Shown here: one piece after another, positions 1 to 64,000 of the stretch
How positions within the stretch are numbered: the stretch's first letter is position 1
How the letters are laid out: every line of letters starts with the position of its first letter
Source: Candidatus Obscuribacterales bacterium
Lineage (GTDB): Bacteria; Cyanobacteriota; Vampirovibrionia; Obscuribacterales; Obscuribacteraceae
Reading direction: 5' to 3'
Assembly (NCBI GenBank): GCA_031292355.1
Contig: JARLHI010000060.1
Span: forward strand, 62,001 to 126,000
Length of the DNA stretch: 64,000 nt
Program-made: the position numbers and the translations under genes
The notes under the pieces: generated by a model
The model's input: the letters and a program-made list of their open reading frames with translations, nothing else
Database searches by the model: none
Told to the model about the DNA's origin: nothing

Positions 1-887
1 CCTTTTTTCAAGAGAATGGAATACATCCAGTAAGCGTGATGCGCGTAAGGTTTTTCGACGGGCAAAACAATGTGGTCAGTCAAATCCTGTAAGTGTTTGT
101 CGTACCACTGCGCCACTTGTTGGCGCTGTGCCTGGTGCCACTCGATGTTTTCTAGTTGAGCAAGGGCAACGGCGCCCTGCATATTCGTCATGCGGTAGTT
201 GTAGCCGATGACTGGAAACCAGTAACGGCGATTAGGGTCCATGCCCTGACCTTTGAGCAATTTGGTTTTGGCTGCTATCTGCGAATCGTTGGTGACGACT
301 GCACCACCTTCGCCGCACGTGATGATTTTGTTGCCGAAGAATGAAAACGTAGATGAATGACCAATCGAGCCAACCTTCTGCCCGTTGTACAGCGCTCCGT
401 GAGCTTCCGCTGCATCTTCTAAGACGAAAAGATTGTGCTTCTTTGCTATTTCCATGATGGGCGCCATGTCAGCGGGATGCCCGTAGATGTGCACGGCAAT
501 GATGCCTTTGGTTTTTTCTGTAATCGCTTCTTCGATTTTTGCTGGATCGATATTCCACGTATCTGGTTCGCTGTCGACAAAAACTGGTTTGGCACCACAA
601 TACATAACAGCGTTTGCTGAGGCAATGTAAGTAAAAGTTGGCACAATCACTTCATCGCCTGGTTTCAAATCATGTGCAAGCAATGCCACATGAATAGCCA
701 CTGTTCCGTTGCTGCAAGCAAGAGCATGTTTGGCGTCGCAAAATTCAGCGAATTGTTTTTCAAATTCGTGAACGAATTTTCCCTCTGAAGAAAGTCTGGT
801 GGAGTCGATGCACTCCATCAAATATTGCTTCTCATTTCCGTTGAAACACGGAGAGGCAATCGGAATATTCTTAGTCAGCGCTTCCAT
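1..887 (-). CDS. DegT/DnrJ/EryC1-type sugar aminotransferase (3' end outside window)
   Basis: PLP-dependent aminotransferase that would put an amino group on a 4-keto (or 3-keto) nucleotide sugar. I translated 295 residues from the ATG at 887; the C-terminus lies beyond base 1. Visible family marks are the substrate/cofactor segment ACSNGTVAIHVAL (about residues 57-69), the cofactor-binding Asp in LEDAAEAHGA (D158) and the Schiff-base lysine in FSFFGNKIITCGEGG (K187). The last motif is very close to that of GDP-perosamine synthase and PglE-like enzymes, so a 4-aminotransferase is the best guess; the exact sugar is not known. It is the last visible gene of a leftward operon, overlapping the upstream coiled-coil gene by 17 bp, and sits two genes after a NeuD/PglD acetyltransferase. 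That pairing is what an N-acetylated amino sugar pathway needs. Confidence 0.9.
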   Translation of the reverse strand, partial: MEALTKNIPIASPCFNGNEKQYLMECIDSTRLSSEGKFVHEFEKQFAEFCDAKHALACSNGTVAIHVALLAHDLKPGDEVIVPTFTYIASANAVMYCGAKPVFVDSEPDTWNIDPAKIEEAITEKTKGIIAVHIYGHPADMAPIMEIAKKHNLFVLEDAAEAHGALYNGQKVGSIGHSSTFSFFGNKIITCGEGGAVVTNDSQIAAKTKLLKGQGMDPNRRYWFPVIGYNYRMTNMQGAVALAQLENIEWHQAQRQQVAQWYDKHLQDLTDHIVLPVEKPYAHHAYWMYSILLKK

Positions 888-1431
888 TTTTTTTGTCTCT
901 AAGTTCGGCATTTTTGTTTGGTTTTTGCGATTCTAGTTTTTGTAGTCTGGCTTGCAAGTCGGTAATCAAGCTATCCCTTGACTGCAGCTCGCCTTCAAGG
1001 CACTCGATGGATGATAGCAGCAGACCGAGCTTTTCCTCGAAATGACGGACACTTCTTAGATACAAGTTAGTTTGCTGTCGTTCATTGTAATTGATCAGAT
1101 TGATTATTTCCGAGGTGAGCTCAGCGGTTGCCCGGTTGTGCGCCGTCTGGAAGGTGAACATAGGGCGTATCAATTTGCGAAGATACTGCTTAGCCTGATT
1201 GGCAAAGCCATCTTTAGCTTCAGATTCGAGCGACTGATTGACATCGGTAGTCGCCAGCATCTTTTTCAGAGCCGCCTGAATGGCGATTTCCGTTTGATTG
1301 GGCACAGTGTGCTTAGCTTCTTCTGTAAACAGTGCTGCGCTATCGCCTTGCTTCATCAATGCTCTAATGCGTTTAGAAATCAGGTGCTGCGTATTTTCGG
1401 CTAGCGAGCAATCAATGCTTTTTTGACTCAC
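871..1431 (-). CDS. Coiled-coil protein of sugar operon
   Basis: A 186-residue protein I do not recognise as an enzyme. The C-terminal half (about 115-175) is a long amphipathic heptad-like helix (YLRSVRHFEEKLGLLLSSIE...LQSRDSLITDLQARLQKLE), and the middle has the RPMFTFQTAHNRATAEL type of segment that often precedes coiled coils attached to O-antigen glycosyltransferases and methyltransferases. It has no signal peptide or membrane segment. Its start overlaps the stop of the acetyltransferase gene by 4 bp (ATGA) and its end overlaps the aminotransferase by 17 bp, so it is translated with the sugar operon. A scaffold or chain-length role is only an inference. Confidence 0.75.
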   Translation of the reverse strand: MSQKSIDCSLAENTQHLISKRIRALMKQGDSAALFTEEAKHTVPNQTEIAIQAALKKMLATTDVNQSLESEAKDGFANQAKQYLRKLIRPMFTFQTAHNRATAELTSEIINLINYNERQQTNLYLRSVRHFEEKLGLLLSSIECLEGELQSRDSLITDLQARLQKLESQKPNKNAELRDKKNGSAD

Positions 1432-2069
1432 TGGGATACCGTCGCTCTTTTCGTCAAAAGTTTTGCCGGCACACCAACGACTGTCGTGTGTGCTTCTACA
1501 TCTTTGATTACTACTGAACCGGCGCCGGTCACGCTCCAGGAGCCGATTTTGACTTTGGGAATAATACGAGCACCAATGCCTAAAAAAGCTCCTTCAGCGA
1601 CCATCACATTACCTGCTAAGTGACATCCAGGAGCAATGTGGCAGTGTGAGCCGATATCGCCGTCGTGGTCAACGGTTGCCGCAGTGTTGATGATGGCGTT
1701 TTCGCCGACAACGGAAGCCGGGTTGATAATTGCTCCGGCGAAAATGACAGTGCCTGCGCCAATTTCTACGTCTCGAGCGATAATCGCTGATGGGTGAATC
1801 ACTGCCTGTGGTGTCCATCCGTCCAGCACCAATGATGCATATAATTTTTTCCGAATGGTATTATCGCCAATCGCCACCACAAAATTTGTCGGAGCCAGAC
1901 TGGCGTGGTCACGCAGAACTGAGTAGTCGGCAAGAGTTTGAAGAGCGCTGAAAGGGTCGACTAGAGCTTGAATTTGAAACTTGTTCTGGCATTCAATCGC
2001 GTTGATGACAACTTTGGCATGCCCACCAGAACCGAACACCAGAATTTTAGGTTTGAGCGGCTCTTTCAT
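1428..2069 (-). CDS. NeuD/PglD-family sugar O/N-acyltransferase
   Basis: 213 residues with the two-part architecture of this family: an N-terminal Rossmann-like sugar-binding part (KILVFGSGGHAKVVINAI, residues 8-25) and a C-terminal left-handed beta-helix of hexapeptide repeats (about 90-205; for example AIIARDVEIGAGTVIFAGAIINPASVVGE). The histidine in the TAATVDHDGDIG segment matches the catalytic base of PglD-like enzymes. It would transfer an acetyl group from acetyl-CoA to the amino group of a nucleotide sugar. It follows the nucleotidyltransferase gene by 19 bp and overlaps the next gene by 4 bp. The neighbouring DegT aminotransferase makes N-acetylation more likely than O-acetylation. 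Confidence 0.88.
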   Translation of the reverse strand: MKEPLKPKILVFGSGGHAKVVINAIECQNKFQIQALVDPFSALQTLADYSVLRDHASLAPTNFVVAIGDNTIRKKLYASLVLDGWTPQAVIHPSAIIARDVEIGAGTVIFAGAIINPASVVGENAIINTAATVDHDGDIGSHCHIAPGCHLAGNVMVAEGAFLGIGARIIPKVKIGSWSVTGAGSVVIKDVEAHTTVVGVPAKLLTKRATVSQ

Positions 2070-2088
2070 GATTTAGCTTGCAGTTGGT

Positions 2089-2826
2089 TTATGTGGCAAC
2101 GGGTTGGAAGAAAGCGCCAAACATGATTTGTTCGAACTCACTGCGAGCTTCGGTCAAGTCTTTGACTGTATCAATTGTTCGCCAGAACGCTCTGGTTTGA
2201 TAGGCCTTGAGTGTGCCTTCAGCTGAGAGTTTCGGGAAGGTGGTTTCTTCGTGATCGCCGATTTTTGGCAAATCGTTGATGATTTTGGGATCGAGTAAAT
2301 AAATGCCGGCATTAATCCAGAATGGGAGTTCAGGCTTTTCGCGGAAGCCGTTGACGGCAGCGTTTTCGCCGACATCGACGACGCCGTATGGGCTGCGCAA
2401 AGGCACTGTTACGAGAGATGCAGTGGCGGCGTGTTTCTTATGGAAATTTATAAATTCGGATAAATTGAGGTTGGTGAGCATATCGCCGTTCATCGCCAGA
2501 ACCGATTCGTTAGGCATGGGCTGAATGTGTTCGAGGGCATTGCGCATGGCGCCGCCGCGTCCGAGCGGTTCTTTTTCGACGAGATAATCGATTTTGAGAC
2601 CCCATTTGGAGCCATCGCCGAAATAGCTTTCTACGACTTCATGCAGATAGCCGCCACAAATGGTGACCGAATTGAACCCATGAGCTCTGAGCAGACGCAT
2701 TGTAAAAGACAACAAGGGGTTGCCAAGAACGGGTATCATGCACTTTGGTTTATCCTCAGTGTATGGTCTTAGGCGCTCACCCTTTCCGCCAGCCAGAATA
2801 ATTGCCTTCAAGTCGATTACTCCCAT
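2089..2826 (-). CDS. NDP-sugar nucleotidyltransferase
   Basis: 245-residue nucleotidyltransferase of the GT-A-like fold that couples a sugar 1-phosphate to a nucleotide. The signature LAGGKGERLRPYTEDKPKCM (about residues 11-30) carries the Gly-rich nucleotide loop, the catalytic Arg and the Lys of KPKCM; MNGDML (about 113-118) has the metal-binding Asp, and FREKPELPFWINAGIYLL follows as in mannose-1-phosphate guanylyltransferases and RmlA/HddC relatives. The length fits a single-domain enzyme with no beta-helix tail. The ATG at 2826 is used, but a TTG six codons later (LKAIILAGG) is the more usual N-terminus. First gene of the leftward sugar operon; 2827-2970 is a shared intergenic region with the divergent glycosyltransferase. 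The sugar and base cannot be told from sequence. Confidence 0.88.
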   Translation of the reverse strand: MGVIDLKAIILAGGKGERLRPYTEDKPKCMIPVLGNPLLSFTMRLLRAHGFNSVTICGGYLHEVVESYFGDGSKWGLKIDYLVEKEPLGRGGAMRNALEHIQPMPNESVLAMNGDMLTNLNLSEFINFHKKHAATASLVTVPLRSPYGVVDVGENAAVNGFREKPELPFWINAGIYLLDPKIINDLPKIGDHEETTFPKLSAEGTLKAYQTRAFWRTIDTVKDLTEARSEFEQIMFGAFFQPVAT

Positions 2827-2970
2827 TTTGTGTCAGGGTCATGGTCAGGACGTCAATAAGTATGCCAGAAGAAAAGCGGAGAAAAATTTCTTTAGTCTCA
2901 GGTTTGTCGCGGGGCTTTGTTGAAATAATCGGTATGCAGGCACAGCAGGCTTTTCGGGTAATTTTTGTCA

Positions 2971-3990
2971 ATGACAATTGATGTTTCAATCTGTCTACCC
3001 GTCATGAATGGCGAAAAATATCTGGAAGAGGCGCTAAGCAGCGTTCTTGCCCAGAACTTCTTTACGTTTGAGTTGCTCATAAACGATGACTGTTCGGATG
3101 ATGCAAGTTGGTCTATCATTCAGCGCTTTGCCGCGCAGGATGACCGCATAATCGCCAAGCGCAATAGCAAAAGACTTGGCTTGTTCGAAAACTACAATGA
3201 GATTATCGAAAGGTCCACGGGACCGTTGATTAAACCGTTTGCTCAAGACGACCTGCTGGCTCCACGGGCGTTGGATTCTATGGTTCAGGCAATGCGCGAC
3301 AACCCTTCGGCTATTATGGTTAGCTGCAAAAGTAGCTCGAATGGTCAAAGACCACTCGCGGCAGGCGCTCGAGCAGCGGATGCAGGCGAAATCGATGCGC
3401 ATGATTTTGATCAGGTAACGTTGCCAGCTGGCTTATGGTCAGGCAAAACAGTGATTGAAGCTTGCCTGAAGAACTACCGCAATCTTGTCGGTGAACCGGT
3501 CAGTGTGATGTTCCGCCGCAACAACACTGCAATGCAATTTGATTGTCAGTACCTCTCGCTTGGTGATCTGGATTTGTGGTTACGATTGCTCGAGTCTGGT
3601 GATTTCGTCTTCATCGATGAAACGTTGGTGGAATTTAGACAGCACAAAGGTTCTCAAACGCAGCGACTGCTTACCGATGTTGACTGGGTGCTGGACTTTT
3701 TGCGCCTCAGTCGTATTTATGAAAAGCATTTGATCGATTTGAAAATAGACAGAGCCGAATATTGCGCGAAGTTTGTTGATCTTGCAGCACCGCTGGTTGC
3801 GGCGAATGTCTCGAAAAATAGAGAATACATAGACTCACTTTCTCCTCATAAGGAACTGGCATACTATCTGTTGCGCCGGTTGCCGCGGGCGATTGATGGC
3901 GAGAATAATTACAACGCTATTTTGCAGAGTACTTCCTGGAAATTGACTAAACCTGTGCGTGCGATCACTAAGAAACTTGGTGGCAAATAA
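2971..3990 (+). CDS. Family 2 glycosyltransferase
   Basis: About 339 residues. The N-terminus VSICLPVMNGEKYLEEALSS is the typical GT2 nucleotide-sugar site, followed by LLINDDCSDDAS with the acidic residues that bind the nucleotide, AQDDLLAPRAL (the DXD-like metal site) and a late LSLGDLDLWLRLL (the usual D-D-W acceptor region). It should add one sugar from an NDP-sugar donor to a surface polysaccharide or glycolipid intermediate at the inner face of the membrane. I chose the ATG at 2971; an in-frame TTG two codons earlier is also possible, and no strong ribosome site decides between them. It runs divergently from the nucleotidyltransferase operon and 46 bp ahead of galE. The C-terminal SWKLTKPVRAITKKL segment is a common tail in cell-envelope glycosyltransferases. 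Confidence 0.88.
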   Translation: MTIDVSICLPVMNGEKYLEEALSSVLAQNFFTFELLINDDCSDDASWSIIQRFAAQDDRIIAKRNSKRLGLFENYNEIIERSTGPLIKPFAQDDLLAPRALDSMVQAMRDNPSAIMVSCKSSSNGQRPLAAGARAADAGEIDAHDFDQVTLPAGLWSGKTVIEACLKNYRNLVGEPVSVMFRRNNTAMQFDCQYLSLGDLDLWLRLLESGDFVFIDETLVEFRQHKGSQTQRLLTDVDWVLDFLRLSRIYEKHLIDLKIDRAEYCAKFVDLAAPLVAANVSKNREYIDSLSPHKELAYYLLRRLPRAIDGENNYNAILQSTSWKLTKPVRAITKKLGGK

Positions 3991-4036
3991 GCACCAGAAC
4001 AGCGATAATAACTGTAGTAACAAGAGGAAATTGTCG

Positions 4037-5026
4037 TTGAACGTTCTGGTAATTGGTGGGGCTGGTTATATCGGTAGTATCACTGCTAAATGCATGGTTG
4101 ATGATGGTCATCGAATCAGCGTGCTCGATAATTTAAGCAGCGGCCACAAAGAGGCGATTCCCAGTAACGCTCTTTTTTATTGCGGTGATTATGGTGACGC
4201 TTCTCTTTTAGAAGATGTTTTTTCTGAGCGACGCTTTGATGCCATTATGCACTTTGGTGCAATTTCTCTGGTTGGCGAATCAGTCGTCAACCCCGCATTG
4301 TATTTTGAAAATAATGTGGCAAAGGGCATTACTTTGTTGAATGCGATGGTCAAGTATAAAGTTCCAAATTTCGTTTTTTCTTCGAGTGCGGCTGTCTATG
4401 GTGAGCCTGAACAACAGCCCATCACTGAGTCTGCAAAGCTCGAGCCAACTAGTCCATACGGCGAGACCAAGCTTGCATTTGAGAAAGCTTTGAAGTGGTA
4501 TTCGCAGGCTTATGACCTTAATTACTGCAGTCTGCGTTATTTTAACGCGGCAGGTTCTGTAGATAATTTAGGAGAAGACCACGCATCTGAAAGTCATTTG
4601 ATTCCACTCGTTCTGCAAGTTGCACTGGGAAAAAGAGAATCGATTTCTATTTATGGTAACGACTATGCAACCGCCGATGGTACTTGCATTCGAGACTACA
4701 TTCACGTAAAAGATCTTGCCAAAGTACACATAGTTTCTTTAGAGCAAATGATAAACGGCACCATAAGAAACGAAATTTTCAATCTTGGCACAAACAGTGG
4801 TTTTTCCGTATTGCAGATTATTGAATCCGCTCGCCGAGTAACCGGGCATGCAATTCCAGTGCAATTTGCACCGCGCCGAGCTGGTGATCCAGCCGTGCTT
4901 ATTGCCGCCAATGAAAAGTGCAAGCAAATGTTGAAGTGGGAACCTGCGCTTGGCGATATTGACAAAATTATTGGCGACGCCTGGTCCTGGCATCAGAAAT
5001 TTCCAAATGGTTACGCACCGAGTTGA
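4037..5026 (+). CDS. galE: UDP-glucose 4-epimerase
   Basis: Extended short-chain dehydrogenase that interconverts UDP-glucose and UDP-galactose (or the N-acetyl forms). The NAD site GGAGYIGS is at the very N-terminus, the SSSAAVYG segment holds the catalytic Ser/Thr, and SPYGETKLAFEK contains the YXXXK pair. NYCSLRYFNAAG and the late RRAGDPAVLIA segment match GalE rather than RmlB. The frame stays open upstream into the glycosyltransferase gene, but the family N-terminus and the ribosome site AAGAGGAAA at 4022-4030 point to the TTG at 4037 (TTG AAC GTT CTG), giving 329 residues, the usual length. It supplies UDP-galactose-type donors for the surrounding polysaccharide genes. Confidence 0.93.
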   Translation: MNVLVIGGAGYIGSITAKCMVDDGHRISVLDNLSSGHKEAIPSNALFYCGDYGDASLLEDVFSERRFDAIMHFGAISLVGESVVNPALYFENNVAKGITLLNAMVKYKVPNFVFSSSAAVYGEPEQQPITESAKLEPTSPYGETKLAFEKALKWYSQAYDLNYCSLRYFNAAGSVDNLGEDHASESHLIPLVLQVALGKRESISIYGNDYATADGTCIRDYIHVKDLAKVHIVSLEQMINGTIRNEIFNLGTNSGFSVLQIIESARRVTGHAIPVQFAPRRAGDPAVLIAANEKCKQMLKWEPALGDIDKIIGDAWSWHQKFPNGYAPS

Positions 5027-5038
5027 AGAATAATTTTT

Positions 5039-5425
5039 ATGGCAAAACCCGTTGTATCAATTAAGTCTATTTTCGGCATTCTTGCACTAATCGGTTTTGC
5101 GATCGCCGTTCGCGTTTTTGTTGCACCACCAGATACCTTCATTTACGGCCCTGATGGGAAGTGGCTGCAAGATCCAGGCAATCCCGCCAAGGCTCTCGAT
5201 TTGCGTGCGGTTGGTCATACGGCGACTTGGAGCGAGGGAAAGTGGGTTGACGATAAAAATTTGCCGATACGACTTGGCCCACCACCGCCGCCTGGCTGGA
5301 AGCAAAACGAAAATGCGCTCGAGCAGGTGAGCGGCCCAGACGGAAAGAAAGCTGTCTGGTATGCTAAAAACCGCGAATGGTTAGATGACTCTGGGAAGTT
5401 GATCTGGCAGGTGCCTGGACGTTAG
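5039..5425 (+). CDS. Small membrane-anchored Trp-rich protein
   Basis: 128 residues, family not recognised. Residues about 9-30 (IFGILALIGFAIAVRVFVA) form one membrane helix, probably an uncleaved anchor with the rest outside. The remainder is a loose repeat of PDGKW/W-D-D-S-G units: YGPDGKWLQDPG, WSEGKWVDD, GPDGKKAVWYAKNREWLDDSGK. These resemble short beta-hairpin repeats with a Trp every 20-30 residues. It starts 12 bp after galE on the same strand and is probably cotranscribed. Function unknown. Confidence 0.7.
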   Translation: MAKPVVSIKSIFGILALIGFAIAVRVFVAPPDTFIYGPDGKWLQDPGNPAKALDLRAVGHTATWSEGKWVDDKNLPIRLGPPPPPGWKQNENALEQVSGPDGKKAVWYAKNREWLDDSGKLIWQVPGR

Positions 5426-5551
5426 ATATTGAACTATTTATCGAGACTGGATTTTTGGTTCCCGTTCACGCAATCAAATTGGTCTGTTGCGATGCCAAAG
5501 TTACGAGGCGAGGCATGCTCTTGCAAAGTCATAATCTGTCTTGACCCTGGC

Positions 5552-6127
5552 TTAAGGCGCGAGTGCAAGCAAAACAAACTTTGCCGCGTTGATACTATTT
5601 TCTTCCAAAGAGTATGTGCAATCACTGTCGACCCAATTTCTTTTTTCGCCGTGAGCAAGGGCAAAGAAGTAACGCGTGACGTCATCGGCTTTAAGGTCTT
5701 TGCGAAATTCGCCCGTGGCTTGACCGCGTCTGATCAGGTCTGAAAATTTGAGCAGACAATTGTTATCATTGTTGGCGGGGAAAACTAAGCGACTCCGCTC
5801 GATAAACATGCGTGCTAGATTTTTGTTTTGCTCGCTCCAACGCGCCATCCGTCTAATTTGCTCTATAAATGTTTCAGTCACCGTCACGGTATCGGCCTGC
5901 TCTGCCGTGTTTTGCATTAATGACTGAAAAATTTCCATATGCAGTTGCGATAGCAACTCGTCTTTAGAATCAAAAAAATTGTAGAAAGTGAATTTTGAGA
6001 TTAAAGCCGCTGCGGCGATTTCGTCTACCGAAGTCTTTTCGAATCCTTCTTTCTCAAAAAGCAACTTAGCCGTATCCAAAATTGCGGTGCGGGTAGCGAG
6101 ACGTTTGCGTTCTTTAAGCGTAGTCAT
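5552..6127 (-). CDS. TetR-family transcriptional regulator
   Basis: 191 residues. The N-terminal helix-turn-helix is clear (RTAILDTAKLLFEKEGFEKTSVDEIAAAALISKFTFYNFFDSKDELL, about residues 12-59), ending in the family's TFYNFF-K-ELL recognition helix. The C-terminal ligand and dimer domain is diverged as usual, so the ligand cannot be read. It is transcribed divergently from a quinone oxidoreductase whose start is 105 bp away, and that gap has a near-perfect palindrome (6183-6202) and a second copy of the half-site. The common arrangement is repression of the divergent oxidoreductase and of itself, relieved by a small reactive or aromatic compound. Weak promoter elements for this gene lie over 6142-6169 on the minus strand. 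Confidence 0.92.
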   Translation of the reverse strand: MTTLKERKRLATRTAILDTAKLLFEKEGFEKTSVDEIAAAALISKFTFYNFFDSKDELLSQLHMEIFQSLMQNTAEQADTVTVTETFIEQIRRMARWSEQNKNLARMFIERSRLVFPANNDNNCLLKFSDLIRRGQATGEFRKDLKADDVTRYFFALAHGEKRNWVDSDCTYSLEENSINAAKFVLLALAP

Positions 6128-6161
6128 AGCAATAACTTACTATAAAAACGAACTCAAATGT

Positions 6162-6204
6162 GAAATCAAACTCACGCCAAATAATCAAACTCGAGTATGA
6201 TTTC
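6162..6204. promoter_or_regulatory. Probable TetR operator
   Basis: Positions 6183-6202 read AATCAAACTCGAGTATGATT, a 20-bp palindrome centred on CTCGAG in which 9 of 10 pairs match. The left half AATCAAACTC is repeated directly at 6164-6173, so two binding positions 19 bp apart are present. A TATGAT that could serve as a -10 for the rightward gene lies inside the palindrome at 6196-6201. The location between a TetR gene and a divergent target is the classic place for such an operator. Confidence 0.6.
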
Positions 6205-6232
6205 TGCCGTGAGTAATGTTCGGAGTGTTGAT

Positions 6233-7201
6233 ATGAAAGTAATGAGATTCCATGAGTTCGGAGAGCCTTCGGTGCTAGTTTTGGACGAAGTTCCAATGCC
6301 TGCGGCGGGGAAAGGTCAAGTTTTGATCAAGGTTAAAGCCGCCGGCGTTAATTTTGCTGACACTCTGCAGCGCCGCAATCTTTATCCCATGCCTCAAGCC
6401 TTGCCAGTCACCCCCGGTTTTGAAGTAGCTGGAATTGTTGAGCAACTAGGAGAAGGCGTAAAGGGGCTTGAGAAAGGCAGTCGGGTTTTAGCCCTGCCAA
6501 CCGGCGGTGGGTATTCGGAATTTGCTGTTGCCGATGCTGCAGTGGTCTTTCCTATACCCGACGACGTATCGTTCGAAGTAGCCGCGGCCCTTCCCGGTCA
6601 GGCGCTCACAGTTTTTTATATGCTTGACGAAGCGCAGTTTAAATCAGGTCAGACAGTTGCGGTGACTGCTGCCGCCGGCGGTGTTGGTGCTGTCGCTGCC
6701 CAGATCGCTAAACTCAAAGGAGCTGCAAAAGTCTTTGGTATTACTGGCAGTGCGGCAAAGATTGCTGGCCTAAAGGCTACTGGATACGATGCTGGATTTA
6801 GCGCGGACCAGAGCGATTGGTCGGATAGGTTGCTAGAGGCGACTGGCAATGCCGGTGTTGACATATTCTTAGACAGCGTCGGCGGCGACATGTTTACTGA
6901 CGGGCTCAAGGTGCTAAATATTGGTGGCACCATTGTTGCTTTCGGAAGGGCGGCCGGTAAAACAAATAGTCTTGATCCGCAATCGTTGATGCGGAAGAAT
7001 CAGTCAGTACGCGGTTTTTCTTTATACAATTATATGTCTCGGCCTGAGTCGCTCAGGAGTGGACTGGAATATCTTATGCAAGCATGTAGGGATGGAAAGC
7101 TGACTGTGTCCGTTACCGCGCATCCATTGAGCGAAGCTGTCAAAGTCCACACCGAAATGGAAAATCGTCGAACAACCGGAAAAATTGTTTTGATACCATG
7201 A
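6233..7201 (+). CDS. Zinc-independent NADPH:quinone oxidoreductase (MDR family)
   Basis: 322 residues from the ATG at 6233, preceded by GGAG at 6221-6224. The protein is a medium-chain dehydrogenase/reductase without the zinc ligands of alcohol dehydrogenases. The GroES-like part has GVNFADTLQRRNLYP and PVTPGFEVAGIVEQLGEGV; the Rossmann part has AAAGGVGAVAAQIAKLKGA, the NADP-binding glycine motif of quinone oxidoreductases and crotonyl-CoA-like reductases. The VDIFLDSVGGDMF segment is also typical. It should reduce quinones or enones with NADPH in the cytosol. The frame is open 12 codons further upstream, but those codons lie within the operator and lack a ribosome site. Confidence 0.9.
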   Translation: MKVMRFHEFGEPSVLVLDEVPMPAAGKGQVLIKVKAAGVNFADTLQRRNLYPMPQALPVTPGFEVAGIVEQLGEGVKGLEKGSRVLALPTGGGYSEFAVADAAVVFPIPDDVSFEVAAALPGQALTVFYMLDEAQFKSGQTVAVTAAAGGVGAVAAQIAKLKGAAKVFGITGSAAKIAGLKATGYDAGFSADQSDWSDRLLEATGNAGVDIFLDSVGGDMFTDGLKVLNIGGTIVAFGRAAGKTNSLDPQSLMRKNQSVRGFSLYNYMSRPESLRSGLEYLMQACRDGKLTVSVTAHPLSEAVKVHTEMENRRTTGKIVLIP

Positions 7202-7224
7202 GGTTATGTAGCGCTATTCAAAAA

Positions 7225-9447
7225 TTACGCATTGACCAGCCTTTTGGAAACATGCGTACTCTCTAAGAGTTCGGGAAGGGTGAGTCCATCAGTTGGATAA
7301 CTGGCAATTTGATAGTTAAATAAAAGCGCAATGGGCTCCCCTGATTCATCGTGCACTCGAACACTTTCTACAAGCGCTGTTAATTGCTTGATTTGCAAGA
7401 GCACGCTGTCTTTATTTTGACATGGGAAGGCCAGTATAAACTCGCCCGCTGAGTTGCCACATACGGCTTGCTCTCTTAGCTTCACAGTCACGATAGTTCC
7501 GACGATCTTTAGTGCTTCATTGACTGAATTGTAACCTGCAGTGACATCAATGCTGTGTAGATTGCATATAGCCATTCTACAAAGGGTGAATGGTTTTTGT
7601 TCTTGCTGACAATCGCCTAGAAGAGATTCAAGACGGTGCATTAATGAAGACGGTAAAAGAAGACCGGTTAGAGCATCTGAGCCCAATCGTGCCATTCGCG
7701 ATTTTGCATTCTGAGCGTGTCGGCCAATTCGTGTTAATAGTTCTAACCAATCGGCACCTCGTTGAATAAAATCGTCTGCGCCAGCATTTGCGGCAGCTAG
7801 TCGAAATCTTGAAGTGGCAGTGTCTGTATAAAATACGACGGCAATGTCTCGAAAATTTTCGCCGTCTTTAATTGCTCGACAAATGTCAAAGCCACTTATG
7901 CTTGGGTTAGATGCGTCAAGGATGAGCAGCAAATGGGGCTGGAAGCTGCTAATTAGCTTCAGTACTTCAGCGCCGTCGGACAAAGACACTGTGTTAATAC
8001 CATCTTTGGTCAACCGCGCTACCACTTCTGCTAAAGAATTATCGTCTGGCCCTAAGCACACTACCCTTGGGCATTCGATGTTGACCGCCTTGAAGAGCTG
8101 CTGGACAACCCGATCAAAGTTCGTTGCCGTCAATAATTCGTCAATGCATAGAGTCGCCCCTGCCTGAGCTGCCAATGCATGTTCGTATAGTGAAAAAGAG
8201 TGAGCAGAAAATATAATAGGAATTTTCTTGCCATTTTCGCGCTCGTGAAGTCCTTGCATTATTGCCACCGCTTCTGGTGCATTCTGTGCGTTAGCATTGA
8301 GTACTACAAATGCAATATCACCTTGTGACAGCGCGCCTTTTGCATCATCGAGGCACGTTATTATCACTGTTTTAATTGCTCGAGTCCCGGCTACAGCGAC
8401 CAGTTGTTGCGTCCTCGATTCGCATGTGTCAAAAAGCAACATGATTGGACGATCTACATCTCGTTCGCAGGACTGGCTTGAGACATCCATTTGTGTCGGC
8501 GCGGTCTCAATCGCCATGACCGGTATATTGACCGAACTCATGGCTGTCGGCTCATGGACAATAGTACAATTTCCATGTTCATCAACCAATAATCGAGGCG
8601 GTTTTGGTTGTTCCTCATAAGGTTGAGGGATAGGGAACGTTTGAGCGTCCGAGTTCACGGCGTTGGCAATTGCGACAAACGATTCTGCTTTCGTTTCGGC
8701 TTCCTGTATCGCTGTTTTGATCTCATCCCAGATCTGCGGAGAAAGCGCTAATTCCTCATTCTGTACGCGGCGCAGAATATCTTCTATATTCCCTGCGATA
8801 TCGCCCACTTCCGGTTGCCCGTACGTACCTGACGTTCCTCTGAGTTTGTGTAAACGCTCGATGATGCCATCGAGCAACCCAAACTGATCTGGATTAATTT
8901 CGGCCAACTGAATTAGGTCTCCAATGTCTTTTAGAACTGTCGGTAATTCAGACGCGTATTCATTTATAAGCTCATCAAAATCCAGGTTCTCCTCAGAAGA
9001 TAAGGTTGGGATAATGACGTCGTTTTGACGAGCCGAGGCGTTCATAGTGCTGCCGCCACGCCAAGTTGTGAATTTGAGCTCTGCCTCATGAAGCACATCA
9101 TCCACTTGCTCATTGAATGTATATGGGTCAATTGGTTTCTGTAGAATTAGGGAGACATGGAGCACATTGCGTAATCTATTGAGCATAATTTCATCGCAGT
9201 GAAAACCAGAAATAAAGATGACAGGAATGGAGATACCTTTTTCGCGCAACCAAGTAATCCACTGTAATCCGTCAATGTCTGTCAAGCGATAGTCAACGAT
9301 GGCGAGATCTGGTGCTTGTTCCTCAGCGATAGACATTGCCGATCTAGCATTGGGAGCTTCGAGAATCTTATGTCCGCGTGTTTCGAGAATGGTGGCTGCA
9401 AGGTGCCGAAATCGTGTGTCATCGTCTAGAACAAGAATAGTAGCCAT
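7225..9447 (-). CDS. Multi-domain response regulator: REC-HPt-REC-REC-GGDEF-like
   Basis: 740 residues. Domain 1 (about 3-120) is a complete receiver: LDDD acidic pocket, phospho-acceptor in AIVDYRL, Lys in LQKPID. Domain 2 (about 150-265) is an HPt domain with the phosphorylatable His in ERLHKLRGTSGTYG. Domain 3 (about 335-455) has a receiver fold but AFVVLNANA in place of the acceptor Asp, so it is degenerate. Domain 4 (about 460-585) is a receiver with LLLILDASNPSISGFD. The last 140 residues resemble a diguanylate cyclase (DALTGLLLPSSL...) but the GGDEF loop reads GNSAGEF, so cyclase activity is doubtful. It likely works as a phosphorelay hub with the histidine kinase and CheY-like protein encoded divergently at 9.6-13.2 kb. 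Soluble; no membrane segment. Confidence 0.88.
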   Translation of the reverse strand: MATILVLDDDTRFRHLAATILETRGHKILEAPNARSAMSIAEEQAPDLAIVDYRLTDIDGLQWITWLREKGISIPVIFISGFHCDEIMLNRLRNVLHVSLILQKPIDPYTFNEQVDDVLHEAELKFTTWRGGSTMNASARQNDVIIPTLSSEENLDFDELINEYASELPTVLKDIGDLIQLAEINPDQFGLLDGIIERLHKLRGTSGTYGQPEVGDIAGNIEDILRRVQNEELALSPQIWDEIKTAIQEAETKAESFVAIANAVNSDAQTFPIPQPYEEQPKPPRLLVDEHGNCTIVHEPTAMSSVNIPVMAIETAPTQMDVSSQSCERDVDRPIMLLFDTCESRTQQLVAVAGTRAIKTVIITCLDDAKGALSQGDIAFVVLNANAQNAPEAVAIMQGLHERENGKKIPIIFSAHSFSLYEHALAAQAGATLCIDELLTATNFDRVVQQLFKAVNIECPRVVCLGPDDNSLAEVVARLTKDGINTVSLSDGAEVLKLISSFQPHLLLILDASNPSISGFDICRAIKDGENFRDIAVVFYTDTATSRFRLAAANAGADDFIQRGADWLELLTRIGRHAQNAKSRMARLGSDALTGLLLPSSLMHRLESLLGDCQQEQKPFTLCRMAICNLHSIDVTAGYNSVNEALKIVGTIVTVKLREQAVCGNSAGEFILAFPCQNKDSVLLQIKQLTALVESVRVHDESGEPIALLFNYQIASYPTDGLTLPELLESTHVSKRLVNA

Positions 9448-9637
9448 GTACCCCCCTGAGATTCGAGCTTTTGCATGGGCAAAGCCTCTAATACCACTTT
9501 TACTGCGCCTGGTCTGTCGTTCGAATCAGTCATGCGGTCTACTTTATCGTCGCTCGGAAGAGGGATCCGTTGTCGTTCTAAATGATGAGGCGCCCAAGCA
9601 CTATTTAACCTAGGATCGGATCACAGGAGGCTTATTA

Positions 9638-10465
9638 ATGTCACAGGAACGAACTCGGAAAGAATCAGATACCGCCCTCACTGGCTTAGTCGGTGAGCAA
9701 GCGGTGTATTACAGTTGGGCGACACAATGGAATGCGTTCACTAGAGAGATGGAAGAGATGCTTCCTCTAACCTACGAAGACGAAATCGAGAAGTTTCAGC
9801 TGTTTTTTTCTGCGCTCAAAGCCTTAGGCTCGAGTACGATAAGCGGTTCGCTATTCAATCACAATGCAACTGCAAAGATCTCGCGACTGGAAGAAACACG
9901 GTTCGATGTAAATGTTGAGTTGGAAGACTCGCTGTTTGTTTGCCTGAAGTCCTACGTCATAAAAAAGGTGGTTACTTTTTCGCCGAGAGTCGATCATGGC
10001 CGCATTAAGTTGATGGATGTCCAGGGAATAGATTTCACTTTATCTGCTGTGAATATAGATGCTGTCCTTGGGCTGCAAGAGGCGACACTCAATAAGAATC
10101 TAAATGGAAAGATCACTCTCAACGGCACAATTATCAATCCTCTTCGGACCGACGACTTGCTGCCCATTTCAATCGCATTTGGCGAGGCAGATGCCATTGG
10201 CATTGAGGGCAGTGCAGAAAGTTTGACCTGCAATCACAACAGTGAGCATGAGCGTAATCTTCAGGCACAACACCTGAGATTTAGAGAGGCGCCTGAAAAG
10301 AGTGAATCCGTCGGATCGCTGTTCGAAGTGTTGGACGATTGCCTTGAATGCGGTCTTAAACGATGCAACGACTTGTCCCATTGGGTCGGCGATCACCTCA
10401 AACGAAAACTGGACGCATCCGAGACACTGCACGCACTAACACATGACAAGAATTTGGAGGTTTAG
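9638..10465 (+). CDS. Unknown protein of signalling cluster
   Basis: 275 residues, family not recognised. Translation is well supported: AGGAGG at 9625-9630 sits 7 bp before the ATG, and the next gene starts right after its stop. The N-terminus is acidic and helical (NAFTREMEEMLPLTYEDEIEKFQLFFSALKAL), the middle (about 65-190) is rich in alternating hydrophobic residues suggesting beta strands, and the C-terminal part has a CLECGLKRCNDL segment with three Cys. No signal peptide. It lies between a multi-domain response regulator and a CheY-like protein plus histidine kinase, so a role in that pathway (an effector or phosphatase) is an inference from position only. Confidence 0.75.
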   Translation: MSQERTRKESDTALTGLVGEQAVYYSWATQWNAFTREMEEMLPLTYEDEIEKFQLFFSALKALGSSTISGSLFNHNATAKISRLEETRFDVNVELEDSLFVCLKSYVIKKVVTFSPRVDHGRIKLMDVQGIDFTLSAVNIDAVLGLQEATLNKNLNGKITLNGTIINPLRTDDLLPISIAFGEADAIGIEGSAESLTCNHNSEHERNLQAQHLRFREAPEKSESVGSLFEVLDDCLECGLKRCNDLSHWVGDHLKRKLDASETLHALTHDKNLEV

Positions 10466-10861
10466 ATGTCAGTTCTAAAGGTGTTGCTGATAGACGATGA
10501 TCCTGACATTCGCAAGATCACCGCTTTAGCGATGAAGCGGGTGGCCAAATGGGAAGTTGAGGTAGCTGCTTCTGGTCCCGAGGGACTGAGTGTTGTACGT
10601 GAAGTCGATCCTGATGTGATTTTGTTAGATGTGATGATGCCTGGCATGGACGGACCAACAGTACTCAAAGAGCTAAAGAGGTCGGCTTTGACGGCTCACA
10701 TACCGGTCATATTTTTGACAGCCAAGATTCAACGAGATGAGGTAGACCAATATATGAGCATGGGAGTTGTTGGCGTTTTAAAAAAACCTTTCAATCCACT
10801 TCTGCTACCGGCTCAGATCAGGCAACTTTTAGATCAACCTGAGGAAGTCGCTGTTTCATGA
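10466..10861 (+). CDS. CheY-like single-domain response regulator
   Basis: 131 residues, one receiver domain and nothing else. The acidic pocket is LLIDDDPDIRK, the phospho-acceptor Asp is in VILLDVMMPGMDG (D54 or so), the conserved Thr/Ser is in IFLTAK and the Lys in LKKPFNP. Its ATG follows directly after the stop of the unknown gene, with GGAGG just upstream, so the two are one transcript. Without an output domain it probably acts by protein contact or as a phosphate carrier between the downstream kinase (10952-13216) and the HPt protein encoded on the other strand. Confidence 0.93.
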   Translation: MSVLKVLLIDDDPDIRKITALAMKRVAKWEVEVAASGPEGLSVVREVDPDVILLDVMMPGMDGPTVLKELKRSALTAHIPVIFLTAKIQRDEVDQYMSMGVVGVLKKPFNPLLLPAQIRQLLDQPEEVAVS

Positions 10862-10951
10862 GGCTTCCTGGCACTAGTGTCACTGTCATGTCTGAGGAGC
10901 AGGGGCCAGTGCCTAGCCGTAGTGCAAGCAAACCGCTAGGAGTGCATAAAG

Positions 10952-13216
10952 ATGTCTGTTGAGCGCAACGCAGAGCTGATATTTCTCAGACACCAGCGAA
11001 GCGTATGCATAAGAACAGACAGACTGTGTACTGTACTGATGTACGTACAATGGTTTGCCTGCATAGCAATCTCGATTTGGATCTCTCCTAGAGCCTGGGG
11101 GAGTGTTAACAGCGCGGTTCACCCTTACCTTTTGGCGGCAATCTTTTTAGGCGGCCTTCTTTGCGCGCTCCCTGCGTATTTGACTTTGAACCAACCGGGA
11201 AGGTTGACCACAAGGCTGTCCATAGGTCTGTGTCAAGCCTTATTTTCGTCCTTGATCATAGCTTTGACAGGTGGTCGAATCGAATCTCATTTTCATATTT
11301 TTGTTTCATTGGGTTTGCTTTCCTTCTATCCAGACAGACGAGTGATTTTGATCTATTCGTCCGTGGTGATTCTTGATCATCTGCTTAGGGGAATATTGTG
11401 GCCTCTCTCGATGTATGGAGTTTCAGGAAGCACCCTGCTACGCACGCTAGAGCACACGTTTTGGGTTGTGATAACGGTCGTATGTGCGTTCCAGTTTTTC
11501 AAAGATAGAAAAGATGCTTTGAGAAAAATTTCGCGGGTACAAGCCGAACTAATTGCAACCAAGTCCTCGATTGAGGAGCAAGTTTGCGCCCGTACTCAAG
11601 AATTATTTGATAGTCAGAGTCGAATGGCTGCTCAATACGCTATTACTTTTGCGCTTTCAGAAGCGCCAACGCTTAAACAAGCTGCTCCCAAAGTAATCGA
11701 GGCGCTTTGTTCACTATGCGGTTGGCATTGCGGAGTTATGTGGACATTGGCAAGCGGAAATGATTCGCTCAAGTTAGCTGGCGTTTGGCCAGGAGACGAC
11801 GATAGCAAGGAGCTAAAGGTGTTGCGTCCAAGTAACTTGGAAAAAAGTGCGTTGATTGCAGGAACAATTGCGTCAAATGCGCCAAACTTGATCAAGCGTA
11901 TGGATGCAGAGCGCGATCCTGTTTTCCAGTATGTTGTAAGAAACAAGCCTGTTGAGAGTGTTTTGGTTTTTCCGATAAGGTTTCAAGGTCAAGTTTTAGG
12001 AGTGACCTTGCTATGCGGAGACGGAATGTTAGCTTGTGATGCTGATGAACTCATTACTCAAGCGGAAGCTATTGGAGAGCAAATCGGCGGTTACATCACA
12101 CGCAAGGAAAAGGACGCACAGGCCGCCATGATGGCCAATTTGGTCGAGAATGCTAGCGATGCGATTGTGACAGCTGACACCGATAGAAAGATCATTTATT
12201 GGAATCATGCCGCCGAGCAGCAATATGGTTACACACAAGAGGAGGTAAAGGGGAAAAGTATACGTCTTCTGCTTCGGCCAAATGATCCAGTCTCCGCCGA
12301 GGATTTTCGACACATACTTACTGGCGAGCAAGTAATGCGCGAGGATGTGCACGTCAGAAAAGATGGTTCTCTGGTTGATGTACAAGTGACTTTTGCTGTA
12401 GTTCCAGATGCCTGCGGCACCATCGTAGGCGTAGCTGGAATCATCCGAGACGTGACTGCTCAAAAAGCGGCAGAACGGCGCGTTAGTGAATTTTATTCAA
12501 CTGTCTCACATGAACTCCGCACGCCCCTAACATCAATCTGCGGAGCGCTCGGTTTGATTGAGGGTGGAGTCCTCGACCGAGCAGAGGAACTTGACTTGAT
12601 TCAGGTGGCGCGGCGAAATTCGGATCGACTCGTACGCTTGGTCAACGACATGCTAGATCTCAAAAAGCTCGAGGCCGGCAAAATGGAATTGTCTATGACT
12701 GACGTTGCGCCGCAGGATATAGTCGATCAAGCACTAGCTAGCCTCTTGGCCATGGCCGCGGAGTCTAAAGTAGCGCTACAAGCAGAGGTGAAATGCAATA
12801 GTCTCTTCAAGGCAGATCCAGATCGAGTTTTGCAAATGCTAATTAATTTGATTGGAAATGCCATCAAGTTCTCGCCTGAGCAGAGCACTGTAAAAATTGT
12901 AGTTGAGCCACGTAAGTCCAATAGACTGCGTTTCAGTGTGGTGGATCAAGGTATTGGAATTCCTTCGCATCAATTGCCCAAACTGTTTGGCCGTTTTCAG
13001 CAACTTGATTCTTCAGACACGCGCCCAAAGGGCGGCACCGGATTGGGACTGGCGATCACTAAGGCGCTTGCCGAGCAGCATGGTGGTCGAATTGGTGTGG
13101 AGTCTGAAATTGGAAAAGGATCAACATTCTGGTTCGAGCTGCCCCAATCATGCACGCTGAGTTCTAGTAGTGCGAAAATAAAGTCCGAGGTCGGATACGA
13201 TGCGCTGGCCAGCTAA
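10952..13216 (+). CDS. Membrane sensor histidine kinase with GAF and PAS domains
   Basis: 754 residues. Residues about 25-185 form a bundle of five or six membrane helices; its GGRIESHFHIFVSLGLLSFY segment is a recurring sensory module in kinases of aquatic bacteria. A short coiled coil follows (RVQAELIATKSSIEEQV), then a GAF domain (about 225-385), a PAS domain (about 395-515; AIVTADTDRKIIYWNHAAEQQYGY), HisKA with the acceptor in FYSTVSHELRTPLTSI, and HATPase_c with the N box INLIGNAIKFS, DQGIGIP and GGTGLGLAI. All catalytic motifs are intact. There is no attached receiver; the CheY-like protein 91 bp upstream is the likely partner. ATG at 10952 follows TAGGAG. The gene overlaps the convergent AlgJ-like gene by 4 bp. 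Confidence 0.93.
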   Translation: MSVERNAELIFLRHQRSVCIRTDRLCTVLMYVQWFACIAISIWISPRAWGSVNSAVHPYLLAAIFLGGLLCALPAYLTLNQPGRLTTRLSIGLCQALFSSLIIALTGGRIESHFHIFVSLGLLSFYPDRRVILIYSSVVILDHLLRGILWPLSMYGVSGSTLLRTLEHTFWVVITVVCAFQFFKDRKDALRKISRVQAELIATKSSIEEQVCARTQELFDSQSRMAAQYAITFALSEAPTLKQAAPKVIEALCSLCGWHCGVMWTLASGNDSLKLAGVWPGDDDSKELKVLRPSNLEKSALIAGTIASNAPNLIKRMDAERDPVFQYVVRNKPVESVLVFPIRFQGQVLGVTLLCGDGMLACDADELITQAEAIGEQIGGYITRKEKDAQAAMMANLVENASDAIVTADTDRKIIYWNHAAEQQYGYTQEEVKGKSIRLLLRPNDPVSAEDFRHILTGEQVMREDVHVRKDGSLVDVQVTFAVVPDACGTIVGVAGIIRDVTAQKAAERRVSEFYSTVSHELRTPLTSICGALGLIEGGVLDRAEELDLIQVARRNSDRLVRLVNDMLDLKKLEAGKMELSMTDVAPQDIVDQALASLLAMAAESKVALQAEVKCNSLFKADPDRVLQMLINLIGNAIKFSPEQSTVKIVVEPRKSNRLRFSVVDQGIGIPSHQLPKLFGRFQQLDSSDTRPKGGTGLGLAITKALAEQHGGRIGVESEIGKGSTFWFELPQSCTLSSSSAKIKSEVGYDALAS

Positions 13217-14823
13217 ATTTCAGATGTGTGATGATTGCTCGTGATCCGCTCAATTCCTTCTAAATTCGACGTTTGCAAAAACAAGGCACGACTGCTTCCC
13301 CAATCAGAAACTTTCGCCTTGACCTTGGACAAAAAGTCTTTGGTCCTGTACATCACAACGCCGATTTTTACTGGTTCTAGACCAGGCGGAACTTTCAGAA
13401 CAACACTATCGCGCCACCGCATTTGACGCCCAAAAACACTATAGGATGGATTTTGAGCGTAGTCCGCTGACGCGATGATTTTATCGTTTTGATCGATTGC
13501 GTGGATGCCGATTATCTGATTGGGAATATGCTCCTTTTGAATATGCCAATCTATTTCTACGCTCAGCTCGTTGCCTTGCTTTTGGAAGTTCAAGAAGTCT
13601 ATGCATTCTCCGTCGACGAATTCAGCTAGGGCTTTAGAAATTGGTGGGGCTGGTGGGAGCAGACTTTGTTTAACCGGGTAATAGGGATAAGTTCCCAGGG
13701 AGAATTCGTCGAGCGAACCGAGGTTGTACAGATTGCGTTCGGCCATTTCTTGAATGACGACATCCGGGTGGTAGGCAATGACTTCCTGTATCGGTAATGC
13801 TTGATACCAGTGAAATTTTGCCTTGCTGAAAAATTCGGACAAAAATGGTTGCAAGCCTAACGTAAAAGAATCATGCAGTACAAACGCCGTCGGCAGAGAC
13901 TTGTTTCTGGAAACAGTTTCCGCTTCGGATTTTATAAGATGGTTTTCAAACACGTCTGGTCTTCCAGAACTCGCGACTGCCGTGAGATCCGAGTGATCCA
14001 GGCTCGATGAAGGCTCAAATATAATTCCTTGCAAATTTAGCATCTTTGCCAGGTCTCCCGACATATCGCGTTCAACGAATTTTAGGTGATTAAAAAGGTT
14101 GGAAGAAACATCGGGGAAGGAAGGTTTCAATTTGTTGGCTAGAGCGTTGCCTGCAAGCATTGCTCCAGTGTCGGTCCAGTGAGAGTCAGTTTTGTAGTAA
14201 AGCCGTGGCTTGTCCTTATCCTTTTCAAAAACTGGCAAAAGGTCTACGGTTTCTGTATTTGAATGACCAGGCAAGTAGTCTCGCAATTGTTTGTATCGAC
14301 TAGCCCTTGGTAAGTTTTGCAAGCTATCTGAGAGAAGCTCTGGCTCTATAGTGCCTTTTTCGGGCACAATCATCAGGATGTACTTGATGCCATGTTCCGC
14401 GAGAAAATCATGTCGGCTCTGCACCAGTTGAGTCCAGTTTTGCAGTTGTTGTACGTTAAAAGCGTCGTTCGTAGCAAGATTTTCGGTAAAGTAAAACATC
14501 CAGCCGTTTTTTCCGAGCACTACCAATGGTGACGACGATGTTTCTAATAGTTTGTATAAGATAAGGCTGCGCGTTTTTTGCAAATCCAGACGACAGGCGA
14601 AACGGTCGTTGTAAAACTGTTCGAGCAAGCTCACAAATTTTTGAAAATTTGTTTTCGCCATCGAATGCGAGGGTAGGTCGGCCAAAGTTCTGTTCTCGAT
14701 TGCGCTGACTTCACCTGTTTGATGGTGCGCAAAACAGTTGTAGCCGGACACCATCGCCAAAGCAGCGACTACGACAACGAAGAAGAAAGCTTGAATGTTA
14801 TTCTCGGTATTACGGATTTTCAT
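13213..14823 (-). CDS. AlgJ/AlgX-like polysaccharide O-acetylation protein
   Basis: 536 residues. An N-terminal helix (FFFVVVVAALAMVSGY, about 13-28) anchors or exports it. The following part matches the SGNH-hydrolase-like domain of AlgJ/AlgX: the typical ENRTLADLPSH start, a NDRFACRLDL segment, LGKNGWMFY, the DSHWTDTGAML motif with catalytic Asp and His, and a late VLHDSFTLGL that carries the Ser. Such proteins move acetyl groups onto exopolysaccharide outside the membrane, normally together with an MBOAT protein; none is encoded in this window. A C-terminal beta-rich part (about 400-520) may bind carbohydrate. Convergent with the histidine kinase. Confidence 0.83.
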   Translation of the reverse strand: MKIRNTENNIQAFFFVVVVAALAMVSGYNCFAHHQTGEVSAIENRTLADLPSHSMAKTNFQKFVSLLEQFYNDRFACRLDLQKTRSLILYKLLETSSSPLVVLGKNGWMFYFTENLATNDAFNVQQLQNWTQLVQSRHDFLAEHGIKYILMIVPEKGTIEPELLSDSLQNLPRASRYKQLRDYLPGHSNTETVDLLPVFEKDKDKPRLYYKTDSHWTDTGAMLAGNALANKLKPSFPDVSSNLFNHLKFVERDMSGDLAKMLNLQGIIFEPSSSLDHSDLTAVASSGRPDVFENHLIKSEAETVSRNKSLPTAFVLHDSFTLGLQPFLSEFFSKAKFHWYQALPIQEVIAYHPDVVIQEMAERNLYNLGSLDEFSLGTYPYYPVKQSLLPPAPPISKALAEFVDGECIDFLNFQKQGNELSVEIDWHIQKEHIPNQIIGIHAIDQNDKIIASADYAQNPSYSVFGRQMRWRDSVVLKVPPGLEPVKIGVVMYRTKDFLSKVKAKVSDWGSSRALFLQTSNLEGIERITSNHHTSEI

Positions 14824-15154
14824 CTCACTGCTTTTGACATCATTTATGGTGGCAGAACCGCATTTTTAATTTTTCTAATTGAGTGCATCTTTGTTTTATT
14901 TTACTTCCCTGGTTTTCTTTTCTCAGTGCTAAAATACTGACCGCGGGCTTTTGCCATGGAACATGGACCTTGCATGTAGTCTGTCCATGGGAAAGTTTAG
15001 GACAAACTCCGCGCGACTCAGTGAAAGAAGATTCATTCAGAAGGATTGTCTGCGCATTTAGGGCTCGTCAAGCAGAAGCTGCAGTGCAGTTTATCAAAAC
15101 TACGACAAATAGCGCAGAACCTCAAAAACATTACGCTTTGCATACAGGAACAAA
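14824..15154. other. Intergenic region with inverted repeat
   Basis: No convincing gene. It separates the divergently transcribed AlgJ-like and acyltransferase genes and should hold both promoters. The one structure I see is an inverted repeat, CATGGAC at 14962-14968 and GTCCATG at 14983-14989, with CCATGG on both sides. A short open frame across it has no ribosome site and no protein-like composition. Confidence 0.5.
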
Positions 15155-15820
15155 ATGTCTCGAAAAATAGTTATTTTTGGCACCGGTCAGATTGCGGAAC
15201 TGGCTCACTACTATTTCACCAAAGACACATCATTGGAAGTCTCAGCATTTGCAGTCGATGGTGCATATCTTACAAATGAGTCCTGGCTTGGCTTGCCGGT
15301 GATTGATTTCGCCACGGTGGAAGAGAGATTTTCACCAGGCGAATATGATTTTTTCGTAGCTCTGAGCTATTCGAAAATGAACAAAGTTCGCTCAGATAAA
15401 TACGGCGAAGCGAAGGCGAAAGGCTATTCACTGGTCAGTTACATCAGTTCTAGAGCTACAATTTTTGATAACGTCAGATATGGAGACAATTGTTTTATTT
15501 TAGAAAGCAATGTCGTTCAGCCGTTTGTGCGCATTGGCAATAACTGCACTTTGTGGAGTGGGAATCACATTGGGCATCATTCAATTATCGAAGACGATTG
15601 TTTTATCGCCTCTCATGTCGTCATCTCAGGTGGCGTTACTGTTGAACAAGGCTGTTTTATTGGAGTCAATGCTACTGTCAGAGATGGTGTAACACTTGGA
15701 CGGCAAAGCCTTATTGGTGCGGGCTCATTGATTTTAGGCTCTACCGAGCCAGAATCTGTCTTTACGGGCAATAAAGCGCAGGCGCGCAATATCAAAAGCG
15801 TCAATATAAGCAAGATTTGA
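15155..15820 (+). CDS. Hexapeptide-repeat sugar acyltransferase (NeuD/PglD-like)
   Basis: 221 residues with the same plan as the acetyltransferase at 1428-2069: a Rossmann-like N-terminus (KIVIFGTGQIAELAHYYF) and a left-handed beta-helix from about residue 95 (ISSRATIFDNVRYGDNCFI...). The catalytic His lies in SGNHIGHHSIIEDD. It should acetylate a sugar or sugar nucleotide in the cytosol. It stands alone, away from other sugar-nucleotide genes, next to the AlgJ-like O-acetylation gene. The two acyltransferases in this window are clearly different in sequence, so they probably have different substrates. Confidence 0.85.
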   Translation: MSRKIVIFGTGQIAELAHYYFTKDTSLEVSAFAVDGAYLTNESWLGLPVIDFATVEERFSPGEYDFFVALSYSKMNKVRSDKYGEAKAKGYSLVSYISSRATIFDNVRYGDNCFILESNVVQPFVRIGNNCTLWSGNHIGHHSIIEDDCFIASHVVISGGVTVEQGCFIGVNATVRDGVTLGRQSLIGAGSLILGSTEPESVFTGNKAQARNIKSVNISKI

Positions 15821-15898
15821 CAGCATCACCTGGAGTCGGTGTCATAAAGATGTCATGAATGCCTCTTACTGTAAATCTCACGCTTTAGAGAGATTGAA

Positions 15899-16675
15899 AT
15901 GGCAGATCGCACTGAATGTAGACCCGAAAAGTCCAAAGATACTTCTTTGCTCACGAGTATTGTTGGCGATTCACTGGTTGAAAAACAAGGAAATCCAGGT
16001 CGGCTGAATGAAGCAATTCAGGGGCTGAACAAGCAAGATGGTCCCCAGCAATTAGCAGATCTCCAGAAGTATTTAAACAGCACCTGTCATTCGGATATCG
16101 CGAATCAATTGCTTCCCAATGCTCAAGTGGGAGCGAAGAGTATCGATTTCGACTCACCACAATCTGCCGCCGCTTCAAAAGACGCTGGTTCTGTCGCGTC
16201 AAACGATTTGCTGGATGATCCAAGAAATGCTCTCTACAATCGTTCTGGTCAGGTCGCTCCTGATCAAGATACAGCTGACAAACAAAATTACATGAAGGAT
16301 CGTTTTGAGCATCACAGCCCAAGAACTAATCTGCATGGCTCACTAGCGGCAAGCCAATCCGGCGACGCCATCTCGAAAGCAATGGATAAGGATGCCAACT
16401 TTGAAAAAACTGGAGATTTGAGCAAAGACGAACAAAAGGCAATCTTTGATCGAATGGATCCAGCAAAATTTCAGAGTGCGTTGAATTCGCTCGAACAGAG
16501 CGCCAACAAAAACCTTACTAGCCAGCGGTATCGGCTCGAGCTGCATCGCGAGTTCGATAAAGACGGACGCGGTACAGAAGTGATCGACGTTATCGATTCT
16601 AAAACACAAGCTCCCACTCGAACGTACCAACGGGACCAGCGTCCAGTTGATCCGGCATTGCACGTTGTCGATTAG
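15899..16675 (+). CDS. Unknown hydrophilic protein
   Basis: 258 residues, family not recognised. It has no signal peptide or membrane segment and is rich in Asp, Gln, Asn, Ser and Lys. The first 120 residues look flexible; the last 100 look more ordered (SKDEQKAIFDRMDPAKFQSALNSLEQSANKN, then a beta-like YRLELHREFDKDGRGTEVIDVID). The ATG is preceded by AGAGAGATTGAA, very like the leader of the LysM gene at 22108. It ends 18 bp before a convergent gene. Function unknown. Confidence 0.7.
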   Translation: MADRTECRPEKSKDTSLLTSIVGDSLVEKQGNPGRLNEAIQGLNKQDGPQQLADLQKYLNSTCHSDIANQLLPNAQVGAKSIDFDSPQSAAASKDAGSVASNDLLDDPRNALYNRSGQVAPDQDTADKQNYMKDRFEHHSPRTNLHGSLAASQSGDAISKAMDKDANFEKTGDLSKDEQKAIFDRMDPAKFQSALNSLEQSANKNLTSQRYRLELHREFDKDGRGTEVIDVIDSKTQAPTRTYQRDQRPVDPALHVVD

Positions 16676-16693
16676 TTAAGATCAGCCGTAAGG

Positions 16694-17305
16694 TCATTGT
16701 TTGGTATTGCTAGTGGTGCCAAGTAATTTGAAGTTGTTTTGGCAAGGATTGTACGGTCGAATCCTTGGAATCCAACATCGCACAGAACGCTCGTAGGCGA
16801 CAAAGTCGTCGCCGAACCTTGTGCGCAGGTCAAGCTCTTCCCACGGGCGCAATATGAAGTTCCAATATAAGGCGCCGACCAGGGAATATAGCATCACAAG
16901 CGGTGACCCCAGAAAGAGTCCAACCGCACATCCTTGTGTGAAACTTCCAAGCGCCATTGGATTGCGAACATAACGAAACGGACCTTTTATAACGAACTCC
17001 TGGGCTGCATCAAATGGGAGTGGGGTACCCTTCCCGTCCACTGCGATTAGCACACCGCACGATAGTGCAAAAACTCCGCACGCTATAAAGAGCACAACAG
17101 CTAATTCTGGAACAATTGGACTGTCATAATGCCATGATTTTATTCCCCAGCGAGCTTCAAAGCGTGACAAAATCCAGGGAATCCAAAATAAGAAAATGCC
17201 CCAGATCGTAAACGCCTGGATAAAGGTTTTTGCAAGGTTCCACGATGCTGATGCTGGGCGGGCCACCCTGGAATATACATGTCGGCAAATGGGTAGAGGT
17301 TTCAT
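16694..17305 (-). CDS. Isoprenylcysteine/phospholipid methyltransferase-like membrane protein
   Basis: 203 residues with four or five membrane helices and the C-terminal signature of the ICMT/PEMT group: KGPFRYVRNPMALGSFTQG followed by a helix pair and PWEELDLRTRFGDDFVAYERSVRCWIPR. The RHPxY-like RNPM and E-E residues form the SAM-binding pocket in known members. It should methylate a lipid or membrane-embedded substrate; which one is unknown. The start overlaps the stop of the upstream membrane protein gene by 4 bp (17302-17305), so the two are translationally coupled. Confidence 0.83.
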   Translation of the reverse strand: MKPLPICRHVYSRVARPASASWNLAKTFIQAFTIWGIFLFWIPWILSRFEARWGIKSWHYDSPIVPELAVVLFIACGVFALSCGVLIAVDGKGTPLPFDAAQEFVIKGPFRYVRNPMALGSFTQGCAVGLFLGSPLVMLYSLVGALYWNFILRPWEELDLRTRFGDDFVAYERSVRCWIPRIRPYNPCQNNFKLLGTTSNTKQ

Positions 17306-17721
17306 TTATCCGGCTCTCGTTGAGAGTGGCTGAAGGCCATTATAACGGTGCAAACTAAAGATGCAAGCATCAGGCACGGTCCTACCCAACCGGTTTTGAT
17401 GGTACAAGCGAGACCGACGTTCAAAAGCGTGGCATATCCGCAGCCACCAGTCATCAGTAGAAGGGCAGCAACTCGATATTGTGCGCTTTGCTTTATTGCC
17501 CAGGCACAGAGGAACGAACCAACCAAATAAAAGACAGCGTCCGGCCCGACAAAAGACCTCACGACGTCCCATGGAAGTGGTCCAAAGAATATATAGCGCA
17601 GTCGATCGTTAGAGAACATTTGATACCACCAGGCGATACTGGCGATGCCTTGCAACAAGAAGAAGCACGAGGCAAGGTTCTTTCTGTTGATGTTCTGGCA
17701 ATGATTTACTTTTTCATGCAT
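17302..17721 (-). CDS. Small four-helix membrane protein
   Basis: 139 residues with four predicted membrane helices (LASCFFLLQGIASIAWWY, AVFYLVGSFLCAWAI, VAALLLMTGGCGYATLLNVGLA, VGPCLMLASLVCTVIMAF). Family not recognised. It overlaps the methyltransferase-like gene by 4 bp and probably works with it in the membrane. Upstream, toward 17751, a terminator separates it from the preceding leftward gene, so it should have its own promoter in the short gap at 17722-17750 or depend on readthrough. Confidence 0.7.
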   Translation of the reverse strand: MHEKVNHCQNINRKNLASCFFLLQGIASIAWWYQMFSNDRLRYIFFGPLPWDVVRSFVGPDAVFYLVGSFLCAWAIKQSAQYRVAALLLMTGGCGYATLLNVGLACTIKTGWVGPCLMLASLVCTVIMAFSHSQREPDK

Positions 17722-17750
17722 CTTGCGATTACTGGCTTTTTTTCAAAAGA

Positions 17751-17781
17751 AAGCACCGACTTCGTAATGACGTCGGTGCTT
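17751..17781 (-). terminator. Rho-independent terminator
   Basis: Perfect 10-bp stem, AAGCACCGAC at 17751-17760 and GTCGGTGCTT at 17772-17781, with an 11-base loop. On the minus strand the stem is followed by TTTCTTTTGAAA, a fair U tract. It lies 26 bp after the stop of the leftward gene at 17808. Confidence 0.75.
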
Positions 17782-17807
17782 GTGAATATGCTTATGATCG
17801 AATGACG

Positions 17808-18332
17808 TTACTTACCGGTATTGCCTGTGGTGCTGAGTGATCTAGAACCGGTTTGCTTAGTGGGTTGCTCTGTTTGAGCACTTTTACGCATTTCGAGACG
17901 CCATACTGTGAATGATTGAGGAATAGTTTTGCCGGAGGCGTCGATAGCCGGTCCAATCAAAGTAGACTCAGGCAAACGACCCAACCAGTCTCTTTCGAAG
18001 CGGCTTAGTACCGAGTAAAACTGTTGATCACTGACTGCGTCTTTGACAGTAACCCATTGATTGTTTTTATTGCCATTTTCAAGGAGAGTGGCTACAGCTG
18101 TTGCTCTCTTTGACGTAATAGTGGTGCCATCACATTCGGTGTTATAAGAATGTCCAACGAATAAGAATTCTTTGCCAGGATAAGCGTGTGCTTGTTTGTA
18201 GTGAGTGAAATCAGGTTGGGGTAACGCCTGTCTGCGTCTATCTTTTGGCTGTTCTGATTTTGGAGCAGCAGCGTTCTTGCTGGTTTGTTCCAGTTTGGTC
18301 AATAGCTTTTCTGCTCTTTCTTTCTTAGCCAT
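17808..18332 (-). CDS. Unknown soluble protein
   Basis: 174 residues from the ATG at 18332, chosen because GGGAGG lies 8 bases upstream; a longer open frame begins at 18374 but lacks a site. The N-terminus is Lys-rich and helical (MAKKERAEKLLTKLEQTSKN), then comes a compact middle (about 50-150) with VGHSYNTECDGTTITSKRATAVATLLENG and LSRFERDWLGRLPESTLIGPAID, and a flexible Thr/Ser/Gly tail. Family not recognised. It has its own terminator. Confidence 0.72.
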   Translation of the reverse strand: MAKKERAEKLLTKLEQTSKNAAAPKSEQPKDRRRQALPQPDFTHYKQAHAYPGKEFLFVGHSYNTECDGTTITSKRATAVATLLENGNKNNQWVTVKDAVSDQQFYSVLSRFERDWLGRLPESTLIGPAIDASGKTIPQSFTVWRLEMRKSAQTEQPTKQTGSRSLSTTGNTGK

Positions 18333-18555
18333 TATGAAGTCCTCCCAATGGAGCACTTCACATGGAGTGCTCACTCAGCTCTACTCTTTTTATTTGCCAC
18401 CGGCAGATGCAAAATAAACCTGAAAAGTTGTTGAAAAGCGCTACAATGTTCACCTTGTTGTCAAGAAGTGATTGCCATTATCTCCATAAAAGGCTTATGC
18501 TTGGGCGAGTGCCCAGCTTTTCCACCGCCTGATAAATTCTTTTCGAAGTAGATAT

Positions 18556-19647
18556 ATGAAAGTTCTGATCGCCCCCTGCTCATATAAAGGAACTATCGGT
18601 TGTAATCAAATTGCAAGCGCCATGGCTTGCGGTTTAAAATTGGCTATGCCATCAGCGAGCATTGATATGTGTCCAATCGCTGATGGCGGCGATGGCACGC
18701 TTGATGCGCTCCACACGGCCATTGGCGGCAGGATGCAATTCGTGACGGTCAATGGGCCGATGTCTGAGTTAGTCGAAGCTCCATGGTTGAAATTAGGCAA
18801 TATGGCCATTGTCGAATTGGCTTCAGCCAGCGGGCTGGCATTGCTTAAAGGTCGTCTCAACGCCATCGAAGCTCACACTCAAGGACTCGGACAAGTCGTT
18901 GCTGCCGCCGCTCAAGATTCTGATATCGCGGAAATTGTGATCTGCCTCGGTGGCTCAGCGTCGACCGACGGTGGTTCCGGTTTGTTGACTGCACTAGGCG
19001 CAAAATTTTCAAAAGCTGACGGTACTGAAATTAGACTGGGCGCTCTCGAGCTCGGATTAATATCTAGCTGTGCTCAAATTTGGCTACCGGCACTTTCGAA
19101 TTTAAAAATTTCAGTTGCCGTCGATGTCAAAAATCCACTGCTCGGGGCAGACGGTGCAGCCTACGTTTATGCTCCGCAAAAGGGAGCAACAGAGGCAATG
19201 GTTGCCCAATTGGATGCTGCGCTTACACATTATGCAGATCATCTTGAAAAAATTACAGCGCGAAGTGTTCGCCACCTCCCTGGTGCTGGGGCGGCAGGTG
19301 GCACCGCATTTGGTATCGCATGTTTGCTCGGTGCTGAGATTATTTCCGGCTTCGACTGGATATCTTCTTTGATTCAATTAGATAAGCGTGTGCAATCTGC
19401 AGATGTAGTCGTTACTGGCGAAGGACGTCTTGACGGACAGACACTGTCGGGCAAAGCCATCGGTCAACTTGCTACTTTGTGCAAGCTCCATGGCAAGCCA
19501 TTGTATGTTTTGCCTGCATCGTGCACGCAGCAAGATGACTGGACAGCCGTTGGTGTAACTAAGGTAATGCCTGTAGTCGAGAGCGGACAACTCGCTACCG
19601 TCAACGACGTCGTCAAAACGATGCGTTTACTTTTTAGTGAATTCTAG
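18556..19647 (+). CDS. glxK: Glycerate kinase
   Basis: 363 residues of the GlxK/GarK family (glycerate 2-kinase type), which phosphorylates D-glycerate with ATP and links glyoxylate and glycerate use to glycolysis. Seen motifs: APCSYKGTIGC at the N-terminus, ADGGDGTLDAL (about 43-53), CLGGSASTDGGSGLLTALGA (about 135-154) and VVTGEGRLDGQTLSGKA (about 287-303). The length is slightly below the usual 370-380 and no motif is missing. Transcribed alone; convergent with the LysM gene. The 180 bp upstream hold no gene. Confidence 0.93.
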   Translation: MKVLIAPCSYKGTIGCNQIASAMACGLKLAMPSASIDMCPIADGGDGTLDALHTAIGGRMQFVTVNGPMSELVEAPWLKLGNMAIVELASASGLALLKGRLNAIEAHTQGLGQVVAAAAQDSDIAEIVICLGGSASTDGGSGLLTALGAKFSKADGTEIRLGALELGLISSCAQIWLPALSNLKISVAVDVKNPLLGADGAAYVYAPQKGATEAMVAQLDAALTHYADHLEKITARSVRHLPGAGAAGGTAFGIACLLGAEIISGFDWISSLIQLDKRVQSADVVVTGEGRLDGQTLSGKAIGQLATLCKLHGKPLYVLPASCTQQDDWTAVGVTKVMPVVESGQLATVNDVVKTMRLLFSEF

Positions 19648-19666
19648 AAACGTCGTCTGCCTTGGA

Positions 19667-22108
19667 TTATTTTCTACGTCCCAGGAAGTCCTGGAGATTT
19701 CCGAGCAAATTCGATGAAACTACGCTTGCACGATCTGGCGATTCAGGTCCTGGAACAACGTTTGTGGCAGGTGCTGGGGGCGAAAGGGTTGCTGCTCCGG
19801 CGGCGCCTGGTTGAAGAGCTTGTGAAATCGGCTGCATTGCATTAGCGGCACCGGCTTGTGGCAGTGCGGATTGTGGTGGCATTACTGGATCCATTGGAGC
19901 GGCTGTTGCTTGTTCCACCGCTTGTTGGGATGGAGCGAGTGTAACTTGCGAATCAGCAGGTGAACCAAATTGACCAACTGCTTCTGGTTGACCGAATTCA
20001 GCAGGAGCGGACGAACTCATTGGAGCAGAAGCCAGTTGTTGTGGCGCTGCAGCGACAGCTTCCGTGGGTACACCGGCTGGAGCAGCAATTGATGCATCAG
20101 CAAGAGAACCTGCTTCACCACCAGGTGCTGGAGCACTAAAAGTCAATTCCTGACCTGGTTTGATCAAGTCTGGGTTGGCGCCAATGACGTCATGATTGAG
20201 CTTGTAAATTTCGCTCCACTTGGAGCCATCGCCCATATTGTGTTTGGCCAGATTCCACAAATTATCGCCTGATTTGACGACATATTTAGTGGCTTCGCCA
20301 GTGCTGGCAATTGCATGCTCGCTGCCGGGCAAGTGGATAGTTGTGCCAGCATGAATCATACCGGGGTTGGTTCCCAGAATATCAGAGTTCATCTTGTAAA
20401 TATCTTGCCATTTGGTGGCATTGTGCAAGTTGTCTTTGGCGATATTCCAGAGATTGTCACCAGCTTTGATTGTGTAGGTGACATCAGCAGGTTTAGCTGT
20501 TTCGGCTCCAGCGGCTGCATTGTCAGCTCCTGCTGGCGCGGTGGAGGCGTCAGTTGCTGGCGCTTGAGCTATAACTGCGCGACTATCTGTACTTGGAACA
20601 GCTTCGACTTTCGAGGTTACTGCTTTTGCAACTGTAGATTGAGCGGCATGAGCGGCTGGTTTAGCTGCTTGGGATACAGCAGATTTTGCTGCAGCTGCTT
20701 TATCTTTAATAGCTTCTGCGACTTGTTTGTGGTCGACTGCCTTCGCTTCTACTTTGTGGTCAATGTGTTTTTCGGTGGTAGCTGCGTGCTTGTCAGCCGA
20801 GGCGATGTGCTTATCGGCTGTGTGAGCATGACTGTTGGCGTCAACAGAAGTAGCATGAGCATCACCAGTGGTGTGACCGGCTTTGACCGAATCGAGAGTC
20901 AACCCTTTGGCATGAAGACCTTTGACAGCGCCACTTGCAGCTTGTGCGTGGTTGTAATTGCCATAATTGTATTCGCTGGCATTTGCGGCATCTGGTGAGC
21001 TACTGGCTCCGTGCATATCGCCAGCTCCAGTTTTGTTCATAGCCAAAAGTTGGTTATTGCCAGCGAGTTGATCGCTGCCAGCGCCTGAAGCACCTTGTGA
21101 ACTGCCACCACCAGCGTTGGAAGGGGCATTCACGAAATTAGAATTGCTCGGGGCGGCGCTAAGATTGCCCTGACCGAAAGAATTTGAGCCGACGTTCATG
21201 CCACCACTTGTGGAATTGAGTGGCAACGATTGGGACATTGATGAAGACACTGGATCAGTCGAATTTGTCGCAAGAGCGCTATTCATTTGCGCGCTGGCTC
21301 CGCCGCCATGTGATAGTGCTTTTTCAAACACTGCATGGTGACTGGATGTAGCAAGATGAGTTGCGGGACTGGCTGAAGAAAGAGTTGGACCAGAGAGAAT
21401 TTCACCGTGCGAATCGGTGAAGGAAATTCCGTCGAATTGAGGTTTGGCTGCGTCTAATGTGCCTGCGACATTGAGTGAACCTTTGTCAAAAAGCAAATCT
21501 TCATTGACGTAACTGAGATTGAATCCATGCTCGCCGGTTGCAGAAGCGATACCCGTATCGCCTCCTTCTAAATGCAACTCATGAAGTATAGGAGCGTCGT
21601 GAGGTAACAAATGTATATCGGTGGCGATGTGCTCCGTGCCAAGTCCAGCATGTTCCATGCTGACAGCGGCAGCTTCAGTGTGGGCGGTGATGATACTGTG
21701 GTCCAGTCCGCCAATCAATTCGGCGTGGGGCATGAAGAAATTAGCAAATGCTTCAAATGCCGAACTCATTAAGCCAATATGACCAGGCATACGCATGATC
21801 AGCTGAATCATTGGTGAAACTTGAGATTGCAATTGAGCGATGGCTTTTGCCGTTAGTCCCTCTAAACCGGCTCCAGGTGCTACTGCGGCACGTCCAAGCG
21901 CTGCATTACCGACAGCGGCGTTGCCGACGGCTGCATGGCCGATGGCGGCGTGACCAGCCTGTGCGGGTTGGAAAAATTGATGAGCTTTACCGATGTCGCC
22001 GGGTGAATTGAGTTGGTGTTCGGCATTGATCGAAAGCGGCTGAGAAAGACCGCGCCCGATTGGGTTGGCGTCTCCTGCTAGGTTAAATTTGAAGGGACTG
22101 GAATCCAT
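19667..22108 (-). CDS. Long Ala-rich protein with two LysM domains
   Basis: 813 residues from the ATG at 22108. Two LysM domains lie near residues 543-592 (YTIKAGDNLWNIAKDN) and 605-653 (YVVKSGDNLWNLAKHN); LysM binds N-acetylglucosamine chains such as peptidoglycan. Residues 51-76 carry five tandem G-(H/N/R)-A-A-(I/V/L) pentapeptides. Between about 240 and 540 the chain is Ala, Ser, Gly and His rich and probably disordered, including AAxKSAVSQAAKPAAHAAQ-type helix-forming stretches, and the C-terminal 150 residues are Pro/Ala/Gln rich. No classical signal peptide is seen, so how it reaches the wall is unclear. ATG was chosen over an upstream TTG because GAGATTGAAT precedes it, like the leader of the gene at 15899. 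Confidence 0.85.
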   Translation of the reverse strand: MDSSPFKFNLAGDANPIGRGLSQPLSINAEHQLNSPGDIGKAHQFFQPAQAGHAAIGHAAVGNAAVGNAALGRAAVAPGAGLEGLTAKAIAQLQSQVSPMIQLIMRMPGHIGLMSSAFEAFANFFMPHAELIGGLDHSIITAHTEAAAVSMEHAGLGTEHIATDIHLLPHDAPILHELHLEGGDTGIASATGEHGFNLSYVNEDLLFDKGSLNVAGTLDAAKPQFDGISFTDSHGEILSGPTLSSASPATHLATSSHHAVFEKALSHGGGASAQMNSALATNSTDPVSSSMSQSLPLNSTSGGMNVGSNSFGQGNLSAAPSNSNFVNAPSNAGGGSSQGASGAGSDQLAGNNQLLAMNKTGAGDMHGASSSPDAANASEYNYGNYNHAQAASGAVKGLHAKGLTLDSVKAGHTTGDAHATSVDANSHAHTADKHIASADKHAATTEKHIDHKVEAKAVDHKQVAEAIKDKAAAAKSAVSQAAKPAAHAAQSTVAKAVTSKVEAVPSTDSRAVIAQAPATDASTAPAGADNAAAGAETAKPADVTYTIKAGDNLWNIAKDNLHNATKWQDIYKMNSDILGTNPGMIHAGTTIHLPGSEHAIASTGEATKYVVKSGDNLWNLAKHNMGDGSKWSEIYKLNHDVIGANPDLIKPGQELTFSAPAPGGEAGSLADASIAAPAGVPTEAVAAAPQQLASAPMSSSAPAEFGQPEAVGQFGSPADSQVTLAPSQQAVEQATAAPMDPVMPPQSALPQAGAANAMQPISQALQPGAAGAATLSPPAPATNVVPGPESPDRASVVSSNLLGNLQDFLGRRK

Positions 22109-22404
22109 ATTCAATCTCTGCGCTTTGTGCAACGAACATCTGTGAACAATCTACATCCCCTAAGAAACCAAGTCAAAGGGGTTCATGGGACTATTCCCAT
22201 GGTTTTCGCCACATTTTTTTATTCTCTTTCAAGATCATGGTGATTCCACCACTGATGTTTTCTTATTCGCAGCCAAAGTGTTCTTTCGTTCAGTGGTTTA
22301 CAATGCACTTGCCGCGGCGTTGAGCTATGGCGATTGGATATATCAGGCGCAGAATCCTATCTATACGACATTTGCTTTTATTCGACATTGAGAAATCGCT
22401 ATCT

Positions 22405-23757
22405 ATGAAACTGAAATTTTTGAGTCTTATGCTGAGCGTTAGCCTGATCTTTTTAAGCAGTGCTCAATGCTTTGCGGCTACGGCGCCCAAGACTGCAAGC
22501 AAAGGAGCGAGCCCAGCTAAGCCCCCCACCCCCGCGTCCACGCCAGCGTCAGCGAGCGAAGCTTCAGCCCCGCCGCATTCTGCCACTTTGAGTGATTCAA
22601 TCAAGGCGTATAAGGCTCAACCAGACCCGGAAGCCTGGGACAAATCATTTGCCGATTTCTATAACTTCTTGGGGCAAAATCCCAAAGCCTCCGCCGCTTC
22701 AATCATCGCCGGCAATCCTTCATTGAGAGATGTTGGCGCTAGTTGTGTTGATGGAGGCGGAGCCAAAATCTGGACTTTCACCAAGGTGCCCGACAACACG
22801 GCTGCTATCGTGCTCTGGCAAAATGTCACTCCCGGTCCAGAACAAGTCGTGCGAGTTCATGGTCGCAAGCGCATTGTTCGCGGTGAGCCAACTGTTTCCT
22901 GGAAAGGACAGATGATGCGATTGCCAGCAGGTCTTACCTTGAAGGACGCAAGGTTAGTGCGCTCGGCAGTGTCAGTTACTCCTTCGGCATCAACAGGTAT
23001 ATCCTCAGCGATGGTTGCTAAAAGAACCGCTGATGTTGATTATGTCAGAGCTTTGGTTCTGTCAGGCGTTGAGCGGAATGGCAATACCTGGTTGCACGCT
23101 TATCGCCAAAGCGGCTCCAGCTGGAACGATGCACCCGAGTTATTCTCAGGCGTTCCACCTTTTCTCTTACAAAATTTGGCAGGCAAAGTGACGTTCAATG
23201 GCAATGATCTGATTGTCAGTGTTGGTATGCCAACGCCTTTGGCTAAAGTAGCTGATGAAAGTGGAAAAGGTGCTACAACGAGTTCTGGAACAGCAAACGG
23301 TTATCGTCTGGTTTTGCACTTTATCAGTGGAAAATATGTTCTTGATGGCAAAACCGCAGATGATGGGCCGTTTGCTGTCGCCCAACAATTTGCTACGGCT
23401 GTTGCTCAAAATCGTGTGGAGCTCGCTAAAGGTTGGATGGCTGAAGGCAAGTTGATAGCTATTCCCCAATACGCCGGACTACTTGGTCACTCGCCGTTGC
23501 GCGTAATGCCGATGGCTAATCCAGGAAACGGAAATAGTCGGTTTCGTCTGGTCAGTTTTTTAAAAGAAGATTTGATCATAGACATTGGCAAGATCAAAAC
23601 ACAGCAACTAGCAGTGAAAGCAATTTACGTAGCCCCGGCCGATCCACTTGCGCAAAAATTGCTCGGCACTTTAAACCCGCCTGCTCCAACGCCAAGTACT
23701 TCAACTGCTGGAGCTTCATCCAGCAATGCTGATGCACCTGCGGCTGATGCAAAATAA
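22405..23757 (+). CDS. Secreted protein of unknown function
   Basis: 450 residues. The start at 22405 gives a clear signal peptide (KLKFLSLMLSVSLIFLSSAQCFA, cut after ...CFA); upstream in-frame starts would bury it. A Pro/Ala/Ser linker (about 25-60) follows, then a largely beta-strand body: ALVLSGVERNGNTWLHAYRQSGSSW and YRLVLHFISGKYVLDGK. A second Ala/Pro/Ser stretch closes the protein. Family not recognised. It probably sits in the periplasm or on the surface. The 270 bp upstream (22133-22404) contain no gene and only a possible TACAAT -10 near 22299. Confidence 0.78.
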   Translation: MKLKFLSLMLSVSLIFLSSAQCFAATAPKTASKGASPAKPPTPASTPASASEASAPPHSATLSDSIKAYKAQPDPEAWDKSFADFYNFLGQNPKASAASIIAGNPSLRDVGASCVDGGGAKIWTFTKVPDNTAAIVLWQNVTPGPEQVVRVHGRKRIVRGEPTVSWKGQMMRLPAGLTLKDARLVRSAVSVTPSASTGISSAMVAKRTADVDYVRALVLSGVERNGNTWLHAYRQSGSSWNDAPELFSGVPPFLLQNLAGKVTFNGNDLIVSVGMPTPLAKVADESGKGATTSSGTANGYRLVLHFISGKYVLDGKTADDGPFAVAQQFATAVAQNRVELAKGWMAEGKLIAIPQYAGLLGHSPLRVMPMANPGNGNSRFRLVSFLKEDLIIDIGKIKTQQLAVKAIYVAPADPLAQKLLGTLNPPAPTPSTSTAGASSSNADAPAADAK

Positions 23758-23853
23758 GGCCATTTATCTGCCTGTCGATATATGTTTTTGTCCCGCTAAT
23801 GGGCATATAGTGGGAATACAGGGCTTTACTCTTTCGTCAGACCCATAAAAATT

Positions 23854-25797
23854 GTGATTCCGTCTCCTTCCGATCAAACTAAAAGAGCAAGTGATTACCC
23901 CCAGGGTAGAAGCGCTGGCCGTGCTGAAAAAGCGATAGAAGAGAAAAATTATTTTTCTTCGACACTCTCTTTTTTGACTTATTCGTACAGAGAGACCTTG
24001 TTTTCAGAGTTAGAACGTCTCGTTGAAGCCGGAAAAGGGTTTGACGGTTTGATCATTGATTTGATGCAGACTGGTTTTTCACTGCCGATTGAGGCGATGG
24101 TCAAATTCAGTCAATTTGCCAAGCGCCTTCTCAAGCCTCAGGGCGTGCTGCTCTTTGTCAAAGCTGATGGTGCCATCACTTTAACCAAAGATGATCCAGG
24201 CGGCGGCCTAACATTTAACACTTATGACAGTCCTTTTGGTATTTTTGCCCGACATCCTATGCTGGCCGACTATGTGTGTGCGACAGTTTCCGGCCTTGAC
24301 CGGCGTCGGCTAAGAGGCGGCGGTAGTACGCTGGCGAATCATATTTTATTCACTTCGGTGCCTGTTCTTTCAGCAGAAGGCAAGCAAGTAAAAGACAATT
24401 TTACTTTGACTGCTCCTCAGAGTTGGGTGCTGCAAGTCATCGACGATTATTCATCGATCGAATCAATTACAAGATTGCTTGAGGGGCAACATCACTTGCC
24501 ACCAGATGAGACACTACGAATTTTGCAAGAACTCGAGTCCGCAAAACTGATTTTCCCGATTTTTTCGAGAATTCAATTTCTGGCGAATTGCTACCACAAT
24601 CGCAAATCATTTCGCCTTGGACGATACATGGTGGCCGCTGGAATCGTCTCGGAGACTCAGTTGCGTGAGCTTCTGGAAAGGCAAGCAGAAGATGGCTTAG
24701 GTCGCGGTCAAAAAATATATCTGGGACTTCTTGCTGTGCGTTCTGGCTATTTAAACACCAGAGAATTGGAGGTGTTGCTGGATGACCAGTATTTGTACGG
24801 TGGTTATCATAAAAAGGCTGATGACATGAGCGGCACGCACATGCATGTGGAAACGATGCGCGATTCAATGATCGGCAGTCTGGGAGCAATTGATACAGCA
24901 GGCTTGCTGCAGTCTTTTGTCACAGGCAAAAAGACAGGACTGCTTACTATCGAAAACGCCGACAAGTCATTGATTGTGGCTTTTGCCGTAGGCAAACCGA
25001 CTTCTGCGCGAATGAATAAACTAAAAGGATACGATGCAATCGTTGAATTTTTGGTTTCTTGGAATGATGGTATTTTTGTCTTCAGAGACAAAGGACTATC
25101 CAAAGAGCTTGATGATTCTTGCGCTCTCACGCAGGCTCTAGATAGAATGCTTCTTGACGCCGCCTTGAATCAAGATCATGTTAATCAAATTTTGAGCACC
25201 TTACCTGGTGGCAGAAACACGATTTTGGAAAGAGTGTGGAATTTCGAAACGTTATGGCATCAAATCGAATCTCGTCCTTTGCGTTACATGGACGATACTC
25301 CAGTAACCGATTCGGATAAGAAACACATTTTTGATCTTGTTTCTTTAATAGATGGATTGTCTACGCTTGATGAAGTTGTAAAAGCTTATGAAGTCTGGCC
25401 AGCATATATGATTATCAAGGCGATCCAGGCCTTGCTGGAAGCCCGTCTTGTCAACGTACAGCAAGCTAGTTTATTTAGACCTGTTTCAATCTTTCAAAGA
25501 ATCGTCTCCGACTTGCAAAAGGTAATAGGGCGTGAAGACAATCGTTCAATTTTGCTTGCCACTTTAGAGCAGGTACACGGCACATCAGCTGCTGCCAGTC
25601 GCTTTAACATAGACGGTGAAGGTCGGGTCAGCGTTAATCTCAGCCAGGTGAAGGCTTCAGGAGCGCCAGTATCGTCGGTTATTCTTGAGCTGAGACGATG
25701 GATGGAAGCCTATTTAGCCTATTGCAGGCGCCATATTGATCCACAAAATGTCGACGCCATAGTTGCCAAAGTTATAAATGGCAGTCAGAGCGGTTAG
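23854..25797 (+). CDS. DUF4388-containing regulator-like protein
   Basis: 647 residues. The first 190 residues look like a Rossmann or methyltransferase-like fold without a clear SAM site (FDGLIIDLMQTGFSLPIEAMVKFSQFAKRLLKPQGVLLFVKADG). Residues about 265-320 (GRYMVAAGIVSETQLRELLERQ...LGLLAVRSGYLNTRELEVLL) match the paired-helix module at the N-terminus of type II secretion/GspE-like and DUF4388 proteins. Residues about 340-430 are a DUF4388 (PATAN-like) domain: GSLGAIDTAGLLQSFVTGKKTGLLTIENADKSLIVAFAVGKPTSARMN. A winged-helix-like helical part follows. The GTG at 23854 is the only reasonable start near the previous gene; ribosome site weak. A second DUF4388 protein is at 38916. Exact role unknown. 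Confidence 0.75.
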   Translation: MIPSPSDQTKRASDYPQGRSAGRAEKAIEEKNYFSSTLSFLTYSYRETLFSELERLVEAGKGFDGLIIDLMQTGFSLPIEAMVKFSQFAKRLLKPQGVLLFVKADGAITLTKDDPGGGLTFNTYDSPFGIFARHPMLADYVCATVSGLDRRRLRGGGSTLANHILFTSVPVLSAEGKQVKDNFTLTAPQSWVLQVIDDYSSIESITRLLEGQHHLPPDETLRILQELESAKLIFPIFSRIQFLANCYHNRKSFRLGRYMVAAGIVSETQLRELLERQAEDGLGRGQKIYLGLLAVRSGYLNTRELEVLLDDQYLYGGYHKKADDMSGTHMHVETMRDSMIGSLGAIDTAGLLQSFVTGKKTGLLTIENADKSLIVAFAVGKPTSARMNKLKGYDAIVEFLVSWNDGIFVFRDKGLSKELDDSCALTQALDRMLLDAALNQDHVNQILSTLPGGRNTILERVWNFETLWHQIESRPLRYMDDTPVTDSDKKHIFDLVSLIDGLSTLDEVVKAYEVWPAYMIIKAIQALLEARLVNVQQASLFRPVSIFQRIVSDLQKVIGREDNRSILLATLEQVHGTSAAASRFNIDGEGRVSVNLSQVKASGAPVSSVILELRRWMEAYLAYCRRHIDPQNVDAIVAKVINGSQSG

Positions 25798-25867
25798 AAT
25801 TGTATAGCTTTTCAATCAGTCATCATCGTCAGCTGGAGCTTCCTGCTGGCATCTGGGAGTCAATGTC

Positions 25868-27469
25868 ATGAAATTCAAGCTAATTAACTCACCTTTTGCC
25901 GAAACGACCGCTGATGCAGCTGTCGTCGGAGTTTTTCTCGACGAGCGCATTGATGAGATTTTGGCTACTGTCGATGTCGAATTTGCATCAGCCAAGGCCG
26001 AATTAGTGCAGCATATATCTGACGCGGCAAAAGAAGATAAGTTTACGGGCAAACTAGGACAGATTCTGGCGTTGCCAACCTATGGACAAATTGCCGCTAA
26101 GCGTCTGGTGTTTGTTGGACTGGGCAAGGCGTCAGAAATGAAGGCCCAAGATGCTCGCAAGTACGCCGCTAATCTTTCGCGACGGTTTAAATCTGTGGAA
26201 AAAGTGGCTTTCTTTCTGCGCAACGCTAATGCGGTTGGCACTGAATCTAGTGCCGGTTCGAAAAAGAAAGATAAGAAACATGCAACTCCCGAAGGTGAAT
26301 CAAACGGCGCTGATCTAGCTGAAACCCCTTCAACAGATAGTTCTTCTTACGCTCAGGCTATTGCTGAAGGCTGGAAACTCGGCGGTTACACATTCAATAA
26401 ATACAAATCAGGTAAAGATGAATCTAGCTCCAAAGAGGCCACTATCAAATTTGCTGGTCTCGATATAAGCGAGAAAACTCTCGTTGCAGCCTGTCAAAGC
26501 GGCGATGCCATAGCAGAAGCGACAAATCATGCGCGCCGATTAATTGCAGAACCGGCAAATTACATGACGCCCACAAAGCTCGCTGAGGAAGCCAAGTCTG
26601 TTGCTAAGAAAACTGATTTGACATGCAAAGTACTGGACGTTGAGCAAATAGAGAAACTGGGCATGGGCTCTTTTCTTGGTGTCGCACGTGGTGCCAAGGA
26701 ACCGTGCAAATTTATCGTGATGAAATACGATGCACCAAAATCAAAGCGAACGGTCGCAATTGTTGGTAAAGGCATAACCTTTGATTCGGGCGGTCTTTCG
26801 TTGAAGCCACCAGTGGGCATGGAACACATGAAGTACGACATGACTGGCGCCGCCGTCGTGATTGGCACCATGCAGGTCATAGCTGAGTTGCAGCCAGATG
26901 TGTCTGTGTTAGGACTGATTGCTGCCACTGAGAATATGCCAGGTCATGATGCACTGCATCCAGGCGACGTTTTAAAGTCTATGAATGGTAAGACCATCGA
27001 AGTTAATAACACCGATGCCGAAGGGCGACTTGTTCTTGCTGACGCTATCACATACGCAGTTGGCGAGAAGGTAGATGAAATCATTGATATCGCCACGCTG
27101 ACTGGAGCTGTAGTGACTGCTCTCGGGCGATGCGCTGCTGGTATCATGGGCTCTGATCAGACACTCGTGGATAATTTGATTGCTTGTGGCGCAAGAGCTG
27201 GCGAGAAGTTGTGGCAATTGCCCTTATTCGAAGAATACAAAGATGGACTAAAAAGCGACATCGCCGATTTAAAAAATGCAGGTTCTGGTGGTCAGGCTGG
27301 AAGTTCCAGCGCTGGCATGTTCTTGCAGGAGTTCACGGAGGGCAAACCGTGGGCGCACTTAGATATCGCTGGACCAGGATGGCTGGATAGAGATCGCGAC
27401 GAATGTAACAAGGGTGGCACCGCATTTGGTGTGAGGACTCTATGCTATTACTTGCTGAATGCGGAATAG
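25868..27469 (+). CDS. pepA: Leucyl aminopeptidase (M17)
   Basis: 533 residues. The C-terminal catalytic domain has the metal and active-site Lys segment GKGITFDSGGLSLKP, the MKYDMTGAA Asp, and the family signature NTDAEGRLVLADAI. It removes N-terminal residues from peptides in the cytosol as a two-metal hexamer. The N-terminal macro-like domain is normal up to about residue 120, then a hydrophilic Ser/Lys/Glu-rich insert of some 40 residues (SSAGSKKKDKKHATPEGESN...) makes the protein longer than the usual 480-500. The insert lies before the linker helix and should not touch the active site. GGGAG at 25854-25858 precedes the ATG. Confidence 0.96.
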   Translation: MKFKLINSPFAETTADAAVVGVFLDERIDEILATVDVEFASAKAELVQHISDAAKEDKFTGKLGQILALPTYGQIAAKRLVFVGLGKASEMKAQDARKYAANLSRRFKSVEKVAFFLRNANAVGTESSAGSKKKDKKHATPEGESNGADLAETPSTDSSSYAQAIAEGWKLGGYTFNKYKSGKDESSSKEATIKFAGLDISEKTLVAACQSGDAIAEATNHARRLIAEPANYMTPTKLAEEAKSVAKKTDLTCKVLDVEQIEKLGMGSFLGVARGAKEPCKFIVMKYDAPKSKRTVAIVGKGITFDSGGLSLKPPVGMEHMKYDMTGAAVVIGTMQVIAELQPDVSVLGLIAATENMPGHDALHPGDVLKSMNGKTIEVNNTDAEGRLVLADAITYAVGEKVDEIIDIATLTGAVVTALGRCAAGIMGSDQTLVDNLIACGARAGEKLWQLPLFEEYKDGLKSDIADLKNAGSGGQAGSSSAGMFLQEFTEGKPWAHLDIAGPGWLDRDRDECNKGGTAFGVRTLCYYLLNAE

Positions 27470-27492
27470 GCAGAAAGAGTAAATCAATTGTC

Positions 27493-27726
27493 TTATTTGT
27501 GCGCAACTGATGGCGGCAGTGAGTTCTCAACGGTATAAGTGTTGCCTTTATCCAGAATATAAATCGTCCTGCCGCCTTCTTGGCGGATAGACGTCGCGTG
27601 ACAAAAGTAAGTACTGTCGCTACTGCACAGAATGCGATCTTCTTGTTCTGTAAGTGTTTTATGTGAGCACTGGAGAGCCGCCGAGTCCGGGCGGCAACGG
27701 TACGAATGGTACTGTTCCACTGTCAT
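27493..27726 (-). CDS. Possible small protein overlapping a Roadblock gene
   Basis: 77-codon frame whose first 23 codons overlap the end of the Roadblock gene at 27659. The non-overlapping part reads like real protein (YFCHATSIRQEGGRTIYILDKGNTYTVENSL, with two or three beta strands), and no in-frame start exists after the overlap, so translation would have to begin inside the Roadblock gene. It could be a coupled small partner or a fragment of a longer protein joined by a frameshift. Family not recognised. Confidence 0.35.
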   Translation of the reverse strand: MTVEQYHSYRCRPDSAALQCSHKTLTEQEDRILCSSDSTYFCHATSIRQEGGRTIYILDKGNTYTVENSLPPSVAHK

Positions 27727-28036
27727 CGCTGATAATGATCAGTAAACCGCCTCCGAAGTCACCAATCACGACATAACCACGGCTAGTTTTTGCAACTATC
27801 TGTGTTATGTGTTCGTGTCCCATTTTCGTGGCAGTCGTCGAAGTGTTCATGTAGATGCCGAGAACGAATAGACCAATCGATTCGGCGTCGAAACTTGGTG
27901 GTAATAGGTTGGCGATCAGCAGACCGTCATGACCAATGAGTAAACACCCGACAACTTCTTTTTGCTGGGTGATGTGTCGAAGCAATTGCGTCAGTTCTGA
28001 TTTTGCTTCGTCAGTGAGCTGTAAATTGTCTCTCAT
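27659..28036 (-). CDS. Roadblock/LC7-domain protein
   Basis: 125 residues, a single Roadblock/LC7 (MglB-type) domain: EVVGCLLIGHDGLLIANLLPPSFDAESIG, then KMGHEHITQIVAKTSRGYVVIGDFGGGLLIII. The family forms dimers that regulate small Ras-like GTPases or scaffold signalling proteins; no GTPase is encoded in this window. It closely resembles the Roadblock protein just upstream and the C-terminal domain of the 1487-residue protein, so the three arose by local duplication. Its C-terminus (PLPPGLGGSPVLT) has lost the PLMRSIT ending that the other two share. It starts 6 bp after the upstream Roadblock gene. Confidence 0.87.
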   Translation of the reverse strand: MRDNLQLTDEAKSELTQLLRHITQQKEVVGCLLIGHDGLLIANLLPPSFDAESIGLFVLGIYMNTSTTATKMGHEHITQIVAKTSRGYVVIGDFGGGLLIIISDDSGTVPFVPLPPGLGGSPVLT

Positions 28037-28042
28037 GCGCTG

Positions 28043-28492
28043 TCACTGACCGGTAAGCCCGGTTATGCTGCGCATCAATGGTATCAATGCACTTGTTTCG
28101 CTTGCGTTGCTGATAATGACTAATAAGCCGCCGCCAAAGTCGGCAATCACGACATATCCGTGAGAAGTTCTGCCCACAAGTTGATGCACATGCATGTGCC
28201 CTAATTTAGTTACCGCGGCCGAAGTGCATTTATAGATATCGAGCGCTTTCTGGGCTAACAGTTCCGGGTCCGTATCTGGCGGCATGGTATTTGCTATAAC
28301 CCAGCCGTCGTGCCCGACAACCAATGAGCCAATGACGCCATTCAGGGCTCCGACTTGATCCAACAATTGTTTTAACTCAGATTCTGCTTCAATTGGGAGT
28401 TGTCTTAACTGTAATCTGGGCTTAGACAAGTCTTCACTGGAAATCCATTTTGGCTTTCCATCATCGTCACACCAATCTTGGTGCAACCTCAT
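28043..28492 (-). CDS. Roadblock/LC7-domain protein
   Basis: 149 residues. After a hydrophilic N-terminal extension of about 35 residues with WCDDDGKPKWISSEDL comes the Roadblock domain: GVIGSLVVGHDGWVIANTMPP, KLGHMHVHQLVGRTSHGYVVIADFGGGLLVII, and the ending SALIPLMRSITGLTGQ. Its ATG overlaps the stop of the 1487-residue protein by 4 bp (28489-28492), so the two are translationally coupled and the proteins probably form mixed dimers. Roadblock domains work as pairs, which fits three copies in one operon. Confidence 0.88.
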   Translation of the reverse strand: MRLHQDWCDDDGKPKWISSEDLSKPRLQLRQLPIEAESELKQLLDQVGALNGVIGSLVVGHDGWVIANTMPPDTDPELLAQKALDIYKCTSAAVTKLGHMHVHQLVGRTSHGYVVIADFGGGLLVIISNASETSALIPLMRSITGLTGQ

Positions 28493-31400
28493 TGGGCAAC
28501 AAGTTGAGTGATACTGCGCATCAATGGAATTAAGACGTCAGTCTCGTTGCCTTCGGTGATGGTGACGAGCAAGCCGCCGCCAAAGTCGGCGATGACAATG
28601 TAGCCGCGAGGTGTTCTGCCTACGAATTGATGAATGTGTTCGTGACCTAATTTCGTTACGGTCGTGGAGGTATTCATGTATATGCCGAGGGCAAATTGAC
28701 CCATTGATTCTGCGTCGAAATCTGGTGGCAATGTATTCGCGATGAGTAGACCATCGTGCCCGATGATTACTGAGCCGATAACACTTTTTTGCAGACCGAT
28801 TTGTTGCAACAGTTGTTGTAACTCAGATGATGCCTCAATTGTGAGGACGCGCATCGAGCTATCAGACAAATCTGCTTCGGTGATGTTGCCGATTTTTTCC
28901 AGGTCTTTTTGGTCAAGCAAGAATTTACCGATTGACGCGATTCGTCCGGAGTTTTGATCCGCCGATGAATCGACGCGACTATCGAGGCGACCTACACCTT
29001 CTACTTTCACTGGCGCAGGGCTGTCGTAATTGCTGTCTCCGTAGCCAGTTTGTCCGCCACCAGGCATTTGCTGATTTTGCTGAATAGCTGCTGCTTCACT
29101 GAGGTTGGCTTTTGGAGCTTGTCCGTCTCTGACACCTAGATTATCAGCGAAAATGCTGTCGATCACACTGTCGTCGATTGAAAATAAACCGGTTCTTGGT
29201 TTGCCTGGATCAGCAGGAGCACCAATTCTTGGTTGTGGTGCAGCTGGTTGCTGCTGTTGTCCCCAGCCACTACCACTTGCTGCAGCTTGCCCCCAACCGC
29301 CCTGAGCCGGTTGTTGAGGAGGCTGTGCGGGTTGCTGTGGTATGGGCGCTGGTTGCTGAGGTGGTTGTTGGGGCACCTGCGGCTGCATTTGCTGTTGCTG
29401 GGGCGCCTGTTGCTGCATTGGTTGCTGTTGAGGCGAGCCCCAGCCAGGGTTAGGCTGATTTTGTGGTGCTTGCTCCTGCGGCATTTGAGGCGGTGCAAAT
29501 TGTGCCGGTTGCTGAGGCGGTGGTTGGAATCCGCCCGATTGAGCATTCTGGGCTGGATTTGCCCAGTCATTTCCAGGAACAGGAGGTGCTACTGGTGGTT
29601 GAGCCCACCCTCCAGACGTTGAACTGTTTTGCATGGGTGTAGGAGCAACAGGAGCTGGCGGTACCGGGGCTTGTGGCGTTGGGATGCCACTGACTGCATG
29701 AGATGCTTCTTCAACACCCAGATTTTTCATAAACAACTGGTCCATCGCCTGGTCGTCCAAATTGAATAACCCTTGCGGGTTCTGAGCTGGCGTTTGTGGC
29801 GGTGTTACCGGTGTTGGCGCTTGCGGTGGTACCGGTGGTGCGGCAAATTGTCCAGAGGCGCCCATCGCTGGCTGCCCTCTGCGCTCTTCGTTGGGTGAAA
29901 ATGGTGCATTAGGCGCGCTTGGACGCGGTGCGACCGGCGAAATTCTTGGTGTGCCCTGATTAGAGTTGTCGGCCCAACCGGCGTTCTGCTGTCCGGGCTG
30001 GGGTTGAGCAAATTGTGGCGCTTCCATTGGCGCTGGTGCTTGCGTTGCTTGTGGTGCCTCGGGCGCCCAGGTTGTCGGAGCTGGGGTCCATGGTTGTGCC
30101 GGAGCTTGCATGGGGGCAGCTGGTGCAGTTTGCTCTGCGGAATGGAACCGTTGTTGTGGCACCGCAGGTTGCGCTGATGCGCTCGTCGCACCAGCATTCT
30201 TCAACTTCAAGTTTTCATTGAACAATTGGTCGATTGCTTGATCGTCTAAAGAAAACAGAGATGATTTTTGCTCGGGCTGTGGTGGTGCAGGCGCTGGTTG
30301 GAAAGATTGCTGCATCGATGCTTGTTGGGTTGCAGGCTGACTTTGAGAAGCTGGTGCTCCACCCCAGGCGTTTGCCTGTGCTGGTTGAATAATGTTCTGG
30401 TTAGCGCTCCAGTCATTACTTTGAGGTTGGGCATTCCATGCTGGTTCTTGAGGAGCAGCAGGCGGAGCCGGTTGTTGCAGTGATGGTGGCACTGGTAGAG
30501 CTGCTAACTGTTGCATGCTTGCGCCCTGAAGCGCTCTTTGCTGTGCTTGCAATTTTTCTTGAATGGATAATTCCCACGAATTTTGCTGATCGCCGCCTTT
30601 TCCGCCAGCACTTTCATCAAGTGTGCTGTTCAACTTTTGCATTACAGATTGCTGCAATGTCGGCTGTTGTGGAACGGAAGCTGGAGCTGGTTCTGGTAGT
30701 GCCGGAGCCGGTTGCTCTCCCCAGGCTGGTTCAGCTTCCTTTAAGGCGTCAGGACTGTAGACGGGGAAGTCAAAACCGCTTTTTCCATGCGCTATAGCTG
30801 GATCATTTTCATCAACTAGAAGATGAGGCGCTGGCATTGGCGGTGGCATCATTGGTGGTGCAAAGCCTTGCTGCGGTATGGGCTGAGGAGTTGCTGGTCC
30901 AGGCTGGACGACGTCCGGTTGTGATTTTGCTCGAGATTGAATTGGGGTGCTCCAGCGATCATCTATAGAGAGCGGATCGGCTGAAGTTGGATCGGCTTCC
31001 ATTTTTTTCGGTGCAGCCGGAGCTGTCTTGGCACCGAGTGTTTCGCCACTTGGTGAAAACGCTTGCCAGGTTCCCGTTTCAATTTGCTCGGATTCAAGTG
31101 ACCAGGCTGGTCTTCCGGGTGTTTTTGGTGCTTGTTGTGCACCAGCCGCTTGAGGCGCTGCTGGAGTTGTACTTACTTGAGACTGTGCATTAGATTCTGC
31201 TTGTGCCGCATTCTGCGGTGCATTCCAATCATTTGCATCAGTAGGTGTGCCCCATGCCCCTTGAGGTTTGGCACCACCCCAGTTGGCTTGTTGTGGGTCG
31301 GTTGAAGGTTGTGGTGCCGGCTGAGCCTGCGCGGGTGCAGTGTTTACACTACCAGCGGTTTGGCCCCATGCGGGCTGAGCGACTGGTTGCCCCCAAGCAT

Positions 31401-32952
31401 CAACGGCTTGTGCTGGCTGTGCTGCTGGTTGAACAGGAGCAGCTACTGCTGGTTTCGGTACGTCTGCTCCGGTTTGACCCCATCCTCGTTGACCGCCGGC
31501 AGCATCCCAGCTATCGCCACCACGGTTTGCTCCCCATCCACCTGATTGAGCCGGGGCGGCTGGGGTGGGTGGAGCAGTCGGTGCTTGCGACCATCCAGGG
31601 GCGGCTGGCGCCGGAGTAGCGTCAAAAGCTGGAGCGGGTGGATTTGGGGCAACAGGTACTGCTGGCACTGGAGCTCCCCAGGCTGGTGGCGATGCTTGTG
31701 GTTGCATCGCTTGAACGGCTGGAGGCTGAGCAGCTGGCGCTTGATTCCAGTTGTTGGCGCCCGGTGCTGGACCGCCCCAACTGCCTGCTGGCGGCTGCAT
31801 CGGTGTATTTTGTTGCGGTGTTGAAGCTGCCGCCGGTTGAGCTGAATTATTGTCCCAGGTGGTGCCCCAACCTGAAGGTTGCGCGGCTGGAGCTTGAGCT
31901 TGAGCTGGTTGTTCTGCAAGATACGGTTGTGGTGGCAGAACTTGCTGCATGGGCGCATTTTGTGGAGCGCCGGCAGCTGTATTGGAGCTTGGTTTTCCCC
32001 ATGAACCGACAACTGGGGCATTTGGCGTTGCTGTCTGTTGTCCAAAAGCAGGAGCGCCCATTGGTGCTGGCTGTCTGTTGTCAAAGCCAGATGGTTGTGG
32101 CATGGCGTTAGGATTCATCCCTGGTGCCATGGGCGCCATTCCTGGCGCCATAGGTTGCATCATGCCCTGGTTGAAGCCAGGCATTGCCTGTGGTGCAGGG
32201 GCTTGGTTCATGCCTTGTTCGTGGCTATTGTCAAAACCATCGTCGTAATTATCTTGGCCGTTGTCGAGACTTTCTTCATCATCATATGATTCAGAATTGC
32301 CTTCATCAGCAGGTTTTGCACCTTCTGAGATTTTCTTGCGGATTGATTCAGCCAGCGTCAACGGAGCATTATCGACACCGCTTTGAACTGGAACAGACTT
32401 ACCGAATTTTTCGCCCAGTGTTCGCGATTGCAATTCTCTCTGGTCAGCTTCTTGATCGAAGCCTTTGTTCATTGCTTTAAGACGATTGCTTGCTCCTGAA
32501 AATTCTTCACTTTTTGCACCTTTGTATTTAACGGCGCTGTCGGCTGAAGCTGGAGTTGGTGCATCTTTGATGGCGTTTGACGAGCGATGTGGAAACGAAC
32601 TTCCAGCAGCTGCTTGTTGTTTGCCGGCCGGCCCTCGTCTCACGCGCGTGTTTTCCATCGGCGGCGGGGCTTCTTTTTTCTGAAAGAGATTGGTGATAAA
32701 GGCAAAAGGCGAAGCTTTGGTGGCAGGCAATTGGCTCATGATCATACGAGCGAGCTGCTCTTCGTTTGCAGGCAAGATTTCATCAGGTAATGAAGCTTCT
32801 TCTGCAGCTAGTATCACCTGTTGGAGTTGATGGTAAAACTTGGCGCATGATTCACACGACTCAAGATGTGCCAGGACGATCCGCTCTTCTTGAGGAGCGA
32901 GGTCCAGGTCAAACTTTTGTTGTATGAGGAATCTGAATCGACTGCAGTTCAT
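28489..32952 (-). CDS. Anti-sigma zinc finger / disordered linker / Roadblock fusion
   Basis: 1487 residues. Residues 1-50 are an anti-sigma-factor zinc finger (LAHLESCESCAKFYHQL, H-x3-C-x2-C). The last about 120 residues are a Roadblock/LC7 domain (SVIIGHDGLLIANTLPPDFDAE...GYIVIADFGGGLLV). In between lies a Pro/Gln/Ala/Gly-rich region of over 1000 residues with many WG dipeptides. Near residues 899, 1062 and 1255 three copies of a short motif stand out: LFSLDDQAIDQLF, LFNLDDQAMDQLF and LFSIDDSVIDSIF, each followed by xxNL. No membrane helix. The gene lies 24 bp after an ECF-like sigma gene, the usual order for sigma and anti-sigma, and is coupled to two more Roadblock genes. It probably holds the sigma factor and releases it in response to Roadblock-mediated assembly; that last step is an inference. 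Confidence 0.85.
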   Translation of the reverse strand: MNCSRFRFLIQQKFDLDLAPQEERIVLAHLESCESCAKFYHQLQQVILAAEEASLPDEILPANEEQLARMIMSQLPATKASPFAFITNLFQKKEAPPPMENTRVRRGPAGKQQAAAGSSFPHRSSNAIKDAPTPASADSAVKYKGAKSEEFSGASNRLKAMNKGFDQEADQRELQSRTLGEKFGKSVPVQSGVDNAPLTLAESIRKKISEGAKPADEGNSESYDDEESLDNGQDNYDDGFDNSHEQGMNQAPAPQAMPGFNQGMMQPMAPGMAPMAPGMNPNAMPQPSGFDNRQPAPMGAPAFGQQTATPNAPVVGSWGKPSSNTAAGAPQNAPMQQVLPPQPYLAEQPAQAQAPAAQPSGWGTTWDNNSAQPAAASTPQQNTPMQPPAGSWGGPAPGANNWNQAPAAQPPAVQAMQPQASPPAWGAPVPAVPVAPNPPAPAFDATPAPAAPGWSQAPTAPPTPAAPAQSGGWGANRGGDSWDAAGGQRGWGQTGADVPKPAVAAPVQPAAQPAQAVDAWGQPVAQPAWGQTAGSVNTAPAQAQPAPQPSTDPQQANWGGAKPQGAWGTPTDANDWNAPQNAAQAESNAQSQVSTTPAAPQAAGAQQAPKTPGRPAWSLESEQIETGTWQAFSPSGETLGAKTAPAAPKKMEADPTSADPLSIDDRWSTPIQSRAKSQPDVVQPGPATPQPIPQQGFAPPMMPPPMPAPHLLVDENDPAIAHGKSGFDFPVYSPDALKEAEPAWGEQPAPALPEPAPASVPQQPTLQQSVMQKLNSTLDESAGGKGGDQQNSWELSIQEKLQAQQRALQGASMQQLAALPVPPSLQQPAPPAAPQEPAWNAQPQSNDWSANQNIIQPAQANAWGGAPASQSQPATQQASMQQSFQPAPAPPQPEQKSSLFSLDDQAIDQLFNENLKLKNAGATSASAQPAVPQQRFHSAEQTAPAAPMQAPAQPWTPAPTTWAPEAPQATQAPAPMEAPQFAQPQPGQQNAGWADNSNQGTPRISPVAPRPSAPNAPFSPNEERRGQPAMGASGQFAAPPVPPQAPTPVTPPQTPAQNPQGLFNLDDQAMDQLFMKNLGVEEASHAVSGIPTPQAPVPPAPVAPTPMQNSSTSGGWAQPPVAPPVPGNDWANPAQNAQSGGFQPPPQQPAQFAPPQMPQEQAPQNQPNPGWGSPQQQPMQQQAPQQQQMQPQVPQQPPQQPAPIPQQPAQPPQQPAQGGWGQAAASGSGWGQQQQPAAPQPRIGAPADPGKPRTGLFSIDDSVIDSIFADNLGVRDGQAPKANLSEAAAIQQNQQMPGGGQTGYGDSNYDSPAPVKVEGVGRLDSRVDSSADQNSGRIASIGKFLLDQKDLEKIGNITEADLSDSSMRVLTIEASSELQQLLQQIGLQKSVIGSVIIGHDGLLIANTLPPDFDAESMGQFALGIYMNTSTTVTKLGHEHIHQFVGRTPRGYIVIADFGGGLLVTITEGNETDVLIPLMRSITQLVAQ

Positions 32953-32976
32953 TGTGTTTACCGATGAAATTTCTAG

Positions 32977-33561
32977 TTAGCCCCGTCCCAAGCACTTAAC
33001 GATTTGAACTCTAGCTCTAAAGAGCCAGGCCATAACATCTTCTGGTGCCTGATTTATTACTATCGCGATTTGCTCGTAGGATAGATTGAAATTGTGGCGC
33101 AACAGAAAGACCTTTTGTTGTTCCTGCGGCAAAGAGGCGATGCATCTTTTTACTCTCTGGCTGCCGAGGATAATTGTGGTTTCCCAATCCATCTGAGATG
33201 AACCATCAGTACTTGGATCGGTGCGCGGGTCACGACTGACCGGTGCGCTGTTGATAGAGTGCCAATCTGCACAGCTATCTACGATAAAACCGACCAACCA
33301 GTCCCAGATGCCATCTGTAAACTGCTTGGTGTTGATTGACTTGAGTTGCGAAAAAACATTTTGAAAAGCGGAAATAGTCAGATCGGTCGCAGCATTCGCA
33401 TCATCTGTTGCGAGATAAGCGATTGCATAAAAACGCTCTTGATGATTCCAGACAAAGTCGTTACGTTTAGCCGGATCGCCCTTTTTCAAGTCGGCGATAA
33501 CGCTTGCGGCTGATACATTATTCGAGTTGCTGGATGTTGTTCTACTGGGAAGAAGACTCAT
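32977..33561 (-). CDS. ECF-like sigma factor
   Basis: 194 residues. The N-terminal half has the shape of sigma region 2 (ASVIADLKKGDPAKRNDFVWNHQERFYAIAYLATDDANAATDLTISAFQNVF), in diverged form; the C-terminal half is a good sigma-70 region 4 (ASLPQEQQKVFLLRHNFNLSYEQIAIVINQAPEDVMAWLFRARVQIVKCL). The two are joined by a longer than usual linker with a WDWLVGFIVDSCADWH segment. It directs RNA polymerase to a small set of promoters. The next gene encodes its probable anti-sigma factor. The first 20 residues are Ser/Asn-rich and may be flexible. The upstream region carries an ATTTGTC repeat cluster. Confidence 0.82.
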   Translation of the reverse strand: MSLLPSRTTSSNSNNVSAASVIADLKKGDPAKRNDFVWNHQERFYAIAYLATDDANAATDLTISAFQNVFSQLKSINTKQFTDGIWDWLVGFIVDSCADWHSINSAPVSRDPRTDPSTDGSSQMDWETTIILGSQRVKRCIASLPQEQQKVFLLRHNFNLSYEQIAIVINQAPEDVMAWLFRARVQIVKCLGRG

Positions 33562-33857
33562 TTTTCTCTATTTACCACAGGTACCTATCAAAATCGACCG
33601 GCTGCCGCACCGGTCTGATCAAAAATTTGTCGCCGACCGGACAAATATCTTGCGCCAATTTGTCCCTAAGCTCTGAACTTTCACGAAAACCGCCAGACGC
33701 CTGTTTTTAGTTTACATGATTGCAAGCAGATTCGGTCTTGGTCTAAATTTTATCGGAACCTACCTCCTTGATAGCGCTCAGCGGCGTTTTGACGGTTAAC
33801 ATAGATGTACCCCAACGACCGATTTACTAATTGGTCGCCAAAACCCATAATAAATAC
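33562..33857. promoter_or_regulatory. Divergent promoter region with ATTTGTC repeats
   Basis: No gene in about 295 bp between the sigma gene and the rightward unknown gene. ATTTGTC occurs at 33625-33631 and 33658-33664, and inverted as GACAAAT at 33640-33646; the first pair forms a perfect 7-bp inverted repeat with an 8-base gap. A second inverted repeat, GACCGG at 33596-33601 and CCGGTC at 33610-33615, lies nearer the sigma gene. These are plausible control sites of the sigma operon. Confidence 0.45.
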
Positions 33858-34592
33858 ATGCCCAAAACACCCAGCTATAAGCTCTCTATCTCCAATAACG
33901 ACGAAATTGGTTTCACTTTGCATTCAGTTGTGATGGAACCAAGACACTGTACACCGCTTGATTTAGCGGCTGCCGTGAAAAATTTGCGGATCGATTTTCA
34001 TGGTGAAAATGAAGACGACATCGCCATAATTTCAAAGAAAATTGTCAATTATCTGCTTACTGACTTCTTTGTTCTGGCCCATCGAACTGGTTTGTATAAT
34101 CGTCAATTGAAGTTGTGGGAGGCTCTGGCTAGCGTTTGCGAGGTCAGAATGGCGCAACTTCAGCTGGGATTTTTTAAGAAAATTGACTTGCCCATATGGG
34201 ATTTCCCAATGTTAGACAGCAAGGGGCGAACGACGCTTCTGGTGCGCCTGGTGTTTGATGCTCCTAACTCTGAGTTTGATTTGAGTAATGAAAAAGGCTG
34301 CAAAGCTCTAATCGCAAGCACCGTCCAGCGTGCCGAACGTCTCAAAGTTGAGCATCCTCTCTTTAGCGGCGTGTTCTTATTCTGTCCGAAGCCTGCGGCC
34401 GAATACGTTCGCTCGTGTTTTTCGATGGTCACCGTGGTCGATGATCCAGTCGGTAAATATGAGGCGAAGATCGTCTCTCTGCCTGATGTTTCCTTGGATT
34501 TGTTTGAGTACGATCATGCTGGCGATGAGCTGAAAATGCTTCATCCCAGCTTGCAAAAAATGAATTCAAGTGAGCGAACTGTCGTAACTTGA
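33858..34592 (+). CDS. Unknown soluble protein
   Basis: 244 residues from the ATG at 33858; a TTG nine codons upstream is possible. No signal peptide, no membrane segment, family not recognised. The chain looks like a mixed alpha/beta globular protein: LDLAAAVKNLRIDFHGENEDDIAIISKKIVNYLLTDF, KLWEALASVCEVRMAQLQLGFF, RTTLLVRLVFDAP. A DFHGENEDD acidic stretch might bind metal. It is divergent from the ECF-like sigma gene and may belong to the same response, but nothing in the sequence proves this. Confidence 0.68.
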   Translation: MPKTPSYKLSISNNDEIGFTLHSVVMEPRHCTPLDLAAAVKNLRIDFHGENEDDIAIISKKIVNYLLTDFFVLAHRTGLYNRQLKLWEALASVCEVRMAQLQLGFFKKIDLPIWDFPMLDSKGRTTLLVRLVFDAPNSEFDLSNEKGCKALIASTVQRAERLKVEHPLFSGVFLFCPKPAAEYVRSCFSMVTVVDDPVGKYEAKIVSLPDVSLDLFEYDHAGDELKMLHPSLQKMNSSERTVVT

Positions 34593-34637
34593 GTTTGTAC
34601 AGAATCTGTGCAGAATTAATCTACTGGCAAGGTCAAA

Positions 34638-36185
34638 TTAAAGTGGAATGTTTCCGTGTTTCCGGGCCGGACGTTCCACTCTTTTATTCTTCTGAGTCTT
34701 GAGAGCAGCTATCAATATGTCTCTGGTTTCACTTGGCATGATGACGTCATCGACATAACCAAGCTCGGCAGCTACATACGGATTGGCAAACTTCTCTTTG
34801 TACTCTTGCACGAGAGTGTCTGCGCGTTCCTTGCCACCTTCTCTTTCAATATCTTTTTTATAGAGCAGATTAACTGCTCCCTGAGCGCCCATCACCGCTA
34901 CCTCAGCTGTGGGCCAGGCAAAGTTGAAATCGCCGCCGACGTTCTTCGATCCCATGACATCAAATGCGCCACCATAAGCTTTTCTGGTGATGACCGTTAA
35001 TTTGGGCACCGTTGCTTCGCAGTAGGCGTAGAGTAATTTTGCACCATGTCGAATAATGCCGTTGTGCTCCTGGCTGATCCCTGGCAAATATCCAGGCACA
35101 TCAACAAGAGTGACGACCGGAATATTGAAGGCATCGCACGTGCGAACGAAGCGGGCGCCTTTGATTGATGCATTAATATCGAGAGTTCCAGCCAGTGATT
35201 TTGGCTGATTGGCGACCACGCCGACAACCGAGCCGCCGAGTCTGGCGAAGCCTGTAATCAAGTTTGTGGCAAACAAAGGGGCTACCTCAAATAGTTCGCC
35301 ACCATCAAAAATCTTGGTGATTACCGAATGCATGTCATAAGGTTTACTGGCGTCAGAAGGAACTAACGTATCAAGCTCTTTCATATCCGCCGGTTCAATC
35401 ACTTCGTCTGATTCAGGAGCGTGTTCAAGATTGTTGCTGGGCAGATAAGACAGAAGTTTTCGTGTCAGCCAGAAAGAATCATCCTCGTCTTCGGCTAGAA
35501 GTTGGGCGACACCACTTTTTTCGTTGTGAACTACGGCGCCACCTAATTCTTCTAGAGTGCAATTCTCACCAGTGACGGTGCGCACGATTTCAGGACCGGT
35601 GATGAACATATAGCTTTGATTTGCCACCATGATCGTAAAGTCGGTGACCGCTGGACTGTATACGGCACCGCCAGCGCAAGGACCGTAAATTACAGAAAGC
35701 TGGGGAATGACGCCCGAGCACTGGACATTACGAAAGAAAATATCAGCATAGCCTGCAAGTGATTCGACGCCTTCTTGAATTCGCGCGCCACCGCTTTCAT
35801 TCAGTCCAATTACTGGACATCCAGCCTGCTTGGCCAGATCCATGACTTTGCAAACTTTTCGGGCGAAGGCCAGTCCTAAAGCGCCACCAAGAAAGGTGGC
35901 ATCGTGAGAGAAAAGATAAACCGGACGGCCATCGATTTGCGCTTGACCAGTAACGACACCATCGCCTGGTGCCTTTTTCTTCTCGATACCAAAGCGGTCG
36001 CATTGATGCACGGCGTATCGATCAAGTTCAATGAAGGTGCCTGGATCGACTAGCTTTTCAATGCGTTCACGCGCAGTTAGAACTCCTTTTTCGTGGCGTT
36101 TCTTTCTTGCCTGGTCTTCTGTTTCAGAGGCTGTCTTTCGTTTTTGCAGCAATTTGGAACTGGGATCTAGTGCAGTTATTTCCAT
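34638..36185 (-). CDS. Acyl-CoA carboxylase carboxyltransferase (beta) subunit
   Basis: 515 residues, the carboxyltransferase half of propionyl-CoA or a related acyl-CoA carboxylase (PccB/MmdA family). It has both crotonase-like halves: GGARIQEGVESLAGYADIF and YGPCAGGAVYSPAVTDF in the first, RKAYGGAFDVMGSKNVGGDFNFAWPTAEVAVMGAQGAVNLLY in the second, with the Gly-Gly oxyanion pairs intact. It moves a carboxyl group between biotin and an acyl-CoA. No biotin carboxylase or biotin carrier gene is nearby, so its partners are encoded elsewhere, or it works as part of a decarboxylase. It follows mgtE by 38 bp on the same strand. Confidence 0.93.
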   Translation of the reverse strand: MEITALDPSSKLLQKRKTASETEDQARKKRHEKGVLTARERIEKLVDPGTFIELDRYAVHQCDRFGIEKKKAPGDGVVTGQAQIDGRPVYLFSHDATFLGGALGLAFARKVCKVMDLAKQAGCPVIGLNESGGARIQEGVESLAGYADIFFRNVQCSGVIPQLSVIYGPCAGGAVYSPAVTDFTIMVANQSYMFITGPEIVRTVTGENCTLEELGGAVVHNEKSGVAQLLAEDEDDSFWLTRKLLSYLPSNNLEHAPESDEVIEPADMKELDTLVPSDASKPYDMHSVITKIFDGGELFEVAPLFATNLITGFARLGGSVVGVVANQPKSLAGTLDINASIKGARFVRTCDAFNIPVVTLVDVPGYLPGISQEHNGIIRHGAKLLYAYCEATVPKLTVITRKAYGGAFDVMGSKNVGGDFNFAWPTAEVAVMGAQGAVNLLYKKDIEREGGKERADTLVQEYKEKFANPYVAAELGYVDDVIMPSETRDILIAALKTQKNKRVERPARKHGNIPL

Positions 36186-36223
36186 TTCTATCTTCCGTTT
36201 TATTCCGTTTTTCTATTTTGTGA

Positions 36224-37645
36224 TTAAACAATATGCGAGAGGAAACAGTGGACAATGGTCAAATAAATAGACATTGTACATACGTCGAGAACACTCGTGA
36301 TGAATGGCCCTGAGGCATGTGCTGGTTCAACACCAAATTTTTGAAATAACATTGGCATCAGTGTGCCAATTAAAACGCCTACAGTCATGGTCGCAAGAAG
36401 GGAAACACCTACGATGACGCCCAGATGATATTGGTTCTGGTGGAAGATAAAGCTCATGACGGCAGTGATTAGCCCGCAGCACAAGCCGAGCATTACTCCT
36501 ACTTTCAATTCGTGCGCGATATTTTTTCTAAGCAAACGCAAATTGATATTTGCTCCCTTAGACGTCGAGCGAATGACGATACAGGTACTCTGGGTGGCCA
36601 CAGAACCAGTTACGCCCGATAACAACGGCATAAACGAAGCGGCAGCCACGGTCTGTTGAATGACATAGTCAAAATGAGTGATAACGGAAGCCGAGCCTGA
36701 CTCGATCAACAACGTGACCAAAAGCCAGGGCAATCTCGCGCTGAAAGCTTTGGATACTGATACGCCCAGCAATTCGTTGTCTTCGGCATCTCCAGCGGTG
36801 ATACCAGACGACTGCAGTATGTCTTCTGTAGCTTCTTCGCGCAAAACGTCGATGATATCGTCGGCGGTGATAATACCGCGTAATTTGCCCTGTTCGTCGA
36901 CTACCGGTAGTGTTAAAAGGTCGTAGTGGCTAAGTTTTTCAGCAGCTTCTTCCTGGTCGGTTTGAGTTGTAACTGTGATCACACTGGTGTCCATCACCGC
37001 TGATACAGTTGCTTCTGGAGTGGCGGTCAATAAATCTTTTAAAGTGATCCATCCAACCAGTTTTTCATCTTCGTCGACGACATAGACGTCGTAGATTTGT
37101 TCTTCTAATTCAGCGTAAGTCTCGCGTAGATACGTCAATGCTTCGGCAATCGTCATTTGAGAGTGGAGCGCCAGATACTCAGTGGACATGATGCCACCAG
37201 CTGTGTCTTCGGCGAAACTCATTAGGTCATGGATATCTTGCGCGGCCTCAAGGTCGGTCATTTGGTTGATGATTGCTCGCGCTTTATCACGAGGCAGTTC
37301 GGTTAGCAAATCGACTGCGTCATCCGGCGACATGCGACTGATTAGGGGGACAACGCCGATGTCACCCAGAGAACTGAGCAGCTTCGTTTGTTTTTCGACT
37401 TCCAATTCGGCAAGTACAGCTGAAGCGTTGTCTAAATCGAGCAAGCGAAAACAAGATAGACGATGCGAATCATCCAGTTCACCCAGCCATTCTGCTAGAT
37501 CTGCCGGATGCTGCTCGTTTAAAAGCATGCGCAATTTTTGCCTTTGACCATTGTCGACCAGGGCAGTCAGATCCTCTGGCGCTAACATCTGCGTTTCGCT
37601 CAAGCTCGAGATTCCAGATAAGGGTACTGGCTGCGTGACGCGCAC
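36224..37645 (-). CDS. mgtE: Magnesium transporter MgtE
   Basis: 473 residues with complete MgtE architecture: N-terminal helical superhelix domain (about 20-135; DLAEWLGELDDSHRLSCFRLLD), two CBS domains (about 145-265; TAGGIMSTEYLALHSQMTIAEAL and VMDTSVITVTTQTDQEEAAEKLSHYDLLTLPVVDEQG), and five membrane helices (about 285-473) with PLLSGVTGSVATQSTCIVIRS, the pore segment. The cytosolic domains sense Mg and close the channel when it is plentiful. Start is a GTG at 37645. The gap to the sigma factor gene is only 104 bp, too short for a full M-box riboswitch. The C-terminus is complete. Confidence 0.95.
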   Translation of the reverse strand: MRVTQPVPLSGISSLSETQMLAPEDLTALVDNGQRQKLRMLLNEQHPADLAEWLGELDDSHRLSCFRLLDLDNASAVLAELEVEKQTKLLSSLGDIGVVPLISRMSPDDAVDLLTELPRDKARAIINQMTDLEAAQDIHDLMSFAEDTAGGIMSTEYLALHSQMTIAEALTYLRETYAELEEQIYDVYVVDEDEKLVGWITLKDLLTATPEATVSAVMDTSVITVTTQTDQEEAAEKLSHYDLLTLPVVDEQGKLRGIITADDIIDVLREEATEDILQSSGITAGDAEDNELLGVSVSKAFSARLPWLLVTLLIESGSASVITHFDYVIQQTVAAASFMPLLSGVTGSVATQSTCIVIRSTSKGANINLRLLRKNIAHELKVGVMLGLCCGLITAVMSFIFHQNQYHLGVIVGVSLLATMTVGVLIGTLMPMLFQKFGVEPAHASGPFITSVLDVCTMSIYLTIVHCFLSHIV

Positions 37646-37749
37646 CAGTGAGGCCCCTTAATTATAGGCCGTCGCTGCAAATTGCGGGTATTATTGATTT
37701 AAAAGCTCTGAATCTGCTTCACAAGCCTTTGATCGTTCTAATAAAAAGT

Positions 37750-38760
37750 CTAATCTTCGAGATAGCCGGCTAATTTGCTTGACCAATTGGGTTGTCGTAG
37801 CTTGCGAAAAGCCTTGTGCTCAATTTGGCGAACACGTTCGCGAGTGATATTGAAAAGTCTTCCGACTTCTTCGAGCGTACGTTGACGACCGTCTTCTAGA
37901 CCGTAACGCAGGTGCATTATGTCTCGCTCACGCGGTGTGAGTTGACTGAGCATGCGATTGAGATCCTGTCTCATCAATTCTTCGGCGGTCGTGGATTCGG
38001 GGCGCGTGTTTTCGTTGTCTTCGATTAAATCGCCAAGGTATGTTTCCTCGTCACGATTCAAAGGCATTTCCATCGAGACTGGCTCACGGTCTGCTTGAAT
38101 GATTTCTTGAATCTTATTGACCGACAATTCCATTGCTCCAGACAATTCAGTCTCATTTGGCTTGCGACCAAGTTCTTGAGACAGTCTGGCACTGGTTTTC
38201 TTCAATTTGTTGATTGATTCAACCATGTGTACCGGCACGCGAATAGTGCGCGATTTATCGGCAAGACCGCGACTGATAGCCTGTCTGATCCACCAGGTGG
38301 CATAGGTGGAAAATTTGAAACCTTTAGTGTGATCGAATTTTTCGGCAGCTCGAATTAGGCCGAGATTACCTTCCTGAATCAAGTCTTGGAATGGCAAGCC
38401 GCGATTGACATATTTTTTTGCTATCGATATAACGAGGCGCAGATTAGCTTGAATCAACTTTTTCTTGGCGTCTAAGTCGCCTTTGGCAATAAGTCGGGCA
38501 AGCTCAATTTCCTCATCGGGACGAATCATTTTGACGCGACCAATTTCGCGCAGGTAGAGCCTGACTGAGTCTTCAGAGAAACCCTCGGAGCTAGACGGCT
38601 CGGCCTCTACTTCGACTTCTGGTTCGTCGTCGAATGGGCTGGCTTCCGACCAGTCTTCAGCTAGTTCTTGTTTCACTTTCGCAGCCAAGGTATTGCACTC
38701 CGCAATGGTAAGGATTTCTGTACTCTTCTTACCCAGTTCACCAACTTCTTTAGCAGTCAA
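37750..38760 (-). CDS. Primary-type RNA polymerase sigma factor (RpoD/SigA)
   Basis: 336 residues. Region 1.2 ([29 protein letters not shown]), region 2 ([57 protein letters not shown]), region 3 ([30 protein letters not shown]) and region 4 ([49 protein letters not shown]) are all complete. The short acidic N-terminus ([15 protein letters not shown]) and overall size resemble cyanobacterial SigA and group 2 factors, not the long RpoD of proteobacteria. It could be the housekeeping factor or a close group 2 copy. Divergent from the DUF4388 gene, followed by mgtE. Confidence 0.93.
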
Positions 38761-38853
38761 GAGCTAGATTAAGTTTTGTAAAATTCGCAATAAGTTTCGA
38801 TGAGTCGCTCCCATTGTTGGGTGGCGCCATTATGATTTTGGTAGTGGAAGAAT

Positions 38854-38882
38854 TTGACGCACAGTACATTCGGCGCTCTACA
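38854..38882 (+). promoter_or_regulatory. Probable promoter of DUF4388 gene
   Basis: TTGACG at 38854-38859, a 17-base spacer, and TCTACA at 38877-38882. The -35 is strong and the -10 weak. A start of transcription near 38889 would fit the ATG at 38916 and would exclude the longer reading frame that opens at 38814. Confidence 0.4.
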
Positions 38883-38915
38883 GCATTTGAAATTCAACAG
38901 ACGAAGGTCTTATCT

Positions 38916-40664
38916 ATGATCGAAGGTAGCCTAAATGACATAAGTCTCCCTTCGTTACTGCAGCTTCTGTGCATAGAAAGTGAAAAAGAATACAAGCTCG
39001 TTTTAACTCGAAACAATGACCGCGGTGAGGTTCTTACTGATCACGGATTTATTGTGGGCTCGACTTACGGCATTCTCGAAGGCGAAGATTCGCTCTGTGA
39101 ATTGATTACGTGGCGTCAGGGACAGTTTTCCGCTGAGCGTTTTTATCCAGAGGGCGAAGTTCCAGAAAACCTTGCCTTGCCTTTTCAAGCGACGATGGAA
39201 TTCACTCAGGATGCGACTTTCCTGACAAGACAAAATGTCGGTCTCAATTCTGTCATTAGTGGTTCGATACTTTTTGGTAGCACGGCTTGGAAGGAATTGG
39301 TCAGCCGATATCCGCTAGATCGCGAATCGCTGTCTGTTCTTGCCTGGTTGCGCGAGGGGCGTTCCATGCGCCTGGCTATGCGCGAATTCGGTCTGGACTT
39401 AGCTCGTGCGACTGCAATTTTAAAGTCATTAGTGATCACAAAAAGCGTTGATGTCATCCGCATCGGGCGTGAGGAAGTCGAGGCTGCAAGCCTTGACAGC
39501 TCGGAAACAGTGGAGCCTTTAAAGTCGCGCATCATCACAACCGGCGAGCAGGCGTCGGCCGCTGCCCAGTTGGCACGTGAGGCGGCAAAGACTTTTGAGA
39601 ATCTTCCAGCTATAAACGATGAGTCTTTTGTCAGCACGGCTTACAAGGCTGACACTTCGCCTACTCCTGCTAATCAGCCGGCTGAAGGTTCGTATAATGT
39701 TGACCGAATTGCAAACGTTTCGGCTTCGACGGCTGCCGAAAATCTGCAGGGGCGTTCATCTGTAGAAGCTCGTTTGCGAGCCAAGCGAGCCGGAGCAAGC
39801 ACGCTTACTCGATTGCCATCTGTTTCGGCTGCGCAGGTGACGTCAGACGCCATTCCTGTATTGCCTCAACCGGACGCAGCGGGCGTGCCACCGTCTGAAG
39901 TGCCCTATGGTGGCACAGGTCATGCTGCAAGCGCTGGTCCACCTGAAAAGACAGGACTCATGCCTGGTGCAAATACTGGCGAGCCTGCCGAGGCAAAGAA
40001 AAAGACCGGATTGGATGCGCTTCTGCGCAATGCACACAAGCGCAATATAGAAGCAGCGATTGAAGCCGCACCAGAGGTAAAACAGCGTCCGGTCGATTCT
40101 GGCGTCAATCGCTATGTGACCAGACATACCGAAACTGCGGAAATCGACGCTTTAAAAGTGCCAGTGCCACACGATGATCCCCGATTTACGTCACGAACAG
40201 CGGCTTTGCCTCTTGTGGCACTGGATATAGAGCGTTTGTTGCGAGCGACTTTTTCCGCGACACCGTTTGGTCGCGCTTCTCTTGGAAATCCATCGCTTGA
40301 CCCGCAAAGACGCCAGACTGTTCTGGATGCCGAGTATGGAATGAGTCTTCTTGCCTCGATCGACGAAGCCACCCGTTCACCTGCGTCTATTCTTGCTTCC
40401 TGTAAGTACTGTCTCGATCGCGGTTATATAACGACCACGGACCAGGTTTTACCCTTGACTGTCGATTTGTTGCTCGGACGCATGGAAATTGATCAGTATT
40501 TGCTGCAGCGACGGCGCATCTCTGGCGATCAGCTGCATGATTTGACCAATATTGCCAATCAGGAAGGTATTAAGCTTACGCAACTATTGGTTAAAGGCGG
40601 ATTCCTCACAGAGGGCGACATAGAAACCCTTTCGCGTGAACAGAAGCGCTTTGCTTTTAAATGA
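38916..40664 (+). CDS. DUF4388-containing regulator-like protein
   Basis: 582 residues from the ATG at 38916, preceded by AAGG; the frame is open to 38814, but the N-terminus IEGSLNDISLPSLLQLLCIESEKEYKLVL is where DUF4388 (PATAN-like) proteins begin. This domain (1-100) is followed by a helical winged-helix-like part (about 110-190; ELVSRYPLDRESLSVLAWLREGRSMRLAMREFGLDLARATAILKSL), a long Ala/Pro/Ser linker (about 200-380), and a C-terminal helical module (about 470-582; YLLQRRRISGDQLHDLTNIANQEGIKLTQLLVKGGFLTEGDIETL) of the kind that begins GspE/PilB-like proteins. The family is linked to gliding, type IV pili and signalling in other bacteria. It leads a rightward gene set with trpS. Confidence 0.75.
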   Translation: MIEGSLNDISLPSLLQLLCIESEKEYKLVLTRNNDRGEVLTDHGFIVGSTYGILEGEDSLCELITWRQGQFSAERFYPEGEVPENLALPFQATMEFTQDATFLTRQNVGLNSVISGSILFGSTAWKELVSRYPLDRESLSVLAWLREGRSMRLAMREFGLDLARATAILKSLVITKSVDVIRIGREEVEAASLDSSETVEPLKSRIITTGEQASAAAQLAREAAKTFENLPAINDESFVSTAYKADTSPTPANQPAEGSYNVDRIANVSASTAAENLQGRSSVEARLRAKRAGASTLTRLPSVSAAQVTSDAIPVLPQPDAAGVPPSEVPYGGTGHAASAGPPEKTGLMPGANTGEPAEAKKKTGLDALLRNAHKRNIEAAIEAAPEVKQRPVDSGVNRYVTRHTETAEIDALKVPVPHDDPRFTSRTAALPLVALDIERLLRATFSATPFGRASLGNPSLDPQRRQTVLDAEYGMSLLASIDEATRSPASILASCKYCLDRGYITTTDQVLPLTVDLLLGRMEIDQYLLQRRRISGDQLHDLTNIANQEGIKLTQLLVKGGFLTEGDIETLSREQKRFAFK

Positions 40665-40680
40665 AGACCTGGCTCGGGCG

Positions 40681-40689
40681 TGTTATATT
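40681..40689 (+). promoter_or_regulatory. Extended -10 promoter element
   Basis: TGTTATATT at 40681-40689 has TG one base before TATATT, an extended -10. No good -35 is present at the right distance. It lies in the 124-bp gap before the small basic protein and trpS and could drive both. Confidence 0.4.
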
Positions 40690-40788
40690 CTTCTACTCGC
40701 CGTTTTGCGGTAACTGCGCGCAGCTTGTTGCTGTGCCTTTTAGTCCTCGGGTCCATTTTTCAAGCTTAAAGCTATATTCAGGAGAGTC

Positions 40789-40902
40789 ATGACAAACAAA
40801 TACAATGCTCGTGAAAAGAAGAAACGTCGTATCGCCAAAGAACGCAGACAATTAGCTCGCGTTCGTGAAGCTATCGCCAAAGCAGCCGCCAAGAAAGCTT
40901 AA
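40789..40902 (+). CDS. 37-residue very basic protein before trpS
   Basis: Read directly from sequence: starts MTNKYNAREKKKRRIAKERR and ends with AIAKAAAKKA. Roughly half of the residues are Lys or Arg, and the spacing suggests one long helix. A strong ribosome site, CAGGAGAG at about 40779-40786, precedes the ATG, and the stop is 3 bp before the trpS start, so the two are translated together. It resembles the small basic ribosome-associated or nucleic-acid-binding proteins in composition only; I do not recognise a family. Confidence 0.7.
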   Translation: MTNKYNAREKKKRRIAKERRQLARVREAIAKAAAKKA

Positions 40903-40905
40903 ACA

Positions 40906-41946
40906 GTGTCAACGCAACAAACCAGAAGTAAACGCATCATGTCCGGTATGCGTCCCACGGGACGTTTACATATCGGGCATTATTTTGGTGTTTTGTTGAA
41001 CTGGGTGCGTTTCCAGAGCCAGTACGAATCATATTTTTCAATCGTAGACTGGCACGCACTAACTACAAAATACGCAAACAGTCGGGCCATCAAAGCAGAC
41101 ATCTGGGAAGTTGCGCTCGATTGGTTGGCTGTAGGCATTGATCCCGAGCAATCAACTATTTACGTGCAATCTGCCGTTCCGGAGATTGCCGAATTGCATT
41201 TGTTGTTTTCTATGATCTGTCCTCAAAATTGGGTAGAGCGTGAGCCCACCCTCAAAGACATGGTCAAAATGCTCGCTGCCAACGAATCCGAAGCTGCTGA
41301 AAAAATCACCTATGGCATGCTTGGCTATCCAGTCTTGATGACTTCGGACATCCTTTCTTTTAGAGGTGAATTGGTTCCAGTAGGCAAAGACCAGGAATCG
41401 CATCTTGAATTTTCGCGAGACATCGCTCGCCGCTTTAATCATATTTATGGTGTGGATTATTTCCAGGAGCCAAAACCTGAATTCACAAGCACTCCCTTGT
41501 TGCGTGGCACTGATGGCCAAAAAATGGGTAAGTCATTCAACAATGACATCAAAATTGCCGACACCGCTGAAGATACCATCAAAAAGTGCAAAAGCATGGT
41601 GACAGATCGCACTCGTGTTGCTCGTAAAGATCCTGGGCACACAGATATTTGCGAAGTGCCATGGCCTTTGTATCAAGTCGTTGGTCAGAATTTGACCGCT
41701 CAGGTCAAAGAAGAGTGCGAAAGTGCTGCCATTGGTTGTGTTCAGTGCAAGGAACGTCTCGCTGGATGCATCAATGAATACTTCGCCCCCATGCGTGAGC
41801 GTCGAGCAAAACTAGCTGCTGATCCAGATCATGTTTTTAAACTTCTGGAGCACGGGAATATCAAAGCGCGCAAAGTAGCGATGCAAACACTTGCTGAAGT
41901 TCGTGAAATTATGGGCATGGTTACCTGGTCTTCGCTGAATAGCTGA
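40906..41946 (+). CDS. trpS: Tryptophanyl-tRNA synthetase
   Basis: 346 residues. Class I aminoacyl-tRNA synthetase that joins Trp to tRNA(Trp). The HIGH motif appears as RLHIGHYFG in SGMRPTGRLHIGHYFG, the KMSKS motif as GQKMGKSFNND, and the Trp-binding segment as MTSDILSFRGELVPVGKDQESHLEFSRDIARRFN. Length is normal for the bacterial enzyme. Start is a GTG at 40906, three bases after the stop of the small basic gene; no separate ribosome site, which supports coupled translation. The ligase gene follows by 7 bp. Confidence 0.96.
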   Translation: MSTQQTRSKRIMSGMRPTGRLHIGHYFGVLLNWVRFQSQYESYFSIVDWHALTTKYANSRAIKADIWEVALDWLAVGIDPEQSTIYVQSAVPEIAELHLLFSMICPQNWVEREPTLKDMVKMLAANESEAAEKITYGMLGYPVLMTSDILSFRGELVPVGKDQESHLEFSRDIARRFNHIYGVDYFQEPKPEFTSTPLLRGTDGQKMGKSFNNDIKIADTAEDTIKKCKSMVTDRTRVARKDPGHTDICEVPWPLYQVVGQNLTAQVKEECESAAIGCVQCKERLAGCINEYFAPMRERRAKLAADPDHVFKLLEHGNIKARKVAMQTLAEVREIMGMVTWSSLNS

Positions 41947-41953
41947 ATACTTT

Positions 41954-43177
41954 ATGTTGCCAAAAATTGAAGCAATTCTGGCCGTAAGCATTTGTCTGGC
42001 GGCCGCTTCTTTGCCTTTGCCTATCACTATCAGTTGGACCGTCATTATTCTCAGCATGATCGTCTGGGTCTCCTGGAAGCTCACTCTTCTAGCTCAATCC
42101 AAAAAGATGGCACTGGCTCTTGGACCGCTCAGTTTGCCTATCTTTGTGTATGCTCTGGTAGTCACGATATCTGGAGCGCCCAATACCAGTTTTCATGACG
42201 CCTGGCAGTCGCTGGCTAGTTTGCGCGTCTTACTCGTTTACTTTTTTGCTTACGATGTGTTTGCCTTGTCTCCCAGACTCAAACCAATTGCCTGTGCATG
42301 TTTGCTTTTCGTTTCGGGTCTCTCGGGCATCTGGGGCAGCATTCAGCAAATTTTCGACTGGCACCCTACTGGCTTTAAGTGGCTGCAGGGAACTGGTTTT
42401 CAAAGTGGGCCAATGGCTTTTGCTGGTCAAATGCAAATTTTTGCACTGCTTGCGCTTGGTTTTCTGTTGACGGGGGGCTATCGTTCTATGCCGCGCCCTT
42501 TTCAAAACAAATGGTTTTTTATGGTCATTTGTGCAGCCAATGTTGCAGGCATTATCTTTGCGAGCGAACGCAGTGCCTGGCTGGGTTTTCTGGTGTCTGT
42601 ATGTTTTTTGACCTTAGTTTTGTCGTCTCGCAAAGCGATGCTGCAAAGTTTTGCTGTATCGCTGGTGTCGGTATCAGCTGCCTGGTTGTTTATTCCTGTT
42701 GTAAAAAAGCGAATGTTGCCATTGCTCGATTGGCAGCATGAAGTCAGCTCCAAGGCTAGATTTAGAATGTGGGACGTGGCCATCGATCTCTTTAAAGACA
42801 AGCCGATTTTTGGCGTGGGTGCCACCAGATTTCCCAAAGTGGCTATGAAAGACGCTATCGTGCCAGGACGTTCTGAATTTTTGGACCACGCGCACAGTAA
42901 CTATTTTCAGGTTCTCTCGACGACAGGCGTTGTCGGGATGGCGGCCTATCTTTATCTTTGTCTATCAATGCTCGCGTGCGGCTGGCGGCATTTTAAGGCA
43001 AAACCAGTTCAGGTCTTCTATTTCAATTATGTAGATAGGGCAGTCGGGCTTTCCGTTCTTGCGATGGTGATATCGCTTATGGTATCAGGCATTTTTGAAT
43101 ATAATTTTGGCACCGGGCCGGTGCGTTTGCCGATGTTTTTCGTTCTAGCTTTTCTTGCTAAAAAAGCAGCACCTTAG
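41954..43177 (+). CDS. O-antigen ligase / polymerase-type membrane protein
   Basis: 407 residues with about ten membrane helices and the Wzy_C (O-antigen ligase) region: ERSAWLGFLVSVCFLTLVLSSRK, then the large outer loop with the conserved RFRMWDVAIDLFKDKPIFGVG and FLDHAHSNYFQVLSTTGVVGM, where the HAHN-like residues belong to the active site of WaaL/Wzy proteins. It should join undecaprenyl-linked sugar chains to an acceptor on the outer side of the inner membrane. Ligase and polymerase cannot be told apart by sequence. It follows trpS by 7 bp and overlaps the convergent MATE gene by 4 bp. The sugar genes at 1-5 kb could feed it. Confidence 0.88.
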   Translation: MLPKIEAILAVSICLAAASLPLPITISWTVIILSMIVWVSWKLTLLAQSKKMALALGPLSLPIFVYALVVTISGAPNTSFHDAWQSLASLRVLLVYFFAYDVFALSPRLKPIACACLLFVSGLSGIWGSIQQIFDWHPTGFKWLQGTGFQSGPMAFAGQMQIFALLALGFLLTGGYRSMPRPFQNKWFFMVICAANVAGIIFASERSAWLGFLVSVCFLTLVLSSRKAMLQSFAVSLVSVSAAWLFIPVVKKRMLPLLDWQHEVSSKARFRMWDVAIDLFKDKPIFGVGATRFPKVAMKDAIVPGRSEFLDHAHSNYFQVLSTTGVVGMAAYLYLCLSMLACGWRHFKAKPVQVFYFNYVDRAVGLSVLAMVISLMVSGIFEYNFGTGPVRLPMFFVLAFLAKKAAP

Positions 43178-44565
43178 ACTTTGATTTTCATCCATTTTTT
43201 GGATTGAAAACGCCAGGTGGTCAAAGTAGCGCTGAGCAAAATTGAAGAGGCCATAGCAGTCCAAACGCCCTGTGGTCCCCAGTTTAGAGTGACTGCAAAA
43301 AACCAGGCTAAAGGCAATCGGATAATCCAATTGGTGAACAGGGTAATCCACATTGGTGTTTTGGCATCGCCAGCGCCTTGCAGCGCACCGGTCAAAACCA
43401 TGCCCACTGCAAGAAATGGTTCAGTAATTGCGTTGATGCGCAAATATTGTTTGGTGTAGATAATAGTTGCTGGATCTTGGCTCATCCAGTGGGCTAATGG
43501 ATCTGCGCATAGAAACATGCTAGTTGCCATAAGGAGCATCATGCCCACACCAATCGAACTTACTTGCCAACCGGCTTTAAAAGCTCGATTGTAATCTTTA
43601 GCACCAAGGCTCTGACCAACGATCGATGCGACGGCCATACTTAAAGCCATTAACGGCATGAAAATCAAACTTTCCACACGCATGCCTACTGTCCATGAGG
43701 CAATTGCTGGAGTTGGATTAGGGCACTGCCGTAATATAAAAAACACGACGAACACGCTAAATGCCCAACCGAAGCGCTGAAATGCAGTCGGTACGCCTAT
43801 GTTCATCAAGCGCAAGGCAGCCTTTTTTTGCAGGGGATAAATATGATTGACGCTCTTTTTCAACGGTGAACGTAACAGAGTGAATATTGCAATTGCCGCA
43901 CTGACGAGGCTTGCAAACAGTGACGAAAGTGCGATACCAGAAACCCCCAACCCCTTAATGGGAAATTGGTAGACAACGAAAGCATAGTCGCCCACGATGT
44001 TCAAAATCATGTTGATAGTCATAATCAGCAAGGGCGTTTTCGCGTCGCCAATGGCTCGGTACGCCGCATTTATGATATTGATAATGCTAAATGGTATTAG
44101 TATCCAGCAAAATATTTTCATGTAACTGGCTGATAGGTGCACCACATCTGGTGCATCTGTCACGGCTCTCACACTCGGTTCGATTACAAAAAGGGATATC
44201 GTTGCAAGAAGAATGCCCATCATCAAAGCAAGGGCAATTGATTGTCCCGTGGAGTTAGCCACTTCTTTGTGGTCATCGGCACCGGCAGCGCGTGAAACGA
44301 GTGCTGTGGTGCCTGTACCAGTGGCGATAATGAAAATTATAAAGAGAAAAGTGATCTGTTCTGAGACACCAACAGCCGCTTGTGCTGCCGAGCCTAGGGT
44401 ACCCGAGACCTGGACGTCTACCAGACCAACAATCGAGCTACTAGTAGTCGTTAACAGGAGCGGCCACGACATATTCCAGATAGCCTTCCAGAGGCTACCT
44501 TTGACGAGTGTGTCGCTATCTTCTTCGTCAGCGGCTGGATTAACGATTGGACTGGTTTGAGTCAT
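43174..44565 (-). CDS. MATE-family efflux transporter
   Basis: 463 residues with twelve membrane helices in two halves. The family features are visible in the first half (LVDVQVSGTLGSAAQAAVGVSEQITFL) and second (MALSMAVASIVGQSLGAKDYNRAFKAGW). These proteins export organic cations or drugs in exchange for sodium or protons across the inner membrane. No regulator gene adjoins it, and its substrate is unknown. ATG at 44565. It is divergent from the unknown gene at 44710, with 144 bp between. Confidence 0.93.
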   Translation of the reverse strand: MTQTSPIVNPAADEEDSDTLVKGSLWKAIWNMSWPLLLTTTSSSIVGLVDVQVSGTLGSAAQAAVGVSEQITFLFIIFIIATGTGTTALVSRAAGADDHKEVANSTGQSIALALMMGILLATISLFVIEPSVRAVTDAPDVVHLSASYMKIFCWILIPFSIINIINAAYRAIGDAKTPLLIMTINMILNIVGDYAFVVYQFPIKGLGVSGIALSSLFASLVSAAIAIFTLLRSPLKKSVNHIYPLQKKAALRLMNIGVPTAFQRFGWAFSVFVVFFILRQCPNPTPAIASWTVGMRVESLIFMPLMALSMAVASIVGQSLGAKDYNRAFKAGWQVSSIGVGMMLLMATSMFLCADPLAHWMSQDPATIIYTKQYLRINAITEPFLAVGMVLTGALQGAGDAKTPMWITLFTNWIIRLPLAWFFAVTLNWGPQGVWTAMASSILLSATLTTWRFQSKKWMKIKV

Positions 44566-44709
44566 TCTGCTTTCAAAATAGGCTATAGCGGCTCAATATT
44601 CAAGTTTGAAGGCGCAGATGTGTTAGCTGAAAAATTAAACATCTTCGACCCGGTTATCAGTAGTTCCTGTTATATATGAGTGGTTTGCAACGTATGGGGA
44701 GAAGAGTCA

Positions 44710-45321
44710 ATGAAATTGTTGCGCAGCAGCGTATATGGTTGGAAGTCTGTCTGGATGGATTTGACCGACGAAATGAATGGCGAGTTCGAAGATGGCACTT
44801 ATGCGGTCAAAGCAAAGTTGCCTCTTGCTGGCACCCCTTTGAGCCTCTTCATGCAGATGCACACTCACCCCATGGGACAGGCAATTTCTGAAACCACGGT
44901 TCTTGCTCTTCCTTTCAATTTTGAGAACGAATTTCAGTTTGCTGTCCATAATTCAAGCGCCGTAGAAGAAGTGGCCAAAATTCTCGGTTTGCAAGATATT
45001 GTTGTTGGAGACGCGGACTTCGATAAGACTTATATCATTCAGGGTTCTGATCCACGTCTGGTCCAGAAGCTGTTTTCTGATTCCACCTTCAAAATGAAAA
45101 TACAGGAACAGAAGTCCTGCAATTTATCGATTGTAGACAGTCACCATAAGCAATTTGGTATCATGCCACCGAAAGGCGTTGGCGTGTTGACCTTTGTGGA
45201 AAAGGGCGCAGTTAATAGTTTTGAGCGTTTAACTTCGCTGGTCGAACTAATGGCGCTTACGCACAAGCATCTGCAAACTCTAGGTGTCGCTGCTGAAGCC
45301 GCGCCTGAGTACGAAATCTAG
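44710..45321 (+). CDS. Unknown soluble protein
   Basis: 203 residues from the ATG at 44710, preceded by GGGGAGAAGAG; an earlier in-frame ATG at 44680 lacks a site. No signal peptide or membrane segment. It looks like a beta-rich fold: GWKSVWMDLTDEMNGEFEDGTYAVKAKLPLAGTPLSLFMQMHTHPMG, then LGLQDIVVGDADFDKTYIIQGSDPRLVQKLFSDSTFK and GVLTFVEKGAVNSFERL. The IIQGSDPRLVQKLF segment resembles that of bacterial DUF3137-like proteins only weakly. Family not recognised. Confidence 0.7.
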   Translation: MKLLRSSVYGWKSVWMDLTDEMNGEFEDGTYAVKAKLPLAGTPLSLFMQMHTHPMGQAISETTVLALPFNFENEFQFAVHNSSAVEEVAKILGLQDIVVGDADFDKTYIIQGSDPRLVQKLFSDSTFKMKIQEQKSCNLSIVDSHHKQFGIMPPKGVGVLTFVEKGAVNSFERLTSLVELMALTHKHLQTLGVAAEAAPEYEI

Positions 45322-45364
45322 TCATTTTCTAGGTTTTCTACAGTCAATAGCATCAACTTTAAGA

Positions 45365-45388
45365 CCCTGATTCTTTATTGAGTCAGGG
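45365..45388. terminator. Hairpin between convergent genes
   Basis: CCCTGATTC at 45365-45373 pairs with GAGTCAGGG at 45380-45388 (9 bp with one G-T pair, 6-base loop). It lies after the unknown gene and overlaps the last codons of the VWA gene. No strong U tract on either side, so termination strength is uncertain. Confidence 0.4.
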
Positions 45389-46562
45389 CTCTTAATAATC
45401 CACCAATCCCTGGATTGTTTGTATTGGGCATGACCATATTTTGATTCTGGCTGTAGAACATATTAGAAGGACTGTTGCTGTGTGGTGCATTTCTAAATGT
45501 GCGTCCGCTGAGAGCCATCGCCAGGGCCTGGGCAGTACCCAGTCTCTTGATGTTGTTGAACTGAATCAAATTGACGATGTCGCGCTTGGCTCCTCTGGAG
45601 ACCAGACCGGAATCAAGGTATTCCATCTTGTCAGCTCCCTGTGTGCCAATGACGAGAAAAGATATGCTGATTTCCCCTTCTTTGACTGTGTTGTTGGCCG
45701 CGTCAATGATTACATGCTCGACGTCGTTCATATCTTTAGGGCATCCGTCTGTGATCACAGCGACGATTAACGGACGAGCGTGTGGGTTGATGGATCGTTC
45801 CTTAAAATACCCCGTAAGCATCGCAGTGAGCGGTGGCGCGAGCTTGGTGCCATTCCAAGGTTTGTTGGCAGCAAAGATTGCAGGAATAATGCCTGGTTGA
45901 ACGTGCTCATAAATTGTGTAATCTGATGAAAATAAAGCGACAGTTAGATTGCTCGCTGCTTGCGCGCATGCTTGAGCCAGACCGCGAGATTGCTGCTGAC
46001 ACCATTCCCAACGAGACAGGTCTCCTGGACAATCGCGTTCCAACATACTTGATGATTTATCAATGAGGATGCAAACGTCGTGGTTTCGCATTTGCTCGGC
46101 AGCGGTCATATTGAAGTTCGCGTTCGACATGCCGGCAGTGAGTGGCGCCTGGTTAGCCAGATTGGCGCGCAAAGGAAGCAAAGGGGCATTTGTTGCGCCC
46201 ATAGCATTGAGATTGCCGCCTAGTGGAGCTCCTCCTGAAGCATATGCATTCAGCGGGGGATTACTCTGCGCATAGCCGTTCAGTTCTGGTGTCATTGTGG
46301 CATAGCCAGTCAGCGGTTTCTTGGACGGAGCGTAACTCTGCCCTGAATCCACCGAAGGGCGGTTGAGCCTGGTGTTGCCTGCATCAGACGACATCTCTGA
46401 ATCGCCTGGCGAACCATAAGACGGCGGCACGTATTGTTGGGCGAAAGATGGCAACGCAGCAGCCCAGGGAAGGACGGTAAGGACCGCCGATAACAAAACC
46501 AGGGACGCGCGGAGTCGCCTTTGCATTGATTTGACAGGCTTTTCTAATTGCATTGATGACAT
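45375..46562 (-). CDS. Secreted von Willebrand factor A protein
   Basis: 395 residues. A signal peptide follows a basic N-terminus (RRLRASLVLLSAVLTVLPWAAALPSFAQQ). A flexible Pro/Ser/Asn/Tyr region (about 45-160) leads to a VWA domain: HDVCILIDKSSSMLERDC holds the metal-ion site DXSXS, WNGTKLAPPLTAML supplies the Thr, and IVAVITDGCPKDMND the Asp. VWA domains bind protein partners through metal. The repeated Tyr-Ala or Asn-Ala units between 100 and 150 (NGYAQSNPPLNAYASG) look like a short repeat. It is probably exported to the cell surface. Convergent with the unknown gene at 44710. Confidence 0.82.
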   Translation of the reverse strand: MSSMQLEKPVKSMQRRLRASLVLLSAVLTVLPWAAALPSFAQQYVPPSYGSPGDSEMSSDAGNTRLNRPSVDSGQSYAPSKKPLTGYATMTPELNGYAQSNPPLNAYASGGAPLGGNLNAMGATNAPLLPLRANLANQAPLTAGMSNANFNMTAAEQMRNHDVCILIDKSSSMLERDCPGDLSRWEWCQQQSRGLAQACAQAASNLTVALFSSDYTIYEHVQPGIIPAIFAANKPWNGTKLAPPLTAMLTGYFKERSINPHARPLIVAVITDGCPKDMNDVEHVIIDAANNTVKEGEISISFLVIGTQGADKMEYLDSGLVSRGAKRDIVNLIQFNNIKRLGTAQALAMALSGRTFRNAPHSNSPSNMFYSQNQNMVMPNTNNPGIGGLLRALTQ

Positions 46563-46808
46563 GTAAGCAGCTCCTCAGGGCGTATGGACACCTCAACAAT
46601 TACAGATCGGCCATATCCTTATTTGAATTCAAACACGAAAACCGTGCAAAAAACGTGAATTTCATCTTGTCTGAAAATTGGCAAGATTGACTGGAAAGGA
46701 GCAAATGAATGACAGATACCAGATGTGGTGCTAACGCTTGTGGTGCATCGGCACGCCTTTTGTGGTAAATTCTTATGGTGATTCTGTTGAGTTAGCGAGA
46801 CCATCAGC

Positions 46809-47873
46809 ATGGAAAAAGTCGTGATTGATGAAAGCATTTTCCTGAAGAGTCGATTTTTTATAACAGCCAAACGACTGGGAACCGCGTTAAAACTCAGCAC
46901 CTTTTTGCTCGCCGCGGTCGTCGCTTATGCCGCTTTTTTGAAGCGACAGAGGCTGTTAGTTGGTCTAGTTTCGGCGTCGACTTTGCTTCTTTCGCTTCTT
47001 TCGAACGGAGCGTCGAGCTCAGCACTTGCTGCTGACACCGTTGTGCCCAACACACACAATCAGGTTTTTACCAGAGGAAAGGGGAGCGAACATTCGAAGG
47101 CTCTTCGTTTGGAAGGTACGCCGGCTTATGTCACCTCTGCAAAAGGCACCGCTTACGGTGTATTAATAGACACAGTAGATAGCGCTGGTCTCTTAGGTAC
47201 GGTGGGAATAAGCGCTGGAGACATCATTCTCAAAATTAATGGTCACACCGTTGAGACAGCCAAACAAATCGATCGGTTCTACGAGGACAGTGGTAGCAGC
47301 GTACAAGTTTCATTTGTGCATACTGGCGACACTGGCTTGCTCCTCTATAACGCTCCCTTACCGGGCCGTACTGCAGGCAAAGTCTCTGGTCATTCTGCGA
47401 CAACAGCTGCACCCGACGCTTCTCACTCTCCAGTCGTGACTGTCGCTCAGGAAGCGGCTCAAGCTGAAGCTTTAATGTTACCTATAATAAATAGGGATAG
47501 AGCTAAGTTCGGTGTGCCACCGGTACGTATGAACGCTTCTTTGACGGCATTCGCCAGAACACGCTCAGCCGATATGGTCAAACGTAATTACTTCAATCAT
47601 ATTGACCCGGATGGCGTCAGCCCTCAAACTAAGGCCAGAGCTGCTGGTATTGTGAATGGTGTTTATGAAAATATTTCCTGGCGAAAGGGCTATGCCACTA
47701 TTTTCGATAATGCCGCAGCCTGTCAGCAATCGATGATGGAAGAACCAAAGAATCAAGAAAATCATCGCAGTAATATATTGGATCCAAAACACATGACTGT
47801 TGGCGTTGGTATTGCAGTTAGTGCAAATGGAGTCGTTTATATGACCGAGGAATTTTCCCGCACTGACCCATAA
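46809..47873 (+). CDS. Membrane-anchored PDZ and CAP (SCP/PR-1) protein
   Basis: 354 residues. Two hydrophobic stretches (about 25-45 and 49-65) at the N-terminus place the rest outside. A PDZ domain (about 95-175) has YGVLIDTVDSAGLLGTVGISAGDIILKINGHTV. A CAP/SCP domain (about 215-354) has ADMVKRNYFNHIDPDGVSP, GVYENISWRKG and HRSNILDPKHMTVGVGIAVSANGVVYMTEEFS, including the His and Glu residues of the CAP cavity. Bacterial CAP proteins occur in envelope and stress functions; activity is usually unknown. This order of domains in a single chain is uncommon. The gene stands alone with a hairpin at 47889-47914 after it. Confidence 0.8.
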   Translation: MEKVVIDESIFLKSRFFITAKRLGTALKLSTFLLAAVVAYAAFLKRQRLLVGLVSASTLLLSLLSNGASSSALAADTVVPNTHNQVFTRGKGSEHSKALRLEGTPAYVTSAKGTAYGVLIDTVDSAGLLGTVGISAGDIILKINGHTVETAKQIDRFYEDSGSSVQVSFVHTGDTGLLLYNAPLPGRTAGKVSGHSATTAAPDASHSPVVTVAQEAAQAEALMLPIINRDRAKFGVPPVRMNASLTAFARTRSADMVKRNYFNHIDPDGVSPQTKARAAGIVNGVYENISWRKGYATIFDNAAACQQSMMEEPKNQENHRSNILDPKHMTVGVGIAVSANGVVYMTEEFSRTDP

Positions 47874-47888
47874 TTGATACCGTCCAGA

Positions 47889-47914
47889 CCTCAAGCACCG
47901 TCAGGCACTTGAGG
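47889..47914 (+). terminator. Possible terminator of PDZ-CAP gene
   Basis: CCTCAAG at 47889-47895 pairs with CTTGAGG at 47908-47914 (7 bp, 12-base loop), 15 bp after the stop, followed by a mixed tract ending GTTCGTTTT. A second weak hairpin, TGCCTG at 47983-47988 with CAGGCA at 47995-48000, lies in the same gap. Confidence 0.4.
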
Positions 47915-48072
47915 CAAGCTTGTTCGTTTTCAGGGACAGGCGAAGAGACAGTGCGAACACTGGACGATTGGAGTATCAAGTGTGCCTGTCTCCCCAGGCA
48001 GGCTCACCTTGCTACTTTCATACTTATTAATACGCAAAAAAACAGTCAAGAGTTCAATTCTTACCGGTTTTT

Positions 48073-48702
48073 TTATTTCATTCGGGTTAGAACAGTAAAT
48101 AACTCTTTGTTCTGACGGTCGGCAACGGAGTCGTTTGGACGATGAATAATGTCAAATCGAAAATCATTTTTGAACAGATCAAAAATCTCGCTCTGGTCCG
48201 TGCTGAATGGTGGACCGCCTCTTTTTTCAAGAAGCCACCACAGAGCTACTAATTTGCCTCCCACTTTGAGCAAATCTTTGACGGTGTAAGAATAAGTGCG
48301 TCGTTTCGATGGATCGATTGCACAGAAACAGGTATGTTCTAGAATGTAATCGAAGCGACCATATAGATGATGTAAATCGAACATATCTCTTTGCACGACG
48401 AAACCGTTCTTTTTGAATAAGCCGGCATCTTCAAATTTTTTCTGAGTGGCTGCAATAGCTGACGGCGCAAAATCAATGCCAACTACTTCAAAGCCTTTCT
48501 CGGCAAAAAGCAGACACTCGTGCCCAGAGCCACAACCAAGAACACCGATTGTTCCGCGCGGTATCGCATATGGTGAGTCAAGAAACGTTCTAAATGGTGG
48601 GGCCGCTTGCCCGAGATCCCACGGCGTCACATTTGTCCGATAGAGATTTTCCCAGAAGTCAATATTTTCTACTCGAGACGTATCGCTGGTTAGTTGAGGC
48701 AT
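48073..48702 (-). CDS. TPMT-like SAM methyltransferase
   Basis: 209 residues. Class I SAM-dependent methyltransferase resembling the thiopurine/thiol methyltransferase group: the typical NVTPWDLGQAAPPF entry, IGVLGCGSGHECLLFAEKGFEVVGIDFAPSAI for the SAM loop, and the YILEHTCFCAIDPSKRRTY segment. It methylates small thiols, halides or related compounds in the cytosol; the true substrate is unknown. The first 15 residues are hydrophilic. It is transcribed in the same direction as dnaE2, but the 103-bp gap and the distance from its promoter do not make it part of the mutasome. Confidence 0.85.
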   Translation of the reverse strand: MPQLTSDTSRVENIDFWENLYRTNVTPWDLGQAAPPFRTFLDSPYAIPRGTIGVLGCGSGHECLLFAEKGFEVVGIDFAPSAIAATQKKFEDAGLFKKNGFVVQRDMFDLHHLYGRFDYILEHTCFCAIDPSKRRTYSYTVKDLLKVGGKLVALWWLLEKRGGPPFSTDQSEIFDLFKNDFRFDIIHRPNDSVADRQNKELFTVLTRMK

Positions 48703-48805
48703 AGTTGATTACCGTTCAGTTCGCTTGCTTATATGTTAGTGCAATTGCTACAGCACTCATTTTAGCTTGCAGCAGGCTATTCTGTGATAGCTCCAGATAA
48801 TCTTG

Positions 48806-51800
48806 TTATTGGAAATTGCGAGAGGGTAATCGTGGATCGCCAGGCAATGTTGGCATAATTTCAACATGCTCTGCTCGGACATTAATTACTCCGTCATCAG
48901 ATTGCAAAATTCCGGTGATTGCAAGAAATGAATAACCGAGAATGACTTTGCGATATTGCTCAAATTTGTCTGGATTAACAATGATATTAGCCATTCCAGT
49001 TTCATCTTCGAGCGTCAGAAACATAAAACCTTTAGCTGTTTCTGGTCTTTGTCTACAAATTGTTCCGCCGGCAACAGTGACTTTTTTTCCATGAGGTAAA
49101 CTGTGTAAGTCAATAGCTGAACAGATGCCTTTTGATTTTGCCCATTCGCGGTAAAAAGACATCAAATGATCATCTGTGGACAGATTCATCATGTCAAAAT
49201 CAGAAATGATTTTTTCCATTGGTGTCATCTCGGGAAGCTTTGATGTTTCAGATGATGTTTCGAATTGATTGTTGCTATGAGCTTTAGCTTGCAAGCTTGC
49301 CTCAATTAAGTCCAGCAGCGGTGTTTCGACTTTCTTTTTGAGACGCAGCAATGTCTCCCACAGAGCTTGCCGCCTGTCTGGATGGAATGTTTCGAATGCT
49401 CCAGCGCGGGCAAGAATTTTCAAATCGTTATCGTTTAGTCCACTGCGTTCAATAACATCATTCAATGATGTAAATGCACCACCTGTTGTGAACGCATTCT
49501 CCAGAGTTTCACGAGCTTTGCTGCCAAGACCTTGAATTGAGCGAATTCCTAGTCTCAGACGTAATGGATGCAAACTATTTGCTAGAGTTGGAACGAGAAT
49601 ACAATCCCAAGTGCTATGTGCTAAATCTGGTGGCAAAACTTCGACACCATGTCTTTGAGCATCTCTAATTAAAGTAGCTGGACTGTAGAATCCCATTGGT
49701 TGAGCGTTGAGTATGGCGCAATAAAATTCTGGCGCAAAATAACGCTTCAAGTATGCAGAAGCATAAACAAGCAGTGAGAATGATGCGGCGTGACTTTCAG
49801 GAAAACCATAATTGGCGAAAGCTCTCAGTTGCATAAGAATGGCTTTGATTGTTTCGTCTGTGTATTGCCTTTCTCGCATGCCTTCAGCTAGTTGAACGCA
49901 CAATTTATCCATTTTTTCTTGTGAGCGTTTATGACTCATCACTCTTCTTAAATTGTCGGTTTGAGCCGGTGTGAAACCAGATGCAACAGAGGCAAGGCGC
50001 ATGCCTTGTTCTTGAAAGAGAGTTACTCCAAGAGTGCGTTTCAAAATTGGCTCAAATGAGGGATGCAAATAATTGACTGCTTCAAGTCCTCTTCGGCGAC
50101 GCAAATATGGATGGATGACATTGCCCTGAATAGGTCCTGGTCGAACAATTGCTATAGATACAACAATGTCATAAAAACATTTGGGATTGAGCTTTGGTAA
50201 AATACTCATTTGCGCTCTTGATTCAACTTGAAAAAGTCCGACAGTATCTGCTTTTTGGAGCATTTGATAGATTTCTTGATCTGTCATGTCAAGTTGACCC
50301 AATTCAATATCGAAGTTGCGATGTTTTTTTACTAATTTCAAACCTTCTTGAATCATGGTCAACATGCCTAATCCCAATAAATCGATTTTTATTAAACCAG
50401 CCAGATCAAGATCATCTTTATCCCATTGAATGACCGTTCTTCCATGCATTGAGGCAGGCTCGATGGGCACAATGTCTCCCAGCAATTCGCCGGATAAAAC
50501 AAAGCCACCCACGTGAATCGATCGATGTCGTGGTAATTGATGTAAACCAGCAATTACTTTAATCAGTTGTTTTACTTTTAAATCTTTTGGATCTAATCCC
50601 GCACTGAGAGCGCCACCATTTGCCAGGTGAAAAGCAGCCGTTTGGGCCTCGCTGTGATCGGCGGCTGTTGATAATTTATCTGCTTGTTCTTGGGAGAAAC
50701 CAAGTACCCGGGCTGCATCTCGTGCTGCCGAGCGTCCACGATAAGTGATAACTTCGCAAACCATCGCTGCATGTTCTCGACCATATTTTTCATAGACATA
50801 TTGAATTATTTTCTCTCGTTCTTGATGGGCGATATCTAAATCTATATCGGGAGGTTCATTACGTCCTTCGGATAGAAAGCGCTCGAATAATAGATCCATA
50901 CCAATTGGATCTACAGCTGTAATATAGAGGCAATAACATACGGCAGAACTGGCTGCAGAACCACGACCTTGAACGGCTATGCCATTTAATCTGGCAAAAT
51001 TGACAATGTCCCACATGATCAAAAAATAGGGAGCCAGTGCAAGACCATTGATCATGCTCAGTTCATGATTGATTTGTTTGATATGTTTTTCTGTTAAATT
51101 GAAATATCGTTTGGCTGCACCTTCCCAGACAAGCTTTTCTAATAAGCCTTTTTGAGTACTACCTTCGGAAACTGCAAAATCAGGTAATGGTGGTCTCAAT
51201 AAGCCGTGGCGAAAACGGCACTGGTCTGCTATGACAATGGTATTGCGGATGCCTTCTGGATAGTTGCGCCAGAGGAATGCCATCTCTTTGGGTGATTTTA
51301 AATTCCAACTGGCATTAGGTCGCAGGCGTCTACCAGCTGATGCTAAAGTCACTTCGTGTTTGATGCAGGTCAAAACATCGTGAATAATTCTTTTTTCTGG
51401 ATAAGCGTAATGAACATTGTTTGTCACTACCCACGGTATCGAATATTTATCAGCTATTTTAATTAGTTGCTTTGCTATACCAGCTTCTTGATTGATTTGA
51501 TGATTCCACAATTCTAGGAAGAATTTTTCACCAAAAACCTCGTGCATCTGTTGTAGATGGCTGAGAGCACCAGCTTCATCATGATTGGCTAGAAGTGTTG
51601 GAATTTTTCCGTGAACGCAGCCAGATAAAACAATTAGTCCCGAGCGATGTTCGAATAAATTGCTAAAAGAAGTGCGCGGGCTACCTCGATTACCAATACT
51701 GCGGGCTTGAGTAATGAGATGGCAGAGATTTTTGTAGCCGTTTGAATCTTCTACAAGAACGGTCAGATGTGAGTCATCTTCCATCGTCAACTCGGCACCA

Positions 51801-51994
51801 ATAATGGCATCCAGGTCAAGTTCACTGGCTGCATGAGCAAATCTGACGATGCCTCCGAGATCATCGTGATCGGTTAAAGCTAAAGCATGCAAGCCTATTT
51901 GCTTGGCGCAAACAGCTAATTCTTCCGGAAGCGATGCTCCATCTAAAAAAGAGAATGCAGAATGACAATGTAATTCCGCGTATCTATCAACCAT
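48806..51994 (-). CDS. dnaE2: Error-prone DNA polymerase III alpha subunit (DnaE2)
   Basis: 1062 residues, the size of DnaE2 rather than replicative DnaE1. The PHP domain starts YAELHCHSAFSFLDGASLPEEL, the catalytic Asp pair lies in PPDIDLDIAHQERE, the fingers contain the GGFVLSGELLGDIVPIEPASMHGRTVIQWDKDD segment typical of DnaE2, and the C-terminal part ends in a short OB-fold (GTICRQRPETAKGFMFLTLEDETGMANIIVNP) without the long tail of DnaE1. It copies past damage with ImuA and ImuB and causes mutations. Its own promoter with a probable LexA-type box is at 52100-52128. It is separated from imuAB by about 4 kb. Confidence 0.93.
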   Translation of the reverse strand: MVDRYAELHCHSAFSFLDGASLPEELAVCAKQIGLHALALTDHDDLGGIVRFAHAASELDLDAIIGAELTMEDDSHLTVLVEDSNGYKNLCHLITQARSIGNRGSPRTSFSNLFEHRSGLIVLSGCVHGKIPTLLANHDEAGALSHLQQMHEVFGEKFFLELWNHQINQEAGIAKQLIKIADKYSIPWVVTNNVHYAYPEKRIIHDVLTCIKHEVTLASAGRRLRPNASWNLKSPKEMAFLWRNYPEGIRNTIVIADQCRFRHGLLRPPLPDFAVSEGSTQKGLLEKLVWEGAAKRYFNLTEKHIKQINHELSMINGLALAPYFLIMWDIVNFARLNGIAVQGRGSAASSAVCYCLYITAVDPIGMDLLFERFLSEGRNEPPDIDLDIAHQEREKIIQYVYEKYGREHAAMVCEVITYRGRSAARDAARVLGFSQEQADKLSTAADHSEAQTAAFHLANGGALSAGLDPKDLKVKQLIKVIAGLHQLPRHRSIHVGGFVLSGELLGDIVPIEPASMHGRTVIQWDKDDLDLAGLIKIDLLGLGMLTMIQEGLKLVKKHRNFDIELGQLDMTDQEIYQMLQKADTVGLFQVESRAQMSILPKLNPKCFYDIVVSIAIVRPGPIQGNVIHPYLRRRRGLEAVNYLHPSFEPILKRTLGVTLFQEQGMRLASVASGFTPAQTDNLRRVMSHKRSQEKMDKLCVQLAEGMRERQYTDETIKAILMQLRAFANYGFPESHAASFSLLVYASAYLKRYFAPEFYCAILNAQPMGFYSPATLIRDAQRHGVEVLPPDLAHSTWDCILVPTLANSLHPLRLRLGIRSIQGLGSKARETLENAFTTGGAFTSLNDVIERSGLNDNDLKILARAGAFETFHPDRRQALWETLLRLKKKVETPLLDLIEASLQAKAHSNNQFETSSETSKLPEMTPMEKIISDFDMMNLSTDDHLMSFYREWAKSKGICSAIDLHSLPHGKKVTVAGGTICRQRPETAKGFMFLTLEDETGMANIIVNPDKFEQYRKVILGYSFLAITGILQSDDGVINVRAEHVEIMPTLPGDPRLPSRNFQ

Positions 51995-52099
51995 GCTGAC
52001 GACACTTTCTAGTTTTTATTGTTTATGTGTAATACATACAAAAAACTCTTCCAGCCAAGGCAAGAATCTGACCGGAAGTGCTTTTGTTTTGATGTTTAG

Positions 52100-52128
52100 A
52101 TTCTACCATACGCTTGTATGTTAGTCAA
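52100..52128 (-). promoter_or_regulatory. Promoter and operator of dnaE2
   Basis: On the minus strand TTGACT (52123-52128), a 17-base spacer and TAGAAT (52100-52105) form a near-consensus promoter. The spacer contains the palindrome CATAC-N4-GTATG (52107-52120). The same arrangement occurs before imuA at 58968-58997, so it is probably the damage-response (LexA-type) operator. It starts 6 bp before the end of the upstream unknown gene, so dnaE2 has its own promoter. An additional near-palindrome TATGTGTAATACATA lies at about 52024-52038. Confidence 0.7.
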
Positions 52129-52133
52129 TATTT

Positions 52134-55100
52134 TTATTGAGCTGGAGTCTGTGCCGGTATCCTCTGTACAAACTGACCTTTTTCATTGAGGATGACCTGC
52201 GAGCCGTCTTTCATCCCCATAAGTGCCAACCCATTGCCATACGTCGCTCGATTAAAAGCTGTTCCCCATGGTGTTGTCTGACCAAAAGGATAATTTTCTG
52301 TCAAAAGAGGCTTCGGATAGAACTGACCGTTGTGTTCGAATTGGAGATCATCTTTTGAGAAATAACCGATGTTTCCTTGATTAACATCGTCTGCAACATC
52401 GTTGTTATGGATTAGCAATGGTGGTCGGTTGCTTTCAGGATCTTCAAAAATAATTGAACTCTTTGTCCAGTTATTAGCTCCATTAGCTACGTTTTTCAAA
52501 TATGAAACACCAAGTGGATAGCGCCATACTGCATCATATGGACTGTCTTTCAGAAGACCATCCGTGCTGAAACCATCCAATTTAGTTTCAATGGTTCCAT
52601 ATGGAATTTTTTCGCCATTAGGGCCAATTTTGTCTGACAAATAAAAGGTTCGAGGTACTGTTGCTCCTGGAAATTCTTCGAAGGCATCGGCTTTGGTGTC
52701 AGGCAACCACTTTATTGCAAATGGTGCTGGTGGCACATGCACGTTTGAATATCTAATTCCTTCCGATGATTTAATTTCTTTGACCAGAGTAATTTCGCCT
52801 TCAACCGTATTGCCATTGGCGTCCTTGGTTGGTGGTGCGGTATCAACACGCCGTACATTACCAAAGCGATTGTTGGCGAAGCGCTCATCGACAGTTCCAT
52901 CAGTTTTAAGTTTCTCGAATGGTGCGCCGTCGGGATAAGCAGTTGAATTGTATATTTCTACTTTGCCACCATCTTTCAATGTGGCAATCATGCTTTTTGG
53001 TTTGATCTCCAGCTCAATGGCTGTGCCCCAGACGGTATCCCGCCCATTAGGGTATTTTTCTTTGATTGAATCGAGATATTCAACAGCGGGTGCTTCTCCC
53101 GCTTTGTGCGTGATTACTTTTAGTTTGTCACCACCAAACTGCACCTGTTTTGTTTCGTTATCACTTTGATAGCGCAACTCGTCGGACATGCGGTGTATAT
53201 TTTCAAAATTGCCTAGCGACGTCGCCAGAGGACTGTCTGGTGCGAAGCTATCTATGGAAGAATCAGGCATCAGTTGATCCCGCGGGAAAGTGGGATCTAG
53301 CTTGCGCGGGTCATAAACGTAATCGGTAATGCTGCCATCAGTGTGCTGTTGCGTGCGTTGATAAAGAAAGAAAGCTGGCTTGCCATCAGGATTCAAAGCT
53401 ACTGGATCGCCTGGCTTCCAGTTGAATTCCATCTGACCTGTAGCGGGGTTTAACGTCTCAGGATAATCACCGACTGGTTGCGGTTTGGTAAATTCAGTTA
53501 ATTGGGTGGGGATATCAGAAAGACCATAGTCGATTCTGCCACTAGCATCATTGTGACGCAGGATGCTGCTAACCCATACTGGTTGACCGGCTATCTCTAG
53601 GGCTATTCTGCGGGGATATGTTTCCCACGTTGACTTCTCTGGTAAATTCCAGGTGCCTGGTTTTTCGATTTGATAGATATTGTGACCGGTGTGTAAGTTT
53701 TGCTCCCACTCCGTAAATGTGAATCTAGCAGGACCATCTGCTGTTGATTTGTATGTTTGACCTTCGGCGTAATTTCTGACCATGCTTGAAACTTCTTTGG
53801 TCATCGGATCAATCTTGGTCAGCACTACTTCGCTTAGATCGGCGCTAGTGAAAGAAAGCGTTTGCACATTGTCATGACCGAAAACACGAACACCGTTTGG
53901 CCAGGTGTAAGTCCAGGGCTCGCCGGGCTTTGTCGGCAGTGTGGCAATTGCATCTTTGGGAAAGTCTTTTAGAAGTGCGCTGCGATCTACGGTCCCGAGT
54001 CGCGCAGCTGTTTGATCACCATCAAGAGCGGTGTGTGTGTCGCCGGGGGTGTGAGGTGCGCCATCATGGCTGGCGCCAGGACCAATGCCAACGTTTTGTG
54101 TGAAGGCAACGCCGTCGCCACCAGCATGGATGCCGCCGCCGTGCGAGAAGCTCATTTCTGGGCGGAATTTACCGCCGCTTTGGATAAATGCCTGTGCCTC
54201 TAGAGCAAATTTGCCAGCATATTCTTTGGCAATTTCTACGGGGTTGATGCTGGTTGTTTCTGATTTGGCTCCAGACTTTTGAATCGCTTCATATCGAGCA
54301 GTATGTGCTTCGACTTCCTGCGCGACCCGTGTCTGAATGTACTCTTGGCGAGCTTCTTCGGTTTTACCACCTTCGATTGATTCGGTAGCTCTAGCGAAAC
54401 CGACCTCAAATTTGGGATCTCTGGCAATTCTTATGTGGGCATTTTCTTCAACAAACTGCGAAGGACTATCGCCAGTTTTGAGTGTGATCAAGCCTTTTGT
54501 GTGATCAATATTAGTCTCTTCGGTCGTTGAAGAGCGGGCTTTGGCAGTGATGTCCATTCGACCGGCAGAAATAGCAAGACCTGCTGCTTTAGGATCGGCC
54601 CAAGAGCCTGGTTCTGCTGGCGTATTGAGTTTAAGCGAAGCCAATGCACTTTGATGTTGTTGTTCGGCAAAGCGGTCCGCATAAGCATTAACGCCAAATT
54701 TCGGTGCAATTGCTTCTATGCCTTTCATTGCGCCTGGCAACATTGTGTTCATGAAAGCGCCAGAAACCATTGCTTTCTCGTAATGTGTGGGGTCAACATC
54801 TACATTGCCCGTAGAAATCAAAGTGCTGAAAAATTGCTGTGATGCACCAATTGGGGCGCCTGCAAGTGCTCGTAGGCCCATAGCTTTAGCATCAAGAAAC
54901 TTAGTGCTGCCAATTAATTTATTCGAGCCTTCAAAGAGAAGCATCCCTTCGCCTGCTGCAAACGCGTTACCTGTTCGAGTTTGACCTTTTTCAGGGTCGA
55001 TTGCTGCAGCATACAATGTAGCGCCTGTGACATTGGCGAGCTCGCGTCTTGCCGCAAAATTACGGATGCTCTGGGCTGTCTCAAGTTTCCAACCGGCCGC

Positions 55101-55505
55101 CTCGGCTTTAACCGCCAAAGCCTCACCGCCAGCTCGCAGATATTTGCCAGCGACCAGTCCAACACCGAGTTGCCAACCTAAATTACCTGCAGTTGAGGAG
55201 AACTGCTGAGCGTAAAAAGCAGCAGAAGTGACGCCAGCTTCTGGCACAGCGGCTGCTTGAAACTTCGAAATAGGAACGTGGAGCTTTTCAGCTTTGTCGA
55301 TGACCGTATTGACCGGCTTAACAAACGCTTCGTTGTAGAGGGGAGCAACGACATTGCCTTCAACCCAGGAAAGAGGCTTGATATAGTCTTGTTTAATCGA
55401 TTCCCAAACGCCGTTAGAGAGCTTAGATTTGTCATCCGGCTCTTTCTTCAGGGGCGCGTCAGCTGGGGTAAGACCGGCTTTTTCTATGGGGCTTGGCTGG
55501 GACAT
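52134..55505 (-). CDS. Very large unknown protein between imuB and dnaE2
   Basis: 1123 residues, family not recognised. The N-terminal 250 residues are helical and Ala/Gly-rich (NLGWQLGVGLVAGKYLRAGGEALAVKAEAAGW) without a clear signal peptide. Residues about 340-420 hold QFVEENAHIRIARD followed 40 residues later by RVAQEVEAHTARYEA, which faintly recalls a zinc-peptidase pattern whose first His is replaced. From about 520 to the end the chain is a run of beta-hairpin-like repeats rich in DG, WT and YP. Such proteins are common in Melainabacteria-type genomes; surface location or export is possible. It interrupts the mutasome, shares its strand, and probably has its own promoter at 55506-55660. 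Confidence 0.75.
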   Translation of the reverse strand: MSQPSPIEKAGLTPADAPLKKEPDDKSKLSNGVWESIKQDYIKPLSWVEGNVVAPLYNEAFVKPVNTVIDKAEKLHVPISKFQAAAVPEAGVTSAAFYAQQFSSTAGNLGWQLGVGLVAGKYLRAGGEALAVKAEAAGWKLETAQSIRNFAARRELANVTGATLYAAAIDPEKGQTRTGNAFAAGEGMLLFEGSNKLIGSTKFLDAKAMGLRALAGAPIGASQQFFSTLISTGNVDVDPTHYEKAMVSGAFMNTMLPGAMKGIEAIAPKFGVNAYADRFAEQQHQSALASLKLNTPAEPGSWADPKAAGLAISAGRMDITAKARSSTTEETNIDHTKGLITLKTGDSPSQFVEENAHIRIARDPKFEVGFARATESIEGGKTEEARQEYIQTRVAQEVEAHTARYEAIQKSGAKSETTSINPVEIAKEYAGKFALEAQAFIQSGGKFRPEMSFSHGGGIHAGGDGVAFTQNVGIGPGASHDGAPHTPGDTHTALDGDQTAARLGTVDRSALLKDFPKDAIATLPTKPGEPWTYTWPNGVRVFGHDNVQTLSFTSADLSEVVLTKIDPMTKEVSSMVRNYAEGQTYKSTADGPARFTFTEWEQNLHTGHNIYQIEKPGTWNLPEKSTWETYPRRIALEIAGQPVWVSSILRHNDASGRIDYGLSDIPTQLTEFTKPQPVGDYPETLNPATGQMEFNWKPGDPVALNPDGKPAFFLYQRTQQHTDGSITDYVYDPRKLDPTFPRDQLMPDSSIDSFAPDSPLATSLGNFENIHRMSDELRYQSDNETKQVQFGGDKLKVITHKAGEAPAVEYLDSIKEKYPNGRDTVWGTAIELEIKPKSMIATLKDGGKVEIYNSTAYPDGAPFEKLKTDGTVDERFANNRFGNVRRVDTAPPTKDANGNTVEGEITLVKEIKSSEGIRYSNVHVPPAPFAIKWLPDTKADAFEEFPGATVPRTFYLSDKIGPNGEKIPYGTIETKLDGFSTDGLLKDSPYDAVWRYPLGVSYLKNVANGANNWTKSSIIFEDPESNRPPLLIHNNDVADDVNQGNIGYFSKDDLQFEHNGQFYPKPLLTENYPFGQTTPWGTAFNRATYGNGLALMGMKDGSQVILNEKGQFVQRIPAQTPAQ

Positions 55506-55660
55506 GAGGCTCTGGGGTTGGAGTAAGACAGGCTAATTCTGGTCTAAAGTGGCTGGTTGGGGAATGGGAGTTATACGAAGTTGCTGGGTTTTTAGGCGCA
55601 ATTCACCCTTGATACAACATCGACTAAACTATAAATACCCGGAAAGTTTGAGGATGCCTC

Positions 55661-56272
55661 ATGCACAACGACTCCAATGAAGCTCTGTCGGTCGCCAAAG
55701 CGACTTTTAATCGAATGGATGAGAGTAAACCGACAGACTGGCAGATAATTGCTGGCAGCATGAGACCTTTTGTGGCGGATCTGCCAAATCGAGTTCTCAA
55801 ACATTTGCAATTATTGTCAGGTGATTATGGTGGCTTTCAAATCGACAGGCTGCAGCATTGTCTGCAAACTGCAACGCGGGCTCATCAGGATGGAAAGGAC
55901 GAAGAATATGTCGTCTGTTGTTTGCTACACGATATGGGTGATTTGCTTGGACCTCTCAATCATGCAGATATTGCGGCGGCGGTTTTGAAGCCGTTCGTTT
56001 CAGAACAAAATCACTGGATGGTTGAGCACCATGCCATCTTTCAAGGCTACTATTTTTTTCAATACCTGGGTTTAGATCGCAATATGCGAGACCAATTCAA
56101 ACAAAGTCCCTTATATGATTACACTTTGGAATTTTGTGACAAATACGATCAAAATTCTTTTGATCCCGATTTTAAAAATATGTCGTTGGATGAATTTGTG
56201 CCGATGTTAAAACGACTATTTTCTCAGCCGAAACAGTCAATTTACTTGAAGGCTATGCCTGAACTGGGTTGA
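55661..56272 (+). CDS. HD-domain protein, possibly PhnZ-like di-iron oxygenase
   Basis: 203 residues. It carries an HD-type metal set: H66, H90-D91, H101, H124 and D160 or D163. A Tyr (Y56) ten residues before H66 and the segment MVEHHAIFQGYYF resemble the HD-domain mixed-valent di-iron oxygenases (PhnZ, TmpB) more than classic HD phosphohydrolases. The 24-residue distance from H66 to H90 matches PhnZ as I remember it; the H90-D91 to H101 gap is shorter. Oxygenase against an organophosphonate, or plain phosphohydrolase, are both possible. Transcribed rightward, alone between imuB and the large unknown gene. Confidence 0.72.
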   Translation: MHNDSNEALSVAKATFNRMDESKPTDWQIIAGSMRPFVADLPNRVLKHLQLLSGDYGGFQIDRLQHCLQTATRAHQDGKDEEYVVCCLLHDMGDLLGPLNHADIAAAVLKPFVSEQNHWMVEHHAIFQGYYFFQYLGLDRNMRDQFKQSPLYDYTLEFCDKYDQNSFDPDFKNMSLDEFVPMLKRLFSQPKQSIYLKAMPELG

Positions 56273-56283
56273 TTTGTGGCGCT

Positions 56284-57945
56284 TCAGTCATAAATGCCGT
56301 CGACGAACCATGATTTAGAATCCTGTTCGTGAAAAATTGATAACAGGGTTGGTTCTTCAAGTTTTTCTAGCGGTTCAGATTTTGTGTCTATCAAAGCTGT
56401 GTAGTAAGAACGTCTTATTGGATCGTCCCACCAGTTACCAGATAAACATTCTGGTGCAGTTAATCGTTTGATGTAATGCCAGCGTCCATCATATCTAACA
56501 GCTTTGGGGCTGCCTTCATGAAATTCAACGATAACAGGAACCGGTGGTGTATTTTTCTTTAAAACTAAATTTGGCACTAGTCCTTTTTCTCCCAGTAAGT
56601 TGTCTATGTATGTGGTATTGATGACGGTAGCAACTAAATTTGATTCAGATGTTGAATTGTCTGTGTAATTGTGATTCGCACTGGAAGCTTGTTTGTCAAT
56701 CACAGCTTGCCAGCGACCTGCCTTTTCGGGCAAGTATTGATCATTGGCAATTGGCTTGACGAGAGCATCTCCTCCTAATCGGAGAATAAAACGCTGTAAA
56801 AGCAAATTCATATTTTCGAGAGATTCTGCTTTTTCGTCATTTGCTATTTCAGGTAATTCAGCAATTTGGGATTGCTGCCATTGGGCTGATGAAAAGCGAG
56901 TAATTGTGATTTTTAAAGCGGTGAATTCTCGTGTTAAAGGTTGTGCTTCAAGTGATATCCGCACCACATCAAGTAAAAATTTAGGATTATTCGATGGCTG
57001 CACAAGGGGAATCGAACGTTCATCAAATTTTTCGTCATCACTAAAAAATGATACTGATAATTCTTCTGCTCGTAATTCTTCTTCGTTCAAGGATTCAGTA
57101 AGTCCGTCCAGCATAGACTTCATTACGAACATTGTTTGATTCAAAGCTTCAATTGGACCGCCTAGATCAACTTGAGATTCGAAGATTTTATTGATGATAG
57201 GTATCCGTGGTTGACTCAAATCGAAGCCGAGAGCCAACTCATGGGCTGATAATCCTTCTTTACCAAATCTTTTTAATACATCATCGCGTGGGATTTGCAC
57301 TAACTGTCCCATCGTTTTGATGCCAAGAGAAAATAGAAGGTCATATAAATTTTGACTGATTGGCAGATGATCGATTGGCAGTCTGGATAAAAACTTTGCG
57401 CTGCTGTAGTGATTGACAATGAACCAGCGTCTATCTTTTACGCGAGTGGCTACAAGAGCAGGAAAGGCACTATCAGCAATACCGACCTGACCGTTGACAT
57501 AACCGGCTTTGCTGGCAATTCTTAAAATGTCTCTACATAATTTATTTTCTCCACCTAGACGTTGCCGGCCGCTTGCATCAAGAAGGAAAATGCCTGATTG
57601 ATGTGACGCCACGCGAGGAGAGCAATCTAAAAGAGTTTGTACAAAATCGGCCTGAGCCTCTTCGTACAATCTTTCATTGCATTCACGCCATAATAAATCC
57701 GCGCAAGTGGCTCTGGCATCAGATAATTTCATGCCTGCATAAATGCCTTTTTTGCTAGCCTCAGGCGAGCACATAAAAACAGAAATTCTGCTCAAGGTTG
57801 AAGCATTGCTGTAAGTCACTTTATCGACGGAACCTCTGGGCCTTGCTGGCACCAACACAAATGGTTTACTTTTTAAAAGCAGTTCTTGCTTCTGGTGTAC
57901 GACAATAGGAAATCTGGGAATGCGTAAGCAAGCAATTCGCGGCAT
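56284..57945 (-). CDS. imuB: Mutasome protein ImuB (Y-family polymerase-like)
   Basis: 553 residues. The protein follows the DinB/UmuC fold: N-terminal MPRIACLRIPRFPIVVHQK, the palm and fingers (KKGIYAGMKLSDARATC; FLLDASG), the RFGKEGLSAHELALGFD helix-hairpin-helix, and a C-terminal little-finger and ImuB tail. The catalytic acids of active Y-family enzymes are missing at CLRIPRF (no DxD), as known for ImuB, which acts as a hub for ImuA, DnaE2 and the beta clamp. I do not see a good clamp motif (QxxLxF or similar); WQQSQIAELPE is the nearest place. RBS GAGGTGG lies 12 bases before the ATG at 57945, 20 bp after imuA. Its start lies in a tandem repeat (see junction). Confidence 0.9.
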   Translation of the reverse strand: MPRIACLRIPRFPIVVHQKQELLLKSKPFVLVPARPRGSVDKVTYSNASTLSRISVFMCSPEASKKGIYAGMKLSDARATCADLLWRECNERLYEEAQADFVQTLLDCSPRVASHQSGIFLLDASGRQRLGGENKLCRDILRIASKAGYVNGQVGIADSAFPALVATRVKDRRWFIVNHYSSAKFLSRLPIDHLPISQNLYDLLFSLGIKTMGQLVQIPRDDVLKRFGKEGLSAHELALGFDLSQPRIPIINKIFESQVDLGGPIEALNQTMFVMKSMLDGLTESLNEEELRAEELSVSFFSDDEKFDERSIPLVQPSNNPKFLLDVVRISLEAQPLTREFTALKITITRFSSAQWQQSQIAELPEIANDEKAESLENMNLLLQRFILRLGGDALVKPIANDQYLPEKAGRWQAVIDKQASSANHNYTDNSTSESNLVATVINTTYIDNLLGEKGLVPNLVLKKNTPPVPVIVEFHEGSPKAVRYDGRWHYIKRLTAPECLSGNWWDDPIRRSYYTALIDTKSEPLEKLEEPTLLSIFHEQDSKSWFVDGIYD

Positions 57946-58070
57946 AAGAATTCATCGCCACCTCATTATTTTTTGATAGCCACTCTGGATTTTGGTATTC
58001 GACGATCGGGAATTTGGGGATGAGTAAACAAGCGATTCGCGGCATAAGAATTCATCGCCACCTCGATATT
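57891..58070. repeat. Diverged tandem repeat at imuA/imuB junction
   Basis: Positions 57891-57970 match 57991-58070 at a constant offset of 100 bp, about 67 of 80 bases identical by hand count, with an exact 30-base match (57935-57964 to 58035-58064). The lower copy contains the ribosome site and start of imuB; the upper copy lies inside the last codons of imuA. Since 100 is not a multiple of 3, the two copies are read in different frames. Confidence 0.85.
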
Positions 58071-58796
58071 ATTTGTCAGCCCATCTTTGGCGATGGTGCC
58101 ATGAATATTAGGGGCTATTGATGTGACACCATTTAAACCATCTTCGCAAACAAGTGGTGTCGACCATTCAAAGTGAAGTTGTGTATAAACTCCCCAGTTG
58201 GATTGAGCAGAGCTTGTTATTTCATGATCTTTTACAACTAATAGAGCGGCTTTGGAGGCATCTAATGCTCGTTGCAGTCTCGTATAAAGACGACTTGATA
58301 ATGGTGTAGCGTTGCTTGAATCAAAAACAACTACATCAAATAAATTTGAACGAATTAGCTGTTCAGCTGCCCATACAGCATTTTGTTTATGCTTTTTATT
58401 ATTGTTAGAAAGATTACGTACCACCCAGAAACGACCTGGTGAGCGAGCTGGTTCGACAAGAGCAAGTGGCTTTTTACCGATAGGTCTGCCGCCAGCTTTG
58501 CCTTCTTCTATGAAAGCCCAATCTGATGGAACTAATTTATTATTGCTATCAATATAAATGACATGCAAACCGGATGCACACCAGTTTGCTACTACTGATC
58601 GAAGAACAGTGGTTTTACCAGAAGAGGCTGTTCCTCCCCATTCAGTAATGCGTTTTCTAGCAAGTCCTTTTGAAGGACTGGAATCAATATCTTCTAGTCC
58701 CGTTTGCAGATTTTTCTTGTTCAGTCCCTTGGTTAGCCATTTGCCTGGGAACAATTGTTCAAAATGTTCTTTTAAAGTGGCAATGTTGCTTCGCAT
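57966..58796 (-). CDS. imuA: Mutasome protein ImuA (RecA-like)
   Basis: 276 residues from the ATG at 58796; the frame is open further upstream, but GGGTGAC precedes this ATG and the upstream residues are cysteine- and phenylalanine-rich and unlike protein termini. RecA-like ATPase fold with Walker A ITEWGGTASSGKTTVLR and a Walker-B-like strand LFDVVVFDSSN. ImuA binds ImuB and RecA in the mutasome. The C-terminal 25-30 residues (AMNSYAANRLFTHPQIPDRR) are encoded inside a copy of the imuB start region. The promoter with the CATAC-N4-GTATG operator lies 170 bp upstream. Confidence 0.87.
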   Translation of the reverse strand: MRSNIATLKEHFEQLFPGKWLTKGLNKKNLQTGLEDIDSSPSKGLARKRITEWGGTASSGKTTVLRSVVANWCASGLHVIYIDSNNKLVPSDWAFIEEGKAGGRPIGKKPLALVEPARSPGRFWVVRNLSNNNKKHKQNAVWAAEQLIRSNLFDVVVFDSSNATPLSSRLYTRLQRALDASKAALLVVKDHEITSSAQSNWGVYTQLHFEWSTPLVCEDGLNGVTSIAPNIHGTIAKDGLTNNIEVAMNSYAANRLFTHPQIPDRRIPKSRVAIKK

Positions 58797-58967
58797 TGTA
58801 CTGTCACCCTTAAATCTGAAAGCAATTTTGAGATGCGCGAATCCGCGCGTAAAGAATACGCATTGAGTGAGGACGCAAAAATCAGCAAGCATTCAAATTC
58901 GAGTGCATGCAATGAGCGATGATTCGATGCGCCGCTCATGTATTTATGGGAATTAGGAACTGAAGTA

Positions 58968-58997
58968 ATTAAACCATACAAGTGTATGGCTCGTCAA
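58968..58997 (-). promoter_or_regulatory. Promoter and operator of imuA-imuB
   Basis: On the minus strand TTGACG (58992-58997), an 18-base spacer and TTTAAT (58968-58973). The spacer holds CATAC-AAGT-GTATG on the plus strand (58975-58988); with one more base pair outside it reads CCATAC...GTATGG. The box and its position in the spacer match the dnaE2 promoter at 52100-52128. A bound repressor would block RNA polymerase directly. Leader to the imuA start is about 165 bases. Confidence 0.7.
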
Positions 58998-59452
58998 GGA
59001 TCTCGTGCCGTGGAACATCGCTCTCGTAAATTGAAAGTCTCTTGATATCCAATTCACAGAAGAGTCGTAATTGGCGAATTTGTTGCCACAAAGTGGCGGC
59101 ACTCGCTTTTGCATGGAGACACCGGATTGGTTTTGAAATTGGTCATGCTTGGTAAGCGAAATGTCGTAGTGACGAACGTTCGATATTACTTGAAAAGAAC
59201 GCGTTGAAGCTTTCCCTAAAAAGCAGCTGAATCAGCATTGTCTAAAATTCAAAACTGACTAAACAGCAGTGTTTTAGCTGATTTGTCGCAATTATTAACA
59301 AATTCTCACCTCGGGCTTGGTGCTCAACAGGTAAGCTCATCAATAAGGGCATGTTTTAGTAAAGAAACTGTCTATGAAAGTAGGCATGTTTTTTTGAATA
59401 AAAATGCTTCCTGCCTTGTTCTAATCCACTTTTGATTCACCGAGGGGGCGCA
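58998..59452. other. Intergenic region, no gene seen
   Basis: About 455 bp between the imuA promoter and the rightward fusion gene. I see no open frame with a ribosome site and no RNA gene. GGCATGTTTT occurs twice, near 59348 and 59383. A rightward promoter for the fusion gene must lie here, but no element is convincing. Confidence 0.5.
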
Positions 59453-61873
59453 ATGGACAGTTCTTCTTTGAAGCGTAGCGAAGATGGCTCGATTGCTTTA
59501 TTTATCAACGGCGATTTGCAGTTTGACAGTAAGGACGAACGCATTTATCACGAAGGGCTCGTCATACCGGCACTTCTGGTCGCCACAAAGCGCGAGCAAA
59601 GTGACCTCAAAGCGCTTGTTATAGGCGGCGGTGACGGGCTAGTTGCTCGCGAGTTGTTTAAATCGTCACGAGTGTCCTCAGTAGAACTAATCGATTATTC
59701 TCAAGACGTTGTCGACCTTGCCCAGAAGGACATTGCCACTCTTAATAATTCGAGCCTGACTGATTCGCGGTTGACATTGCATGTTCGAGATGCCTGGACC
59801 TATGTGGATGAGGCCATCAACGAAGGCAAAACGTATGATTTGATCATCAGTGACTTAACTGTACCTGAAGACGTGGTGGGCGCTAAATTTCATTCTGTCG
59901 ATTGGTACAGTAAACTCAATCGCTTGCTGACAGTTGATGGAGTGATCGCAATAAATGCGGTATCTCCACAAAAGACACCACAAGCATTCTGGTCTGTTTT
60001 CAATAGTGTTGCGCGTGCCGGGCTGCACCCTAGACCTTATCATGTGGAAATTCCGTCATTTACGGCACAGGGATTTGGTCAGGACTGGGGCTTTCTATTG
60101 GCCGCGAAAACTGTAATCAACGAAGAGGATTTTGATACCACCATTGCTGGAATTTTCTCAGGAGAAATTCTTCGCAATAAAGCCGACGTCACAACCCTTT
60201 TTGAATTTCCGTCAGACTTTTTTGATTTCCAAGCAAAGGCGATACCAGCAGCTGATGGAAGCTCCATTTTATTGCATTACTTCCAGTACGGAGTTGAGCT
60301 GAAGCCGAGTTCGTCGAGTTTGCAAAACTCTCTTGTTATGTGCGTTGACAATTTGACAATACCTGAGACTGATACAGGTAGAAACATTTTGCCTCCAGAC
60401 ATCACCGAAGCTCTGGCTAAATCTTTGAGCCTCATTGATGGCGACAGCAAATGCCAGCCCAAGGAAATTCGGCTTGTACTGCATGAAGCATTTGAGCTCA
60501 TGTCTTCTGTGCAAAAAGAACAAGTTGGAGAAATGATCAATGACTTCTTAGAATCTCCTTTTGCTTTTTTGCAAGCAGTTGATTTAGAAGCCTTGATTTC
60601 GAGACTGTTGAAGCGTGCGTCCGAGCTGCCAGCGCAAATGGTGGCGGAACTAACCAGTCTCAAAGAAAACTTTGCCGAATGGTCTCGTGATGAGGAACTC
60701 ATTCTGGGTTTCGGTCAACGAGTTCTCACTATTCTCAGTGTTGCCATCGTCATTGGTAATTTGCTTTATCCCGATATGGCGTATGCAAAAGGTGGATATG
60801 GTGGTCACGGCGGAGGCTACAACAGCGGTTGGGGCGGCACCACTTATTACAATAACAACGTCTACAGAAGAAATATAAACAAAGGTCCGATGGGCCCCGG
60901 TCCAGGTCAAACTACTGAAAGACAGATGCGGCAAAACAGTCTTCCCCAGCGCAATGATGTTAGCGATGCAGGCTATCTTGATGAAGGTGGCAATCTCTAT
61001 CCTCTTCGCCATTACCGCATGTCACAGCCTGACAATTCTGTAAAAGTGATTTCGTCTGCTTTTCGCCTGGGACCACAAGTAGATTTACTGAACAACGGGC
61101 ACATTGCAGTGCCGTTGACAGAAGGCTCTTACTTTTTAATCACGCCAGAACATACGCATGTCATTGAGCAGTCGAAGGGCACAGTCACCATGCGCTTGCA
61201 TGGTGAAGCCGACCTGCTTGATATGACAAAAACTGAAATCGGTCGTCAAAGTGCACAAGTACAAAGTAGTGTCGCGGCCGGTGCTAGCAGCTCCCAGATT
61301 AAGGAGGCCATTGATAGCCTCGAAAAAGCAAAAAAAATATTTGCTGCCCGGGAAGTCGATAAAGTATCGACCGCTGTACCACAAGTTGTCGGTGCGGCTG
61401 TGCTGTTTCCCGGTGTGTGGCTTGTTCCAGGGGGCAACTTCGTTGCAATTAAACGAGATGATGCAAGCATCGTTTACTTAGACCGTGACAGGCTGTACAG
61501 CGACCTTGGCCAAACAGAAATAAGTGATACCTATCCAGCTACATTCAAATCTGTCTTGGTCTCTTATTTGTCTAAGATTTCTAGAGATCTTACGGCAAAT
61601 GCAAATATGGTCGAGGCCGAAAGAAGCGAACTTCAAACTTTCAAGAACACACTAGCGACAGAGCTCAACGAATTCGAGAATTCTTCGCAAGTGGAAGTAA
61701 GTTTCGGCACTCGAAAAATGGCGCTTGCAGATGCCATTAGACTGACGAAATTGAAATTGAACAAAACCGAGCAGCAGATTAGAACCTTAGATGTCCAAAT
61801 CAGTAAAAATCCTGACCACGTTGACTTGGTCAAATTGACCCTCGCCGAACTTACGGCAAAATCGAGGGCCTGA
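59453..61873 (+). CDS. Spermidine-synthase-like domain fused to a membrane helix and exported region
   Basis: 806 residues from the ATG at 59453, which follows GAGGGGG. Residues 1-235 match polyamine aminopropyltransferase (spermidine synthase): LFINGDLQFDSKDERIYHEGLV, VIGGGDGLVARELF, and YDLIISDLTVPEDVV where the usual catalytic D-S-T-D-P reads D-L-T-V-P. Residues 240-415 are helical without a known fold. Residues 421-445 (RVLTILSVAIVIGNLLYPDMAYA) look like an internal signal or anchor, followed by a GGYGGHGGGYNSGWGG stretch and an outside region with a beta-rich part and a C-terminal coiled coil (about 690-800). A cytosolic enzyme and an exported half in one chain is unusual. The stop overlaps the FemAB gene start. 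Confidence 0.78.
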   Translation: MDSSSLKRSEDGSIALFINGDLQFDSKDERIYHEGLVIPALLVATKREQSDLKALVIGGGDGLVARELFKSSRVSSVELIDYSQDVVDLAQKDIATLNNSSLTDSRLTLHVRDAWTYVDEAINEGKTYDLIISDLTVPEDVVGAKFHSVDWYSKLNRLLTVDGVIAINAVSPQKTPQAFWSVFNSVARAGLHPRPYHVEIPSFTAQGFGQDWGFLLAAKTVINEEDFDTTIAGIFSGEILRNKADVTTLFEFPSDFFDFQAKAIPAADGSSILLHYFQYGVELKPSSSSLQNSLVMCVDNLTIPETDTGRNILPPDITEALAKSLSLIDGDSKCQPKEIRLVLHEAFELMSSVQKEQVGEMINDFLESPFAFLQAVDLEALISRLLKRASELPAQMVAELTSLKENFAEWSRDEELILGFGQRVLTILSVAIVIGNLLYPDMAYAKGGYGGHGGGYNSGWGGTTYYNNNVYRRNINKGPMGPGPGQTTERQMRQNSLPQRNDVSDAGYLDEGGNLYPLRHYRMSQPDNSVKVISSAFRLGPQVDLLNNGHIAVPLTEGSYFLITPEHTHVIEQSKGTVTMRLHGEADLLDMTKTEIGRQSAQVQSSVAAGASSSQIKEAIDSLEKAKKIFAAREVDKVSTAVPQVVGAAVLFPGVWLVPGGNFVAIKRDDASIVYLDRDRLYSDLGQTEISDTYPATFKSVLVSYLSKISRDLTANANMVEAERSELQTFKNTLATELNEFENSSQVEVSFGTRKMALADAIRLTKLKLNKTEQQIRTLDVQISKNPDHVDLVKLTLAELTAKSRA

Positions 61874-62946
61874 TGGGCAGCTTAGAAGTTCGTCTAATCG
61901 AGACAAGCACAATCAGTGCCAGCCTCGCCGATGAATGGCAAGCCCTTGTCTCTGCAAATGTCGCCTCCGGATTTATGCAAAGCTTACCCTGGGCTGAGTT
62001 TAAGCGCAGGCAGGGATTCATATCCTTGCATTTGGGCATTTTTAAGGATGACACCTTAATTGGTGGCAGCATGCTTTATACCCCAGAACAAAATAATGGT
62101 GGAGGAATTCTTGCCGCGCCAGAGGGACCTGTGCTGCCCTGGGATGATCTGGAGCTCGCGCGCGAGTCGCTGGGGCTGATTATTGATTTTGCAAAGATTC
62201 AGGCAAAGTCTCTTGGTGTGTCTGTATTACGCATCGAACCTCGACTGCCTCCGCCACCGGCGAAGATTTTGCGAGAGTTTGGCAGAGCTCCTTTAGATCT
62301 GGTGCCCAACGAAACACTCGTTATAGATATTGATAGATCACCCGAAAGCATTCTTGCGGCGATGAGACCGAAAGGTCGTTATAACATTGGCATTGCAAAA
62401 CGTTCCTTAGTTGAAACTCGAATTGAACCTTCAAATCAATTTTCATCGCAGTCTCTCAGCGAGACTGTTGGTCAGTTTTATGCTGTGCTTTGCGAGGCCG
62501 GCAAACGAGACGGGTTTGACGTTGAGCCATTGAAGTTCTTCGAACAGCTAGCATCTGTTTTGGTTCCAGCAGGTTTGGCAAAATTTCTGTTTACTGAGCA
62601 TGAAGGCGATCTACTTAGCGCGATGCTACTAATCACTTTTGGGAATCGAGCGACATACATTTATGGTGGTGTTAGCAATAAAAAACGGAATCTAATGGGG
62701 GGCTATGCGCTCCAATGGGCGGCAATCCAGGCCGCCAGAGCCAATGGATGCAAGTCTTATGATCTCTATGGCTTCACCACTTTTTGCGCACCAGATCATC
62801 GTTATGGCAGATTTTCGCAATTTAAAAGTCGATTCGGTGGTGACGCCGTCAAAACAATCGGCGCACAAGACTATTTTTTCCTAGATCACGTTACTGATAC
62901 TTTTATTCAAATCGTGAAAGAGATAAGCCCTCTAAATCAAATTTGA
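61873..62946 (+). CDS. FemAB/GNAT-type aminoacyl transferase-like protein
   Basis: 357 residues with two GNAT-like halves, as in FemX and related peptidyl or lipid-II transferases: LIGGSMLYTPEQNNGGGILAAPEGPVLP in the first, then the family segment MRPKGRYNIGIAKR and the second half with LLITFGNRATYIYGGVSNKKRNLMGGYALQWAAIQAARANG, YDLYGF and FGGD. Members add amino acids to peptidoglycan precursors using aminoacyl-tRNA, or acylate lipids. ATG and previous TGA share one base (TGATG at 61871-61875), so translation is coupled to the fusion protein. Substrate unknown. Confidence 0.87.
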   Translation: MGSLEVRLIETSTISASLADEWQALVSANVASGFMQSLPWAEFKRRQGFISLHLGIFKDDTLIGGSMLYTPEQNNGGGILAAPEGPVLPWDDLELARESLGLIIDFAKIQAKSLGVSVLRIEPRLPPPPAKILREFGRAPLDLVPNETLVIDIDRSPESILAAMRPKGRYNIGIAKRSLVETRIEPSNQFSSQSLSETVGQFYAVLCEAGKRDGFDVEPLKFFEQLASVLVPAGLAKFLFTEHEGDLLSAMLLITFGNRATYIYGGVSNKKRNLMGGYALQWAAIQAARANGCKSYDLYGFTTFCAPDHRYGRFSQFKSRFGGDAVKTIGAQDYFFLDHVTDTFIQIVKEISPLNQI

Positions 62947-63134
62947 TCAAATGTCTGAGTGAGATTTTGATAGGAAGCGCAGGTCGCAATGAGGTTACGC
63001 TCCATTCTAGACCGGAGATGAAGTAAATCTGAATTACACTTCATATGATGGCGGGTCCCTTAGAGTCCCTTATAGTCCTCTTCGAACTGTTGATTACTCG
63101 TAAATAACATTTAAAAGCCCAAACGAGCGATATC
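62947..63134. other. Intergenic region before acyltransferase gene
   Basis: 188 bp with no gene. Only the promoter of the downstream gene is expected here; no clear -35/-10 pair, no hairpin with a U tract. Confidence 0.5.
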
Positions 63135-64000
63135 ATGATGGTTGTCAATCGAAAGTGGGCAGTAGTTTTGACCGGGACGATTCAAGTAACCGAAGCAACT
63201 CAAGTAGCGCAAGTAGCCTCAGAGGTCACGCCACAAACTGGTGAGCTGATTTCTGCAAAGTCTCACACATCTAATAACTTCGATTTCCTTAGATTTGTGG
63301 CTGCAAGTTCAGTCATCTGGTATCACACTCCGGTTTTTCTCGGTCGTGGAGTCGATCCACTGGGTCAATGGACAGGACATCTTGATACAGGGTCGCTTGC
63401 AGTTATTTTCTTTTTCGTTATCAGTGGTTTTCTAATCACGCAGAGTTTCTATCGCAATAACTCAGTGTTGTCTTTTATCGTCAACAGATTTCTGCGAATT
63501 TGGCCTCCTCTCGTTGTCGTACTTTTGCTATGTTCTTTCTGTCTTGGGCCTGTGGTAACAGAATTCAGCAGGTCTCAATATTTTGCCGATCCTCACCTTT
63601 TTAGCTATTTGCAGAACGTGTTTTGCATGCAATCTTACAATGTTCTGCCAGGCGTCTTTGAGCACAATCATCACCGTGAGGTCATAAACGGTAGTCTCTG
63701 GACTATTCCTGTTGAAGTGTTTATGTACGCTGTCACACTGGCACTTGGAATTTGCGGTTGTTTGAAAAATAGGTTTGCTTTGGCAGCCGTGTTTGCGGCG
63801 TTACTGGTATATGACATGCAGGTGGTATCAGCCACGGCTGTCGGTGCTCAGCAGTTCCTTTGGTTACCCGCCCAGCTAGAAACTTCGAAATTTGCACTAA
63901 TGTATTTGATGGGTGCTAATTACTATGCCAATCGTCATTCAATCAAAATCTCTTGGCAGATTGCTCTGATTGTAAGCATCTTGCTGATTGGGTCTTACCA
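63135..64000 (+). CDS. Acyltransferase-3 family membrane protein (3' end outside window)
   Basis: 288 residues are visible from the ATG at 63135 to the window edge; a second ATG follows directly. The family marks are NFDFLRFVAASSVIWYH with the first active-site His, VIFFFVISGFLI, NRFLRIWPPLVVVL and NGSLWTIPVEVFMY. The protein has at least eight membrane helices in the visible part and adds acetyl or other acyl groups to surface sugars (OafA-like). The first 45 residues are hydrophilic with a loose T/E-Q-V-A repeat (TIQVTEATQVAQVAS) and no membrane segment, which is longer than usual for the family. Could be part of the polysaccharide machinery together with the acyltransferases at 1.4 and 15.2 kb. 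Confidence 0.87.
   Translation, partial: MMVVNRKWAVVLTGTIQVTEATQVAQVASEVTPQTGELISAKSHTSNNFDFLRFVAASSVIWYHTPVFLGRGVDPLGQWTGHLDTGSLAVIFFFVISGFLITQSFYRNNSVLSFIVNRFLRIWPPLVVVLLLCSFCLGPVVTEFSRSQYFADPHLFSYLQNVFCMQSYNVLPGVFEHNHHREVINGSLWTIPVEVFMYAVTLALGICGCLKNRFALAAVFAALLVYDMQVVSATAVGAQQFLWLPAQLETSKFALMYLMGANYYANRHSIKISWQIALIVSILLIGSY

Follow-up and report, generated by a model that had tools for sequence, protein, structure and literature searches.

A predicted LexA operator, CATAC-N4-GTATG, in SOS-type promoters of Obscuribacterales

We propose that the dyad CATAC-N4-GTATG, or more generally YATAC-N4-GTATG, is the LexA operator of the order Obscuribacterales (with a probability of roughly 0.93). 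The box is seen directly, as are its position within promoters, its conservation, the limits of the clade that carries it, and the fact that LexA has kept its cleavage residues. LexA is strongly predicted to be the protein that binds the box, and repression and its relief by DNA damage are predicted as well. A preliminary description had put the box forward as the LexA box of this lineage, and comparative genomics supports that proposal.

The window (the whole stretch of 64,000 nucleotides that we analyzed) contains two promoters with the box, those of the mutasome genes dnaE2 and imuA (Table 1). As originally reported, both have CATAC-N4-GTATG between the -35 and -10 elements. Both matches are exact, and the sequences that flank them are indeed unlike each other. 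The box is 112 bp from the start of dnaE2 (at 51994) and 178 bp from the start of imuA. The latter start is most likely at 58796, instead of 58892, and was reset to the conserved MRSNIATLK. Because the ImuA model gives just 22.6 bits, we named imuA by gene order and family conservation. Among named genomes, the relatives of the window's ImuB are at two loci, from a Candidatus Obscuribacterales MAG and from a MAG labelled Proteobacteria, and both loci have the box at imuA.

Table 1. Predicted operators, promoters, and genes of the mutasome region in the window
Feature	Position	Strand	Basis
LexA-type operator (predicted) of dnaE2, CATACAAGCGTATG	52107..52120	-	exact box, in promoter spacer
dnaE2 promoter TTGACT-N17-TAGAAT	52100..52128	-	sequence: TTGACT-AACATACAAGCGTATGG-TAGAAT, box inside N17 spacer
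dnaE2, error-prone DNA polymerase	48806..51994	-	NF004225, 1200 bits (cut-off 939)
LexA-type operator (predicted) of imuA, CATACACTTGTATG	58975..58988	-	exact box, conserved at imuA across 20 assessable genomes
imuA promoter TTGACG-N18-TTTAAT	58968..58997	-	sequence: TTGACG-AGCCATACACTTGTATGG-TTTAAT, box inside N18 spacer; family consensus TTGAC..-CATACN4GTATG-gtTTAAT
imuA, 276 aa, RecA-like	57966..58796	-	ImuA model NF033429, 22.6 bits only; operon and conservation
imuB, Y-family polymerase-like protein	56284..57945	-	PF00817, 48.7 bits
1123-aa protein, between imuB and dnaE2	52134..55505	-	without Pfam match
HD-domain-like protein, between imuB and 1123-aa gene	55661..56272	+	21.4 bits, just under cut-off of 22

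The gene for the 1123-aa protein separates dnaE2 from the imuAB promoter, and a large protein between imuB and dnaE2 may be the source of the split of dnaE2 from the cassette. The 1123-aa protein has a partial likeness (29% over 438 aa) to a 910-aa protein that is encoded at the same place in another genome of the order (G013, L294:2154-4886).

Within the window, the two boxes are the sole exact matches. Allowing up to two mismatches, there are 14 sites versus 18.3 expected, so these near-matches are noise. Across the whole genome (6.6 Mb), the exact box is found at five places, versus two for a reversed-pattern control: at dnaE2, at imuA, at a second ssb gene (CATACGTTTGTATG, directly behind the TTGA of the -35 element), in a gap between tetR and an efflux gene, and inside one gene. 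With one mismatch there are 85 sites versus 83 for the control, which implies that a scan of a single genome cannot define the regulon, while a comparison of genomes can. We rejected one-mismatch sites on their own as a genome-wide regulon finder, and intragenic exact or near sites (in C9, C39, and others) were counted as chance. The number of exact sites in this genome is modestly above chance; the evidence lies in where the sites are.

To see if the box is conserved, we compared genomes that each belong to a different genus, by database labels, and whose N4 and flanking sequences have diverged. The translesion polymerase genes of these genomes have the predicted operator. Upstream of imuA, we enumerated all 5-base dyads with spacers of 0-12. 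CATAC-N4-GTATG was the top dyad (17/20 loci), and the next-ranked dyads were shifted readings of the same site. Within 400 bp of imuA, 18 of 20 loci have the exact box, and the remaining two are accounted for. As for the three exceptions in the enumeration, G019 is cut by the end of its contig, G022 has TATACATATGTATG, and G021 has the exact box upstream of a gene that abuts imuA. G017 has one further exact imuA site. The layout at imuA is constant (see the family consensus in Table 1). Where dnaE2 is not directly behind imuB, it has the exact box in five of six genomes (this genome, G001, G007, G014, and G015); the sixth, G013, matches at only 8/10 positions. The order's dnaE2 genes that are directly behind imuB have no box upstream. 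In G003, imuA is apart from imuB-dnaE2, and each of the two promoters has an exact box.

The second ssb gene has the exact box in 16 of 17 genomes, again as the top dyad, and the 17th has one mismatch (CTTAC). The layout is always TTGA-CATACN4GTATG. The ssb promoter of G009 carries a tandem pair of exact boxes (L204:1201-1232), both preceded by TTGA and lying 18 bp from each other.

Consistent with autoregulation, a predicted operator is also found at lexA itself: 26 of 27 lexA upstream regions in the order contain ATAC-N4-GTAT, with T as the first base where the box has C. The layout is nearly always T[AG]GACA-N17-TACTATACTTAYGTATG. The sole lexA of this genome has TATAC-TTAC-GTATG (TATACTTACGTATG), which overlaps its -10 element. 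A search of related genomes, as had been suggested, thus found the box at lexA (with T first), imuA, the split-off dnaE2, and the second ssb.

A gene for an SplB-like radical-SAM protein (a putative DNA-repair enzyme) appears to join the regulon in most of these genomes. It has the exact box in G003, G005, G008, G012, and G014, a 9/10 box in this genome (G000:C7:3781), G002, G004, and G010, and an 8/10 box in G006 and G011. There is no box upstream of splB in G007.

Could a palindrome be common to two unrelated promoters by chance? For this genome alone, the excess of exact sites is small and the one-mismatch sites are at chance. But the box is at the same place in orthologous promoters from about 20 genera. 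With a generous background, the binomial probability is under 1e-49 for the imuA set and for the ssb set, although this treats the genomes as independent, and so overstates the case, as they are related. Given the conservation at imuA, dnaE2, and ssb and the unbiased ranking of dyads, we consider a chance origin to be refuted. The preliminary description had taken occurrence in promoters at chance frequency as evidence against the box. Genome-wide, the one-mismatch sites are at chance frequency; the exact sites are somewhat more frequent than the control, and the conservation at promoters is far above chance.

The box is also enriched across whole genomes. In 17 genomes of the family, YATAC-N4-GTATG has 243 strand-counts versus 125 for the reversed control. 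A version with an N5 spacer is not enriched (88 versus 139), and neither is the N4 box in members of the class from outside the order (27 versus 29). The enrichment ends at the order Obscuribacterales and is confined to genomes that hold one type of LexA.

The genes without the box include recA. It had been expected that recA would be among the genes with the box, but none of the 18 recA upstream regions that we checked in the order contain it. Apparently, recA is outside of the order's LexA regulon; an operator at recA is a frequent feature of such regulons, but not a universal one. The box was also absent upstream of two negative controls, dnaE1 and the housekeeping ssb. The recA genes of the order (L042-L066) do have a conserved -10 of the TATAAT type, and in several genera there is a conserved stretch upstream (GATCGCATATACACCAGACGGCATGCGGGTT), with no LexA box.

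These genes also bear on whether the dyad is conserved as part of the core promoter, instead of as an operator. The box sits immediately behind the -35's TTGA at ssb and overlaps the -10 at lexA, which speaks for the core promoter. But the dyad is at three different offsets to the -35 and -10 elements (at lexA, ssb, and imuA), and its symmetry is kept around a free N4: the arms do not vary, whereas 26 different N4 sequences occur among 40 sites. Also, the dyad is missing upstream of recA, dnaE1, and the housekeeping ssb. We give the core-promoter explanation very little credence.

The LexA protein itself is canonical. This genome encodes one copy (216 aa), with PF01726 (LexA_DNA_bind) and PF00717 (S24 peptidase) both over their cut-offs and 169.8 bits for TIGR00498 (cut-off 110.95). 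All aligned LexA proteins of the order retain the Ala-Gly cleavage bond (A84-G85) and the Ser/Lys dyad (S119 and K156; in E. coli columns). Their recognition-helix motif, [KR]NRMT[VI], is invariant. In the same phylum, the Cyanobacteriia-type LexA has [KR]SPAP[VI], with AGTAC-N4-GTTCT at its own lexA gene, and other members have STST[VI], with CGAAC-N4-GTTCC at lexA, which is nearly identical to the Gram-positive box. The phylum therefore has three pairs of helix and operator (STST/CGAAC, SPAP/AGTAC, and NRMT/CATAC), and all three boxes share an AC-N4-GT core. The simplest reading is that the LexA helix and its operator changed together. Since the sister clades have two related boxes, the steps between GAAC, GTAC, and ATAC might be attributed to specific residues of the recognition helix.

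Another regulator, such as a TetR-type protein, a second S24 repressor, or a PafBC-like activator, might own the box and control the DNA-damage genes, including lexA. A TetR protein can own such a box: in both this genome and G005, the gap between tetR and the efflux gene contains an exact site, and its N4 is identical in the two. That is a different context, however, and among the genomes examined it is limited to these two. In contrast, the box is at lexA in nearly every genome, where it overlaps the promoter as an autorepressor's site would, and its enrichment coincides with the clade whose LexA has NRMT. Control by another regulator is improbable. The tetR/efflux site itself (CATACTCTAGTATG; L004:1501-1514 and L185:1195-1208, from two genera) was not counted as a LexA operator, as N4 is the same in both genomes; it is probably a TetR operator that resembles the LexA box.

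Several observations do count against LexA as the owner of the box: the left arm at lexA is TATAC, not CATAC; recA has no box; the tetR/efflux gap has an exact site; dnaE2 of G013 matches at only 8/10 positions; and splB of G007 lacks the box.

LexA is a classic example of a repressor that is itself conserved but has different operators in different lineages. The Gram-positive LexA box, as in B. subtilis and actinobacteria, is CGAAC-N4-GTTCG. The box in Obscuribacterales has the same 5+4+5 geometry and spacer length, as was pointed out initially, and the same AC-N4-GT core. The three outer positions are CAT instead of CGA, the Gram-positive arms GAAC/GTTC are not matched (they are ATAC/GTAT here), and the recognition motif of the protein differs.

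LexA sites from Nostoc and other Cyanobacteria have been described as RGTACNNNDGTWCB or AGTACWNWTGTACT, and several species have such sites at ssb and recA (PMC3091678). Like these, the box in Obscuribacterales is a 14-bp dyad (5+4+5) with a TAC-N4-GTA core, it is in the promoters of lexA and ssb, and it is accompanied by a canonical LexA. Unlike these, its outer bases are CA/TG (not AG/CT), LexA has NRMT (not SPAP), and recA is not included; the cyanobacterial arms AGTAC/GTWCT are not matched by CATAC/GTATG. The original claim that the two boxes are distinct holds for the outer bases, but the two have AC-N4-GT in common over the whole box, and TAC-N4-GTA as regards the left half. The comparison argues strongly for a lineage-specific LexA box that shares the AC-N4-GT core.

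imuA-imuB-dnaE2 is known as an SOS mutasome cassette from Caulobacter, Mycobacterium, and Bacteroidetes (PMC8565304, PMC10421592), and imuA-imuB-dnaE2, ssb, and splB are recognized SOS members in other lineages (PMC8565304). In Obscuribacterales we see the same three cassette genes with a predicted DNA-damage operator in the promoter, but the operator is different. In this genome, two genes stand between dnaE2 and the rest of the cassette, and dnaE2 has a copy of the operator to itself. The LexA motifs of Balneolaeota and Bacteroidetes are a direct repeat and, for a repressor that is not homologous, dyads (PMC7739468, PMC8565304). There too, the operator changed in a specific lineage and translesion genes were kept under control; Obscuribacterales differ in having a canonical LexA and a dyad with a 4-bp spacer. 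By 2021, 17 LexA motifs had been reported (PMC8565304). Full-text searches (with subscription-only papers outside their scope) found no study of this motif, or of LexA in Obscuribacter, Melainabacteria, or Vampirovibrio. The box would add one more motif, from a little-studied non-photosynthetic cyanobacterial order, and would give a direct route to the SOS genes of that order.

From established LexA biology and the positions of the sites, we propose that a LexA dimer would keep RNA polymerase off by occupying the dyad, which lies between the -35 and -10 elements or overlaps them. The dimer would be in the spacer at imuA and dnaE2, at the edge of the -35 at ssb, and on the -10 at lexA. Its targets would be lexA, imuA-imuB(-dnaE2), the separately transcribed dnaE2, the second ssb, and, mostly, the SplB-like gene. 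Upon DNA damage, the RecA filament would induce LexA to cleave itself at the Ala-Gly bond, which would release these genes. With recA outside of the regulon, the sensor would stay constitutive; this suggests that recA can sit outside while mutagenic polymerases remain controlled. On balance, we lean slightly towards a joint reading: a small SOS regulon that is centered on mutagenesis and lacks recA, a LexA helix and operator that changed together, and the inclusion of an undescribed protein family.

That family comprises unnamed proteins of about 270 aa from G015 (L085:659-1474) and from G024 and G026 (L280:1385-2203 and L076:523-1341). The proteins from the two taxonomic families are 29% identical over 236 aa, have no NCBIfam match, and have a Cys-rich C-terminus. 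A LexA-type box is upstream of the gene in both families (in G015 and in the sister family f2). In the sister family, the gene lies opposite xseA, which encodes the large subunit of exonuclease VII; its box, TATACTTATGTATG, is identical to the one at lexA of these genomes. This protein is a candidate new SOS gene. Two other sites were each seen in one genome. In G012, a gene for an HD-domain phosphohydrolase-like protein has TTGACA...GATACCATACATCAGTATGG just upstream (L214:1201), in a layout like that of lexA. In G014, TTGACACACATACAACCGTATGGTATAC (L218:929) resembles an SOS promoter of the imuA type and is about 310 bp upstream of an unnamed ORF that starts at 1253.
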